Virus record (IMG/VR): IMGVR_UViG_3300034167_000419
Location: 1 to 44,113 of that record
Strand: one strand, 5' to 3'
Origin: a virus
Length of the DNA stretch: 44,113 nucleotides
Within the stretch, counting starts at the first letter, position 1. Each line of letters starts with the position of its first letter. Positions 1 through 44,113 of this stretch are shown here, one piece after another. A model generated the notes under the pieces. That model ran no database searches, had not been told where the DNA came from, and saw only the letters and a list, made by a program, of their open reading frames with translations. A program made the translations under genes and the position numbers.

Positions 1-104
1 TGCAGTTCCTAATTCTTCCATAATTAATTTATTAAAGTCTGCCACAAATTTGTTTCCTTGACTTCGAGTACAAATCTATATAAGTTATATTAATCCACAA
101 AATA
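1..104. repeat. Left copy of 104-bp terminal direct repeat
   Basis: Bases 1-104 are identical to 44010-44113. The simplest reading is that a circular or circularly permuted phage genome was assembled with its ends overlapping, so the unit length is about 44,009 bp. A true short terminal repeat cannot be excluded. The copy holds the first 45 bp of the minus-strand gene that starts at 44054, plus its promoter. Confidence 0.95.
71..101 (-). promoter_or_regulatory. Bacteroidota-type promoter of the minus-strand early unit
   Basis: Read on the minus strand this is TTTG (101-98), 19 bp, then TAGATTTG (78-71), a textbook match to the Bacteroidota -33/-7 pattern. The same promoter is at 44080-44110 in the right-hand copy, 25 bp before the first minus-strand start codon (44054). 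It probably drives the early operon running leftward from 44054. Confidence 0.7.
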
Positions 105-129
105 ATTTAGAGAACTTTAACACAAAACA

Positions 130-336
130 TCATATTTGTAGGAAAAAAGTATTGAAAAGTGCCATATTTCAATTTTTATAAAAAAAAAGTGCGTTTTTAC
201 ACCCCCCCCCCTAAACGAAATACCAAAATAGGGTGGGGGGGTCTATTTTCTATATTTTTATAAAAAAAACTAATTAATTAATATATATATAAAAAGAGTA
301 TTATTGTATTAATTAATTTATTATCTTTGTAGCAAT
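130..336. promoter_or_regulatory. Hairpin/promoter element, copy 1
   Basis: A gene-free stretch before the 337 gene. In order: TTTGTAGGAAAAAAGTAT (135-152); two AAAGTGC motifs (156-162 and 186-192, 30 bp apart); an inverted repeat of C10 (202-211) and GGG-T-G7 (231-241) with one T bulge; then AT-rich DNA ending in TATCTTTG (322-329). The same parts occur at 5705-5928. The hairpin has no clean U-tract, so a simple terminator does not fit. Its function is unknown. Confidence 0.7.
322..329 (+). promoter_or_regulatory. Promoter -7 box TATCTTTG
   Basis: Matches TAnnTTTG. The ATG of the following gene is only 7 nt downstream, so a transcript starting at the usual distance would have almost no leader. 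No clear -33 box is visible in the AT-rich DNA upstream. Confidence 0.5.
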
Positions 337-633
337 ATGATTGTATACTTTTATTTAAAGACTAAACCTTTTAAACAAGAAAATAACTTAGTTTATATAA
401 ATGGTTATGTATTACACTATGATAATTATATAGAATACGAAACTGATGCTGTAATTACAGTGGACACTGACTTCTATTTGGATTTACTATTATTAAAGTC
501 TAAGCATAAGAAATATACTTTTTTAAGTATGTCCAAAGAGATGTTTGTTAAATCTAATCCTGTTAATATTACAGAAGGAAAAATAAGTGGTCAAGCCAAA
601 AATGGAGAATATATAATATTAGAAGAAATATGA
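337..633 (+). CDS. Hypothetical protein, 98 aa
   Basis: I do not recognise this protein. It is 98 residues long, rich in Tyr, Ile and Lys, without a signal peptide or membrane segment, and looks like a small beta-rich fold (alternating hydrophobic stretches at residues 20-50 and 60-98). It is the first gene after hairpin/promoter element 1 and overlaps the start of the MazG-like gene by 4 bp (ATGA), so the two are co-translated. Its start codon sits 7 nt after a -7 box, suggesting a nearly leaderless mRNA. Confidence 0.7.
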   Translation: MIVYFYLKTKPFKQENNLVYINGYVLHYDNYIEYETDAVITVDTDFYLDLLLLKSKHKKYTFLSMSKEMFVKSNPVNITEGKISGQAKNGEYIILEEI

Positions 634-1013
634 GTATAAGTCACACGGGAATGGTTTACTTCGGAACTGAAGCAAAACCTTATAAAGAAACTGAAGTAGT
701 AAAAGATACAATCGTAGAAAGCGTTGTAAAGCAATTTAAAGAGCGTTCTGAAGTAGGAATTGCTAAATACGGCACTACTATGGATAGAAAAGATTTAAGT
801 ACCTTAGAATGGATGATTCACTTCCGAGAGGAGCTGATGGATGGATTGTTGTATTTAGAACGTGTAATAAAAGATACACAAAAGGAAAATATAATTGATA
901 TAATGAAATCTGATGAAGAATTAGGATTGTATGCAAATACATTTAGTGGAACAACATCATCAACTACAAATAATTCATATAATCCAGCTTTTACTAAATG
1001 TCAATGTAAGTAA
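630..1013 (+). CDS. MazG-like / dATP-dGTP diphosphohydrolase-like nucleotide hydrolase
   Basis: The middle of this 127-residue protein (about 28-80) reads FKERSEVGIAKYG, then DLSTLEWMIHFREELMDGLLYLER. This is the pattern of phage all-alpha NTP pyrophosphatases (MazG/MazZ-like, DUF5664 relatives), where the E..EELMD cluster binds Mg2+. Such enzymes hydrolyse (d)NTPs to monophosphates and pyrophosphate and may adjust nucleotide pools. No PurZ or DpoZ partner is visible, so a link to modified bases is not supported. The C-terminal ~30 residues are Ser/Thr/Asn-rich and end in CQCK. Translationally coupled to the gene before it (ATGA overlap). Confidence 0.6.
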   Translation: MSISHTGMVYFGTEAKPYKETEVVKDTIVESVVKQFKERSEVGIAKYGTTMDRKDLSTLEWMIHFREELMDGLLYLERVIKDTQKENIIDIMKSDEELGLYANTFSGTTSSTTNNSYNPAFTKCQCK

Positions 1014-1024
1014 TCCCTTTGTGG

Positions 1025-1303
1025 CTATCTAAAGAACTTCAATAGGTTAATGTCCACTTCAGATTTGGTGTCGTACTTCATTTGAGCCAAACCTCTCTCA
1101 ACTATATTCATAACCTCATCGGTTGTGTTAGTTTTCCAACTTATTCTTTTAAGTAGAACTGTCCGCTTTTTATTTGTAAAATAATCAATAGCAGTTGAGT
1201 GCATAAGTTGCCTTGTCAGGTTTACAAAGTCAATATCAATTTCCTTACTGTCCAGTATGGTTTGATTATTTTTAGCTATTTCTATAAGTTTTTCATCTGT
1301 CAT
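1025..1303 (-). CDS. Hypothetical protein, 92 aa
   Basis: Unrecognised helical protein of 92 residues with no signal peptide or membrane segment; the centre is Lys/Arg-rich. It lies convergent to the MazG-like gene, only 11 bp from its stop, with no obvious terminator between. A TATATTTG box ends 4 nt before the ATG, so it probably has its own promoter and a leaderless transcript. A terminator at 1359-1394 separates it from the minus-strand operon upstream. Confidence 0.6.
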   Translation of the reverse strand: MTDEKLIEIAKNNQTILDSKEIDIDFVNLTRQLMHSTAIDYFTNKKRTVLLKRISWKTNTTDEVMNIVERGLAQMKYDTKSEVDINLLKFFR

Positions 1304-1307
1304 AATG

Positions 1308-1315
1308 CAAATATA
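1308..1315 (-). promoter_or_regulatory. Promoter -7 box TATATTTG
   Basis: Minus-strand TATATTTG lies 4 nt before the ATG at 1303. No convincing -33 box is visible; that position lies in a 17-bp duplication. Confidence 0.45.
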
Positions 1316-1323
1316 AACATAAT

Positions 1324-1357
1324 ATTTCTACGGTGGGTATATTTCTACGGTGGGTAT
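1324..1357. repeat. Tandem duplication of a 17-bp unit
   Basis: ATTTCTACGGTGGGTAT occurs twice in direct contact (1324-1340, 1341-1357), just upstream of the 1303 gene's promoter box. It could be a pair of protein-binding sites. Confidence 0.85.
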
Positions 1358-1358
1358 T

Positions 1359-1394
1359 AAAAAACCCTTACAACAAATTAATGCTATAAGGGTT
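1359..1394 (-). terminator. Rho-independent terminator of the 2945-1561 operon
   Basis: Read on the minus strand: AACCCTTA, a 16-nt loop, TAAGGGTT, then six T in a row (1364-1359). It lies downstream of the last minus-strand gene (ends 1561) and before the separate gene at 1303. Confidence 0.6.
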
Positions 1395-1549
1395 ATGTTC
1401 GTCTTTCCGAACTGCCAAAGAATATGCAAATTTGTAAGGTTTATGAATATTATACCTAATTAATACCTTACTTTGACTCAAGCATTTACACGACCTACAT
1501 TGTATCTTTTACAAGGATTCCTTTTCTACTAATTAGGTTTTATGTCGTT

Positions 1550-1588
1550 GGGTTGCCTCGCTAGGTTGCCTCGCTAGGTTGCCTCGTT
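1550..1588. repeat. 13-bp repeat family, three tandem copies
   Basis: Units GGGTTGCCTCGCT, AGGTTGCCTCGCT and AGGTTGCCTCGTT stand head to tail. The minus-strand gene 1561-1722 runs into the array and takes its last ten codons from it. The same family occurs at 1735-1774, 3053-3147 and 43251-43263. Confidence 0.85.
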
Positions 1589-1722
1589 GGGTTTAATACT
1601 TCTCCAAGTGTCCATTCCTGAGAGCAATCTAAATGGTTTTGAATCCAAGTTCTTGCATCTGATAAATCTAATGCTCTAAATGTATAATGCTCTTTATTTG
1701 ATTTTGCGTAGTACGTTCTCAT
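1561..1722 (-). CDS. Small hypothetical protein, 53 aa, tail encoded by repeats
   Basis: Starts at an ATG (1722) with MRTYYAKSNKEHYTFRALDL and ends NPTRQPSEAT at a TAG inside the 13-bp repeat array. The body contains an amphipathic stretch (SDARTWIQNH). I do not recognise it. It is last in the minus-strand operon, 31 bp after the 1753-2127 gene, which also ends in a repeat-encoded PRQP sequence. The intact frame and operon position support a real gene. Confidence 0.55.
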   Translation of the reverse strand: MRTYYAKSNKEHYTFRALDLSDARTWIQNHLDCSQEWTLGEVLNPTRQPSEAT

Positions 1723-1734
1723 AGTTTAATAGTT

Positions 1735-1774
1735 GGGTTGCCTCGGTGGGTTTTAATAGTTGGGTTGCCTCGGT
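1735..1774. repeat. 13-bp repeat family, two spaced copies
   Basis: GGGTTGCCTCGGT at 1735-1747 and 1762-1774, separated by 14 bp. The second copy forms the 3' end of the 1753-2127 gene; the first overlaps its stop. Confidence 0.85.
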
Positions 1775-2127
1775 GGGTTAAATGGTTTGCCAAAGTGTCC
1801 AATGGATAAGTTTAAATAATATCCTACATCAAAATAATCGCTTTGGACATCTGACCTGTCATAATTATTTTTATTTGCTATTTCAAATATCTTTTTTAGT
1901 ACTAGAACTGACTCTTTATTTTCTCTGCTTTCTAACCAATATTGATTAACTGACTCATAAGAATTGTTTTGGTCGTTTCTAAGCTCGATTGGTGCATTTA
2001 TAATACTTATGCTCAAACTTAAATAATCACGTCTTACAATTGATAATTTCCAGCCTAATCTTGAAGGGAAGTTCTTCTTTAGTTCTTCCCTTATTACTTT
2101 TACTTCTTCGGTGCTAATATACGCCAT
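1753..2127 (-). CDS. LPD29-like accessory protein, 124 aa
   Basis: The fold pattern (N-terminal helix with IREELKKNFP, a strand pair, then IANKNNYDRSDVQSDYFDVG followed by a short strand) resembles the large-polyvalent-protein-associated LPD29 family found in phages and conjugative elements, whose role is unknown. The C-terminus (NPPRQPNY) is encoded by the 13-bp repeat. It is separated by one base from the 2129-2395 gene in the same operon. The family assignment is from memory of the motif and is moderate. Confidence 0.6.
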   Translation of the reverse strand: MAYISTEEVKVIREELKKNFPSRLGWKLSIVRRDYLSLSISIINAPIELRNDQNNSYESVNQYWLESRENKESVLVLKKIFEIANKNNYDRSDVQSDYFDVGYYLNLSIGHFGKPFNPPRQPNY

Positions 2128-2128
2128 T

Positions 2129-2395
2129 TTAATATTCGTTTACATAAATTAATTGCCTTTCTTTGCTGCTGCATATAAATTCTGTAATTTGTTCTGCAAA
2201 GTAGTAACTGGTTTGTTCTTCAAGATAGTTTAAATAATCTCTATATTCTGTGCAATATAAGAAAAACCTATTTTGTGTTAATACTTTTTTTGTATTCCAG
2301 TCAATCACCTGAATTAAGGCATAATCTTTGGACACTTGCACTTTAATAATTCCGCCAATTGCGGATTCCCCGATTTTAAATGTTTTTGTTTTCAT
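2129..2395 (-). CDS. Hypothetical protein, 88 aa
   Basis: Unrecognised. An N-terminal Lys/Gly/Ile-rich beta-like half (1-45) is followed by a Tyr- and Glu-rich helical half. No signal peptide or membrane segment. It lies 2 bp downstream of the 2398-2736 gene and 1 bp upstream of the LPD29-like gene, within one minus-strand operon. Confidence 0.65.
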   Translation of the reverse strand: MKTKTFKIGESAIGGIIKVQVSKDYALIQVIDWNTKKVLTQNRFFLYCTEYRDYLNYLEEQTSYYFAEQITEFICSSKERQLIYVNEY

Positions 2396-2397
2396 AA

Positions 2398-2736
2398 TTA
2401 ATTAGGTTTTATGTCGTTAGGTATAAAGTGTCCAGTTGTATTGCAAAATTTGTACTCGATTGCTTTTAATATTTCTTTTATGTCGCTGGGTTGCGAATCC
2501 CAGTTTGATTTTGAGCTTATTTTCTTGCAAACTCTTGTAAATTTCTCCATATCTGAAATTCTGTCTGTTTCAACTAAAAATCGCATTCCGTACCAATAAT
2601 TTTCTCCGTTTGTCTGCTGGAAACGAATTGAACCGATTGGGTTTAAATAATCTTTCCATCTTTCATTAAGAATTTCGATGTTTGTAAAATTATAACCGTT
2701 TTGGCTATATTCTGTTGTTCTGATTTTTGCTTTCAT
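2398..2736 (-). CDS. Hypothetical protein, 112 aa
   Basis: Unrecognised 112-residue protein with several Trp and Tyr residues (for example ENYWYGMRFLVE near residue 45) and a helical second half. Its ATG overlaps the stop of the 2733-2945 gene (ATGA), so it is translationally coupled. The sequence encoding its C-terminus (about 2399-2420) is nearly repeated at 1531-1550 just before a 13-bp repeat array, suggesting a past duplication of gene ends in this operon. Confidence 0.65.
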   Translation of the reverse strand: MKAKIRTTEYSQNGYNFTNIEILNERWKDYLNPIGSIRFQQTNGENYWYGMRFLVETDRISDMEKFTRVCKKISSKSNWDSQPSDIKEILKAIEYKFCNTTGHFIPNDIKPN

Positions 2737-2945
2737 ACTATTTTAAAATTAAATGGTTGTGAGTCTAATGAATAATCAAATGTTAATCCTAATGGTTTAA
2801 ATTTATCTTGCCAATTTGCCAATTCTTGATAATCTAATCCATCATAACCATCTGATTGGAATCTTTCCCAAAGATTAAAGAAACCTTTGCTTTTTATTAT
2901 AGAATCAAATTGTTCTATATTACTAAAATCGTTTTTTAATTTCAT
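2733..2945 (-). CDS. Hypothetical protein, 70 aa
   Basis: First gene of the minus-strand operon. Soluble, with an acidic/aromatic pattern (FFNLWERFQSDGYDGLDYQE in the centre); I do not recognise it. A TATATTTG box on the minus strand (2979-2972) lies 26 bp upstream of the ATG. Confidence 0.65.
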   Translation of the reverse strand: MKLKNDFSNIEQFDSIIKSKGFFNLWERFQSDGYDGLDYQELANWQDKFKPLGLTFDYSLDSQPFNFKIV

Positions 2946-2971
2946 AATTAAGTTGTTTAAATTTTCTTCTG

Positions 2972-2979
2972 CAAATATA
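2972..2979 (-). promoter_or_regulatory. Promoter -7 box of the 2945-1561 operon
   Basis: Minus-strand TATATTTG, 26 bp before the ATG at 2945. No TTG is visible at the expected -33 distance. Confidence 0.5.
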
Positions 2980-3052
2980 TGTCGAACATTTGAATTACGA
3001 ACTATGTTTATTAAAATATTGTGAAAATTTTAACTTTTGCCTCAGATTTACT

Positions 3053-3147
3053 GGGTTGCCTCGTTGGGTTGCCTCGTTGGGTTGCCTCGTTGGGTTGCCT
3101 CGTTGGGTCGCCTCGCTGGGTTGCCTCGTTGGGTTGCCTCGGTAGGT
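3053..3147. repeat. 13-bp tandem repeat array, seven units
   Basis: Seven head-to-tail units of GGGTTGCCTCGTT with a few substitutions (for example GGGTCGCCTCGCT at 3105-3117 and GGGTTGCCTCGGT at 3131-3143). It lies in a gene-free region. The 13-bp period is not a multiple of three and there is no unique spacer, so it is neither a CRISPR nor an obvious coding repeat. Confidence 0.9.
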
Positions 3148-3161
3148 AAAAAGTGAAAAAT

Positions 3162-3196
3162 TACAAAATGTTACAAATATAACAAAATGTTACAAA
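3162..3196. repeat. Two iteron-like 15-bp repeats
   Basis: ACAAAATGTTACAAA at 3162-3176 and 3182-3196, a 20-bp period (about two helical turns), next to the 13-bp array. Confidence 0.75.
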
Positions 3197-3220
3197 AAAC
3201 ATTAAAATGACTTTTAGCTT

Positions 3221-3391
3221 GTTTAAAGCATTATTTTAATCAAAAGGTATCAATATACCAAAAAAGTTTTTTATTGCCTTAAATTGACTAAAAAAGCTAT
3301 CGAAAAAATCCAGTATAAAACGTAAAATGTAAATTTTAACATAATATTAACAAATTTTTAACAGTTTAAAGTATTGTTTTATTCAAAAGTT
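3221..3391. repeat. Spaced 28-bp direct repeats
   Basis: 3221-3248 and 3364-3391 match at 24 of 28 positions (both begin GTTTAAAG and contain TCAAAAG). The second copy covers the -33 box and spacer of the 3396 promoter, so it could be an operator or a duplicated promoter. Confidence 0.7.
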
Positions 3392-3403
3392 GACGTATAT
3401 TTG
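3374..3403 (+). promoter_or_regulatory. Promoter of the 3451-5074 operon
   Basis: TTG (3374-3376), 19 bp, TATATTTG (3396-3403), a full match to the Bacteroidota pattern. The leader to the ATG at 3451 is about 40 nt and purine-rich (AGAAAGGAAGC). Confidence 0.7.
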
Positions 3404-3450
3404 TATCAGAAAGGAAGCAATAAAGCAACCTATAAAAAAACCTTAATAAA

Positions 3451-3540
3451 ATGAAAAATTTAAACTTAATCTTATTTTTTGCAGTAGTAGTTACAGTAGC
3501 CACAGGAATACATTTTTTAACTTTAAATTGCTACAGATAA
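3451..3540 (+). CDS. 29-aa membrane peptide
   Basis: MKNLNLILFFAVVVTVATGI then a short polar end. Nearly the whole peptide is one transmembrane helix after a short basic N-terminus. It is the first gene after the 3396 promoter and 2 bp upstream of a second tiny membrane peptide. I do not recognise it; the promoter, spacing and hydrophobicity support a real gene. Confidence 0.5.
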   Translation: MKNLNLILFFAVVVTVATGIHFLTLNCYR

Positions 3541-3542
3541 TT

Positions 3543-3641
3543 ATGAAATCATTTTTTCAATACCAGGGCAAACAAATTATTTTCGGTCAAATTATCGGAA
3601 TTTATTTTTTAATCAATTTAATAATTAATCTAATAAACTAA
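3543..3641 (+). CDS. 32-aa membrane peptide
   Basis: Begins MKSFFQYQGKQIIFGQIIGI and continues as a single hydrophobic helix to the end (FLINLIINLIN). It sits 2 bp after the first peptide and 4 bp before the GP88-like gene, in the same plus-strand operon. Function unknown; a single-span membrane peptide is all the sequence shows. Confidence 0.5.
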   Translation: MKSFFQYQGKQIIFGQIIGIYFLINLIINLIN

Positions 3642-3645
3642 AAAA

Positions 3646-4362
3646 ATGAAATTACTTACAACAAATAACGCCAAGACCATTAAAGGAGAAAAGAAAAACT
3701 ATAAAACTTACATTTTGTACATGTCACCAGCCTACCAAAACGACAAAAATATAAATCTTTGCTCCCACGCTTCGAAAGGTTGTTTAGAGGCTTGTTTATT
3801 TAAGTCCGGATTCGGAGGAATTTATACCAGCGTTCAGAAGGCACGAATTGCAAAAAGTAACTATTTTTTAAACGATAGAGTTAAATTTTTACTACAGCTA
3901 AAAAAGGAAATTGCAGCAGCAATAAAGAACCAAAAAGAAGGCGAAAAATTAGCATTTAGATTAAACGGCACAACCGACATAAATTTCGAAAAGTTTAAAA
4001 TAGAAGATAATAAAAATATTTTCGAGTTATTTCCTGAGGCACAATTTTACGATTATACAAAAAACTATGTAAGATTAGAAAAACGTATTTTACCGCCAAA
4101 TTATCACATTACATTTTCAAGAAGTGAAACCAACGAGGAAAAAGCTATCGAAATGCTAAATCTAGGCTATAATGTTGCTGCAGTCTTCGACAAATTGCCA
4201 ACCAGCTACAAAGGATACAAAGTAATAAACGGAGACGAAAACGACCTCAGATTTTTAGACGAAAAAAACACCATCGTAGGATTAAAGTATAAAAAATTAA
4301 CAGGTAAAGGAGCAGACAACAGCCAAGGTATAAAATCTAACTTTGTAATTAAAACAACATGA
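3646..4362 (+). CDS. GP88/DUF7227-like cysteine-motif protein
   Basis: A 238-residue protein with the motif CSHASKGCLEAC near residue 39 (C-x6-C-x3-C), preceded by MSPAYQNDKN and followed by alternating strand/helix segments (AFRLNGTTD near 105, FYDYTKN near 133, YHITFSRSE near 150, NVAAVFDKLP near 174). It resembles phage proteins called GP88 or DUF7227. The cysteine cluster on a barrel-like scaffold suggests an iron-sulfur or zinc site, possibly a remote radical-SAM relative, but the spacing is not the classical CX3CX2C. C-ending Asn/Asp codons seem more frequent than in the structural genes, suggesting transfer. The function is not established. Confidence 0.65.
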   Translation: MKLLTTNNAKTIKGEKKNYKTYILYMSPAYQNDKNINLCSHASKGCLEACLFKSGFGGIYTSVQKARIAKSNYFLNDRVKFLLQLKKEIAAAIKNQKEGEKLAFRLNGTTDINFEKFKIEDNKNIFELFPEAQFYDYTKNYVRLEKRILPPNYHITFSRSETNEEKAIEMLNLGYNVAAVFDKLPTSYKGYKVINGDENDLRFLDEKNTIVGLKYKKLTGKGADNSQGIKSNFVIKTT

Positions 4363-4490
4363 TAAATTTAACACAAATTAAAAAAGAGAGAGCGCAAAAG
4401 CGCAAAGAAAAAAAGCAGCTAAAAAAGGATATTGCAGCAGCTAACAAAGATTTTTTTAATAACCTATTCAAAAATTTACACAATGAATAA
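4359..4490 (+). CDS. 43-aa basic protein
   Basis: MINLTQIKKERAQKRKEKKQ then LKKDIAAANKDFF. Strongly basic and helical; unrecognised. The ATG overlaps the stop of the GP88-like gene (ATGA) and its stop overlaps the start of the next gene, so it sits in a tightly coupled operon. A nucleic-acid-binding or structural helper role would fit the charge but is only inference. Confidence 0.6.
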   Translation: MINLTQIKKERAQKRKEKKQLKKDIAAANKDFFNNLFKNLHNE

Positions 4491-4704
4491 AACGGCAAGA
4501 CTTAAGGAACACCACGAAAGATTGATATTTTTAAATAGTGTTAACCATTACACGCAAAGCGGGAATCCTAAAATTGATAAATATTATAAACTACTTAAAG
4601 AAATTCAAAAACGAATTTTTATAATAAATAATTATACACCAATAAACCCGAACAGTTTTTTTAACCCAACATTAAACGCAATACAACAACTTAAAAATAA
4701 ATAA
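4483..4704 (+). CDS. Hypothetical protein, 73 aa
   Basis: I chose the ATG at 4483, which overlaps the previous stop, rather than an upstream in-frame start at 4432 that would lie inside the preceding gene. The protein (MNKTARLKEHHERLIFLNS...) is basic and helical, with IDKYYKLLKEIQKRIFIINN in the middle. Unrecognised. Confidence 0.6.
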   Translation: MNKTARLKEHHERLIFLNSVNHYTQSGNPKIDKYYKLLKEIQKRIFIINNYTPINPNSFFNPTLNAIQQLKNK

Positions 4705-4706
4705 TT

Positions 4707-4964
4707 ATGAAAGAATTAATCGAAAGCACAAAAGGAAAATTTTTTACCGTTACATTTGTAAAAAAGGACGGCACAATAAGAAGAGCAACCGCACGAACTG
4801 GAGTAAGAAAAGGCACAAAGGGAATAGGACTAGGATATAATGCAACCGACAAAGGCATTAAAATCTTATGGGTTTGTGATGCTGAAAACTTCAGAGCTAT
4901 AAAATTGAATAGCATCTTAGGTATAAAATTTAAAGGTAAAAACTATTTTAATACTGTAATCTAA
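4707..4964 (+). CDS. SH3-like beta-barrel phage protein
   Basis: An 85-residue protein beginning MKELIESTKGKFFTVTFVKK, then DGTIRRATARTGVRKGTKG and a final strand with SILGIKFKGKNYF. This matches small proteins annotated as SH3 beta-barrel fold in Bacteroidota phages. The many Arg/Lys residues on strand 2 would suit nucleic-acid binding. It is 2 bp after the previous gene and overlaps the next start by one base (TAATG). Confidence 0.65.
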   Translation: MKELIESTKGKFFTVTFVKKDGTIRRATARTGVRKGTKGIGLGYNATDKGIKILWVCDAENFRAIKLNSILGIKFKGKNYFNTVI

Positions 4965-5074
4965 TGAAAGAAGATAACAACCAGCTCCCAGCCTTACTAC
5001 TTGCTTTTTGTTGTATTGGCGCTGTTTACGGAATTATATTTTTGTTCGGAATGCTAATAGGATTGAATAGTTAA
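4964..5074 (+). CDS. 36-aa membrane peptide
   Basis: MKEDNNQLPALLLAFCCIGA followed by VYGIIFLFGMLIGLNS: a short acidic N-terminus and one long transmembrane helix with two adjacent Cys. The start overlaps the stop of the SH3-like gene (TAATG). It is the third tiny membrane peptide of this operon. Function unknown. Confidence 0.55.
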   Translation: MKEDNNQLPALLLAFCCIGAVYGIIFLFGMLIGLNS

Positions 5075-5186
5075 TTAAGTTAATTAAGTTAATAGCTAAG
5101 ATTGACAACTTAAAACCAAGTAAAACTGGAAAGGTTGACAAAAAAACCAACAGACAACCGCGACAAAATTCGCGCAAACGTAAACA

Positions 5187-5229
5187 AAAAAAACCTTTGA
5201 GAGATTGAAAACCTTTCAAAGGTTTTTTT
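5187..5229 (+). terminator. Rho-independent terminator of the accessory operon
   Basis: A7-CCTTTGA (5187-5200) pairs with TCAAAGG-T7 (5216-5229) over 14 bp, leaving a 15-nt loop and ending in a T-run. It closes the 3451-5074 operon. Confidence 0.85.
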
Positions 5230-5241
5230 ATGCGCTATTGT

Positions 5242-5369
5242 TTCGGGTGCTTCATGTGTTCGGGTGCTTCATGTGTTCGGGTGCTTCATGTGTTCGGGTG
5301 CTTCATGTGTTCGGGTGCTTCATGTGTTCGGGTGCTTCATGTGTTCGGGTGCTTCATGTGTTCGGGTGC
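5242..5369. repeat. 17-bp tandem array, about 7.5 units
   Basis: TTCGGGTGCTTCATGTG repeats without change; units start at 5242, 5259, 5276, 5293, 5310, 5327, 5344 and a partial one at 5361. Because 17 is not a multiple of three and the unit has no stop codon, all plus frames read the same 17-residue cycle, which makes false ORFs. The core GGGT-GC-TC resembles the 13-bp family. It lies right after a terminator, with no gene on either side. Confidence 0.9.
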
Positions 5370-5704
5370 AAAATTGCCACAAGCCACCCCCCGAAAGCCA
5401 AACAAGGCAATAAACAGACCCCAACCCCCCCCTTTTTTGCGACCTGTATAGTATATTTGACCCCCTCCACAAATTTTTTCCACACAATATAACTTTTCAT
5501 TATTCAGTATTTTCTTACATATATCCTACAAAAATTTTTTTCCTATTCTATGTACTTTTTGAAAGAGAGAAGATTCTTACAAGTTGTAAAAAATAAATAA
5601 AAGCCGTTTGTTGTCGTTTAATCCACTTTTGAGTTAGAAATGCAAATTATTCAGGATTACAATTCCAACAGTAAAATAGAAATGTCTGTTTTTCGCTTCG
5701 CAAA
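5370..5704. other. Gene-free stretch with C-runs and a DnaA-box-like site
   Basis: No convincing gene. It holds C-rich runs (about 5388-5432), a TATATTTG sequence at 5452-5459 without a -33 box, and TTTTCCACA (5476-5484), one mismatch from a DnaA box. The rest is AT-rich DNA leading into hairpin/promoter element 2. Confidence 0.5.
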
Positions 5705-5928
5705 TAACATTTTGTAGGAAAAAAGTATGAAAAATGGCACTTTTTGAAAAAACGTAAAAAAAAAACGCACTTTTATACCCCCCCCCCTAAAAAGTGTATC
5801 AAGAAATAGGGGGGGGGGTATATTTCCTTTATTTTATAAAATATTATTATTATTAAAAAAAATATATATAATATATAATAGTATTAATTAATTTTGTAAC
5901 TTTGTAGCAATTATTATTAAATATAATT
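5705..5928. promoter_or_regulatory. Hairpin/promoter element, copy 2
   Basis: Carries the parts of copy 1: TTTGTAGGAAAAAAGTAT (5711-5728); two GCACTTT motifs (5737-5743 and 5767-5773, 30 bp apart, inverted relative to copy 1); a perfect 16-bp inverted repeat with C10 (5778-5787) and G10 (5809-5818) and a 17-nt loop; AT-rich DNA; and the promoter box TAACTTTG at 5897-5904. It leads directly into the terminase genes. Confidence 0.75.
5897..5904 (+). promoter_or_regulatory. Late-type promoter -7 box TAACTTTG
   Basis: TTTTGTAACTTTGTAGCAAT lies 24 bp before the small terminase ATG. The same core precedes the capsid (10854), tape-measure (15869) and S74-fibre (23245) genes. Confidence 0.6.
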
Positions 5929-6369
5929 ATGGAAAGAGATAAAGTATTTTTGGATATTATTCAACAGATAGAGTTGGGTCGTTCAATAAAGAATATATTA
6001 GATGGTGATGATTACCCAATCACACGAAGTACTTTCTACAACTGGTTAAATGAAAATCCCGATAGAATAGAATTATACAAGAAAGCTACTGAAATACGTG
6101 CTGATGGTATCTTTGACGATATGTTAGAGATTTCTGATGATGGTACTAAGGACTACTACTATGATGTTAATGGAAACAGACAACAGAGTATGGTAGCTGT
6201 AAACAGGTCAAGGTTGCAACTTGATACTCGTAAATGGGTATTGGGAAGGATGAACCCTAAAAAGTACAGCGAGAAACTTGATATTACTTCAGGAGGGGAT
6301 AAATTGAAAGTAGTTCCAATTATAGGGATGCAGATTATTAACCAAGAGGAAGAAGAAGTTGCAGAATAA
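5929..6369 (+). CDS. terS: Terminase small subunit
   Basis: A 146-residue protein with an N-terminal helix-turn-helix-like part (ITRSTFYNWLNENPDRIELY, about 31-50) and the pattern LQLDTRKWVLGRMNPKKYSE (about 97-116), typical of Sf6-type small terminases. It recognises viral DNA and guides the large terminase during packaging. The C-terminus is acidic (EEEEVAE). It lies after element 2 and overlaps the large terminase by 11 bp. Confidence 0.88.
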   Translation: MERDKVFLDIIQQIELGRSIKNILDGDDYPITRSTFYNWLNENPDRIELYKKATEIRADGIFDDMLEISDDGTKDYYYDVNGNRQQSMVAVNRSRLQLDTRKWVLGRMNPKKYSEKLDITSGGDKLKVVPIIGMQIINQEEEEVAE

Positions 6370-7717
6370 GAGCCTATCATTAAATGTTAGAGGTAATTTA
6401 AAGCAATTAGAAGCCATAAAGGCTTGGACTGATAAAACTACCATTGATATTGTATATGGAGGTTCAAAAGGAAGCGGAAAGACTTTCATAGGTTGTTCTT
6501 TGATATGTGCAGATGCACTAATGTACCCTGAAACGCATTATTTTATTGCGAGAAAGACATTAGCAGATTTACGTAAGTTTACTATTCCTTCAATTCAAGA
6601 GGTTTTGAGTGGATGGGGAATAACAGAGGATTATTATAGCTTCAATGGTCAAGATAACTATTTCAAGTTTCATAATAAATCTAAGATATTTTTGATTGAT
6701 GCGAAGTATTTGCCAAGCGACCCAAACTATATGCGATTTGGAGGTATGCAGAATACTCGTGGATGGATAGAAGAAGCTGGGGAGTTTGACATTGAGTGTA
6801 AGAATAACTTACAAGCGAGTATAGGGCGTTGGAAGAATAAGGAATATGACCTGTCGCCAAAGTTGCTACAAACGTGTAACCCCAGCAAGAATTATTTGTA
6901 CAAGGATTATTATAAGGCAACAATTGATAGGACGATTCCAAATCATATGAAGTTCATTCAGGCATTGCCAACAGATAATAAGACATTGCCAGTTGATTAC
7001 GTTCCTAACTTGATGAAAATATTAAGCCATAACGAAGTTCAAAGGCTTGTATATGGGAATTGGGAGTTTGATGATAATCCTTATGCGATGTTTGAGTATT
7101 CAGATATTCTTGGATTGTACACAAATGAGTTTATCAAACCTACTCAAGATAGGTATATGACTTGTGATATTGCGTATACAGGTTCGGATAAGTTTGTTAT
7201 CGTTGTATGGGCAGGATTTGTAGCATTGAAGATAATTGCTATTGATAAGATTGACGATACGATGGTGAGCAAGAAGATAAATGAGTTACGCATAGAGAAT
7301 AGAGTGCCGCTTAAAAATGTGATATATGATGCTGATGGATTGCAGACATTTACAAGGGCATCAACAAAGTTAGGAAATTTAGTAGGAGCAACTCCATTTA
7401 ACAATAATGGAAAGCCAATAAAGATGCACGGTAAAACAGAGAACTTTAAGAACTTAAAGGCACAATGTTACTGGTACTTTGCAGAAGCGGTTAAGGATTC
7501 TAAGATGTTTATTCAAGAAGATAAATACAGGAAGCAAGTAATCGAGGAATTAGAGCAGATAAATAGACAGCCGTTGCAGGATGATGGTAAAATAGCGTTA
7601 GAGAAAAAAGAGGAGATAAAGAAAAGAATAGGTCGTTCTCCCGATTTTGCTGATGCACTTATGATGAGATTTTTCTTTGAATTGAAAGGTAAGCCGAGAT
7701 TACGAATAATTTGGTAA
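6359..7717 (+). CDS. terL: Terminase large subunit
   Basis: ATPase-nuclease motor that cuts and packages DNA. Walker A is GGSKGSGKT (34-42) and Walker B is in RGWIEEAGE (about 140), followed by the coupling motif LLQTCNPSKNY. The nuclease domain shows MTCDIAYTGSDK, VIYDADG and SPDFADALMM, giving the acidic residues of an RNase H-like fold. At 452 residues it has normal length. The only in-frame start before the domain is a TTG at 6359, overlapping the small subunit by 11 bp; the nearby ATG at 6384 is out of frame. Confidence 0.93.
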   Translation: MQNKSLSLNVRGNLKQLEAIKAWTDKTTIDIVYGGSKGSGKTFIGCSLICADALMYPETHYFIARKTLADLRKFTIPSIQEVLSGWGITEDYYSFNGQDNYFKFHNKSKIFLIDAKYLPSDPNYMRFGGMQNTRGWIEEAGEFDIECKNNLQASIGRWKNKEYDLSPKLLQTCNPSKNYLYKDYYKATIDRTIPNHMKFIQALPTDNKTLPVDYVPNLMKILSHNEVQRLVYGNWEFDDNPYAMFEYSDILGLYTNEFIKPTQDRYMTCDIAYTGSDKFVIVVWAGFVALKIIAIDKIDDTMVSKKINELRIENRVPLKNVIYDADGLQTFTRASTKLGNLVGATPFNNNGKPIKMHGKTENFKNLKAQCYWYFAEAVKDSKMFIQEDKYRKQVIEELEQINRQPLQDDGKIALEKKEEIKKRIGRSPDFADALMMRFFFELKGKPRLRIIW

Positions 7718-7727
7718 ATAAATAACT

Positions 7728-9365
7728 ATGATATTTAAAAACAACGAAGAAGCCATATCGGCTATTAAGAGTAATCTTAAAATCAATGAAGAATTTGTCG
7801 AAATGCGTGAATGTTCTGATGAACTAAAAGCGTTAGTAAATGGAGATGACTTCATAGAGGAGCTTATAGAGAACATAGAAGGAATTGAGAGTAATGTAAA
7901 GGCAGAAGCGAGAAGAAAATACTCAAGAAGTATAAAAGATTTATTCGGAAGAATATTTCAGCCTATCGATAATATTTATTATGCAACTGGAGGAATTAAA
8001 GACTACGACATTTTAAACCCTACGATTAAAGCAGAGTTCTTAAATAAAATTGCAAGTGTAAGAGATGGGAAGTCTTTAACGGAATGGGTGCAAGACTACG
8101 CAATTAAATTAATGAACACAGACCCAAATGGATTGATGTTCTTAGAATATACTACTGAACCTGAGGTAGATATTTACCCAACTTATAAAGCGATTGATAG
8201 TATTCGTTATTACGAGTCAAGAGGACAGATGGTCGAGTATGTAATATTTGAACCAAAGAGATTAGACAACAGACAGTTTTGGAGAGTAGTTGATGATTTG
8301 ACAGATAGAACATTTGAGCAAGTGGGTACTCAATTTAACATTATACCTGAATTAACATTTGAGCATCCATTTGGTCAAGTACCTGCACTTATCTGTTCTA
8401 ACATTCAAATTCCAGCAGAGGAGGAGAGATTATCAGCCATTGATAACATTATAGACATCTCCAAAGAATATGCGAGAGACCAATCATTCTTAACATTATA
8501 TAAAATTTATAAAGCCAATCCAATATTTTGGAAATACGTTCAGTATTGTGGCGACTGTGGAGGAACAGGTAAAGTAGAGGAAGAAACTTGTACTACTTGT
8601 GATGGTCACGGAAAAATGATGGGTAAGAGCGATGTAACAGGTGTTGTTGAGTTACCTATTCCTGATGACAGAGATACTCCTGTTATCGCACCAAACATTG
8701 CAGGATTTATATCTCCTGATTTAGATGTGTGGAAACAATACTCAGAGGAATTGAATTTACTTGAGGAGAAGATGTATAAAACGCATTGGGGAACAAGTTA
8801 CGGTATTCAAAATGTAAGCAATGTAGAGAAAACTGCTACTGAAATAATCTACAACAAACAACCATTAGAAAATCAACTTAACAAGTATGCTGACTTTATA
8901 GAGTATGTAGAGTGGAAATTCTGTGAATGGATATTGAACTTTTATGACTTAGGTAAAAGCAGAAGCGAAAGTAGAATAACAATCAATTTAGGTCGTAGAT
9001 ATATCGTTGAAGGTTATGACACATTATTGGAAAGATACGAGATGTCTGTTAAGGCTGAAGAAAATAGTGTGGTATTGGATAAGCTGTTTAGTGAGTATTT
9101 ATCGGCAAAATATAGAAATAATCCAATTGATTTGCAAATTAATCTCGTAAAAATGCGAATCGAACCATATTTACACTTACCTTTACAAACAGTTTTAAAT
9201 ATCTTTGGAAACGAAGAAGCACAAAGAAAAGTATTATATCAAAAATGGTGGCAGACAGTTACAGATTATAGCAAGTCAGAAGAAGTATTGACTGCTGAAT
9301 TTAATAACTGGTTTGAATTAAATAAAAAGGTTGTAGCACCGCCAGTTGCACCAATAACTAAATAA
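7728..9365 (+). CDS. Portal protein with an inserted zinc motif
   Basis: Forms the DNA gateway at the head vertex. Position directly after the large terminase, length (545 residues) and an alpha/beta core with long helices support portal. An unusual insert at residues 274-296 has Cys at 274, 277, 288 and 291 in two CxxCxGxG motifs, the arrangement of a DnaJ-type zinc-binding module. The end is Pro-rich (VVAPPVAPITK). The portal assignment is from context plus general pattern; the cysteines are read directly. Confidence 0.8.
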   Translation: MIFKNNEEAISAIKSNLKINEEFVEMRECSDELKALVNGDDFIEELIENIEGIESNVKAEARRKYSRSIKDLFGRIFQPIDNIYYATGGIKDYDILNPTIKAEFLNKIASVRDGKSLTEWVQDYAIKLMNTDPNGLMFLEYTTEPEVDIYPTYKAIDSIRYYESRGQMVEYVIFEPKRLDNRQFWRVVDDLTDRTFEQVGTQFNIIPELTFEHPFGQVPALICSNIQIPAEEERLSAIDNIIDISKEYARDQSFLTLYKIYKANPIFWKYVQYCGDCGGTGKVEEETCTTCDGHGKMMGKSDVTGVVELPIPDDRDTPVIAPNIAGFISPDLDVWKQYSEELNLLEEKMYKTHWGTSYGIQNVSNVEKTATEIIYNKQPLENQLNKYADFIEYVEWKFCEWILNFYDLGKSRSESRITINLGRRYIVEGYDTLLERYEMSVKAEENSVVLDKLFSEYLSAKYRNNPIDLQINLVKMRIEPYLHLPLQTVLNIFGNEEAQRKVLYQKWWQTVTDYSKSEEVLTAEFNNWFELNKKVVAPPVAPITK

Positions 9366-9372
9366 AAATTAT

Positions 9373-9708
9373 ATGAGTCAAGTTGCAGTTTACGTATTAC
9401 ACAAATTAGGCAGAGAGGGAAATGGATTTAATTCCAACTACAAACTATCAGTAGAAAGACCTCCACATTTAGTACACATTACTTTTGCAGACACAACGAA
9501 TGACAATTGCAAGATTAATGGATTATGGTATGAAAAAGATGAAAAACTTACTAAATTACATTTAGAAGGAAAAGACTTTTTAGAAGTACAAGAAGAAGTA
9601 CCGAGTAAAGATGAGTTAATTAAAGAATACGAATTGCTATCAGGAGAAAAGGCAAAACCTATTTGGGGCGTAAACAAATTAACTGAAGAAATAACCAAAC
9701 TAAAGTAA
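9373..9708 (+). CDS. Small head-module protein with HeH/LEM-like C-terminus
   Basis: A 111-residue protein. The first part is a short beta-rich segment (LVHITFADTTNDNCKINGLW). The last 35 residues (DELIKEYELLSGEKAKPIWG then VNKLTEEITKLK) match the helix-extended-helix (HeH/LEM-like) pattern common at the ends of small phage head proteins. It lies 7 bp after the portal and 1 bp before the scaffold-like gene. The exact role is unknown. Confidence 0.6.
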   Translation: MSQVAVYVLHKLGREGNGFNSNYKLSVERPPHLVHITFADTTNDNCKINGLWYEKDEKLTKLHLEGKDFLEVQEEVPSKDELIKEYELLSGEKAKPIWGVNKLTEEITKLK

Positions 9709-9709
9709 T

Positions 9710-10501
9710 ATGGCGTTAGACAACATCGCAGAAATCGAAACCACATTAGGCATTGAAAGTGGTAGATTAATTGAAATGATAAATAGTGAAGAAGCGTTTT
9801 CAGTAGATTTATCAGAAAAAGTATTCTTGAGCAAAACTGCTTATGAGGAGCGAATTGCAAATATCAAGAAAGAAAGTGCAACAGTAGCGATTGAAACTGC
9901 TGTAAAGGAACAAAGAAACAATCTTGGATTAGATTTTCAAGGAAAAACAATTGAGAATTTAGTAAGTGCGATTAAGTTAAAGACTGAATCAGAAAATAAA
10001 ATTGAGCCTGATGAAAAGTTTAAAACATTAAAGTCAGAGTTTGATGGATTGGTTTCTAAGTTAAACGAAAAAGATGCAGAGTTTAATTCATTCAAAACAC
10101 AAATAGAAAAAACAAATCTGTTAAGTGAAATTAAAAACGAGTTTACGAAACATATTCCTGACAATGTATTGGTGTCTAAATCTACAATTTTTACTGAAGC
10201 AAAAGAAAAAGGATTCTCTTTTGAAAAAGAAGATGGCAATGTAGTAGTAAAAGATTCAAATGGTAACATTTTAAAAGATGCTAACTATTCTCCAATAACT
10301 GTAAAGGATTGGGTAACTACATTCTCAACACCATATTTGGCAAAAGTTGAAGGCGGAGCTGGAAAAGGAGATGATACTGGAGAAGGTAAAGCTGGAAGTT
10401 TTGAAGCGTTTATGAAAGAGTCTGAAAGAAATAATTGGGATGCTTCTAAACAAAATTCAGAGATGGCTAAGCGTATTTCTAACGGAACGTTGAAGATATG
10501 A
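9710..10501 (+). CDS. Putative capsid scaffolding protein
   Basis: A 263-residue, Glu/Lys-rich protein with long predicted coiled-coil stretches (about 40-70 and 85-145) and a Gly-rich linker (EGGAGKGDDTGEGKAG) before a short helical tail (SEMAKRISNG). Composition, length and position between portal and major capsid fit a scaffold, which helps capsid shells assemble and is then removed. No protease motif is visible. Its stop overlaps the next ATG (ATGA). Confidence 0.65.
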   Translation: MALDNIAEIETTLGIESGRLIEMINSEEAFSVDLSEKVFLSKTAYEERIANIKKESATVAIETAVKEQRNNLGLDFQGKTIENLVSAIKLKTESENKIEPDEKFKTLKSEFDGLVSKLNEKDAEFNSFKTQIEKTNLLSEIKNEFTKHIPDNVLVSKSTIFTEAKEKGFSFEKEDGNVVVKDSNGNILKDANYSPITVKDWVTTFSTPYLAKVEGGAGKGDDTGEGKAGSFEAFMKESERNNWDASKQNSEMAKRISNGTLKI

Positions 10502-10662
10502 GTAGATTAGTAGAATGGTTCTTCTCTTTATTCATAAGTAAATCTAAAATAGACATTGTTCGTAAAGAAGCGTCTAATGATTTAAGAAAAGAACTTTTAG
10601 AGTACAAAAACAAAACATACTTTAATAAATTAAGTAAAAATGCCACTAAAAAAAGGATTTAG
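10498..10662 (+). CDS. 54-aa hypothetical protein
   Basis: MSRLVEWFFSLFISKSKIDI then a basic helical tail. The N-terminus has a short hydrophobic patch (VEWFFSLFI), which might be membrane-associated. The start overlaps the scaffold stop (ATGA) and the 3' end overlaps the next gene by 23 bp in another frame. Unrecognised. Confidence 0.55.
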   Translation: MSRLVEWFFSLFISKSKIDIVRKEASNDLRKELLEYKNKTYFNKLSKNATKKRI

Positions 10663-10783
10663 TCGTAAAAGCGTGAGTTCCAATATTAGAACTGAAATGA
10701 AACACGGTAAAAGTCAGAAGCAATCAGTTGCAATTGCTCTTAGTGTAGCTCGTAAAGCCAAAATGAAAGCTAAGAAGAAGTAA
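10640..10783 (+). CDS. Small basic DUF6496-like phage protein, 47 aa
   Basis: MPLKKGFSRKSVSSNIRTEM then KHGKSQKQSVAIALSVARKA and a Lys-rich end. This matches the small basic family often annotated DUF6496 that recurs near structural genes of phages. No known function. It ends just before a palindrome and terminator, closing the head-assembly unit. Confidence 0.65.
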   Translation: MPLKKGFSRKSVSSNIRTEMKHGKSQKQSVAIALSVARKAKMKAKKK

Positions 10784-10784
10784 G

Positions 10785-10806
10785 TTACGCATTAATTAAT
10801 GCGTAA
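10785..10806. other. Perfect 22-bp palindrome
   Basis: A perfect inverted repeat centred between 10795 and 10796 (arms begin TTACGCATTAA), 2 bp after a stop codon and 6 bp before the terminator. It could add to termination or be an operator for the 10854 promoter. Confidence 0.8.
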
Positions 10807-10811
10807 AATAA

Positions 10812-10850
10812 AAAAAATCCCTTACGAATTTAAAACTTGTAGGGGATTTT
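10812..10850 (+). terminator. Terminator before the capsid promoter
   Basis: AAAAATCCCTTAC pairs with GTAGGGGATTTTT (one G-T wobble) around a 13-nt AT-rich loop, ending in a T-run. It separates the packaging/scaffold unit from the capsid unit. Confidence 0.75.
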
Positions 10851-10853
10851 TCG

Positions 10854-10861
10854 TAACTTTG
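10854..10861 (+). promoter_or_regulatory. Late-type promoter of the major capsid unit
   Basis: TTTTCGTAACTTTGTATCAC: TAACTTTG box 82 bp upstream of the capsid ATG, right after a terminator. Same core as the boxes at 5897, 15869 and 23245. Confidence 0.65.
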
Positions 10862-10870
10862 TATCACTTT

Positions 10871-10896
10871 GGCGGTAGTTGGAGGGATTCGGGCGG
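10871..10896 (+). promoter_or_regulatory. G-rich 5' leader of the capsid mRNA
   Basis: Six runs of two or three G within 26 nt of an otherwise AT-rich region (starts GGCGGTAGTTGGAGGG). It lies in the capsid leader just after the promoter and could fold into a two-tier G-quadruplex or act as a stabiliser. There is no U-tract, so it is not a terminator. Confidence 0.45.
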
Positions 10897-10943
10897 TATG
10901 CTCATAAACAAAAAAGAGTATTATCAATTAAATTTTAAACAAA

Positions 10944-11975
10944 ATGGCGAATAAAACAACCGCAAATTTAGTAAAAGCACAAGCAAGATTGCTTGGAGCA
11001 TTTCAATCTTCTGAATTAAGATTCAGATACCCAGCTACTTATTTAGCACTTAAAGGAATGTCACCTATTATGTTCCCTAACTACGATGAACTTCGTACAA
11101 GAGAGGATAGAACGGTAGAAACAAACTTCATCGCAAGAGCAAAACGTTCTCTTGGAACAGGTGGTAGAAGTCACAATCACACTGGTTCAAAACAAGATTC
11201 AGCAACGCTAACTCCATCTTGGACTGCGTATTCTGACAAATTCAATATGTCATTGAAACAAGCTGACGCTTCTTTGTATAATGCAGATGAGCAATTGTTC
11301 AACGAAATTTCAAATGCAGTATCTAACTTTATGGAAGGATATGAAACAGCTGCTACTTCTTACATCTTTACAAATAGAAGTGCTGTTGTTGCTACAACTC
11401 CTGAATGTACATTTATTACTGCTGGTACAGTAAATGCTTACGAAATTGCTTCCGCTAACGAAAGTAGAGCTATACAGATTACTAAAATAGCTATGGAAGC
11501 TAACAAGTACGCTCAAGGAATTACAGTTTTTTGTGATTCAGTTGCTTACGCTAAATTTGAGTATCAAGCTGCTCAAGGTATTTCTAACTCTGCTAACTTG
11601 TCATTCCAATTTAATGGAGTAACATTTGTTCACTCAGTAGAACTTAATGCTCTTGCAATTGCAGTAAAAGCTGGTCACACTAAAGGATATTGGATTGTTG
11701 TTCCTGATGGAACTGTATCTACATTGCCTTGGATTCCTGTACAAAACAGAATTGGAGTTGATACAGTAGTAGGTAACTACTCTAATATCATCAACCCTAT
11801 CGATGGTGAATCTTACGCATTGCATACTTATGTAACTGCTGCTGATGATAGTACAAATAATGGTTATACTCAAGACGTAGTTACTCAATACGAAATATCT
11901 CAAGATATGTCATTTGCTAAAGCTCCTCTTACAGTATCAACTGAAACTCCTATCATTGCATTTGCAATTATCTAG
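10944..11975 (+). CDS. Major capsid protein
   Basis: Main building block of the head. A 343-residue protein with Ala/Thr/Ser-rich beta segments and a helix at residues 95-135. The location after the scaffold, its own strong late-type promoter, length and codon regularity support this. The N-terminus begins MANKTTANLVKAQARLLGAF, then RFRYPATYLALKGMSPIMFP. I cannot confirm the HK97 fold from sequence alone, but no better capsid candidate exists in the window. Confidence 0.8.
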   Translation: MANKTTANLVKAQARLLGAFQSSELRFRYPATYLALKGMSPIMFPNYDELRTREDRTVETNFIARAKRSLGTGGRSHNHTGSKQDSATLTPSWTAYSDKFNMSLKQADASLYNADEQLFNEISNAVSNFMEGYETAATSYIFTNRSAVVATTPECTFITAGTVNAYEIASANESRAIQITKIAMEANKYAQGITVFCDSVAYAKFEYQAAQGISNSANLSFQFNGVTFVHSVELNALAIAVKAGHTKGYWIVVPDGTVSTLPWIPVQNRIGVDTVVGNYSNIINPIDGESYALHTYVTAADDSTNNGYTQDVVTQYEISQDMSFAKAPLTVSTETPIIAFAII

Positions 11976-11978
11976 TAG

Positions 11979-13052
11979 ATGATAAACATCACAAAAATAC
12001 AAACAGCGTTATCGGGACTTGTAGGGTTTAAACAGCCTTACAATCCTGATTATGCTATTGTAGATTCAACAAATCAAGCAAGTTCTTCAGGTTATTACAT
12101 AACGGATAATCCTTATGCTAAAATCGAGTACATAAAAGACAACCAAGATTACGTTGATATATCTGCAACAGGTTTCAATTCATTGCTTACTGATATAAAA
12201 AAATCATCGGTAGCAAGTGTTTGTAATCAAGTATTTAGCGATTATGATTTCATAGATAGAACATTATTGTTCAAAAATGCTTCTAATAAAATAGAAGTAG
12301 AAACATTACCAACAGGATTTGTCGGGTATCATATTAGAGTAACAAGTCAGAAAAATGTGGCTTTTAAAATAAGTCGTGTGTTACTCGATTTTCAAGGAAC
12401 AGGAAGTTTTACTTTACTACTTTGGAATACTGCAAAGAAGGCAGCGATACAATCTAAGGTAATAACAATTACAACAGACCATCAAGAAGTAGTGCTTGAC
12501 TGGGTTATAGACAATACAGATACCACTTACAAAGGAGAGTACTATATCGGGTATATTAATAACTCGCTTACTGTAACTCCATATAAAAGAGAGTGGAACT
12601 TAGGTAATGTCTTATCAAACCCAACGTACTTAAAAGTTGAAAGAGTAAAAGTGCCAAATCATTTGACTACTACACTATTCGATTTAGATGATGTTGATGG
12701 ATTGTCAGAAGATTCAGGATTGAATTTAGACATATCGGTTTACGAAGATTATACTGATTTTGTTATAAATAATAAAATGATTTTCGCAAGAGCGATTCAG
12801 ATTGAAGGTATCATTGGTTGTATTCAACTATACGTATCATCATTAAGAAGTAACTCAAACCAATCTCAATCAGCTCAGTTATACGAGAAATTAATGATTG
12901 AATTGAAGGGAACTGGTAGCGAAAGCATTGTTAAAGTAATCGGTTTAGAAAATCAGTTATTGGGAGAGATTGCTTCTATAAGAACAGAAATTGGTAAATT
13001 AAAAAAAGGTTTAGTTAAACAAAATCAAGTCTTTGCTTATACATTAAGATAA
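11979..13052 (+). CDS. Putative head/connector structural protein, 357 aa
   Basis: Unrecognised structural protein three bases after the major capsid. The N-terminal 100 residues look beta-rich (YAKIEYIKDNQDYVDISATG), the middle has a jelly-roll-like pattern (FTLLLWNTAKKAAIQSKVIT then VVLDWVIDNTDTTYKG), and the end is helical (LENQLLGEIASIRTEIGKL). Could be a head-completion or decoration protein. Stop and next start overlap by one base. Confidence 0.55.
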   Translation: MINITKIQTALSGLVGFKQPYNPDYAIVDSTNQASSSGYYITDNPYAKIEYIKDNQDYVDISATGFNSLLTDIKKSSVASVCNQVFSDYDFIDRTLLFKNASNKIEVETLPTGFVGYHIRVTSQKNVAFKISRVLLDFQGTGSFTLLLWNTAKKAAIQSKVITITTDHQEVVLDWVIDNTDTTYKGEYYIGYINNSLTVTPYKREWNLGNVLSNPTYLKVERVKVPNHLTTTLFDLDDVDGLSEDSGLNLDISVYEDYTDFVINNKMIFARAIQIEGIIGCIQLYVSSLRSNSNQSQSAQLYEKLMIELKGTGSESIVKVIGLENQLLGEIASIRTEIGKLKKGLVKQNQVFAYTLR

Positions 13053-13570
13053 TGCCTAACTATATAAAAACAAATCCAGTTGGACTAGACAAAGTTATAG
13101 ATATAATCCAAAAAAGATTGTATGACAAACTAACTCCATTATGGAATGTAAAGTTAGAAGGTTATCCGAGATGTTATGAGATTAAAAGAGCTAAGAAAAC
13201 AACTATTGAACATTATAAAGGAAAGGGGGAATACGAATCATTAATTCATAGTGATACAAATAAATTCTTTTTTATAGTTAAAGATAATATAAAACAAGTT
13301 AGTTACACTACTTATAATGCGGTTATAGAATTGTATTTTATTTTAAATATACAGGACTGCAAACCATCTATTCATCATAGAGCAGATGAGGAAGTAAGAA
13401 ACGAAGTTATAAATGTATTATCCACAGTTGGAGTTGCTGATGCTTTAAAAACAATTATAATAGACACGGCATCAGTATTTAGAGGATATGATTATGAATT
13501 ATTAAATGATATGCATCCTCACGACTGTTTCAAGGTGATTTTTGAGATAAGAGATTTTAAATTAAAGTAG
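13052..13570 (+). CDS. Putative neck / tail-completion protein, 172 aa
   Basis: An N-terminal helix (VGLDKVIDIIQKRLYDKLTP) is followed by a beta-rich middle (FFFIVKDNIKQVSYTTYNAV) and a late VIFEIRDFKLK strand. Size and position between capsid and major tail protein suit a neck or tail-terminator protein. No family motif that I recognise. Confidence 0.5.
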   Translation: MPNYIKTNPVGLDKVIDIIQKRLYDKLTPLWNVKLEGYPRCYEIKRAKKTTIEHYKGKGEYESLIHSDTNKFFFIVKDNIKQVSYTTYNAVIELYFILNIQDCKPSIHHRADEEVRNEVINVLSTVGVADALKTIIIDTASVFRGYDYELLNDMHPHDCFKVIFEIRDFKLK

Positions 13571-13729
13571 ATGGAGTTTACAGTAATTAAACCATTTACA
13601 TTTGACAAATATTACAACAAGGGAGAAGTAATTATCCTCCACACAAAAAAATTAATAAAACGTTTAATTAATAACAAATACATTATAAAAAATGGCATTA
13701 GCAAATCAAATTATAATAGTTCCAAGTGA
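13571..13729 (+). CDS. 52-aa hypothetical protein overlapping the tail gene
   Basis: MEFTVIKPFTFDKYYNKGEV then IILHTKKLIKRLINNKYIIK. It starts directly after the previous stop and overlaps the major tail gene start by 38 bp in another frame. The pattern (F...Y.KGE.I.L then a basic helix) recalls small head-tail connector proteins. Unrecognised but in a good operon position. Confidence 0.55.
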   Translation: MEFTVIKPFTFDKYYNKGEVIILHTKKLIKRLINNKYIIKNGISKSNYNSSK

Positions 13730-14660
13730 TAAAGGAGATTTATTAGGAACTGGATTGGAAGCAACAGCTTTCGATTGGGACAGAGTAGAAACGATTGAAT
13801 TGTCTTCAAGAGGTTATGTTTATCCATCAACAGACCAAACATTAGCAACTGTTCAAGCTGCTCAACTAGCTGGAGATTTAATTATTCTTCAAGGAATAAA
13901 ATCTTTCAAAATTACTGCTGTTGAACCACAAATCAATACAGCAGATGGTTCAGGTTACAAAACCGTAACAGGAGAGCTTCCTTACGAGTATGAAGTGATG
14001 TTTGACAATAACGGTGTAAATATTTGGAAAGCGTTGAGAAAATTCAACTCTAAAGATGCTTACAACTGTGCGTTCTACGATGTTGAAGGAAATAAAATCT
14101 TTACATCCAATAAAGCAGGAAGTATATTCAAAGGATTCCAAACTAAAATGTTGTTCACAGGACAATACAAAGGTAAAGAAGGAAACAATCCAGCAGAGGT
14201 TAAAATGAATATTCAATTAGCTGACAACGGTGAAATGGAAAGACAAGTATGGATTTCAGGAGAAATTCTTGATTTTGATGCTAAATCTGATTTAGATGGT
14301 GTAAATGATTTGTATGTTAATACAACAAGTACTGTTACAGCTGCTTCTACTTCTTGGGCATTTACCAATACATTAGCTGACCGTTCTCAATATGTTGCTG
14401 GTATTCCATTAACAAACTGGGCGATTAAAAAAGTGTTAATAGCAAGTCCATTTACAGTAAGTTATATTATACCGAGTGCAGTAGTTGAAAATCCAGTTAC
14501 TAAAACTTACACACTTACTCATACTGCAATAGGTGCAGGGTTTACAGCTTCAGTAATTACAGCTACTAATCCTACAAGTAGTTCAATTTCATCTAACATT
14601 ATTCAATTAACTGCTACTAAATTGCTTTACAAAGGTAATAGTGCAGGCATTGTATTGTAG
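13692..14660 (+). CDS. Major tail tube protein (putative)
   Basis: A 322-residue beta-rich protein with a two-part layout: residues 1-190 (ending with QVWISGEILDFDAK) and a Thr/Ser-rich, Ig-like C-terminal domain (about 205-322). Position before the chaperone slot and the tape measure, and the strong terminator right after it, fit a highly expressed tail tube protein. No sheath gene is seen, so a non-contractile tail is likely. Confidence 0.7.
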   Translation: MALANQIIIVPSDKGDLLGTGLEATAFDWDRVETIELSSRGYVYPSTDQTLATVQAAQLAGDLIILQGIKSFKITAVEPQINTADGSGYKTVTGELPYEYEVMFDNNGVNIWKALRKFNSKDAYNCAFYDVEGNKIFTSNKAGSIFKGFQTKMLFTGQYKGKEGNNPAEVKMNIQLADNGEMERQVWISGEILDFDAKSDLDGVNDLYVNTTSTVTAASTSWAFTNTLADRSQYVAGIPLTNWAIKKVLIASPFTVSYIIPSAVVENPVTKTYTLTHTAIGAGFTASVITATNPTSSSISSNIIQLTATKLLYKGNSAGIVL

Positions 14661-14685
14661 TATTTAGATTAGATTATTTTATTAG

Positions 14686-14716
14686 ACCCGATATAAATTT
14701 ATATCGGGTTTTTTTA
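14686..14716 (+). terminator. Terminator after the major tail gene
   Basis: A perfect 24-bp inverted repeat (14686-14709; arms begin ACCCGATATAAA) followed by a run of T. Confidence 0.88.
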
Positions 14717-14763
14717 TCTTTGACTATAAATAGTCAAACTCAATTAAATTTTATTTACCTTTG
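14715..14763 (+). promoter_or_regulatory. Two -7 boxes and an operator-like inverted repeat
   Basis: TATCTTTG (14715-14722) overlaps the inverted repeat TTTGACTA-TAAA-TAGTCAAA (14719-14738), an operator-like arrangement. A second box, TACCTTTG (14756-14763), lies 4 nt before the ATG at 14768. The first would give a leader of about 40 nt, the second a leaderless mRNA. Confidence 0.5.
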
Positions 14764-14767
14764 TACT

Positions 14768-15238
14768 ATGACAGTAAGAGAATATATGAATAAAGCAAAA
14801 GCAGTACAAACTTCTGTAAAAGGATATGTTGATGATATTGCATTAATGAAAGAAGATGAGATAATAAATCTCAATATAATACAAATGGAAAAAGGATTAG
14901 GCACTAACGATTCCAAATTAAACTATGCAAACGGATATACAGGAAGATATGGTGGGTCAACTGCAAAAAGAGCTTTATTAGAAAGAACGGTATTGCCTAA
15001 AATTGCTGGAGAACTGTATAATTTTGGATGGACAGGAGATTTTTTATCTAATTTTCAAGTAAGAATAACAAGAGAAAATAAATTAGAAGTATATAGCACA
15101 GGAACAGGTACAGGAGGAAAGTCTATATTTCTTACTAAAACTCCATATATGTATGGTTTAAATGCAGAAGATACTCACAAACTAAACTACGAAATAATAT
15201 ATCCTGAATTAATGAAATTTATAAAACAATTTATATGA
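14768..15238 (+). CDS. Hypothetical tail-module protein, 156 aa
   Basis: I chose the ATG at 14768 because an in-frame start at 14720 would lie inside the operator-like inverted repeat and upstream of the closer -7 box. The protein begins MTVREYMNKAKAVQTSVKGY and carries a Gly/Arg-rich stretch (ANGYTGRYGGSTAKRA). It overlaps the next gene by 4 bp (ATGA). Position suggests a tail-assembly protein; unrecognised. Confidence 0.6.
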   Translation: MTVREYMNKAKAVQTSVKGYVDDIALMKEDEIINLNIIQMEKGLGTNDSKLNYANGYTGRYGGSTAKRALLERTVLPKIAGELYNFGWTGDFLSNFQVRITRENKLEVYSTGTGTGGKSIFLTKTPYMYGLNAEDTHKLNYEIIYPELMKFIKQFI

Positions 15239-15861
15239 TTGAATACTATGACAGCATAGAAGTATTACCGTTATACAATTGGGATAGATACACAACCACA
15301 AGAGATAACAATTGGTTGATAATTGATTTCAATGGTAGACAGCCTAAAATAGACAATCAAGAATTGACTGCATTAGAGAGCAAATTACAAGAGGAATATT
15401 TTAAAGCAGTTGATGATAGGACTTTTGTAAAAAAGTTGCAGAAATGGGCTAAAATCGATAATCTACGCACACGTTACAATGTAATAGCGATGTTGTGTCA
15501 AAGATTATGGTTAGGATTCGGAGATATGCAGATGGAATTAAGGCAACAATACATTCAAATAATAAATAAGTTTGGTTTTAATATGCCTTTAATAAATACA
15601 GTTGAAGGAGATGCTGAAGAAATTGCATTGATAACAAATTCGATGCAAAATATTAAAACTCAAATTGAAATGCTTGAATCAGAATTAAAAACTGACGAGA
15701 AGAAGCAGACATACAGCTTAAACAAGCAAATGGTTCTTGTAAGTTTAGGATTAGGATTAGCTTATAAAATAGATGCTAAACAAACAACTGTAAGCGAATG
15801 GATTGAATTATGTAAATTATTAGAGGAAAAAAACGCTCAACAAGTAAAGAATAATAAATAA
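15235..15861 (+). CDS. Hypothetical protein in the tail-assembly chaperone slot, 208 aa
   Basis: Mostly helical protein with a coiled-coil-like segment (NIKTQIEMLESELKTDEKKQ near residue 140). It lies between the major tail and tape-measure genes, where many siphoviruses carry tail-assembly chaperones made by frameshifting. Here the two genes are joined by a plain ATGA overlap and I see no slippery site, so a frameshift is not supported. Function inferred from position only. Confidence 0.6.
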   Translation: MIEYYDSIEVLPLYNWDRYTTTRDNNWLIIDFNGRQPKIDNQELTALESKLQEEYFKAVDDRTFVKKLQKWAKIDNLRTRYNVIAMLCQRLWLGFGDMQMELRQQYIQIINKFGFNMPLINTVEGDAEEIALITNSMQNIKTQIEMLESELKTDEKKQTYSLNKQMVLVSLGLGLAYKIDAKQTTVSEWIELCKLLEEKNAQQVKNNK

Positions 15862-15868
15862 AAGTTCG

Positions 15869-15909
15869 TAACTTTGCAATTCGGGGATTACTGTGAAAGC
15901 GGTAGTCCC
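15869..15909 (+). promoter_or_regulatory. Late-type promoter and 5' hairpin of the tape-measure unit
   Basis: AGTTCGTAACTTTGCAATTC gives box TAACTTTG (15869-15876). Just downstream, GGGATTACT (15884-15892) pairs with GGTAGTCCC (15901-15909) around GTGAAAGC, with two wobble pairs, followed by TTTTT. The transcript would start at or just before this stem, so it may act as an attenuator or a 5' stabilising stem. Confidence 0.55.
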
Positions 15910-15928
15910 TTTTTAAATTTAATACACT

Positions 15929-18889
15929 ATGGCAAACGAGATAGATTTAGTAGTTGGACAGGTTGCATTTGATAAGATAACCGAATTAATAAATAGATTA
16001 AAGGATGTAGATACCGAATTTGGTAAAATAGCTACTAAATTTTCTGATTTAGGTAAGACATCAAATCCACAAAGCACTGCTGAATTAGCAAAACTTACTG
16101 CTGAAAACGAAAAACTTAATAAGGCTTTAACTGAATTAAGAGCAAGTTACACTACTATTGATACTGAATTAGCTAAGGCAAACACTACAAGAGCTTCTTC
16201 AAGTAAACTTATCACTCAAGAAACAATTGATATAAGATTAAAAAATAAAGAATTAACACAAGAATATACAGAATTATCAAAAGTTGCTGACAAATATCAA
16301 CAAGCTGATGCTCAGTATAGAATAATGGCAAAATCTTTAAAGGATTTAGCTTTTCAAGGAAAAGAAGGAACTAAAGATTTTATAGAAAAAGAAAAAGCAT
16401 TACTTGCATTAGGTAATAGATTGAAAGCTGTTGATGCGATGACAGGTTCGCATACTCGTAATGTCGGTAATTACGCATCATCTTGGAATGGATTAGGGAA
16501 CTCGATTAACCAACTTACTCGTGAAGCTCCAGCATTTGCTAATAGCTTACAAACAGGTTTTATGGCATTGTCTAACAACATTCCTATTTTAACGGATGAG
16601 TTAGGTGTGCTTATTGATAAAAATAAGAAACTTCAAGCAGATGGTAAGCCAACCGAATCAATCCTTAAAACAGTTGCAGGGGCGTTTTTCTCTTGGCAAA
16701 CTGCTATATCATTAGGTGTAACTATACTTACAGTATATGGAGCGAAGTTAATTGATGCAATGTTTAATACAAATGGTGTTAAAAGAGCAACTGATTCATT
16801 AACAAATTCATTAAAATTACAACAAACTCAATTAGATAAAAATATAAAGGTATTAGAATATAATGCAGAAATAGAAATAGAATTAGCTAAAAAAAGAGGT
16901 GCTTCTGAAAAAGAAATATTTGAAATAAAGAAAAAACTCGGAATTGATACTGTATCTGAAACTGAAAAACAATACAATGTATTAAATGCAAGGATTGATT
17001 CTTTTGATAAATATAGAGCTTTAAGAGAAAAAGATAAAGGACAAGCTATTTTATTTTTAAGAGGTAAATATAATGGAGATTTAGAAAAGGCTACTAAAGA
17101 ATATCAAAGAAGGGAAGTTGTTTACACAGATGCTAATAGAAAATTATTAGTAGATAGTAAAACTAAATTATATGACCAATTAAAAGAAAAAAATGATAAA
17201 AATGTATTAGATGAATTAAGGGGTCAAAATGAGTTAAATAAAAAAGCAGAACAATTAGCCAATAAGCCAGTTGCTCAAGAAAAAAAGGTATTGAAGTTTG
17301 ACGAAGTTAAATCTGAAAAGGATTTACAACAAGCTAAAATTGAAGGTCAAAAGATTGATTTAGAGTCTGCTGATTTAGATAAGATGACTACTGATGAAAA
17401 AATAATCAACAGGCAAAAATTAACTGATATACAGTTAGCTACAATAAAATCCGTACAGGAAGAAGAAATTGCAGTAGCTGATAAAAAACGAATTGATGAT
17501 TTAGCAGAAAACGATAGGTTCTTAAAAAACAATCCTAAGCAGATTGAACAGTATAATAAGAATATTGAAGATATAAATAAAACCCATCAACACGTAGTAG
17601 ATAAAATAAATGTTGAGGCAAGTAATAAAAAGCGACAACTAAGTACCGCTGATTTAAAATATCAAGAAGATTTATTAAAAAAAGAAGCTGAAAATGCACA
17701 GAAATATAAAATAAATCAATTTGAGTCAGAAAAAGCTGCTGCAAAATTATTATCAGAAGATAATCGTAAAAATGAAAAATTAACTTCAACTGAAAGACAA
17801 TCTAATTTTGAACAGTTTAAAAAAATATCTGAAAAAGAATTAGCTTCTCAAAGAGATTTTGCATTGTCTAAAACTGTAATAAAATCAGAGCAAGATTTAA
17901 TAAATCAAGAATATGCTAAAGGATTAAAACTCCTTGAAAATATGTCTGACCCATTAGAAGCTATAAAAAATAAAACTAATGATTGGCTTGGAGGATTCAC
18001 AAAAACTGGATTAGATAGTCCGTTACAAGCATTTGGAATGGAAAGTGCTAAGATGTTTCTTGATGTAAAAGCAAATGGAGAAACTACATTTAGTGAAATG
18101 TATAAAAATGCCGAAGAAGGTAGGGAAAAATTCCAAGTGGCTTTTGGTGCAATATCTGAAGTAGGTCAAGGCGCGTTCAATGCAATAGCACAGGCAAGTA
18201 TGGCTCAATATGAAGGAGAATACGCAAGACTTGATGCTCAAAAAGAACAAGCTATTAAAAATGCTGGTGATAGTTCTGCCGCAAAAGAAAAGATTGAAGC
18301 TGATTATGCTAAAAAGAAAAAAGAAATAGACAAGAAAAAGTTTGAAGGAGAGAAGAAAATAAAGATGGTTAATATAGTTATGGACACAGCTCAAGCCGTT
18401 GTAGCTGCATTACCTAATATACCTTTATCCATTATAGTTGGTGTTTTAGGAGCTATTAATTTAGGAATGGTAGCTGCTCAACAATTTCCAGCTTATGCTG
18501 AAGGTACAGACAATCACAGAGGAGGTATGATGCTTGTAAATGATGGAGCTGGAAGTAACTTCCAAGAAAAAGTTATATTACCAAATGGAAAAGTAATTAG
18601 ACCTCAAGGAAGAAATGTACTTATGGATGCTCCTAAAGGAACTAAAGTATTGAATCACGAACAACAATTGTTTGAAATGTTACAAAGTAATAATATATCA
18701 ATGTCCTCTCCTCAATATCAAGGAATGACTCCTGATGAAATGGATGAAATTTTAGGCAAACATTTTGGTAATATTAAAACACAAAACACTATCTTTGACA
18801 AGAACGGATTTCAAACGTATGTTAGAAATGGTAACAGCATCACAAGGTCAAATAGTAATCGTTCTCAAGCAATTGGTATAAGCGTATAA
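15929..18889 (+). CDS. Tape measure protein
   Basis: Sets tail length. A 986-residue protein with long Lys/Glu/Gln-rich coiled-coil regions (about 60-150, 290-430 and 480-680) and hydrophobic stretches typical of tape measures (SWQTAISLGVTILTVYGAKL near 255; NIPLSIIVGVLGAINLGMVA near 830). Near the C-terminus comes EGTDNHRGGMMLVNDGAGSN, often seen at the end of Bacteroidota phage tape measures. Assuming about 1.5 A per residue for a helix, the tail would be near 150 nm. Confidence 0.9.
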   Translation: MANEIDLVVGQVAFDKITELINRLKDVDTEFGKIATKFSDLGKTSNPQSTAELAKLTAENEKLNKALTELRASYTTIDTELAKANTTRASSSKLITQETIDIRLKNKELTQEYTELSKVADKYQQADAQYRIMAKSLKDLAFQGKEGTKDFIEKEKALLALGNRLKAVDAMTGSHTRNVGNYASSWNGLGNSINQLTREAPAFANSLQTGFMALSNNIPILTDELGVLIDKNKKLQADGKPTESILKTVAGAFFSWQTAISLGVTILTVYGAKLIDAMFNTNGVKRATDSLTNSLKLQQTQLDKNIKVLEYNAEIEIELAKKRGASEKEIFEIKKKLGIDTVSETEKQYNVLNARIDSFDKYRALREKDKGQAILFLRGKYNGDLEKATKEYQRREVVYTDANRKLLVDSKTKLYDQLKEKNDKNVLDELRGQNELNKKAEQLANKPVAQEKKVLKFDEVKSEKDLQQAKIEGQKIDLESADLDKMTTDEKIINRQKLTDIQLATIKSVQEEEIAVADKKRIDDLAENDRFLKNNPKQIEQYNKNIEDINKTHQHVVDKINVEASNKKRQLSTADLKYQEDLLKKEAENAQKYKINQFESEKAAAKLLSEDNRKNEKLTSTERQSNFEQFKKISEKELASQRDFALSKTVIKSEQDLINQEYAKGLKLLENMSDPLEAIKNKTNDWLGGFTKTGLDSPLQAFGMESAKMFLDVKANGETTFSEMYKNAEEGREKFQVAFGAISEVGQGAFNAIAQASMAQYEGEYARLDAQKEQAIKNAGDSSAAKEKIEADYAKKKKEIDKKKFEGEKKIKMVNIVMDTAQAVVAALPNIPLSIIVGVLGAINLGMVAAQQFPAYAEGTDNHRGGMMLVNDGAGSNFQEKVILPNGKVIRPQGRNVLMDAPKGTKVLNHEQQLFEMLQSNNISMSSPQYQGMTPDEMDEILGKHFGNIKTQNTIFDKNGFQTYVRNGNSITRSNSNRSQAIGISV

Positions 18890-18891
18890 TT

Positions 18892-21800
18892 ATGGCAGGA
18901 GAAACTTTTCAATTAAGATTTAAAAATAACGAATATTTAACCGTAAGCATTGATGAGCCTATCAACTTTGCTACGGTTGATTTTCAATTAAGCCAAAAAG
19001 AAAAAGGTTATGGTCGTGATGTATCTTTTAATGGCGGTGAAGTTCAATTTGAGTTTGTTAAATATCGTAATCATTATTTAGATAAATTATTAGAATATAA
19101 CAATACTTATGGATTTGAAGCTATTGTAGAATTAATAATAACAACAGTAATCTCTCCGCCAACTATAATTGGAGAATTAGACTTCGCAACTGCTATTACA
19201 GACGACTTCGAGTACTTTAAATGCAAAGTTATTCAGCAGTCAGCTAAACAAATAGTAAAGAGAAGAAAGGCTGTAAAAGTTGATTTATTAAGTGATAAGG
19301 ATATAGATGGCAATTATATTGCTCCATTAGTTCCTCAAAATATGATATTGATAGCAAAGCCTATTACCGAAAATTCACGATGGAAATCAGAAGCATTTGG
19401 TTTGACCCAAGCTGTTTATAGTTATGGTCCTGGTCGTCATAATTATAGGAATTATTGCTCTAATCTATATGATTATTCACTTGAAACAAGTTATTCTCCT
19501 TCAAACACAGGTGACCCTGATGGAACTATAATTTTAAAAGCTACTTTAGGAGCGATAAATGATATTAAAGTAACTATACCAAGTCATACCGTTACTGGCA
19601 ATGTTTATAACAGGGGTGGTGGAGTATCTACTTATGCTAAACATTGGTTCGGATATAGATATGGCGCAGATTGGTCTTCAGCAGCTTCAACAGAACATCA
19701 GTTTGACGGCTCATATTTTCAATTAAAATACGGAGGACAATCAGCTAGTTATACAAAATCATTTGAATTTTCTATTGATACATTACCAGTAGGACATAGT
19801 CTTTGGCTGTATCACGATTGTTATATTGACCATTCAGGCTATAAATATAGTCAATTAGAAATAAGTCAATCTAAAATGAATGTTGATATTGTAGCATCTG
19901 TTACTTCAGTAAATTCAGTTGTATTATCATTTAGTTTAATAGATGTAATGCGACAAGTTGTTAAATCAATCTCAGGATTAGGTATATATGCACCTCGTTT
20001 TAATATAGGAGGAGAGTTTTATGATAATAGGTTATTAAATGGTAGTTTTTTAAGAAAAGTAACTGAAGTTACAGAAATAATAGATGATGGTGTAAATGAA
20101 ACTCCTACAATAGTAAAAAAACCTTTTTCAGTGTCATTAGAGGATTTAGAGAAATCACTTACAGAGTTAAATTGTGATTGGCAAATAACTGATTATATTG
20201 ATGGTACTAAAATATTCTTTGGAACTGAAGATGATTTCTATACTGAAAATGAAATAAAAGAATTTACAAACGCTCAATTTTCATCATTTAATAAAACATT
20301 TAATCCTAGATTTCAGATTAATGAGTTTAATTACGGATATAAAAAGTTTCAATCACAAAAAGAAAATGAGATATTAAACTCTTATGATGTAATTAATGGA
20401 GAATCTAAATGGGTGTTAAAAAATAAAAATGTAGAGAATAAAAAAGACATTTCTATTGAATGGGTAAGAGATTCATTTTTGATTGAAGAAAGTAGAAGAA
20501 AAGCAATAGAGTTATCTTCATCAACATCATCTCAAGATGACGATACATTATTTATAATAGATTCAAGACCAACAACTTATTCATCTTCAGGAACTCAAAG
20601 TCTTAATTTTATTCATTATTACAGTGATGATGAGCATTTAGAATTAACAAACAATGATATTAACTTATTAGCATTGCCATTTACCATAGGTGATAAATTT
20701 GACATATTAAATGACCCTGATGCGGGTAATTATATTGTAATTAATATATCTCAATCTAGAATTGATTTAGAAAGAATTACTGATGTTGTTACTAATACAT
20801 TTTCTTCATCTACAACATATGATTGGAGTCATACAGATGACGATACAAATATAACTACAACAGGAACAAGGACTTCAATTTCACTTATACATACTTTCGT
20901 AAGCACTGGAATTTCACCCCAAGGGGATAGATTATTAACATTAAGTATTACCCCATTTGGATTTACTCATTATGTAGATGACTTAATAACAATAACAAGT
21001 AGTAAAAATAAAGGTAATTACATAATAAATTCAATAAATACTAATTCTATAGAATTACGTAGATTAGCCGATACCACAGCTATAAGTTATGGTACTCAAT
21101 ACAGCTATGGATTTACTCCTGAAACTAATCCATTAACTTCTTATACAGATGATAATTTTGTAGCTAAGAATATGATAGATTCAGATAAATTTTCTAATTT
21201 AAGATATTCTATAAAAAGAAACATATATAATTATTGGAGAAAATATTTAGCGACTTGTAATTTATACAATAGAACATCTCCTATTATAAATACTTCATAT
21301 AAAAATAATAAGTTTTTCTTATCAAATTATAATGGAATACAACTCACTGAGAGTTATGACATACAAACATCATTTAGCGATATAATTCCAAAATTAACTC
21401 CATTTATTTATAATGATGTAATATTTGCAAATGTTGAATATTCAGACTATATAGCATTACAAAACAATGTCAGAAGTGTAAGAGGATATATTAAGACTTA
21501 TGATAATAATGGGTTAGAGATTAAACTTTATCCAATTAATATGAAGTATGAAAATTTAAGTAAGGAATTAACTATAAAAGCAGAAGAAAAATTTACATCA
21601 TCATTTGTACCTACGGTTCAAACAAAGTCAGTATCTCCAAAATCAGGTACAACTCAATTATCAGGAGGAAATATATTGTCAGATGGTTATTCTGCTATAA
21701 CAGCAAAAGGAGCGGTATGGGACACAAGTTCTAATCCAACTATTGCGTTAAGTACAAAAACTAATGATGGTACTGGATATGCTTCATTTACAAGTTTAAT

Positions 21801-22455
21801 GTCACCATTAGTTCAATTTACAAATTATTACGCAAAGTCTTATGCTACAAACGCAAATGGAACAGGTTACGGACAAGAAATAAGTTTTTTAGGAGGTGTT
21901 ACTAATGTGGTTATTGGAACTCAAACGTGGATGGTTGAGAACTTAGATGTTGTTAAATACAGAAACGGAGATACGATACCACAGCATACAGGTACTAATT
22001 CAGACTGGGCGTTATTAACAACAGGAGCTTGGTGTTGGTATAGCCATTTATCAAGTAATGGACTTATATATGGAAAGCTATATAATTGGTATGCTGTAAA
22101 TGATTCAAGAGGATTAGCACCTTTAGGTTATCACGTTCCTACAAATGCCGAATGGACTACTTTAACTAATTACTTAGGAGGACAGCTTATTGCTGGAGAG
22201 AAAATGAAATCCACTACATTATGGAACTCAACTTTATACGCTACAAATTCTTCAGGTTTAACAGCGTTCCCAGCTGGTTATCGCTCAGGTAGTTTCTTTT
22301 CAGGATTAGAATCTGTGTGTTGTTGGTGGACTTCAGAATCAGTAAACGCATCTTCTGCTTATTACATAGAAATAAACGTAGACAATACAGAAGTTTCTCC
22401 GCCAATCAGTGGTTCAAAGGCATATGGTTTTTCAGTAAGACTAATAAAAGATTAA
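18892..22455 (+). CDS. Large tail protein with Ig-like and FISUMP C-terminal domains
   Basis: A 1187-residue tail protein 2 bp after the tape measure. The N-terminal part (about 1-470) looks like distal-tail/tail-hub structure. The middle is Ser/Thr-rich and beta-rich. Residues about 911-1000 form an Ig-like module (GTTQLSGGNI then TYYAKSYATNANGTGYGQEI-like pattern). About 1004-1186 read as a FISUMP domain: VVIGTQTWMVENLDVVKYRN, LYNWYAVND, LAPLGYHVPTNAEWTTL and GYGFSVRLIKD-like ending. FISUMP is a lectin-like fold often shown on Bacteroidota surfaces, so a host-binding tip is plausible. Confidence 0.75.
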   Translation: MAGETFQLRFKNNEYLTVSIDEPINFATVDFQLSQKEKGYGRDVSFNGGEVQFEFVKYRNHYLDKLLEYNNTYGFEAIVELIITTVISPPTIIGELDFATAITDDFEYFKCKVIQQSAKQIVKRRKAVKVDLLSDKDIDGNYIAPLVPQNMILIAKPITENSRWKSEAFGLTQAVYSYGPGRHNYRNYCSNLYDYSLETSYSPSNTGDPDGTIILKATLGAINDIKVTIPSHTVTGNVYNRGGGVSTYAKHWFGYRYGADWSSAASTEHQFDGSYFQLKYGGQSASYTKSFEFSIDTLPVGHSLWLYHDCYIDHSGYKYSQLEISQSKMNVDIVASVTSVNSVVLSFSLIDVMRQVVKSISGLGIYAPRFNIGGEFYDNRLLNGSFLRKVTEVTEIIDDGVNETPTIVKKPFSVSLEDLEKSLTELNCDWQITDYIDGTKIFFGTEDDFYTENEIKEFTNAQFSSFNKTFNPRFQINEFNYGYKKFQSQKENEILNSYDVINGESKWVLKNKNVENKKDISIEWVRDSFLIEESRRKAIELSSSTSSQDDDTLFIIDSRPTTYSSSGTQSLNFIHYYSDDEHLELTNNDINLLALPFTIGDKFDILNDPDAGNYIVINISQSRIDLERITDVVTNTFSSSTTYDWSHTDDDTNITTTGTRTSISLIHTFVSTGISPQGDRLLTLSITPFGFTHYVDDLITITSSKNKGNYIINSINTNSIELRRLADTTAISYGTQYSYGFTPETNPLTSYTDDNFVAKNMIDSDKFSNLRYSIKRNIYNYWRKYLATCNLYNRTSPIINTSYKNNKFFLSNYNGIQLTESYDIQTSFSDIIPKLTPFIYNDVIFANVEYSDYIALQNNVRSVRGYIKTYDNNGLEIKLYPINMKYENLSKELTIKAEEKFTSSFVPTVQTKSVSPKSGTTQLSGGNILSDGYSAITAKGAVWDTSSNPTIALSTKTNDGTGYASFTSLMSPLVQFTNYYAKSYATNANGTGYGQEISFLGGVTNVVIGTQTWMVENLDVVKYRNGDTIPQHTGTNSDWALLTTGAWCWYSHLSSNGLIYGKLYNWYAVNDSRGLAPLGYHVPTNAEWTTLTNYLGGQLIAGEKMKSTTLWNSTLYATNSSGLTAFPAGYRSGSFFSGLESVCCWWTSESVNASSAYYIEINVDNTEVSPPISGSKAYGFSVRLIKD

Positions 22456-22457
22456 TT

Positions 22458-23231
22458 ATGAGTGCAATAAATTTATACACGACAAAGGCAGAAGCTCTTT
22501 ATTTTAAAGATAGCCAAAGAAACAGTTTTTATGAGTTTGGAGGAATACAACTTCTTCCTAATAATACTTATACACAAAAAACATCAATAGCTTTAGAAAA
22601 TCCGTATATTGTATCGATATTGAAAGTTGAAGATGATTCATTAATGGGAAATTTATTGTATTCAATTACAGAGATAATTAATATGAATACTATTCGTATT
22701 GACAACACTACAATAAAAATTGATAACAATGCTCCTTTGACTATTGATGTGTACGCAACAACTCCGTATTATTGGTCTGTAACTCCAATGGTAGATTGTT
22801 ATAATGATTTGATATATCTTAAATTTACTTATAATAGCACTTCATATTATACAAATCCATTCTATATAACAGCATTAGATGAGGATAGAACTACAAAATT
22901 TACTTATAAAGATTTAGCATCAAATTACTACGAATCAATAAGTTTAAAAACTTGGTTTAGACAAAAATCAAGACAATCTGAATTGACTACATATTATGAA
23001 TCATCAACTAAAAATACAGTTACTCAAGCTATAAAAACAAATAACTTAGAGATGTATGAGTCAGAGTTTATGAGTGTAGAAGATTTAATTATGACTGCCG
23101 AAATACTTGAAAATCCATATTTATATATTGGAAGCAAAAGATATAGTTTATTTGAAGCGGTTAAAATACCTGAACTTACACAACAAGAGAACTTTGGTAA
23201 GATAAAATTCACTTTAGCACCAAACAATTAA
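22458..23231 (+). CDS. Tail-associated protein, 257 aa
   Basis: Starts at the ATG at 22458, 2 bp after the previous stop; an in-frame upstream start at 22317 lies inside the FISUMP-coding region and is rejected. The protein is beta-rich with a DUF-like pattern (NSFYEFGGIQLLPNNTYTQK) and no membrane segment. It lies between the large tail protein and the S74 fibre, so a baseplate/fibre-attachment role is plausible. Unrecognised. Confidence 0.6.
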   Translation: MSAINLYTTKAEALYFKDSQRNSFYEFGGIQLLPNNTYTQKTSIALENPYIVSILKVEDDSLMGNLLYSITEIINMNTIRIDNTTIKIDNNAPLTIDVYATTPYYWSVTPMVDCYNDLIYLKFTYNSTSYYTNPFYITALDEDRTTKFTYKDLASNYYESISLKTWFRQKSRQSELTTYYESSTKNTVTQAIKTNNLEMYESEFMSVEDLIMTAEILENPYLYIGSKRYSLFEAVKIPELTQQENFGKIKFTLAPNN

Positions 23232-23244
23232 TAGAGAAAATTTC

Positions 23245-23252
23245 GTAACTTT
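23245..23252 (+). promoter_or_regulatory. Late-type promoter of the fibre/lysis unit
   Basis: ATTTCGTAACTTTACAAAAA keeps the TTCGTAACTTT core seen at 10854 and 15869 but ends in A instead of G. It is 17 bp before the S74-fibre ATG. Confidence 0.5.
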
Positions 23253-23269
23253 ACAAAAAATTTAACATT

Positions 23270-24928
23270 ATGGCATTAGGATTAGATTTCGGAACAGGAA
23301 CTGCAGGAGATGGTGAATCTTTATTATCTGCTTTTACTAAAATAAATACATTTTTATCAACCACTACTAAATTAACCAGTGGAGATTTAGAAGTAAACGG
23401 AGTTATAGTAGGAACAGGAAATAATTCAAATTTTGGTTCAACCGCTTTGGGTTATTTGGCTTTAAATTCTAATTTAGCAACAGGTCATGATAATACTGCA
23501 ATAGGTTGGTCTGCATTATCTTCAAATACAAGCGGGGATTACAATACAGCAATTGGCTCTAATGCAATGAGATTTGCAAACACAAGTGGCAATACAGCAG
23601 TTGGAATAACTGCATTAAAATATTCCATAGGTATTGATAATACCGCTGTTGGAATTAATGGTTTAACTAATAATTCAGATGGTACAAGTAATACTGCTAT
23701 TGGTGCTTATGCGATGGAAAAAAATACTAGTGGTGATGGAAATACTGCTGTTGGTGGTGGTGCTTTATATAATGCAGTTTCTTTAAATTATAACACAGCA
23801 GTAGGTAATGATGCTTTAAATTTAAATACTTTATATTCAAATTGCACTGGAATAGGATATGGTGCAAATGTAACTGCTTCAAATCAAGTTGTCATAGGAA
23901 ATACAAGTGTAACTTCTACAATATTAAGGGGAGAAGTAACTGCTGACAAGGATGCTACATTTAATGGAGTTAAAGTTGGTAGAGGAGCTAATAATATTAC
24001 ATCAAATACCGCAGTTGGTAATGCTACATTAACATCCAATACAACTGGAACATATAATTCAGCTTTTGGTTTAGGTTCATTGTTAAATAATCAAGGAGGT
24101 TCAAGAAACGCTGCTTTTGGAGGAGATTCTTTATTTTATAATATAAGTGGAAGTTTTAATACTGCCATTGGAAATTCAACTTTAGTAAATACAACTGGGA
24201 GTGAGAATACTGGAGTAGGTTATGGGGCAGGGCAAGCTAATACTTCATTTTCTAACACAACTTGTTTAGGAGCTAATACACAAGTAACTGATTCTGACCA
24301 AATTCAATTAGGAAATGCATCAACTACTCCTTATGCTTATCAAGCACTTTCACTTCGTTCTGATGAAAGAGATAAAGCTGAAGTTAGAAATACAGTTTTA
24401 GGATTAGACTTCATAAATGAATTAAGACCAGTTGATTACAAATGGGATATGCGTGAAGACTATAAAACTGAAATGCCAATAAAACCCGAATTACCAGCAC
24501 AAGAATTGCCGATTAAAGAATTGCCAATACAAGGTGAACTTTCTGATGAAGATTATCAAGAAATATTAGGGCAATATAATTTAGACTATCAAGAATTATT
24601 AGACCAGTCTAATGCTGATTACCAAGAAATTGTAGACCAAAATAATGCTGACTTTAAAATAGTAATGGATGAATGGTTAGAATCTGTTAAATTAGATAAT
24701 ATAACTCACGATGGCACACATACAAGAACAAGATATCATCACGGTTTAATTGCTCAAGAGGTTCAAGATGTAATCCAAGCAAGTGGAGTTGATTTTGGAG
24801 GATTCCAAGACCATTCAGTAAACGGAGGTCAAGATGTTTTATCACTTGGTTATGATGAACTTATTGCCCCAATGATTAAAGCTATACAGGAATTAACAGC
24901 AAGGATTAACGTATTAGAAGGTAACTAA
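23270..24928 (+). CDS. Tail fibre with S74 self-cleaving chaperone
   Basis: A 552-residue fibre. Residues about 45-340 contain repeated NTAIG/NTAVG units (GDYNTAIGSNAM, GNTAVGITAL) like the YadA-type head repeat of trimeric fibres. The C-terminal ~190 residues match the peptidase S74 intramolecular chaperone: SDERDK at 364-369 with the expected Ser and Lys, INELRPVDYKWD, HHGLIAQEVQDV and an ending coiled coil. S74 domains fold the trimer and then cut themselves off, probably just before Ser364. Confidence 0.85.
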   Translation: MALGLDFGTGTAGDGESLLSAFTKINTFLSTTTKLTSGDLEVNGVIVGTGNNSNFGSTALGYLALNSNLATGHDNTAIGWSALSSNTSGDYNTAIGSNAMRFANTSGNTAVGITALKYSIGIDNTAVGINGLTNNSDGTSNTAIGAYAMEKNTSGDGNTAVGGGALYNAVSLNYNTAVGNDALNLNTLYSNCTGIGYGANVTASNQVVIGNTSVTSTILRGEVTADKDATFNGVKVGRGANNITSNTAVGNATLTSNTTGTYNSAFGLGSLLNNQGGSRNAAFGGDSLFYNISGSFNTAIGNSTLVNTTGSENTGVGYGAGQANTSFSNTTCLGANTQVTDSDQIQLGNASTTPYAYQALSLRSDERDKAEVRNTVLGLDFINELRPVDYKWDMREDYKTEMPIKPELPAQELPIKELPIQGELSDEDYQEILGQYNLDYQELLDQSNADYQEIVDQNNADFKIVMDEWLESVKLDNITHDGTHTRTRYHHGLIAQEVQDVIQASGVDFGGFQDHSVNGGQDVLSLGYDELIAPMIKAIQELTARINVLEGN

Positions 24929-25059
24929 TGGCGAAGAATACTGAAAATATTAAGAAGGTTAAGATTAAAGTAAGAAGAAAAGGCATTCACTCTAAATCAA
25001 AGATGTCATCTTTAAAGAGTTCAAAGAATTATACTAAGAAATATAAAGGACAAGGATAA
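24928..25059 (+). CDS. 43-aa Lys-rich protein
   Basis: MAKNTENIKKVKIKVRRKGI then HSKSKMSSLKSSKNYTKKYK and GQG. Highly basic; both start and stop are joined to neighbours by one-base TAATG overlaps. A similar small basic protein (KGIHSKSK...SSKNYKK-type) recurs beside tail-fibre genes in Bacteroidota phages. No known function. Confidence 0.65.
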   Translation: MAKNTENIKKVKIKVRRKGIHSKSKMSSLKSSKNYTKKYKGQG

Positions 25060-25397
25060 TGGTAGAATTTCCAAATATAGAGCATTATAAAGGCGATACG
25101 TTTAAGCAAATACCAATGGTATATAAACTTAATGGAGTCGCACAGAATTTAACAGGAGCGATTATTCGTATGCAGTTAAGAAAAGAAAAAGATGGTGTTT
25201 CTTATTTGGAATTAACTTCTGTTGCTAACGCAGGTATTACCATTACAAACGCTGCAACTGGTTCTTTTAAAATAAACACACAAATGATTGATATACAAGC
25301 TGGTAATTATGTTTATGATATGGAGTTTAATATCGCTGGTGTAATTGAGACATTAATCAAAGGAGATTTTATTTTAACTAATGATGTAACACGATAA
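25059..25397 (+). CDS. Ig-like baseplate/BppU-like adaptor, 112 aa
   Basis: A beta-sandwich-like protein: HYKGDTFKQIPMVYKLNGVA, TGAIIRMQLRKEKDG, GNYVYDMEFNIAGVIETLIK. It resembles the N-terminal domain of upper-baseplate proteins (BppU-like) that hold receptor-binding tips. The start overlaps the previous stop (TAATG) and the stop overlaps the next ATG (TAATG). The family call is moderate. Confidence 0.6.
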   Translation: MVEFPNIEHYKGDTFKQIPMVYKLNGVAQNLTGAIIRMQLRKEKDGVSYLELTSVANAGITITNAATGSFKINTQMIDIQAGNYVYDMEFNIAGVIETLIKGDFILTNDVTR

Positions 25398-27454
25398 TGG
25401 CAGATATAATAGACATAGATGTATTTCAGACTGTAACATCAGTTAGCTTTGAAGTTGAGCCTAATACTAATATTATTAATATTAATAAAGTTACAGGCGG
25501 AGGCGGAGGTGTTGGAGGAGCAACTAATTTAAGTACTTCTCAAACTGCAACTGATTTTACCATTAATTCAGATACAGGAGATGATGCTTTAGTTCCTTTA
25601 GGAAATGGTACTTTAGCAGGTGCTACGTTAAATAATTATACAACTGCTGAAAAGAATAAACTTGCAGCAATAACAGGTACAAATACAGGAGACCAAAATC
25701 TTCAATCAGTAACAAATTTAGGTGCAAATACAACAAATGCAATATACGCTCAAATTAGCGGAATTTCAAACGCTATTACAGGAGAATCTACTTTAGGTAA
25801 AGGTATCTTTGGATTGTCAGTTGAGGCTGCTGCTGTTGAGGGAGGTTCTATTTCAGGAATAGGTGTTAATGGATATTCTTCAACAGGAATAGGTGTTCAG
25901 GGATATTCAGAAGAAGGAGTAGGTGGAAGTTTTGACACTGACTCATCTACTGCTAACATTACTAATTTTAAAAAATCAGGAATAGTAAAAGCATCTATTA
26001 ATAATGCTGGAGAATTAACTGCACAAAAATTAATAAAACAAGGAGGGTTTGATTATCAATTCTTAAAAGCAGATGGTTCAGTTGACAATAATATTTATTT
26101 AACTTCTGATGATTTACCATCCACATTAGACTTATACGCAACAACAACTGCATCAGATATAAGTGGATATACTGTGCTTGTTAGAAATATTTCAGATACA
26201 AGATATAATACAATAGCAGAAAATGTATCAACAGGAGTTATAACATCAATTGCACAATTAGTAGGTTCATTAGTTACTGATGCAAATATTATATCTGGAA
26301 ATCCAGGAGTATTTGATTTTAAAACTATTGGAAATATAAGCAGAACAAGTGGAACGGGTCAAGCAGAGTTTTTCTTTAGAATTTACAAAAGAAATTTAGC
26401 TGGAACAGAAACATTAATAGCACAATCAGATTATACATTACCCGTAACAAATGGTGGTTATGTTGAATTTTCTGCAACTGCTTTATGGAATGATGGTATA
26501 TTTTTAGACACAGATAGAGTTGTTTTAAAGTATTATGCAAATAGACTTGCATCTCCAGTTGGTTCAGACCCTACTTATCAATTCCAATTTGGAGGTACAT
26601 CTCCTGTTAGAAGTTCAGCAGCTATTCCTACATCTGTAATGCCAAATATATATTTAAGAGATTTAGCTGATGTAGAAAATGTTGATGCTTTAAATAATGA
26701 GATACTATATTGGAATGACCCTGCATCATTATGGGAACACGAACTTGCTGAAAATTTAGTTCCATTAGCAACTGCAACTCAAAAAGGATTAGTTTCTACA
26801 ACAACTCAAACTATTGCAGGAGCAAAAACATTTACAGATGCAATAAGTGCAAGTAATTTAAGTGGAACTAATACAGGTGATAATGCAACCAATACTCAAT
26901 ACAGTGGATTAGCTGCATCAAAACAAGATACAATAACATTAACTACAACTGGAACAAGTGGAGCATCTACTTTAGTTGGTGCAACTTTAAATATTCCACA
27001 ATATAGCGGAGCAACTAATTTAGGATATACTGCTGCACCTACAAATGGAACGGTAACGAGTAGTACAGGAACTTCTGCTACTTTACCTTTAGCTGATGCA
27101 ACAAATGCTGGATTATTAAAACCTGCTAAATTTACAGTATTAGAAAACACAAGTGGAACAAATACGGGTGACCAAAATTTAAGTGGTTATGCTCTTTTGG
27201 CTTCACCAACTTTTACAGGTACACCATCATTACCAACGGGAACAATAGGCGTAACTCAAACTGCTGGAGATAATTCTACTAAATTAGCAACAACTGCTTT
27301 TGTATCAACTGCTGTAGCTGCTGGAGGTGTTACTGTCAGCGGGCAAGATACATTTGGAACTGCAAACATAGCTACTGTAACTGCTGCTCAATATGCTGGT
27401 TTTGTAACTGCTGAAACAGTTAGTACTACAACTTTATATTTTATAACTGCATAA
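25397..27454 (+). CDS. Tail fibre / receptor-binding protein, 685 aa
   Basis: A long Thr/Asn/Gly-rich fibre. The N-terminus (1-35) may attach to the BppU-like protein; recurring GTNTGDQNL and SGYALLASPTFTGTPSLPTG blocks are typical of trimeric phage fibres, and the end is short and beta-rich (AETVSTTTLYFITA). A Gly-rich linker (VTGGGGGVGGATN) follows the N-terminal part. It carries no S74 domain and no catalytic motif that I recognise. Confidence 0.7.
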   Translation: MADIIDIDVFQTVTSVSFEVEPNTNIININKVTGGGGGVGGATNLSTSQTATDFTINSDTGDDALVPLGNGTLAGATLNNYTTAEKNKLAAITGTNTGDQNLQSVTNLGANTTNAIYAQISGISNAITGESTLGKGIFGLSVEAAAVEGGSISGIGVNGYSSTGIGVQGYSEEGVGGSFDTDSSTANITNFKKSGIVKASINNAGELTAQKLIKQGGFDYQFLKADGSVDNNIYLTSDDLPSTLDLYATTTASDISGYTVLVRNISDTRYNTIAENVSTGVITSIAQLVGSLVTDANIISGNPGVFDFKTIGNISRTSGTGQAEFFFRIYKRNLAGTETLIAQSDYTLPVTNGGYVEFSATALWNDGIFLDTDRVVLKYYANRLASPVGSDPTYQFQFGGTSPVRSSAAIPTSVMPNIYLRDLADVENVDALNNEILYWNDPASLWEHELAENLVPLATATQKGLVSTTTQTIAGAKTFTDAISASNLSGTNTGDNATNTQYSGLAASKQDTITLTTTGTSGASTLVGATLNIPQYSGATNLGYTAAPTNGTVTSSTGTSATLPLADATNAGLLKPAKFTVLENTSGTNTGDQNLSGYALLASPTFTGTPSLPTGTIGVTQTAGDNSTKLATTAFVSTAVAAGGVTVSGQDTFGTANIATVTAAQYAGFVTAETVSTTTLYFITA

Positions 27455-27457
27455 ATT

Positions 27458-28426
27458 ATGGCAATAGAAATTGGAACAGTAAATGCGGACACAAGTGTAA
27501 AAATAGGTGCAACTACTATTCAAAAAGGTTTTATTGGATATAATAAATTTTATGACACATATACTTCTATTTTAGATACATATCCTTCTGCATATCACGC
27601 ATATTCTTTGCGTAAATTAAAAAGCACATACACTGGGGCTTGTTTAAGAATTAGAAGAACATCACCAACAGCACAAACAACTGAAGTAGATTTAAATTTT
27701 GATTGGAATAATACAATTAGTTTTAGTAGTCCAATTTCAAACCAAACCGGATATTTTACAAATGCAACTACATTAGGTCAATTTGCTTCTGGAACTGTAG
27801 ATGGTTTTACTGCGTCAATTATTTCTGTTTCAATTTGGTATGACCAAAGTGGAAATAATAAAAACGTAGTGGCTTCAAATGCATCAGTTCAACCAAGATT
27901 GGTAAGGTTAGACGCAGGTATTGCTACATTAGAAATCATAGACGGAAGCGTAGGAGTTAGATTTATTTCAGCAAATGTTCATTTATTATCTTTAGCAGAT
28001 ACTTCTACATCTTACAACAATATGTCTTGTTATGCTTTAGGAAATTCAATATCTGCACTTACAAATACATCTATTTATGGTCAAGGAGTATTTGCAGCTA
28101 ATGCAAGATTGTTTTTGCCACAAGGAACGAGTATAGCTTATAACACAACAGGTACATTTCCAATAACTGGTATTACTGCAAACGTTGATAGATTATATGA
28201 ATTAATATGTGGAAACTTAACAACAAGTGCATATTCAAATGGAGTGCAATCTTCGGTTACATCAACACCATCTTTAAGCGTTACAAATGTTAATATTAGA
28301 GTTGGTGGAAATGGTAGTCCTTTAGTTTATATGAATGGACATATAAAAGAAATACTGTGCTTTGTAGGCACACCATCAAGAACAGACATAGAAAATAGCA
28401 TAAATTCATTTTATTCGGTATGGTAG
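27458..28426 (+). CDS. Lectin / arabinofuranosidase-B-like tail tip protein
   Basis: A 322-residue protein. After a short N-terminal segment, it shows AYSLRKLKSTYTGACLRIRR, VSIWYDQSGNNKNVVASN and NVNIRVGGNG...MNGHIKEILC, the pattern of the concanavalin-A-like catalytic-type domain (PF09206-like) of arabinofuranosidase B. These are found on Bacteroidota phage tails and may bind or cut surface glycans. Catalytic residues cannot be assigned from sequence alone. The stop overlaps the next gene by 7 bp. Confidence 0.7.
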   Translation: MAIEIGTVNADTSVKIGATTIQKGFIGYNKFYDTYTSILDTYPSAYHAYSLRKLKSTYTGACLRIRRTSPTAQTTEVDLNFDWNNTISFSSPISNQTGYFTNATTLGQFASGTVDGFTASIISVSIWYDQSGNNKNVVASNASVQPRLVRLDAGIATLEIIDGSVGVRFISANVHLLSLADTSTSYNNMSCYALGNSISALTNTSIYGQGVFAANARLFLPQGTSIAYNTTGTFPITGITANVDRLYELICGNLTTSAYSNGVQSSVTSTPSLSVTNVNIRVGGNGSPLVYMNGHIKEILCFVGTPSRTDIENSINSFYSVW

Positions 28427-28602
28427 AATATAAATACAACACATTAGAAGAAGCACAAGCATCTTTAGATACAGTAAATGCTTATTTTGGATTGCCTTGT
28501 GGCGAAACATTGAACTGGACAAATATACAGGAAGGCGATGGTTATTGGTTTTTACAAGCTGATAGATTAGAAGAAGTATTAGGGAATCCTGTTGAATTAT
28601 GA
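28420..28602 (+). CDS. 60-aa hypothetical protein
   Basis: Acidic small protein (MVEYKYNTLEEAQASLDTVN then YFGLPCGETLNWTNIQEGDG). No signal peptide. It overlaps the tail-tip stop by 7 bp and the next start by 4 bp (ATGA). Probably a tail-tip accessory or lysis-cassette leader; unrecognised. Confidence 0.6.
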   Translation: MVEYKYNTLEEAQASLDTVNAYFGLPCGETLNWTNIQEGDGYWFLQADRLEEVLGNPVEL

Positions 28603-28781
28603 GTAAAGAACAAATAGATAGAATTTTAAGTAAATTTATATCACGCAAATTAATGGTTTTTTTAATAGCTTGTGGTGCTTTATTTGCTGGTGATTTAACT
28701 TCACAAGATTGGGTAGTAATAGCTACTGCTTATGTAAGCATTCAAGGATTTACGGATATAGTTGCAAAATTAAAAAGTTAA
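28599..28781 (+). CDS. Small membrane protein, putative holin
   Basis: A 60-residue protein with hydrophobic stretches at about 18-30 (LMVFLIACGALFAG) and 37-55 (WVVIATAYVSIQGFTDIV), separated by a short polar turn. Size, two-helix pattern and position just before the lysozyme suggest a holin or holin partner. Holins open the inner membrane to release lysozyme. Starts at an ATGA overlap. Confidence 0.55.
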   Translation: MSKEQIDRILSKFISRKLMVFLIACGALFAGDLTSQDWVVIATAYVSIQGFTDIVAKLKS

Positions 28782-28782
28782 A

Positions 28783-29076
28783 ATGGAATTTCAAGAAAAA
28801 GAAAGATTAGACCGAATGGAACAACACCTTCGATTAATTAAAGAAGATTTACAACACATTTCAAGTGCTTTAGTTGGTTCTAAAGTAAATGGTAATAAAG
28901 GTGTAATATCTGATATTGATTCTATAAGACACGACATAGAAGTTCTTAAAGAAAAATTAGAATTTATCGAATTAGATATGGCTAAAAAATCTGTTTATAT
29001 CGGTCAGTTAAAATTTGTTGCAGGATTATTAACTGCTGGATTAGTTGGAACAATTATAAAACTTTTATCAAAATGA
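28783..29076 (+). CDS. Coiled-coil plus C-terminal membrane helix, lysis-related
   Basis: A 97-residue protein: an N-terminal Glu/Lys-rich coiled-coil (about 1-65) and a C-terminal hydrophobic helix (about 74-92, LKFVAGLLTAGLVGTIIKLL). It lies 1 bp after the small membrane protein and overlaps the lysozyme start by 4 bp. This layout resembles phage proteins that act as holins or as lysis regulators. Exact role unproven. Confidence 0.55.
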   Translation: MEFQEKERLDRMEQHLRLIKEDLQHISSALVGSKVNGNKGVISDIDSIRHDIEVLKEKLEFIELDMAKKSVYIGQLKFVAGLLTAGLVGTIIKLLSK

Positions 29077-29522
29077 AATTAGACAATAAAGGTTATATGT
29101 TAATTTGTGAGTTTGAAGGCTTCAGTGCTAAACCATATTTATGTCCTGCTAAATTGGCTACAATTGGATATGGTAACACTTTTTACAAAGATGGTAAAAA
29201 AGTTACTATGGTAGATAAATCAATAACTAAAGCTGAAGCATTTGATATGTTTAAAGACATAGCTGATAATTTTGCTAAAAGAGTTTCTAAATGTGTTACA
29301 CAACCTTTAACACAAAATCAGTTTAATTCTTTAGTTTCATTTGCTTACAATGTAGGTGTAGCAAATTTTATGAGAAGTACACTTTTAAAGAAAGTAAATA
29401 ATAATAGATTAGACCATACTATAAAAGATGAATTTTTAAAATGGGATAAAGTAGGAACAAAAAAATTAGCAGGTTTAACTAGACGAAGAATATATGAAGC
29501 AGACAATTATTTCAAAGAATAA
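29073..29522 (+). CDS. Endolysin, GH24 lysozyme
   Basis: Cuts peptidoglycan at lysis. A 149-residue T4-lysozyme-like protein with the triad in ICEFEGFSAKPYLCPAKLAT: Glu15, Cys24 in place of the usual Asp, and Thr30, spaced 9 and 6 apart as in the family. GYGNT and NQFNSLVSFAYNVG follow in the expected order. No signal peptide is visible, so release through a holin is likely. The 3' end overlaps the spanin gene by 29 bp. Confidence 0.92.
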   Translation: MKLDNKGYMLICEFEGFSAKPYLCPAKLATIGYGNTFYKDGKKVTMVDKSITKAEAFDMFKDIADNFAKRVSKCVTQPLTQNQFNSLVSFAYNVGVANFMRSTLLKKVNNNRLDHTIKDEFLKWDKVGTKKLAGLTRRRIYEADNYFKE

Positions 29523-29982
29523 AGGAGTTATTACTTTTTGGTTAGCAGTTATATTCGCATCAATTGTAATTACAATGTTATCATCTTGTGGTACTCGTAA
29601 GGTAGTAATAGAAGAAGTTAAGAAGGATTCTTTGTCCCAAATTTCCACTAAAATAGGGACGAAAGAGGATATAAAAATAGAAACTAAAAACGACATTACA
29701 ACTGATGAGTTTACTATAACTCCATTAGATACTTGCAAGGATATTGTTATTGATGGTAAAAAGTACAGAAACGTTACTATTAAGTATAAAAAGACAAAAG
29801 ATAACACTATACAAGTCAAAGATATAAAAGTGGCTAAAGACGAGTTAAAAGTACAAGACACAAAAGTCACTCAAAACAGGAAAGTTAAAGATATAACGAA
29901 AACTTCTAATCCATTTCTTATCTTGTTATGGTTGTTAATTCCACTAATTGCGTATATAATTTATAAATTTAAACTAATATGA
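29494..29982 (+). CDS. Predicted unimolecular spanin (u-spanin)
   Basis: Joins outer and inner membranes to finish lysis. Near the N-terminus is a lipoprotein signal: hydrophobic 12-29 then MLSSCG with the lipid-attachment Cys32. The middle is a charged, repeat-like periplasmic stretch (about 40-135). A C-terminal membrane helix (about 139-160, FLILLWLLIPLIAYIIYKF) ends the protein. A lipobox plus a C-terminal transmembrane helix in one protein is the definition of a u-spanin. It overlaps the lysozyme by 29 bp, as spanins often do. Confidence 0.75.
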   Translation: MKQTIISKNKGVITFWLAVIFASIVITMLSSCGTRKVVIEEVKKDSLSQISTKIGTKEDIKIETKNDITTDEFTITPLDTCKDIVIDGKKYRNVTIKYKKTKDNTIQVKDIKVAKDELKVQDTKVTQNRKVKDITKTSNPFLILLWLLIPLIAYIIYKFKLI

Positions 29983-30113
29983 AAAAGAACTCAAACAGAA
30001 GGTATAGAATGGACAATGCTACTGCTAAAAAGATTGGTGCAAAGCTAAATAAAAGTGGTAGATATATGATTTCCAAAGAACAAGAGAAGAAATTTATCGC
30101 TATTAGAAAATAA
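29979..30113 (+). CDS. 44-aa protein related to the exonuclease N-terminus
   Basis: MKKNSNRRYRMDNATAKKIG then AKLNKSGRYMISKEQEKKFI and AIRK. It aligns without gaps to the first 44 residues of the exonuclease at 30167, with 21 identities by my count, so it is a free-standing copy of that module. Highly basic. The start overlaps the spanin stop (ATGA). A nucleic-acid-binding role is plausible but unproven. Confidence 0.75.
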   Translation: MKKNSNRRYRMDNATAKKIGAKLNKSGRYMISKEQEKKFIAIRK

Positions 30114-30166
30114 ATTCATATATTTGGAAGATAATATAAGAGATTTCTCTTGTAAAAAACAAAAAT

Positions 30167-31069
30167 ATGAAAAAAAATGCTGAAAGGCGGTATCGATTTA
30201 ACCATTATATCGCTAACAAAGTTGGAGTAACTATTAATAAACAAGGTCGCTATCGACTAACTCCTGAACAAGAGAATAAGTATTTCGACATAGTTCAAAA
30301 TCAAGAGCATATTAAAAGGCTTTTCTTTGACATCGAAACATCTCCTAATCTTGTTTATGCTTGGAGAATTGGTTACAATCTAACTATACACCCCGATAGC
30401 ATCGTAGACGAGCGTAAAATTATATGTATATCTTATAAGTGGGAACACGAAGATAAAATCCATAGATTAACGTGGGATAAAGATATGTGTGATAAGCAAA
30501 TGCTTATTGATTTTATATCGGTGGCTAATAAGGCTGATGAAATGATTGCACACAATGGGGATAGGTTTGACATCAAATGGATAAGAACACGTTGCATATT
30601 CCATAGGGTTTCAATGTTTCCTCAGTATAAGACATTAGATACGCTTAAAAAGGCTAAAAGTGGTTTCAATTTCAATTCCAACAAACTTGATTACATTGCA
30701 CAATTTTTAGGAGTTGGAGCAAAGGTTAAGCATAGTGGGTTTGATATGTGGAAGGAAGTGATGAAAGGTAATCCTGATGCTCTTGAGGAAATGGGTAATT
30801 ACTGCGATGGCGATATAGTTGTATTGGAGGATGTATTCTTAACGATGCAGAACTACATTAAACCAAACACTCACGCTGGAGTTATAAACGGTAATCTTAA
30901 ATACAGTTGTCCTTCTTGCTCAAGTGAAAATGTAATCTTACTTAAAAATATAGTTACTGCTATGGGAACTATCAATAGATTAATGGAATGTCAAGATTGT
31001 GGTCAAGTCTATGAGATAAGCAATTCAGCATACAAACTTCATTTAGAAATGAAAGATAAGTTTAAGTAA
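30167..31069 (+). CDS. DnaQ-like 3'-5' exonuclease with zinc-ribbon tail
   Basis: 300 residues in three parts. Residues 1-45 repeat the 44-aa module just upstream. About 50-230 is a DEDD-type nuclease: FFDIETS with Asp55/Glu57, AHNGDRFDIKW with Asp135 and YCDGD with Asp216; Tyr212 lies four residues before, consistent with DEDDy. About 245-280 has Cys248, Cys251, Cys275 and Cys278, a zinc-ribbon pattern. Probably a DNA-repair or replication exonuclease. Convergent to the phosphoesterase, with a shared terminator. Confidence 0.8.
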   Translation: MKKNAERRYRFNHYIANKVGVTINKQGRYRLTPEQENKYFDIVQNQEHIKRLFFDIETSPNLVYAWRIGYNLTIHPDSIVDERKIICISYKWEHEDKIHRLTWDKDMCDKQMLIDFISVANKADEMIAHNGDRFDIKWIRTRCIFHRVSMFPQYKTLDTLKKAKSGFNFNSNKLDYIAQFLGVGAKVKHSGFDMWKEVMKGNPDALEEMGNYCDGDIVVLEDVFLTMQNYIKPNTHAGVINGNLKYSCPSCSSENVILLKNIVTAMGTINRLMECQDCGQVYEISNSAYKLHLEMKDKFK

Positions 31070-31093
31070 TGCGGCGATAATCACCGTAAAAGT

Positions 31094-31127
31094 AACCCCT
31101 AATAAATAAATCTATTAGGGGTTTTTC
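31094..31127. terminator. Bidirectional terminator between the two genome halves
   Basis: AACCCCTAATA (31094-31104) pairs perfectly with TATTAGGGGTT (31113-31123), followed by TTTC on the plus side. It lies between the convergent exonuclease and phosphoesterase genes and ends both halves. Confidence 0.85.
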
Positions 31128-31128
31128 T

Positions 31129-31812
31129 TTACAATTCAAATATATTCCCATTACTACTCAACTTACCAAACCTTCTATCGGTTACTACCGAGCCATTGCT
31201 GAATATGGTATCGCAAATAGATAGCTTCATTGTTCCAGCATTAATAATGTCATCACTATTATGAATATGTCCGAATAACATTAACTTTGGTTTTATTCTT
31301 GTGATAACGTGTCGTTTTAACGCTTTACAGCCACAGTATTCTAATTTACCATCTCTATCTTCAGAAATATCTAATATTCCCTTAGGCGGTGTATGAGTTA
31401 TTAATATATCTACATCATCATCAATACTTCGTTCCCAATGCCTATCTAACTTATCTCGGCTTTTCATAAAGCTCCAATTACCAAAGTTAGGCGATATTGG
31501 ACTTCCGTGAATTTTAAATCCATTTATGTTTATCCAACTATCTTCGAGGTAAAAAATACCATTACCTTCAAAATCTTCTTTAGTAACCAACTTCTTTTCA
31601 ATCGATGAATCGTGATTTCCAGCTACATAAATTTTTATTGGAATAGGCAATTCAGAATACCAATCAATAAATCTTCTAACTTCAGGTTCATTATTGTAAG
31701 GGTCTCTTACATTACTGCAATCTCCTGAATGTATTACCATATCTATATTATCAGGAATTTCTAATAAATCGTGGTAGCTATGTGTGTCGCTTATGTGCCA
31801 AATCTTTTTCAC
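31129..31812 (-). CDS. Calcineurin-like metallophosphoesterase
   Basis: A 227-residue two-metal phosphoesterase. Metal motifs: HISDTHSYHD (6-15), VIHSGDCSN (near 28), VAGNHDSS (near 64), LITHTPPKG (near 136) and LFGHIHNSDD (near 178). It could act on cyclic or oligonucleotides or phosphoproteins, a family sometimes used by phages against host defence signals, but substrate cannot be read from sequence. Last gene of the minus-strand half. Confidence 0.88.
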   Translation of the reverse strand: MKKIWHISDTHSYHDLLEIPDNIDMVIHSGDCSNVRDPYNNEPEVRRFIDWYSELPIPIKIYVAGNHDSSIEKKLVTKEDFEGNGIFYLEDSWININGFKIHGSPISPNFGNWSFMKSRDKLDRHWERSIDDDVDILITHTPPKGILDISEDRDGKLEYCGCKALKRHVITRIKPKLMLFGHIHNSDDIINAGTMKLSICDTIFSNGSVVTDRRFGKLSSNGNIFEL

Positions 31813-31915
31813 GTTGTTTACATTTTTCTAATAGTTCTTTTGCTTTTTGTTTTTGCTCTGCTGCGTACTCCCATATTGAAAGTCTTTTTTCTACTGTGTG
31901 TTTGCTGTAAGCCAT
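31778..31915 (-). CDS. 45-aa basic helical protein
   Basis: MAYSKHTVEKRLSIWEYAAE then QKQKAKELLEKCKQREKDLA and HKRHT. One long Lys/Glu-rich helix. It overlaps the phosphoesterase start by 35 bp and the 31891 gene's end by 25 bp, each in a different frame. Unrecognised; the operon position makes it plausible. Confidence 0.45.
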   Translation of the reverse strand: MAYSKHTVEKRLSIWEYAAEQKQKAKELLEKCKQREKDLAHKRHT

Positions 31916-32052
31916 TCGTTTCTAAGTTTTTTAATGAAATCTTTAACTGCGTACTCCATATCCAAAGGTACTCTAACTTGAATAATCTTGAATGGATAAT
32001 CTAACTTTTTTCTTCCAGCTCCTTCTCGAACTCCTCCTTGTGTGTTACTCAT
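31891..32052 (-). CDS. 53-aa protein with GAGRKK motif
   Basis: MSNTQGGVREGAGRKKLDYP then FKIIQVRVPLDMEYAVKDFI and KKLRNEWLTANTQ. The GGxREGAGRKK start is the AT-hook-like motif of many small phage DNA-binding proteins, followed by IQVRVP, which recalls a ribbon-helix-helix strand. Possibly a small regulator. Overlaps both neighbours by a few bases. Confidence 0.6.
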   Translation of the reverse strand: MSNTQGGVREGAGRKKLDYPFKIIQVRVPLDMEYAVKDFIKKLRNEWLTANTQ

Positions 32053-32224
32053 TGTCGTTTTGTATTAAGTTATAAATGTATTCTAATGTTTCAACTTCTC
32101 TCAATTGAGCATCTATCAATACGAGTGCATCTGCTACTCCAATCTTCCAAAATGGGTCGTTATCCATTTCTCTTTTTGCTACTTCAATCATAGCTCCTAT
32201 TTTAATCATTGCATTTTCTTTCAT
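32045..32224 (-). CDS. 59-aa hypothetical protein
   Basis: MKENAMIKIGAMIEVAKREM, then ALVLIDAQLREVETLEYIYN. A small helical acidic protein, no signal or membrane segment. It overlaps the 31891-32052 gene by 8 bp and follows the tRNA-like sequence. Unrecognised. Confidence 0.5.
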   Translation of the reverse strand: MKENAMIKIGAMIEVAKREMDNDPFWKIGVADALVLIDAQLREVETLEYIYNLIQNDNE

Positions 32225-32385
32225 TGTTTATAATTTTAATTTAGTTGTCAGGGTAGGAATCGAACCTACTTGTAGTTTAAACTACCGAGCCATTCTCCTG
32301 ACTTCCATACCAACCTGTGTCTTTCAGGGTTACTGGTTTGCCGACCTTACTACTAACCCTTTTTCTAAGATGTCGAGCCTAACAG
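32225..32385 (-). other. Gene-free stretch with structured RNA features
   Basis: 161 bp without a gene between the 32224 start and the VRR-NUC stop. It contains the 57-nt tRNA-like sequence and, upstream on the minus strand, AGGGTTA pairing with TAACCCT around a 21-nt loop (about 32335-32370). Confidence 0.5.
32246..32302 (-). tRNA. tRNA-like sequence, short and probably degenerate
   Basis: Minus-strand 57-nt sequence. A perfect 5-bp T-stem with loop TTCGATT (GTAGG...CCTAC), and a 6-bp acceptor-like stem GTCAGG/CCTGAC ending in A. A D-arm-like GGCTCGGTAG is present, but the space between acceptor and T-arm is only 26 nt, too short for normal D and anticodon arms; it instead holds the palindrome GTAGTTTAAACTAC. 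It may be a deleted tRNA, a tRNA-like structure or an att-site remnant. Confidence 0.5.
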
Positions 32386-32643
32386 TTAGCGTTGGTAATC
32401 TTCTTTATACTTAGTCCAAATATTAATTTCAAATCCATTTGTACGTAGGGTTTCTATAACGTGGGATTGTATTGGCGATAAAACTCCTTTAGGTTGCTTA
32501 ACTTCCACGAACATAGCTTTACCATCTTTCAATGCGAGTATGTCAGGTATTCCTGTAAGCGAGGTCTTTATGAGCTTCACTACTATCCAACCATCTTCTT
32601 GTAACTTCTTCTTAATCTGTGTTTGCCTACTACTTTCTAACAT
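32386..32643 (-). CDS. VRR-NUC-type nuclease
   Basis: 85 residues from the ATG at 32643 (MLESSRQTQIKKKLQEDGWI...). Holds the PD-(D/E)xK core of VRR-NUC nucleases: PDILAL with Asp34, FVEVKQPKG with Glu47 and Lys49, then SPIQSHVIETL. Such small nucleases process DNA junctions in phage and repair pathways. A longer in-frame start at 32670 would intrude further into the upstream gene, so I prefer the shorter form, which has the usual length of single-domain VRR-NUC proteins. Confidence 0.82.
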   Translation of the reverse strand: MLESSRQTQIKKKLQEDGWIVVKLIKTSLTGIPDILALKDGKAMFVEVKQPKGVLSPIQSHVIETLRTNGFEINIWTKYKEDYQR

Positions 32644-32884
32644 ATATCTTATTATCATAATCACATTCAAACTCTACTAATCCACTTCCATCTAAATAAA
32701 TAAATGTGTATATCCAATGATACCTTCCATACTTATTTGGCATATCCTCATTTATTCTAATCCCACTATATCTAATTTCTTTTCCTAATGGAGTTAGCTG
32801 GATGCGTTGGTCTAACCAATAATCACGCTTTTGAAATGTAATACATTCAGGAGGTAGTGGAACAAACTCAATTGGTTTTTTCAT
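32630..32884 (-). CDS. Hypothetical protein, 84 aa
   Basis: Unrecognised. Beta-rich with aromatic residues (MKKPIEFVPLPPECITFQKR; YHWIYTFIYLDGSGLVEFEC). No signal peptide or membrane helix. Overlaps the VRR-NUC start by 14 bp and the 32881-33054 gene by 4 bp (ATGA). Confidence 0.6.
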   Translation of the reverse strand: MKKPIEFVPLPPECITFQKRDYWLDQRIQLTPLGKEIRYSGIRINEDMPNKYGRYHWIYTFIYLDGSGLVEFECDYDNKIYVRK

Positions 32885-33054
32885 AAAGTTTCAACTTCAT
32901 CATTAGCTAAACAATGAGTACTCCATCCATTTTCATAATACAAAGTATAAATTTTTCCTTCTTGGTATTCAACACGTATTTTTGATATTACACCAATATC
33001 TCCGTTTAACAACTCTATTTTATCTCCTAACTTTAATTCACTTACTTTTTTCAT
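32881..33054 (-). CDS. 57-aa beta-barrel-like protein
   Basis: MKKVSELKLGDKIELLNGDI, GVISKIRVEYQEGKIYTLYY, then ENGWSTHCLANDEVETL. Alternating strands with a KLGDKIEL start look like a small SH3/KOW-type barrel. It begins a minus-strand unit behind the promoter at 33072. Function unknown. Confidence 0.55.
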   Translation of the reverse strand: MKKVSELKLGDKIELLNGDIGVISKIRVEYQEGKIYTLYYENGWSTHCLANDEVETL

Positions 33055-33071
33055 ATCTTTATTTATTTTGA

Positions 33072-33101
33072 CAAATGTAATACTTTAATTTTAATTACAA
33101 A
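33072..33101 (-). promoter_or_regulatory. Promoter of the 33054-31129 unit
   Basis: Minus strand: TTTG (33101-33098), 18 bp, TACATTTG (33079-33072), 17 bp before the ATG at 33054. The AAGTATTACATTTG core also occurs at 40579 and, with one change, at 37151. Confidence 0.6.
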
Positions 33102-34327
33102 ATGTTTTCACGATTAAAATTCGATAAAGTGTAATTTTTTTTATTCATCACTGCTTTGTACACATTCTTTTCTATACCATTTTTTGCAAATATCCAATAT
33201 ATATCGTTTGATGGTCTGTCAGAAGTCGTCATTCGGTCACGGCTTTGCCAATAAGAAGTAGCACTAAAATCAATGTTGTAATAAACCAAATACTTTGCGT
33301 TTTTTAAACTTATACCTTCACGACCTGACACAATTTGTAAAGCTATACATTTAAAAGTATTATTAAACTCATCCAAATCTTCTGTCAAGTTTTCTGCCCC
33401 ATATACTTGACGCAAGGCATTTAGTTCTTCCTTAAATTTATAGAATATAGCAATCTTATTAAATCTAAACCTTTCCTCTATAAACTTTGCCTTTGAATAA
33501 TCAATTACCATTGATGTGCCATCCTCGAACTTACAAGTTCCACTTGACAACTGATGAACCTTCTGCATTAATTTTACTCCAGTATCTCCTAATATCAATC
33601 CACTTTTGCCTTGCACTATTTTATCACGTTTTAAACGCTTAATAATGTCATAAGTAATCGGTAACATTTCGCACTCTAAAATATGTTCATTAACTTCAGA
33701 TGTAAACCCAGCTTGAGCTTGTGTAAAAGTTATAATATACGGTTGTATTTGCGGTAAAATTTTACTTTCTATTCCATCCTTATAAACCTTAACTCTTGCA
33801 TATCCAAGATTTTGTTCTGTAACATTTACATAATCATTCGCCCATTTGTAGAAGTTAGTGTAATGTTTAAATGGAGCAAAGTCATTAATCCAAAACTGAT
33901 GAAATATTTGAGAATAGCTTTCAGGGGACATAGTTCCACTTAATAATATAGAAGGTATTTTATGAAATCTTTTCTTATATATTTTAGTAAACTTATTAAT
34001 CTTGGGAAATGTTCCAAAAAGACCGTGAGATTCATCACATATAACTATATCAAAATCGTTGCCTTCTATCTTGTGGATTGATTCTTTATTTATGATATTT
34101 AAGTCGTATTTATATCCAAAAGCATCATAATCTCCTTGAATAGAACTAAACGCTTTAATTTTTGTAATAAACAGAACTTTTTTAGCTCCATATAGCTTAC
34201 AAGTTTCTAATGCAGTTAATGTTTTACCCAAACGTACTTGCAAATTTAAGAATACAAATCCTTTTTCTTTTAATAAATCATTAGCTTCATTAGCTATACG
34301 AACTTGATAATCCCTCAGTTTTTGCAT
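33095..34327 (-). CDS. SF2 (DEAD/SNF2-like) DNA helicase
   Basis: A 410-residue superfamily-2 helicase. Motif I VRLGKT (31-36), motif II DESH (98-101), motif III SGT (130-132), and late motifs VSGREGISL and YWQSRDRMTT with the arginine-finger region. The second RecA lobe covers about 210-400. It probably unwinds DNA or remodels complexes in replication/recombination. The first 38 bp overlap the homing endonuclease end in another frame. Confidence 0.88.
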   Translation of the reverse strand: MQKLRDYQVRIANEANDLLKEKGFVFLNLQVRLGKTLTALETCKLYGAKKVLFITKIKAFSSIQGDYDAFGYKYDLNIINKESIHKIEGNDFDIVICDESHGLFGTFPKINKFTKIYKKRFHKIPSILLSGTMSPESYSQIFHQFWINDFAPFKHYTNFYKWANDYVNVTEQNLGYARVKVYKDGIESKILPQIQPYIITFTQAQAGFTSEVNEHILECEMLPITYDIIKRLKRDKIVQGKSGLILGDTGVKLMQKVHQLSSGTCKFEDGTSMVIDYSKAKFIEERFRFNKIAIFYKFKEELNALRQVYGAENLTEDLDEFNNTFKCIALQIVSGREGISLKNAKYLVYYNIDFSATSYWQSRDRMTTSDRPSNDIYWIFAKNGIEKNVYKAVMNKKNYTLSNFNRENIL

Positions 34328-34802
34328 AATTCAAATATTTTTTATAAGCATCTAATTCATTTTCAAATCTTCCTAAATTAATAGTTTTTCCATTTACTTT
34401 TATTTTAGAACTCCATTTACTTCTATTTTTATCCCAACTAACTCCAGTATATTTAGAACTTCTATTTTGAGTATTTTCATAGTGATGTGTATTTTCTCTA
34501 TTTGTAACCCATTCTAAATTTTCTACATTATTATTTAATATATTTGAGTCTTTATGGTTTACTATGTTTTTACCTTCAATTTTATCTAAAAAATATTCAG
34601 CAACCAATCTATGTATAGAAAACATTTTATCATTTATTTTTTGGAATCTGTATCCTTGATAGCCAATATTAGAAGTTAATATCTTTTCTTTTGAATAATA
34701 ATATCCATATCTATTTTTTAATTTTTTAGGCAAACTTTTTACATTACCATAGTTGCTTATTTCATAATCTTCAAATCCTTTTATTTTTTTATATATCTCC
34801 AT
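34290..34802 (-). CDS. HNH homing endonuclease with NUMOD4 and AP2 domains
   Basis: A 170-residue free-standing homing endonuclease. N-terminal NUMOD4 (KIKGFEDYEISNYGNVKSLP, about 6-25), central HNH (HRLVAEYFLD..., NIVNHKDSNILNNNVENLEW, about 65-105) and an AP2-like DNA-binding C-terminus (SKYTGVSWDKNRSKWSSKIK, about 116-160). It cuts uninvaded DNA so its gene spreads. It looks more AT-rich than its neighbours. Its 3' end overlaps the helicase start by 38 bp, suggesting insertion just in front of the helicase. Confidence 0.92.
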   Translation of the reverse strand: MEIYKKIKGFEDYEISNYGNVKSLPKKLKNRYGYYYSKEKILTSNIGYQGYRFQKINDKMFSIHRLVAEYFLDKIEGKNIVNHKDSNILNNNVENLEWVTNRENTHHYENTQNRSSKYTGVSWDKNRSKWSSKIKVNGKTINLGRFENELDAYKKYLNYAKTEGLSSSYS

Positions 34803-34803
34803 A

Positions 34804-35175
34804 TTATTTTTCTACTTTTACTATATATTTGTCCTCTATTGAAGTATTTTTCTTTATATAATACCTATCATTTAATTTAAACGCATTATACACTTCAAGT
34901 TTATCATTGTAATTGGTATGTACTTTGTATTGATTGTCAGGATTAAATCTTGCATTAAATAAAAGACAATCTTCATTCCCTTCTTCTATACCATCTTGCA
35001 TACAAGGATTTCTATTAATCCATTCGAACAATCTACCTCTTTCGTTATCAGTTAATGTATTATAGTGCTTATCAATTACATCATCCCAAAACATTGCTCT
35101 TGCAATAGGTCTTGGAGGAATACACGCTTCAACTAAAAAACTAAACTCAAAGAAATCTATGTTAAATCTACTCAT
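34804..35175 (-). CDS. Hypothetical phage protein, 123 aa
   Basis: Contains FFEFSFLVEACIPPRPIARA and MFWDDVIDKHYNTLTDNERG, then LFEWINRNPC, a pattern I have seen in hypothetical proteins of Bacteroidota phages. Function unknown. Its start overlaps the previous stop by one base (TAATG) and it is 1 bp before the homing endonuclease. Confidence 0.65.
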   Translation of the reverse strand: MSRFNIDFFEFSFLVEACIPPRPIARAMFWDDVIDKHYNTLTDNERGRLFEWINRNPCMQDGIEEGNEDCLLFNARFNPDNQYKVHTNYNDKLEVYNAFKLNDRYYIKKNTSIEDKYIVKVEK

Positions 35176-35417
35176 TACTCTATTAATTTATCAATGTCAA
35201 TATTGTGAGCATAAAGTGCATCTGATATACCTTTTGCCATTGCATCTATGCCATCAAATACATCGTTATTAGTATTGTCTATACTTTCAAATCTATTTTC
35301 CATAGTTTTACGCAATTGTAGTATATCAAATAAAGCACAAGCCATATCTAATGACTGATTAACTCTATTAAACTCCATTTGTTCTTCGGGTAAATTAAAT
35401 TCTAGTATTGCTTTCAT
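35175..35417 (-). CDS. Hypothetical phage protein, 80 aa
   Basis: MKAILEFNLPEEQMEFNRVN then DMACALFDILQLRKTMENRF. The KAILEFNLPEE start and helical end are shared by short uncharacterised phage proteins encoded near helicases and primases. No catalytic motif. ATGA overlap with the 31-aa gene. Confidence 0.65.
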   Translation of the reverse strand: MKAILEFNLPEEQMEFNRVNQSLDMACALFDILQLRKTMENRFESIDNTNNDVFDGIDAMAKGISDALYAHNIDIDKLIE

Positions 35418-35509
35418 AATCCTGAATAATAAGTTAAACCTAAAATTACATCATAATAAAAATACATCCTTGCATCTCTATCTGATTCTTTCCATCTTCC
35501 TGTATACAT
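35414..35509 (-). CDS. 31-aa hypothetical protein
   Basis: MYTGRWKESDRDARMYFYYD then VILGLTYYSGL. Start overlaps the previous stop by one base (TAATG) and stop overlaps the next start by four (ATGA), which makes a real gene likely despite its size. Unrecognised. Confidence 0.5.
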   Translation of the reverse strand: MYTGRWKESDRDARMYFYYDVILGLTYYSGL

Positions 35510-35658
35510 TATCTTATTTTTTTAAATTGAACTAATCCGTCATTTGATGTTCTTTTTAGGATAATTCCACTTAGTTCACCTGTACTATAAGTTAAATCTT
35601 GTATGTGTTCCCAGTTACCCCATTTTCTATTCCACCACTTTTTAATTGAATCTTTCAT
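35509..35658 (-). CDS. 49-aa hypothetical protein
   Basis: MKDSIKKWWNRKWGNWEHIQ then DLTYSTGELSGIILKRTSND and a basic end. Four Trp residues near the N-terminus. 3 bp after the 35662-36072 gene. Unrecognised. Confidence 0.55.
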   Translation of the reverse strand: MKDSIKKWWNRKWGNWEHIQDLTYSTGELSGIILKRTSNDGLVQFKKIR

Positions 35659-35661
35659 ATC

Positions 35662-36072
35662 TTATTTCTTTTTAAATTGTTCTAAAACATAATCTGGACT
35701 TAATCCATCGTGTTTGATAAGTAACATTGCTAACACTTCTTTCTCACTATAACTTCTTTCTTGTTGCCATTTAGCACCATTAATAAAATCTTCTGCTGCA
35801 TACCTACTTTCTTGTCCTCCTACAAATTGCTCATTATATTTCAAAGCAGCTTCTTCAACTTCTTCAAATGTTTCTTGTTCGGGGTCTTCTTTTAAGAACT
35901 TTTCTTTAATTACATCTGATAGATTAGGCAATCCATCTAATTCTCCTGTAAAATCAAAATAAATCTCTTCTTCAAGTGTTTCTTGTTTCATAACTAATTT
36001 ATTAGCAGTATCTCTAACTCTTTGTTTTACTTCTTCTGATGTTTCAGATAAAATTTTGTCTTTAATTTTCAT
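35662..36072 (-). CDS. Hypothetical phage protein, 136 aa
   Basis: Start chosen at 36072 (MKIKDKILSETSEEVKQRVR), overlapping the previous stop by 11 bp; an in-frame ATG at 36096 would overlap more. The middle (EEAALKYNEQ...AAEDFINGAKWQQERSYSEK) is a conserved stretch in many phage hypothetical proteins. Acidic, helical; ends LEQFKKK, similar to the YKK ends of the paralogous small genes upstream. Confidence 0.65.
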   Translation of the reverse strand: MKIKDKILSETSEEVKQRVRDTANKLVMKQETLEEEIYFDFTGELDGLPNLSDVIKEKFLKEDPEQETFEEVEEAALKYNEQFVGGQESRYAAEDFINGAKWQQERSYSEKEVLAMLLIKHDGLSPDYVLEQFKKK

Positions 36073-36256
36073 TCTGTTCCTTTTTAAATTGTTCAAATAA
36101 TTCTTCTACTGATTTAACACCATCGTAGTTTTTTAATAACCACTTTCCAAAATTAATAGTAAAATCTTCAAGTTTTTTTTGTTTTTTTACTAAAAGTACT
36201 TGTTTAATATCTTCAGATATTTCTGATATTATCTTATTTTTTATAGATTGTTCCAT
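36062..36256 (-). CDS. Small paralogous protein, 64 aa
   Basis: First of four related genes: EDFTINFGKWLLKNYDGVKS then VEELFEQFKKEQ. The shared pattern is [ED]xF[TA]I[NG]F..W followed by a C-terminal LxE.[FY]KK. Function unknown. Overlaps the start of the 35662-36072 gene. Confidence 0.6.
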   Translation of the reverse strand: MEQSIKNKIISEISEDIKQVLLVKKQKKLEDFTINFGKWLLKNYDGVKSVEELFEQFKKEQNEN

Positions 36257-36348
36257 TATTCTGTTCCTTTTTTAATTAAATAATACCATAGCCAAATCAT
36301 TTTTGACCTTATAAACTCGTATGCTGCTAATACTAATATATACTTCAT
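36256..36348 (-). CDS. 30-aa membrane peptide
   Basis: MKYILVLAAYEFIRSKMIWL then WYYLIKKGTE. A hydrophobic, aromatic helix, ending with a basic tail. It fits exactly between two paralogous genes with an ATGA overlap on one side and TAATG on the other. Function unknown. Confidence 0.5.
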   Translation of the reverse strand: MKYILVLAAYEFIRSKMIWLWYYLIKKGTE

Positions 36349-36545
36349 AATGTTTTTTTATATTCTTCTAATAATACTTCAAAATGTTCTTTTTTATAAT
36401 CAGTATCTAAATTTATCATTTGCTTTGACATCCAAATACAAAAATTAATTGTAAAATCCTCTGCTACTTCATAACACGCATTGGCAAATCTAATTGCTTC
36501 TCCTTTTGTGTTTATTGATATTTCTGTTGTGAATTTCTCTATCAT
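36345..36545 (-). CDS. Small paralogous protein, 66 aa
   Basis: Second family member: AEDFTINFCIWMSKQMINLD then FEVLLEEYKKTL. Same [ED]xFxI..F..W and LLE.YKK pattern as its neighbours. Overlaps the 36542-36727 gene by 4 bp (ATGA). Function unknown. Confidence 0.6.
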   Translation of the reverse strand: MIEKFTTEISINTKGEAIRFANACYEVAEDFTINFCIWMSKQMINLDTDYKKEHFEVLLEEYKKTL

Positions 36546-36727
36546 AACTTCTCTATTTCTAATTTTACATTATACCAATATTTACTTCCAGTTTCTTTTA
36601 TTAATTCATCAACTGCCAATAACGCACATTGTTTTGAAAATTCCTTCATAGAAACTCCTCTTGTGAAATCTCTACCCAACTCATCAAATGAGTTTACTAA
36701 CTGTATTGCTTTTTCTTTTGGTGTCAT
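36542..36727 (-). CDS. Hypothetical phage protein, 61 aa
   Basis: MTPKEKAIQLVNSFDELGRD then FSKQCALLAVDELIKETGSK and a KLEIEKL end. The TPKEKA...KQCALxAVDE pattern recurs in small proteins of Bacteroidota phages. Not a member of the FxIxFxxW family. ATGA overlaps on both sides. Confidence 0.65.
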   Translation of the reverse strand: MTPKEKAIQLVNSFDELGRDFTRGVSMKEFSKQCALLAVDELIKETGSKYWYNVKLEIEKL

Positions 36728-36936
36728 AATGTTTTTTTATACATTTCTAATAATTCATTTGTTCTATTTTGGTCTTTAAACCATTGAATATTATATTCAC
36801 AATCACAAACCCATTCTGCAAATCCAATAGCAAAGTTTTCTGCTCTTTGTTCAAGTTCTATTCCGATTGCATTTATAACATCATCTGTTAATGGCAAATG
36901 CATTATTTCAACTTCTAATTTATCTTTTAGTGTCAT
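36724..36936 (-). CDS. Small paralogous protein, 70 aa
   Basis: Start set at 36936 (MTLKDKLEVEIMHLPLTDDV); a longer frame to 37047 would lie mostly inside the neighbouring gene. Third family member: AENFAIGFAEWVCDCEYNIQ then NELLEMYKKTL. Function unknown. Confidence 0.6.
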   Translation of the reverse strand: MTLKDKLEVEIMHLPLTDDVINAIGIELEQRAENFAIGFAEWVCDCEYNIQWFKDQNRTNELLEMYKKTL

Positions 36937-37138
36937 ATTTATTTTTATTTTCATAATCTTTTTCTTTTTTATATATTTCCAATAATTCTTTAACTGGAGT
37001 GTAATATATTTTACTACATTCAACCCACTCTGCAAATCCAATAGCAAATTCTTCTGCTAATTGCACAAATGAATCCTCTTGTTGTTTGTAAGTAATGGAA
37101 TCATCTATTATGTCTTTAAACTTTTCTTTTAGTGTCAT
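36920..37138 (-). CDS. Small paralogous protein, 72 aa
   Basis: Fourth family member, first in this unit: MTLKEKFKDIIDDSITYKQQ, then AEEFAIGFAEWVECSKIYYT and KELLEIYKKEKDYE with a basic tail. FAIGFAEWV is shared exactly with the gene after it, so recent duplication is likely. Overlaps it by 17 bp. Confidence 0.6.
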   Translation of the reverse strand: MTLKEKFKDIIDDSITYKQQEDSFVQLAEEFAIGFAEWVECSKIYYTPVKELLEIYKKEKDYENKNKYDTKR

Positions 37139-37150
37139 ATATTTTTTTTG

Positions 37151-37158
37151 TAAATGTA
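37151..37158 (-). promoter_or_regulatory. Probable promoter of the 37138-33095 unit
   Basis: Minus-strand AAGTATTACATTTA, one base away from the AAGTATTACATTTG core at 33072 and 40579. It is 12 bp before the ATG at 37138. No -33 box is clear. Confidence 0.45.
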
Positions 37159-37218
37159 ATACTTTATTCTATTATTAAAAATTATTTAACATAAATTTGT
37201 ATTTTCGGTCTGCCGTAT

Positions 37219-39534
37219 TTAAAACATTATTTCTTCTTCAGTTCCTTCTTCTCCAACCATAAACCATTTCATTCCGTTGCTATTACCATCATCGTATTTA
37301 ATATCTCTAAACTGGCAATACTTCTGTATGAATATTTGGAATCGTTTGTGAGTCAATTTGAATTGAGCAAAATCGGGATAATCTCGTTTAAAATTATCTA
37401 AATAAATCTGCTTATCTAATCGTATTCCAATCGGTAGGTTTTCGCTATCCATCGACCATTCGTTAAACTCAGGAGAGGTACTCGCAATAAACTTACGCAA
37501 TTTAGTGTTCTTACTATTTTGAGCAATCAAACCATAAGTAAAATAAGTCTGTAAGCACTCAACCATATAATTATCAAATCTGTGGAAATCATCCATATCC
37601 CAATCATCAAATAATTGTCTGCCAAAATCTTGCTCAGGAGTTAATGTCTTACCATAATATTGTGCTATCTCCAGCTCGTGCCTTCTACGGTCTTGTGAGT
37701 GTCCATCTCCTTTGATTGCATAGTTAGTAGAGATTATTACTTTAGGAGATTCGTGTACATTCAACTTTATAGCATCTTTGTTTTTCTTCTCTAATGTAAT
37801 TCCTTCTGTAATCAAACTAAAATTATTCTCAAAGTCAAATCCTTTCTTAACATCATCAAACACAAGTACTTTGGTTTCTAACGATATGGTTTGGTACGAG
37901 AATTGTTTTTTACTATCGTACTGCTTCCCATCTATAATGTCCGTTCTTCTAATCTGACCAATCCCTTGTACAAATAATCCTTTTCCAGTTCCACCTTCAG
38001 GAGATTCTGATATGATTTCGTCATTAAGGATTACAGCCTTGTTTTGAGAACGATTTTTATAATTTAATAGTAAGTAACCTATCGTACATTTCATTGCATC
38101 AGAATCGTTGTGGGATATGTTCTCGATGAATTTCTGATAGTCATTGTCACTTGATTTTGTTTTTACCCAGTCCCTATCCAATATCTGACTCTCCCATATA
38201 TATCCATCCATCTCAAAGTATTCCTTCAATTCTACTTTGGTTTGAGTGATTTCTAAAATACCATTTGAGAATGGAATATAACTTACATCTTTTAAATCCT
38301 TAAGCATCATCAAATCAATCGTTTCTAACATTATCAAATATTGCTCGGTAAACAAGTTATGATAAGTTGAGCAGTAATTAAATACATCGATATGCTTTCC
38401 TTGAAGTAAGTAGGTAAGAACAAAATCCTTAATTCTTGCTACCGATGATTCTCTTACTTTATTTGACTTTGTGTACACAAACATTGGTTTGTCACTTCCA
38501 TTTGGATAGTGTTTATAAAACCCCTTTTCTTCTAAGAATATCTTATACTTTAAAGAATCAATTTTTACATTGTCCTTTTTATCTAAGTACCAAAAGTTTG
38601 AGTTTTCGCTTACTACTTTTAAATCTTCAAATGTATCTTCATCGATGTTGTGTATTTTCATTACCTCTGCTTTACCTCTATGTAAGTCAAGTTTAATCCT
38701 ATCAATTTTCTGATAATCCTCAAAGTATTTAGAATCGAATTGCCTTTTACGGTATGCAGACTTAATAGTAGTCTTAGCTTCTTGCTCTGAAAACTCTCCA
38801 ATTATTACATTGTTAAGTATATATCCCTCAGCAGTATATTGGCTAACTCCATACTCACAAAATGCTCCAGCTAAATCAAACACAAACGCATTACGCTCTC
38901 CTTCATTAAATCCTTTACCCCAATTGAATTTCATTATCCTATCAATAATCTTATCCTCATCTGTAATTGGAACTAATGGCACACGTTCTGAAATAGTAAA
39001 ACCCTCATCAACTAACTTTGCATCAAACATTTCTGCATCATAATTAACATAGATGTTCGGGTCATAGCTTTCAAAACAAACTCTATCCACATTTGAATTA
39101 GCAATGTCAAAATAATCAAAATCAAATTTCTTCTGAAATTCTTTGAAGTACTTTGGATGTGTTTCTTTAGTAGAAACTGGGATTTTTACAACTCCTTTTA
39201 TACCATTCCCTGAAGGAGAAATGAACAATAATACGAAGTGTGGATTTTGCTTCAATAATTCAAAATGTTCGTTAATTACGTCATTATTGGGGTATTTGTC
39301 GTAATCTACAACCATTAGACCTGAATGAGTAATCAATCCGTTTGAATTTCTTTCGCTAAACTCTCCAGCAAATAAGATACAAGGTAGTTGTTTTTTTAAA
39401 TCCTCTCCATTGCGGATGCGTTCGATTAAGTCTTTACTTTTACCTTCTTTTATTCTCGCAACAACCTTTTCGATTGGAACTATAAATGGAACTTCTTTTG
39501 ATTTTAATAAATCTTTGAATACTGATATTTTCAT
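37219..39534 (-). CDS. Primase-helicase with BT4734/VirE-N N-terminus
   Basis: A 771-residue replication protein. Residues about 1-200 match the BT4734/BF3469-like VirE-N domain (LPCILFAGEFSERNSNGLIT, HSGLMVVDYDKYP). The middle (about 200-330) has a primase-C-terminal-like helical region. Around 510 is Walker A GGTGKG, then VLVFDDVKKG and KVIISTNYAI of an SF3/AAA+ helicase. It should prime and open DNA at the origin. No polymerase domain. Hairpin-rich 39535-39860 lies directly upstream. Confidence 0.85.
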   Translation of the reverse strand: MKISVFKDLLKSKEVPFIVPIEKVVARIKEGKSKDLIERIRNGEDLKKQLPCILFAGEFSERNSNGLITHSGLMVVDYDKYPNNDVINEHFELLKQNPHFVLLFISPSGNGIKGVVKIPVSTKETHPKYFKEFQKKFDFDYFDIANSNVDRVCFESYDPNIYVNYDAEMFDAKLVDEGFTISERVPLVPITDEDKIIDRIMKFNWGKGFNEGERNAFVFDLAGAFCEYGVSQYTAEGYILNNVIIGEFSEQEAKTTIKSAYRKRQFDSKYFEDYQKIDRIKLDLHRGKAEVMKIHNIDEDTFEDLKVVSENSNFWYLDKKDNVKIDSLKYKIFLEEKGFYKHYPNGSDKPMFVYTKSNKVRESSVARIKDFVLTYLLQGKHIDVFNYCSTYHNLFTEQYLIMLETIDLMMLKDLKDVSYIPFSNGILEITQTKVELKEYFEMDGYIWESQILDRDWVKTKSSDNDYQKFIENISHNDSDAMKCTIGYLLLNYKNRSQNKAVILNDEIISESPEGGTGKGLFVQGIGQIRRTDIIDGKQYDSKKQFSYQTISLETKVLVFDDVKKGFDFENNFSLITEGITLEKKNKDAIKLNVHESPKVIISTNYAIKGDGHSQDRRRHELEIAQYYGKTLTPEQDFGRQLFDDWDMDDFHRFDNYMVECLQTYFTYGLIAQNSKNTKLRKFIASTSPEFNEWSMDSENLPIGIRLDKQIYLDNFKRDYPDFAQFKLTHKRFQIFIQKYCQFRDIKYDDGNSNGMKWFMVGEEGTEEEIMF

Positions 39535-39546
39535 AATTATAATTTA

Positions 39547-39592
39547 AAGAGCCTTAACTCATTGGCATCCACTCCAAATCATTAAGGCTCTT
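39547..39592 (-). promoter_or_regulatory. Hairpin in the primase leader
   Basis: An 11-bp perfect stem (39547-39557 with 39582-39592) with an extra inner TTGG/CCAA pair, ending 12 nt before the primase-helicase ATG (39534). The T-run after it is weak, so translational or attenuation control is as likely as termination. Confidence 0.5.
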
Positions 39593-39787
39593 ATGGTTTT
39601 TACACCTAATTTCTTAAAGTATGTGGATGTTATACTTATATGTAAGTCGTACGACTTACTATTTAACGTTAGATAAACCCCATTTTTTAGGGTCTATTGT
39701 TCAGCGAAAGGTAATGTTCATTAACAATGAACAGCTGAAAAAAATGAACACATTGGCATTAATATAAGACTGAAGTCTTATTGGATG

Positions 39788-39811
39788 AAAAACCCTCTCC
39801 GAAAAGAGGGT
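39788..39811 (-). terminator. Terminator of the SSB-like gene
   Basis: On the minus strand ACCCTCT (39811-39805) pairs with AGAGGGT (39798-39792) and is followed by TTTTT. Confidence 0.75.
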
Positions 39812-39860
39812 AATCAAAAAAGACTAAATAGCTGTTCTTATGGGAAGCACAAATAGTACA

Positions 39861-40526
39861 TTAAAACGGAATGATTGCTTCAATTTCTGCTTCGACATCA
39901 ATATCCTCTACATCAACTTTAGCAAGATATGTTTTAAGATATGCTTCTAACTCATCAAACTTTGCATCTGCATCTCTTGCATCTAAATCCTCAATATCAG
40001 CACCAATTGTAAAGTTTGGTACGGAGAATACAACCTTACCTTTTTTACTCTCGGTAGCAGTAGCTACATTTACCCAAGTACGAGTAATGCTTTGTCTGTT
40101 TGCTTTTACAAACTCTCCCCATTGTTGGGTAGCAGAACCTTTCAACTGGATGTTAGCTAATGCTCCATCTTCTAACATAATGTAGATAGATTTTGAATAG
40201 TGTCCACCTGCATTTTTAACACGTTCTTTAATCTCATTGTACAATCCTTTTGCAATCTCTCCGCCTTTAAATGCCTTAACGGTCATCGGCTCTTTAGAAA
40301 GATACTTAACCTCATTCGAGAAAATACCTGAAGAACTTGCATCATTCCAACCTTTTACAGTTGATAATTCATCAAGGAAAACAAACTTAAATGGAAGCGG
40401 AACTTCAACATTTTTGCCTAATCCTTTGTCGTAATAAGAAAATCCTTTTTGGTCGGACTTCCAATCGAGGAACTTTGTTGCTGGATTTTTACTTCCTCCA
40501 GCGAAAACTTGTGTTCTATTGCTCAT
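39861..40526 (-). CDS. SSB-like single-stranded-DNA-binding protein
   Basis: A 221-residue phage protein. The body (VPLPFKFVFLDELSTVKGWN, then YSKSIYIMLEDGALANIQLK and TQQWGEFVKANR) is a recurring Bacteroidota phage protein with OB-fold-like strands. The end is very acidic (DVEDIDVEAEIEAIIPF) and finishes IPF, like the protein-interaction tip of bacterial SSBs. Neighbours (primase-helicase, hairpin region) support a replication role. Own promoter at 40579-40610 and own terminator. Confidence 0.65.
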   Translation of the reverse strand: MSNRTQVFAGGSKNPATKFLDWKSDQKGFSYYDKGLGKNVEVPLPFKFVFLDELSTVKGWNDASSSGIFSNEVKYLSKEPMTVKAFKGGEIAKGLYNEIKERVKNAGGHYSKSIYIMLEDGALANIQLKGSATQQWGEFVKANRQSITRTWVNVATATESKKGKVVFSVPNFTIGADIEDLDARDADAKFDELEAYLKTYLAKVDVEDIDVEAEIEAIIPF

Positions 40527-40578
40527 AGCATATAAAATTTAGTAGGGGAAATTATGATGCTCCCCCATAACATCTTGA

Positions 40579-40610
40579 CAAATGTAATACTTAATTCTCA
40601 GTTATCCAAA
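40579..40610 (-). promoter_or_regulatory. Promoter of the SSB-like gene
   Basis: Minus strand: TTTG (40610-40607), 20 bp, TACATTTG (40586-40579), inside AAGTATTACATTTGTCAA. The leader to the ATG at 40526 is about 50 nt and includes GGGGGAGC. Confidence 0.6.
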
Positions 40611-40806
40611 TAAAATTGAAAGAAAATACAAAAAAAAGTATTTGGATGATATGTTCGGTATCTTCTTCTTCGATTTCCTCACTATTATATAACGCTCCGA
40701 GCATTACACCCTTAATTGGAACTATTGTTATTTCTCCTTGATAATGGTAAATTAATTCCATTAAGAACCAAGCAACTCCTATTATTGCAGCTAATATTGT
40801 TATCAT
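40591..40806 (-). CDS. 71-aa membrane protein
   Basis: Transmembrane helix at about 3-20 (TILAAIIGVAWFLMELIY), an acidic middle (NSEEIEEEDTE), then a second hydrophobic stretch (IIQILFFVFSFNFIWI). Two-helix small membrane protein, unrecognised. Its ATG overlaps the preceding stop (ATGA). Confidence 0.6.
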   Translation of the reverse strand: MITILAAIIGVAWFLMELIYHYQGEITIVPIKGVMLGALYNSEEIEEEDTEHIIQILFFVFSFNFIWITEN

Positions 40807-40889
40807 TTTTCTAATCGTATTAAATTAATTTTTCTGTACACTTCGTTTACTCGTTCCTTATTTACACCCCTCTTGTGGTAAAATTCCAT
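40803..40889 (-). CDS. 28-aa hypothetical peptide
   Basis: MEFYHKRGVNKERVNEVYRK then INLIRLEK. Very short and basic. The ATGA overlap with the membrane protein start and its 32-bp overlap with the upstream gene end support translation coupling, but it could be noise. Confidence 0.35.
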   Translation of the reverse strand: MEFYHKRGVNKERVNEVYRKINLIRLEK

Positions 40890-41238
40890 AATCCTCAAAA
40901 CTCTTTGCCAATGACTGTACTTTCTTTTCATAAATATATATAAATTTTTGTTGTTCTTTTATTCCGTTGCAATTATCGTATATTAGATTTAATCCCATTC
41001 CATTATCTTCAGAAGCTAATTTTACTGACTCATATACCTTGCCATCACTTAATCTTTTTATTTTTCTAATAATAGAAACTTCGCTTTCACTTTTCTTATT
41101 AGGAACTGGCAATCCACGCTTGATACATTCTAAGACTATGAAATCATAATCATCCCATTTTGGTCTTGGCTTGTCCCACAACCGATGTTCTTTTATTCCA
41201 GCATCTCGTAAGACTTTACTTATCTCGTGGTTTCTCAT
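40858..41238 (-). CDS. NUMOD1/IENR-like DNA-binding protein
   Basis: A 126-residue protein. The middle (IIRKIKRLSDGKVYESVKLA then SEDNGMGLNLIYDNCNGIKE) matches the short helix-turn-helix of NUMOD1/IENR modules found in homing-endonuclease tails, here without any HNH motif. The start resembles a small HTH (MRNHEISKVLRDAGIKEHRL). Possibly a degraded or free DNA-binding module. ATGA overlap with the next gene. Confidence 0.5.
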   Translation of the reverse strand: MRNHEISKVLRDAGIKEHRLWDKPRPKWDDYDFIVLECIKRGLPVPNKKSESEVSIIRKIKRLSDGKVYESVKLASEDNGMGLNLIYDNCNGIKEQQKFIYIYEKKVQSLAKSFEDYGILPQEGCK

Positions 41239-41480
41239 AATGATTTTATGTATTGTCCGTTAGTATTCATAAGCAAGACTATATCAAATTTCCTATCATA
41301 TTCCTGTACAACGTAATTAAGTATAGAATTTACATCGTTGTACATCTGAACGTACATCATAAGTTCGTTTCTACTCAATTCAGGTTTGTGTTTATAACCA
41401 TCAAACTTTTCTTTGTAATATATATATATTAGCTCGGTGGGGTTAGTCTGCTTTAATCTGATATACTCTTGTCTTGTCAT
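41235..41480 (-). CDS. Hypothetical protein, 81 aa
   Basis: MTRQEYIRLKQTNPTELIYI, then LSRNELMMYVQMYNDVNSIL. Mostly helical and Tyr-rich; unrecognised. A TTG-20-TATATTTG promoter-like pattern lies in the end of the upstream gene, with the box only 4 nt before this ATG. Confidence 0.6.
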   Translation of the reverse strand: MTRQEYIRLKQTNPTELIYIYYKEKFDGYKHKPELSRNELMMYVQMYNDVNSILNYVVQEYDRKFDIVLLMNTNGQYIKSL

Positions 41481-41481
41481 T

Positions 41482-41706
41482 CTACAAATATACGGTTAAT
41501 TTTCCAGTTTTGCAACTAAGTTTGTGAATACCATTGTATTGACCGCAATGTGGACATTTCATTTCCCAGTACTCATCACATTCTCCTTTTGAATTTATTG
41601 GTGGGGTAACGAACCAAGATTGTCTATATTTACTTTCCATTGCGGTGTATCGGTAACAGAACTCTCGCTTGTCACAATTAGTTCCTTTGCATTTAGTTAT
41701 GTCCAT
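41482..41706 (-). CDS. Cys-rich zinc-binding-like protein, 74 aa
   Basis: MDITKCKGTNCDKREFCYRY, then a SWFVTPP segment, GECDEYW and KCPHCGQYNGIHKLSC. Eight Cys residues in pairs; the last set (CPHC...C) looks like a zinc ribbon. The KCKGTNCDKREFCYRYTA start recurs in small phage proteins. Function unknown. Confidence 0.65.
   Translation of the reverse strand: MDITKCKGTNCDKREFCYRYTAMESKYRQSWFVTPPINSKGECDEYWEMKCPHCGQYNGIHKLSCKTGKLTVYL
41485..41515 (-). promoter_or_regulatory. Possible internal promoter before 41480
   Basis: Minus strand TTG, 20 bp, TATATTTG (41492-41485), 4 nt before the ATG at 41480. It lies in the coding end of the Cys-rich gene (VYL-stop), so it could be a coincidence of codons. 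Confidence 0.4.
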
Positions 41707-41708
41707 AT

Positions 41709-42035
41709 TTACTTATTTAAAAATGTTTCTATTTGTTTAAACAGCCAACCTGTTAAATACGCTTCAGGTTCATCGTTAAATCTATCTAATTCTATTCCCT
41801 TGTCTTGATAGATGTAGTTTTTTAAATGCGTTACTTCGTGTGCTATAATGCTTCCATCAGTATATTCAAATCCCATAACATACTCACTAAATTTATTAGG
41901 TACTCTCATAGTTACAGCTCCGTAATTAGATAATGAGCTTGTTTCGTATTTACTCTCCATATAAGACAAATCTTTGTCTAAAATTATAGTAAGTTTGCAC
42001 TGGTAAATAGGAATATCAATTGTTGTTTTTTTCAT
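41709..42035 (-). CDS. HEVTH metallopeptidase-like protein
   Basis: A 108-residue protein with HEVTH at 66-70 in GSIIAHEVTHLKNYIYQDKG and a downstream NDEPEAYL (88-94) that could provide the third zinc ligand. This resembles SprT-like or minimal gluzincin peptidases found in phages. It may be an active protease or a metal-binding protein; substrate unknown. Confidence 0.65.
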   Translation of the reverse strand: MKKTTIDIPIYQCKLTIILDKDLSYMESKYETSSLSNYGAVTMRVPNKFSEYVMGFEYTDGSIIAHEVTHLKNYIYQDKGIELDRFNDEPEAYLTGWLFKQIETFLNK

Positions 42036-42314
42036 TTACAATAATACTTTAGTTCCTATTTCGTATTTCTGTACAGGGTTGATTAGTTTCAGAAGTATAA
42101 ATAATTGCTCAGCTTCGTGGTAATCAATTTTACCTGATTCATCTCCTTCTAATCCATTTCCAGTATCTTTAATTACCATTGCAATCTTGCCCTTTATATG
42201 GTCGTTCCATTGCTCTGCGTTGCTGAAATAAAGATTATGATATATCACATCTCCTTGAGTTAGTTCTTCGTAATCATACTCGTGTATGTCGTCTATAAAA
42301 ATTTGTTGTTTCAT
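42036..42314 (-). CDS. Hypothetical protein, 92 aa
   Basis: Acidic protein (MKQQIFIDDIHEYDYEELTQ then IKGKIAMVIKDTGNGLEGDE). Beta-rich first half, helical end. Stop is directly before the HEVTH gene start. Unrecognised. Confidence 0.6.
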   Translation of the reverse strand: MKQQIFIDDIHEYDYEELTQGDVIYHNLYFSNAEQWNDHIKGKIAMVIKDTGNGLEGDESGKIDYHEAEQLFILLKLINPVQKYEIGTKVLL

Positions 42315-42661
42315 TCTTTGTTTAGTTTACTTGGTACGGTTATACATAAATCATTTTTTAAATACTCGCTTAAAATTCTATCAATTCTATGCTGAGGTAT
42401 GAAGAATACTTTTTCTAAATCCATAGCTCTGTTATCACGGTGGGTAAGGAAGTACTCTACAATTGCAAATCTCTCATTAGGAGTTATAAATTTGCGTGGA
42501 TTCTTCATCGTCTTTAACAAATCAATATTTGATTTTAAGTAATACAATTTGTGGTTTAGGTTTAATGGCTGGATGTCCAGTTTATCAAATCTTTGTACTA
42601 CTGTATTCTTACTTATTCTAAATTGACTTGCTATATCTAATGCAGTTACATAGTGTGCCAT
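42311..42661 (-). CDS. Helix-turn-helix DNA-binding protein, 116 aa
   Basis: The start MAHYVTALDIASQFRISKNT, then VVQRFDKLDIQPL, is a classic helix-turn-helix (helix, turn, recognition helix RISKNTVVQRFDKL). A second helical part (ERFAIVEYFLTHRDNRAMDL) may dimerise. Probably a phage regulator of early genes. ATGA overlap with the next gene, and the start shares a base with the YqaJ stop. Confidence 0.65.
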   Translation of the reverse strand: MAHYVTALDIASQFRISKNTVVQRFDKLDIQPLNLNHKLYYLKSNIDLLKTMKNPRKFITPNERFAIVEYFLTHRDNRAMDLEKVFFIPQHRIDRILSEYLKNDLCITVPSKLNKE

Positions 42662-43338
42662 TATACTTGTAATTTACTATTGATTTTCGCAATGTAGTCC
42701 TCCTTAATAGCTATTGCTTCCTCAAGTCTTTCTTTAATAAGACTAATCATTTCCTCATCTCTTTTTACTTCGATTGTGTGATGAAATTCCTCGCCATCAA
42801 TGATACAGTAGTTAAAGAAATACGCCTTGTCAGAATTACTACATAACATCTGCATCTGCATCTGAGCATAGTATTCCTTATCGATATTCTCATCAGCCAC
42901 AATCTTAAAGAACTTTGTTGCTCGTGGACACTTAATCTCAAGTATCGCATCTTTTCCTACAACGCCATCGGGTGACGCTCCTGCGTGTTGTCCATAAGGA
43001 AACATAAATGATTCAGTTGCTTCAGGGTGCATCTCTTGGAATTTAGCAAATGCTAATGGCTCTAACTCAACTCCACGTTGCATATCAGCACCACGATAAC
43101 TATCTTCTACTTGACCGTACAATTGTTCGATTGCTTTTTCAATAGCGTAAGATTTTCCAGTTTCTCCCAATCCACGAACTCCTAAAAGTTTATGAATTTC
43201 TGATGCGGTAAACTTACCATATCTATCTTTGAACCATTCGTTGCTACGCTGGGTTGCCTCGTTGGCTTTTGATGCCTCGTTGGTATGGTTCATTGTGTAG
43301 TATTCGCTATACTCTAATGCTTGGTGTCTATTGCTCAT
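42661..43338 (-). CDS. YqaJ-type recombination exonuclease
   Basis: A 225-residue PD-(D/E)xK nuclease (lambda-exonuclease-like). RYGKFTASEIHKLLG, RGVELEPLAFAKF, GASPDGVVG with Asp124 and LEIKCPRA with Glu134/Lys136 match the YqaJ family. It should chew 5' ends for recombination; no annealase gene is evident. I set the start at 43338, an ATGA overlap with the 53-aa gene, over 43356. The N-terminal NEATQRSN region is encoded by a 13-bp repeat copy. Confidence 0.88.
   Translation of the reverse strand: MSNRHQALEYSEYYTMNHTNEASKANEATQRSNEWFKDRYGKFTASEIHKLLGVRGLGETGKSYAIEKAIEQLYGQVEDSYRGADMQRGVELEPLAFAKFQEMHPEATESFMFPYGQHAGASPDGVVGKDAILEIKCPRATKFFKIVADENIDKEYYAQMQMQMLCSNSDKAYFFNYCIIDGEEFHHTIEVKRDEEMISLIKERLEEAIAIKEDYIAKINSKLQV
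43251..43263. repeat. Isolated 13-bp repeat copy inside the YqaJ gene
   Basis: GGGTTGCCTCGTT lies inside the coding region of the YqaJ N-terminus (encoding NEATQ on the minus strand); a partial copy (GCCTCGTTGG) follows at 43274-43283. Family also at 1550, 1735 and 3053. Confidence 0.85.
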
Positions 43339-43496
43339 TTGTTTTTTATTTTCCAAATCCCTACTAAATTACTACTATGTTTTTTAGGCATTATATAAAA
43401 TTTAAAGTGACCTACTTCGTTTAAATTACTCCAATTATATACTTCTATAAATGAACCGTTGCCTATTACTTGATTAACCTTATATCCTTCTTTCAT
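43335..43496 (-). CDS. 53-aa hypothetical protein
   Basis: MKEGYKVNQVIGNGSFIEVY then NWSNLNEVGHFKFYIMPKKH and a basic end. Alternating strands, no signal peptide. ATGA overlaps on both sides (43335-43338 and 43493-43496), which supports a real gene. Unrecognised. Confidence 0.6.
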   Translation of the reverse strand: MKEGYKVNQVIGNGSFIEVYNWSNLNEVGHFKFYIMPKKHSSNLVGIWKIKNK

Positions 43497-43600
43497 TTGT
43501 TAACTCTTTCGTAAGCGTTACACATCTTTTCGTTGTCGTGGTAGTGAATGGATTGTACTACTTTTCTCATCCATTTGTCAAATTTTTTTATCTCTTTCAT
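43493..43600 (-). CDS. 35-aa hypothetical protein
   Basis: MKEIKKFDKWMRKVVQSIHY then HDNEKMCNAYERVNK. Basic, helical. ATGA overlap downstream and TAATG overlap upstream support translation. Unrecognised. Confidence 0.5.
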   Translation of the reverse strand: MKEIKKFDKWMRKVVQSIHYHDNEKMCNAYERVNK

Positions 43601-43788
43601 TATAAGTATTGTGATAGGATTATTTGTTTATCTAATTGTTCTTCTGATGATAACGAGCCAAAGGTAATAAAATTTGATTCAATTTTAGCTAATTCTTTTA
43701 AATGATTTGTAGCAATGTCTAATCTTCTTTGTTGGTGCTTCATAATCAATTCTAATGACTCTATTTGTTGTAGGATTACTTCTTCCAT
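43600..43788 (-). CDS. 62-aa coiled-coil-like protein
   Basis: MEEVILQQIESLELIMKHQQ then RRLDIATNHLKELAKIESNF. Long amphipathic helix, probably coiled coil. TAATG overlaps on both sides. Unrecognised. Confidence 0.6.
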   Translation of the reverse strand: MEEVILQQIESLELIMKHQQRRLDIATNHLKELAKIESNFITFGSLSSEEQLDKQIILSQYL

Positions 43789-44054
43789 TATAGTCTTGAT
43801 ATTTCTAAGGTTAATTTTCTTTTTAATTTCTCAAGTTTTACTTCTAACTCTAAACTAACATCGCCAAAAGTAGTTCGCTCTTGCTCTATGTCATTAATAG
43901 CTCTATTTACTCTATCAATTGTTCCAGCAATACCATTAATTTCTTCAATCAACGCATTTAAAATGTCATCGTTGTACTCTCTTTCTACATAGTCAATAAG
44001 ATTTTCTAATGCAGTTCCTAATTCTTCCATAATTAATTTATTAAAGTCTGCCAC
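43788..44054 (-). CDS. First early gene, 88-aa coiled-coil protein
   Basis: The frame starts at a GTG (44054) giving MADFNKLIMEELGTALENLI; an in-frame ATG at 44030 would give an 80-residue protein. The promoter box is 25 bp before the GTG. The protein is acidic and fully helical (IDYVEREYNDDILNALIEEI, LEVKLEKLKRKLTLEIS). Likely an oligomeric early protein of unknown function. The start region lies in the terminal repeat. Confidence 0.65.
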   Translation of the reverse strand: MADFNKLIMEELGTALENLIDYVEREYNDDILNALIEEINGIAGTIDRVNRAINDIEQERTTFGDVSLELEVKLEKLKRKLTLEISRL

Positions 44055-44113
44055 AAATTTGTTTCCTTGACTTCGAGTACAAATCTATATAAGTTATATT
44101 AATCCACAAAATA
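44010..44113. repeat. Right copy of 104-bp terminal direct repeat
   Basis: Identical to bases 1-104. It includes the start of the first early gene and its promoter (44080-44110), showing that the window is cut inside one early control region. Confidence 0.95.

Follow-up and report, generated by a model that had tools for sequence, protein, structure and literature searches.

Two copies of a hairpin-bearing, putative promoter cassette head the rightward operons of a tailed phage and enclose a variable gene slot

The question raised by this locus is why two similar hairpin elements stand about 5.5 kb apart in a phage genome, one of them directly in front of the terminase genes. In the first-pass annotation of the window, i.e. 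the whole 44,113-nucleotide stretch of IMG/VR record IMGVR_UViG_3300034167_000419, they were taken as the borders of an exchangeable island that recombination between them would delete. The window is a circularised contig, and element A thus sits between the leftward early operon and the gene slot (Table 1). Its terminases share just 31-36% identity with those of the closest isolates (Flavobacterium phage 11b and Polaribacter phage P12002L), which places it in a phage group without a close isolate in the collection searched; judged from these isolate relatives, the host genus would be Flavobacterium. A blastn search with the window start against isolates matched just a 100-bp piece of c1, the low-complexity filter masking the element.

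Table 1. Positions in the window of elements A and B and of the features around them
Feature	Position	Strand	Remarks
Window	1-44,113		circularised contig; exact 104-bp repeat at ends
Divergent early promoter	100-71	-	TTG-N19-TAGATTTG; full -33/-7 consensus
Element A	135-336	+	heads operon c7/c1
Parts of A	135-152; 159-165; 189-193; 202-241; 322-329	+	18-bp block; GTGCCAT; GTGCG; hairpin, followed by A/T spacer; -7 box TATCTTTG
Constant left part	337-1303		c7 337-633 (+), c1 630-1013 (+), c2 1025-1303 (-)
Exchangeable slot core	1304-5380		small minus-strand genes 1753-2945, then plus cassette
Plus cassette genes	3646-4362; 4707-4964	+	GP88; WYL_2-like protein, below Pfam cut-off
Inverted repeat, then T run	5187-5229	+	intrinsic-terminator-like; closes plus cassette well before B
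Tandem array	5242-5369		17-bp unit x7.5
19-mer ACCCCCTCCACAAATTTTT	5460-5478	+	conserved noncoding, upstream of B
Element B	5711-5928	+	heads terminase operon
Parts of B	5711-5728; 5734-5740; 5766-5770; 5778-5818; 5897-5904	+	18-bp block; ATGGCAC; CGCAC; hairpin, followed by A/T spacer; -7 box TAACTTTG
Late operon	from 5929	+	starts with terminase; tailed phage
TerS; TerL	5929-6369; 6359-7717	+	small and large terminase subunits; first genes of late operon
Early/replication module	about 31-44 kb	-	helicase, primase-like protein, HNH endonuclease, YqaJ/RecE-like exonuclease, nuclease with Holliday-junction-resolvase matches

In line with the first-pass annotation, both elements combine a common 18-bp block, paired motifs, a hairpin and an AT-rich putative promoter. 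The block TTTGTAGGAAAAAAGTAT occurs exactly in A and B and at no third place in the window, the chance level being 0.29 hits in shuffled sequence even at 3 mismatches, and it is the sole exact identity between the two copies. The same order of parts, which had also been claimed, is found from the 18-bp block through two short motifs in A/T arms and a C-run/G-run hairpin to an A/T spacer and a -7 box; the paired motifs, however, are inverted in B relative to A (GTGCC/GGCAC and GTGCG/CGCAC). Likewise, the C10/G10 hairpin ascribed to both copies is present in B, but imperfect in A (C10/G3TG7). Windows of eight C with at most one mismatch number 27, compared to 2.3 expected. DNA folding yields z values of -3.45 (A) and -2.55 (B) for the whole elements and -4.2 for the B hairpin alone, whereby the hairpin loop is long (15-17 nt). 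At 5828 the spacer of B has 53 bp of A/T only, a longer such stretch than anywhere else in the genome. Neither element has a match in Rfam.

The motifs themselves show a further peculiarity. Loops of 5-7 bp are minutely inverted between A-tract and T-tract arms, independently at two adjoining motifs (L014 versus L022, and A versus B of the window); in the former pair the flip is the only difference between the copies. We infer that such flips arise by loop inversion between AAAAA and TTTTT arms.

Among the relatives of the window (family 1), 25 TerS loci were fetched, and nearly all of those with sufficient upstream sequence show the hairpin immediately before TerS. Whole records contain two hairpins each in the window, G002, G003 and G004 and one in G001; G005 and G006, which are fragments, hold one each. 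In each complete relative the two copies occupy the same two operon heads, and position A is also filled in L128 and L155. With exactly two per genome, the elements are not the common promoter leaders that had been considered initially. In L047 and L048 the stem is changed with pairing kept (CCACCCCT/AGGGGTGG), while L024 and several A copies have an imperfect hairpin with no compensating change. In L050 the C/G stem upstream of TerS is lost and the 19-mer kept; in place of the C/G hairpin, GTAGGAATTTAGA and AGTGCCTAAAAG there form an inverted repeat with wide spacing. L053 stems from the metagenome that also yielded L048; its c7 and c1 stand behind a simple promoter and position A is without element, so that copy A was probably acquired or lost as a whole. 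Outside this group, a search for CCCCCCCTAAA..AATAGGGGGGG in 84,980 bacterial and archaeal genomes gave one stray match only, in a cyanobacterial MAG. In Mumin9-1, runs of C or G stay below 7, and paired C/G runs of 6 or more are absent from phages 11b and P12002L; in P12024L the element would find no space, as a sigma-like gene overlaps the preceding one. Among the matches listed by two deeper hairpin/TerS scans, no further TerS lineage appeared.

The distance between hairpin and -7 box is conserved as well. The boxes lie 80 bp (A) and 78 bp (B) past the G-run, and most A and B copies keep 78-80 bp despite differing spacer sequence, with 94 bp or 108-109 bp in some. As in housekeeping promoters of Bacteroidetes, whose consensus is TAnnTTTG at -7 and TTTG at -33 (PMC2483708), the -7 box reads TAnnTTTG. 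Neither A nor B has a TTG at the -33 distance, so that they depart from the full consensus (TTTG or TTG at -33); a C/G hairpin and an A/T spacer are found instead. Host RNA polymerase by itself would transcribe little or nothing from such a -7-only promoter. A tandem promoter in the 18-bp block, where TTTGTAGG resembles the end of a -7 region, was also considered and dropped, as conservation there does not extend to the TA of the -7 box. Hairpins as parts of phage promoters have a precedent in phage N4, in which small hairpins are read by the virion RNA polymerase. Here, however, the hairpin lies about 80 bp upstream, and no N4-like virion RNA polymerase was found in the proteins scanned.

Which genes lie between the copies was addressed by ORF clustering. 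The constant left part comprises c1, c2 and c3, plus c7 in some relatives, and is followed by at least four alternative plus-strand cassettes: GP88 (window, L014), c13/c14/c15 (L037, L039; c14/c15 in L024), c12/c17 (L036, L052, L016; in part L025) and c9/c10 (L041, L057, L017, L048, L042). Hence relatives with other genes between two copies, as sought in the first-pass annotation, do exist, and sizes vary, the two blocks being 4.9-5.7 kb apart in the pairs read. Most of the cassette genes are without functional annotation; c10 has a weak glutamine-amidotransferase match, and PADLOC gave no match for defence genes between the copies. Segment-wise identity to the window puts the replaced part at about 1.3-5.4 kb, with 66-95% identity in c1/c2 and 84-88% in the noncoding stretch 5380-5700. 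Contrary to what had been proposed, the exchanged segment thus stops short of both elements, being separated from A by the conserved c7/c1/c2 and from B by the conserved noncoding block. From this comparison the modular slot is real, with gene turnover mainly inside the copies rather than at A and B. Lambdoid linker or boundary sequences are short conserved joints between exchangeable modules, and in being short and conserved A and B resemble them; here, though, the elements are operon heads outside the exchanged segment.

The slot also holds repeats. At the position of the tandem array most relatives hold units of 16-17 bp, often with GGTGC, whose sequence differs per phage although the terminase is nearly identical. 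Further repeats occur at 1322-1779 and 3052-3141 (GGTTGCCTCGTTG, CGGTGGGTTT), and other phages carry related but different units of 13-23 bp.

A dedicated deletion or insertion device, with A/B recombination as the regular means of losing or replacing the island, appears very unlikely to us. What speaks for it is G001, which has a single hybrid element (left half of A, right half of B, with a 53-bp crossover interval at the hairpin) and no slot, its early module (72-94% identity to the window by segment) directly joining the late module (94%). This is a single such contig, however, and the absence of the conserved 19-mer makes it a possible assembly chimera or defective form. Several contigs indeed break at or near the elements: L012 and L033 end there, and G003 starts there, as does IMGVR_UViG_3300046328_000382. 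Misassembly is thus possible for G001, which is a warning for junction claims from metagenomes in general. Moreover, A and B remain distinct lineages: left-half identity is 0.82 (A-A) and 0.83 (B-B) versus 0.76 (A-B), and spacer identity 0.80 and 0.93 versus 0.78, respectively, so that the copies are mostly inherited separately. The 18 bp exactly common to A and B of the window also argue against routine exchange, and no integrase or transposase match was found among the proteins scanned (some small ORFs left out). The proposed deletion of the island hence has one contig in its favour, and routine A/B recombination was not seen. The expectation that deletion would place the promoter of A before the terminase genes did not hold, as the crossover at the hairpin of G001 leaves the promoter of B there. 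Occasional patchwork occurs: the left half of A in G003 is 99% identical to its own B, A of L015 carries a B loop, and B of L018 begins as A. As a rule, A and B do not evolve in concert, since hairpin and spacer show no within-genome excess of identity; the weak excess in the left half (p=0.009) is driven by two related genomes.

The strongest clue to function comes from a second phage group. Family 2 consists of nine loci found by the hairpin pattern C7TA..TAG7 alone, with all genes on one strand and one hairpin per contig. The hairpin, TATA-C8/9-TAAAAA...AAATA-G9-TC, lies between early and late genes, with a weakly sigma-like gene, TerS and TerL on its 3' side; part of its likeness to the family 1 hairpin follows from the search pattern. 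Early genes resemble those of the window (primase 80-82%, helicase 76%, c1 57-59%), and the terminase is of another type, closest to that of P12024L (63%). In the promoter downstream of the hairpin, a TTG lies at a distance plausible for a -33 box. L138, L140, L154, L165 and the other family 2 loci, which join the replication module of the window to unrelated terminase and late genes, appear as cases of wholesale early/late module exchange.

The same hairpin layout with unrelated terminases favours a regulatory role and weakens that of a packaging (pac or cos) site adjoining the terminase genes. With another terminase one would expect another packaging site, whereas a switch recognised by a protein of the early module would stay the same, and this is our main reason for preferring regulation. 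Although B lies directly upstream of TerS in the family 1 genomes examined, a packaging function is highly improbable, as the second copy stands away from the terminase and a better candidate is at hand. The 19-mer, retained even where the C/G hairpin is lost, is the most conserved noncoding stretch upstream of terminase (pattern ACCCCCTC[CT]A[CAT]AAATTTTT). It is found in a single copy per genome and at a constant position, including relatives whose TerS is 75% identical, and lies upstream of B in 18/18 loci checked besides G001. We therefore consider it a candidate packaging or other essential cis site.

Alternatively, the hairpin could stop incoming transcription and the promoter restart it, similar copies serving as recombination patches for module shuffling. 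This would come close to the promoter-early stem-loop (PeSL) cassettes of T4-type phages (Arbiol 2010, Comeau 2014, cited in PMC4503421). The G-run of A and B in family 1 is followed by a T-rich tail TCTATTTTC, the genes between the copies vary, and hybrid copies exist, one with the slot missing; still, we regard such a composite as unlikely, if credible. In L047 the hairpin is without T-rich tail, and in family 2 the tail is A-rich, which weakens the terminator reading. In addition, the loop is long for a terminator, the upstream cassette is already closed by a T-tailed hairpin, no transcription enters A from upstream since its neighbour is divergent, and the ends of the exchanged segment are not at the elements. 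A terminator scanner reported neither hairpin, whereby its loop limit is 8 nt. As far as PeSLs are described in PMC4503421, they nevertheless appear to be the nearest concept: both are small intergenic cassettes of stem-loop and promoter, present in more than one copy by variable gene modules and with hybrid copies. Two defining features, density and module edges, differ. The present genomes have two fixed copies only rather than a high density in regions of intense shuffling, and exchange takes place inside, beyond the conserved c1/c2 and noncoding block. Furthermore, one copy here heads the terminase operon, without -33 box, rather than early genes, and the T-rich tail is confined to part of the hairpins.

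Replication origins would be another explanation, rather unlikely in our view, with the motifs as initiator sites, the hairpin as single-strand signal, the A/T spacer as unwinding region and the shared primase/helicase module as their reader. The early genes in common indeed form a replication module, the longest A/T-only runs lie directly 3' of the hairpin in the window, the G002 stretch read and G007, and the motif loops flip orientation, as hairpin loops can. On the other hand, GC skew in family 2 is positive on both sides of the hairpin, skew in the window follows the coding strand, two sites 5.5 kb apart would be unusual, and every family 1 copy ends in a -7 box.

In conclusion, we give about an even chance to A and B being a duplicated regulatory cassette with a phage-controlled promoter. 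Short motifs, a C/G-stem hairpin, an A/T-rich spacer of ~80 bp and a -7-only promoter would form one unit at the head of both rightward operons, c7/c1 and the late operon starting with terminase. A putative factor from the shared early module would read the hairpin and/or the adjacent motifs and switch the promoter on, and the similar copies may now and then serve as homology for exchange between copies or phages. The anatomy of the cassette, its two fixed positions, its conservation, its presence in family 2 and the varying genes between the copies are observed; promoter activity, control by a factor and any hairpin extrusion are what this layout suggests. A bolder version, which we hold to be improbable though worth stating, is a new class of phage promoter with a poly-C/poly-G DNA hairpin ~80 bp upstream, an A/T-rich spacer and a -7-only promoter; an early-module protein would extrude or bind the hairpin and thereby switch on the downstream operon, and the switch would be exchanged between phages with unrelated late modules. 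Little is known about the timing of late genes in Bacteroidetes phages. A cassette that persists unchanged while the entire late module is exchanged indicates a common switch under early-module control, and two homologous patches around a fast-changing gene slot would offer a testable case.
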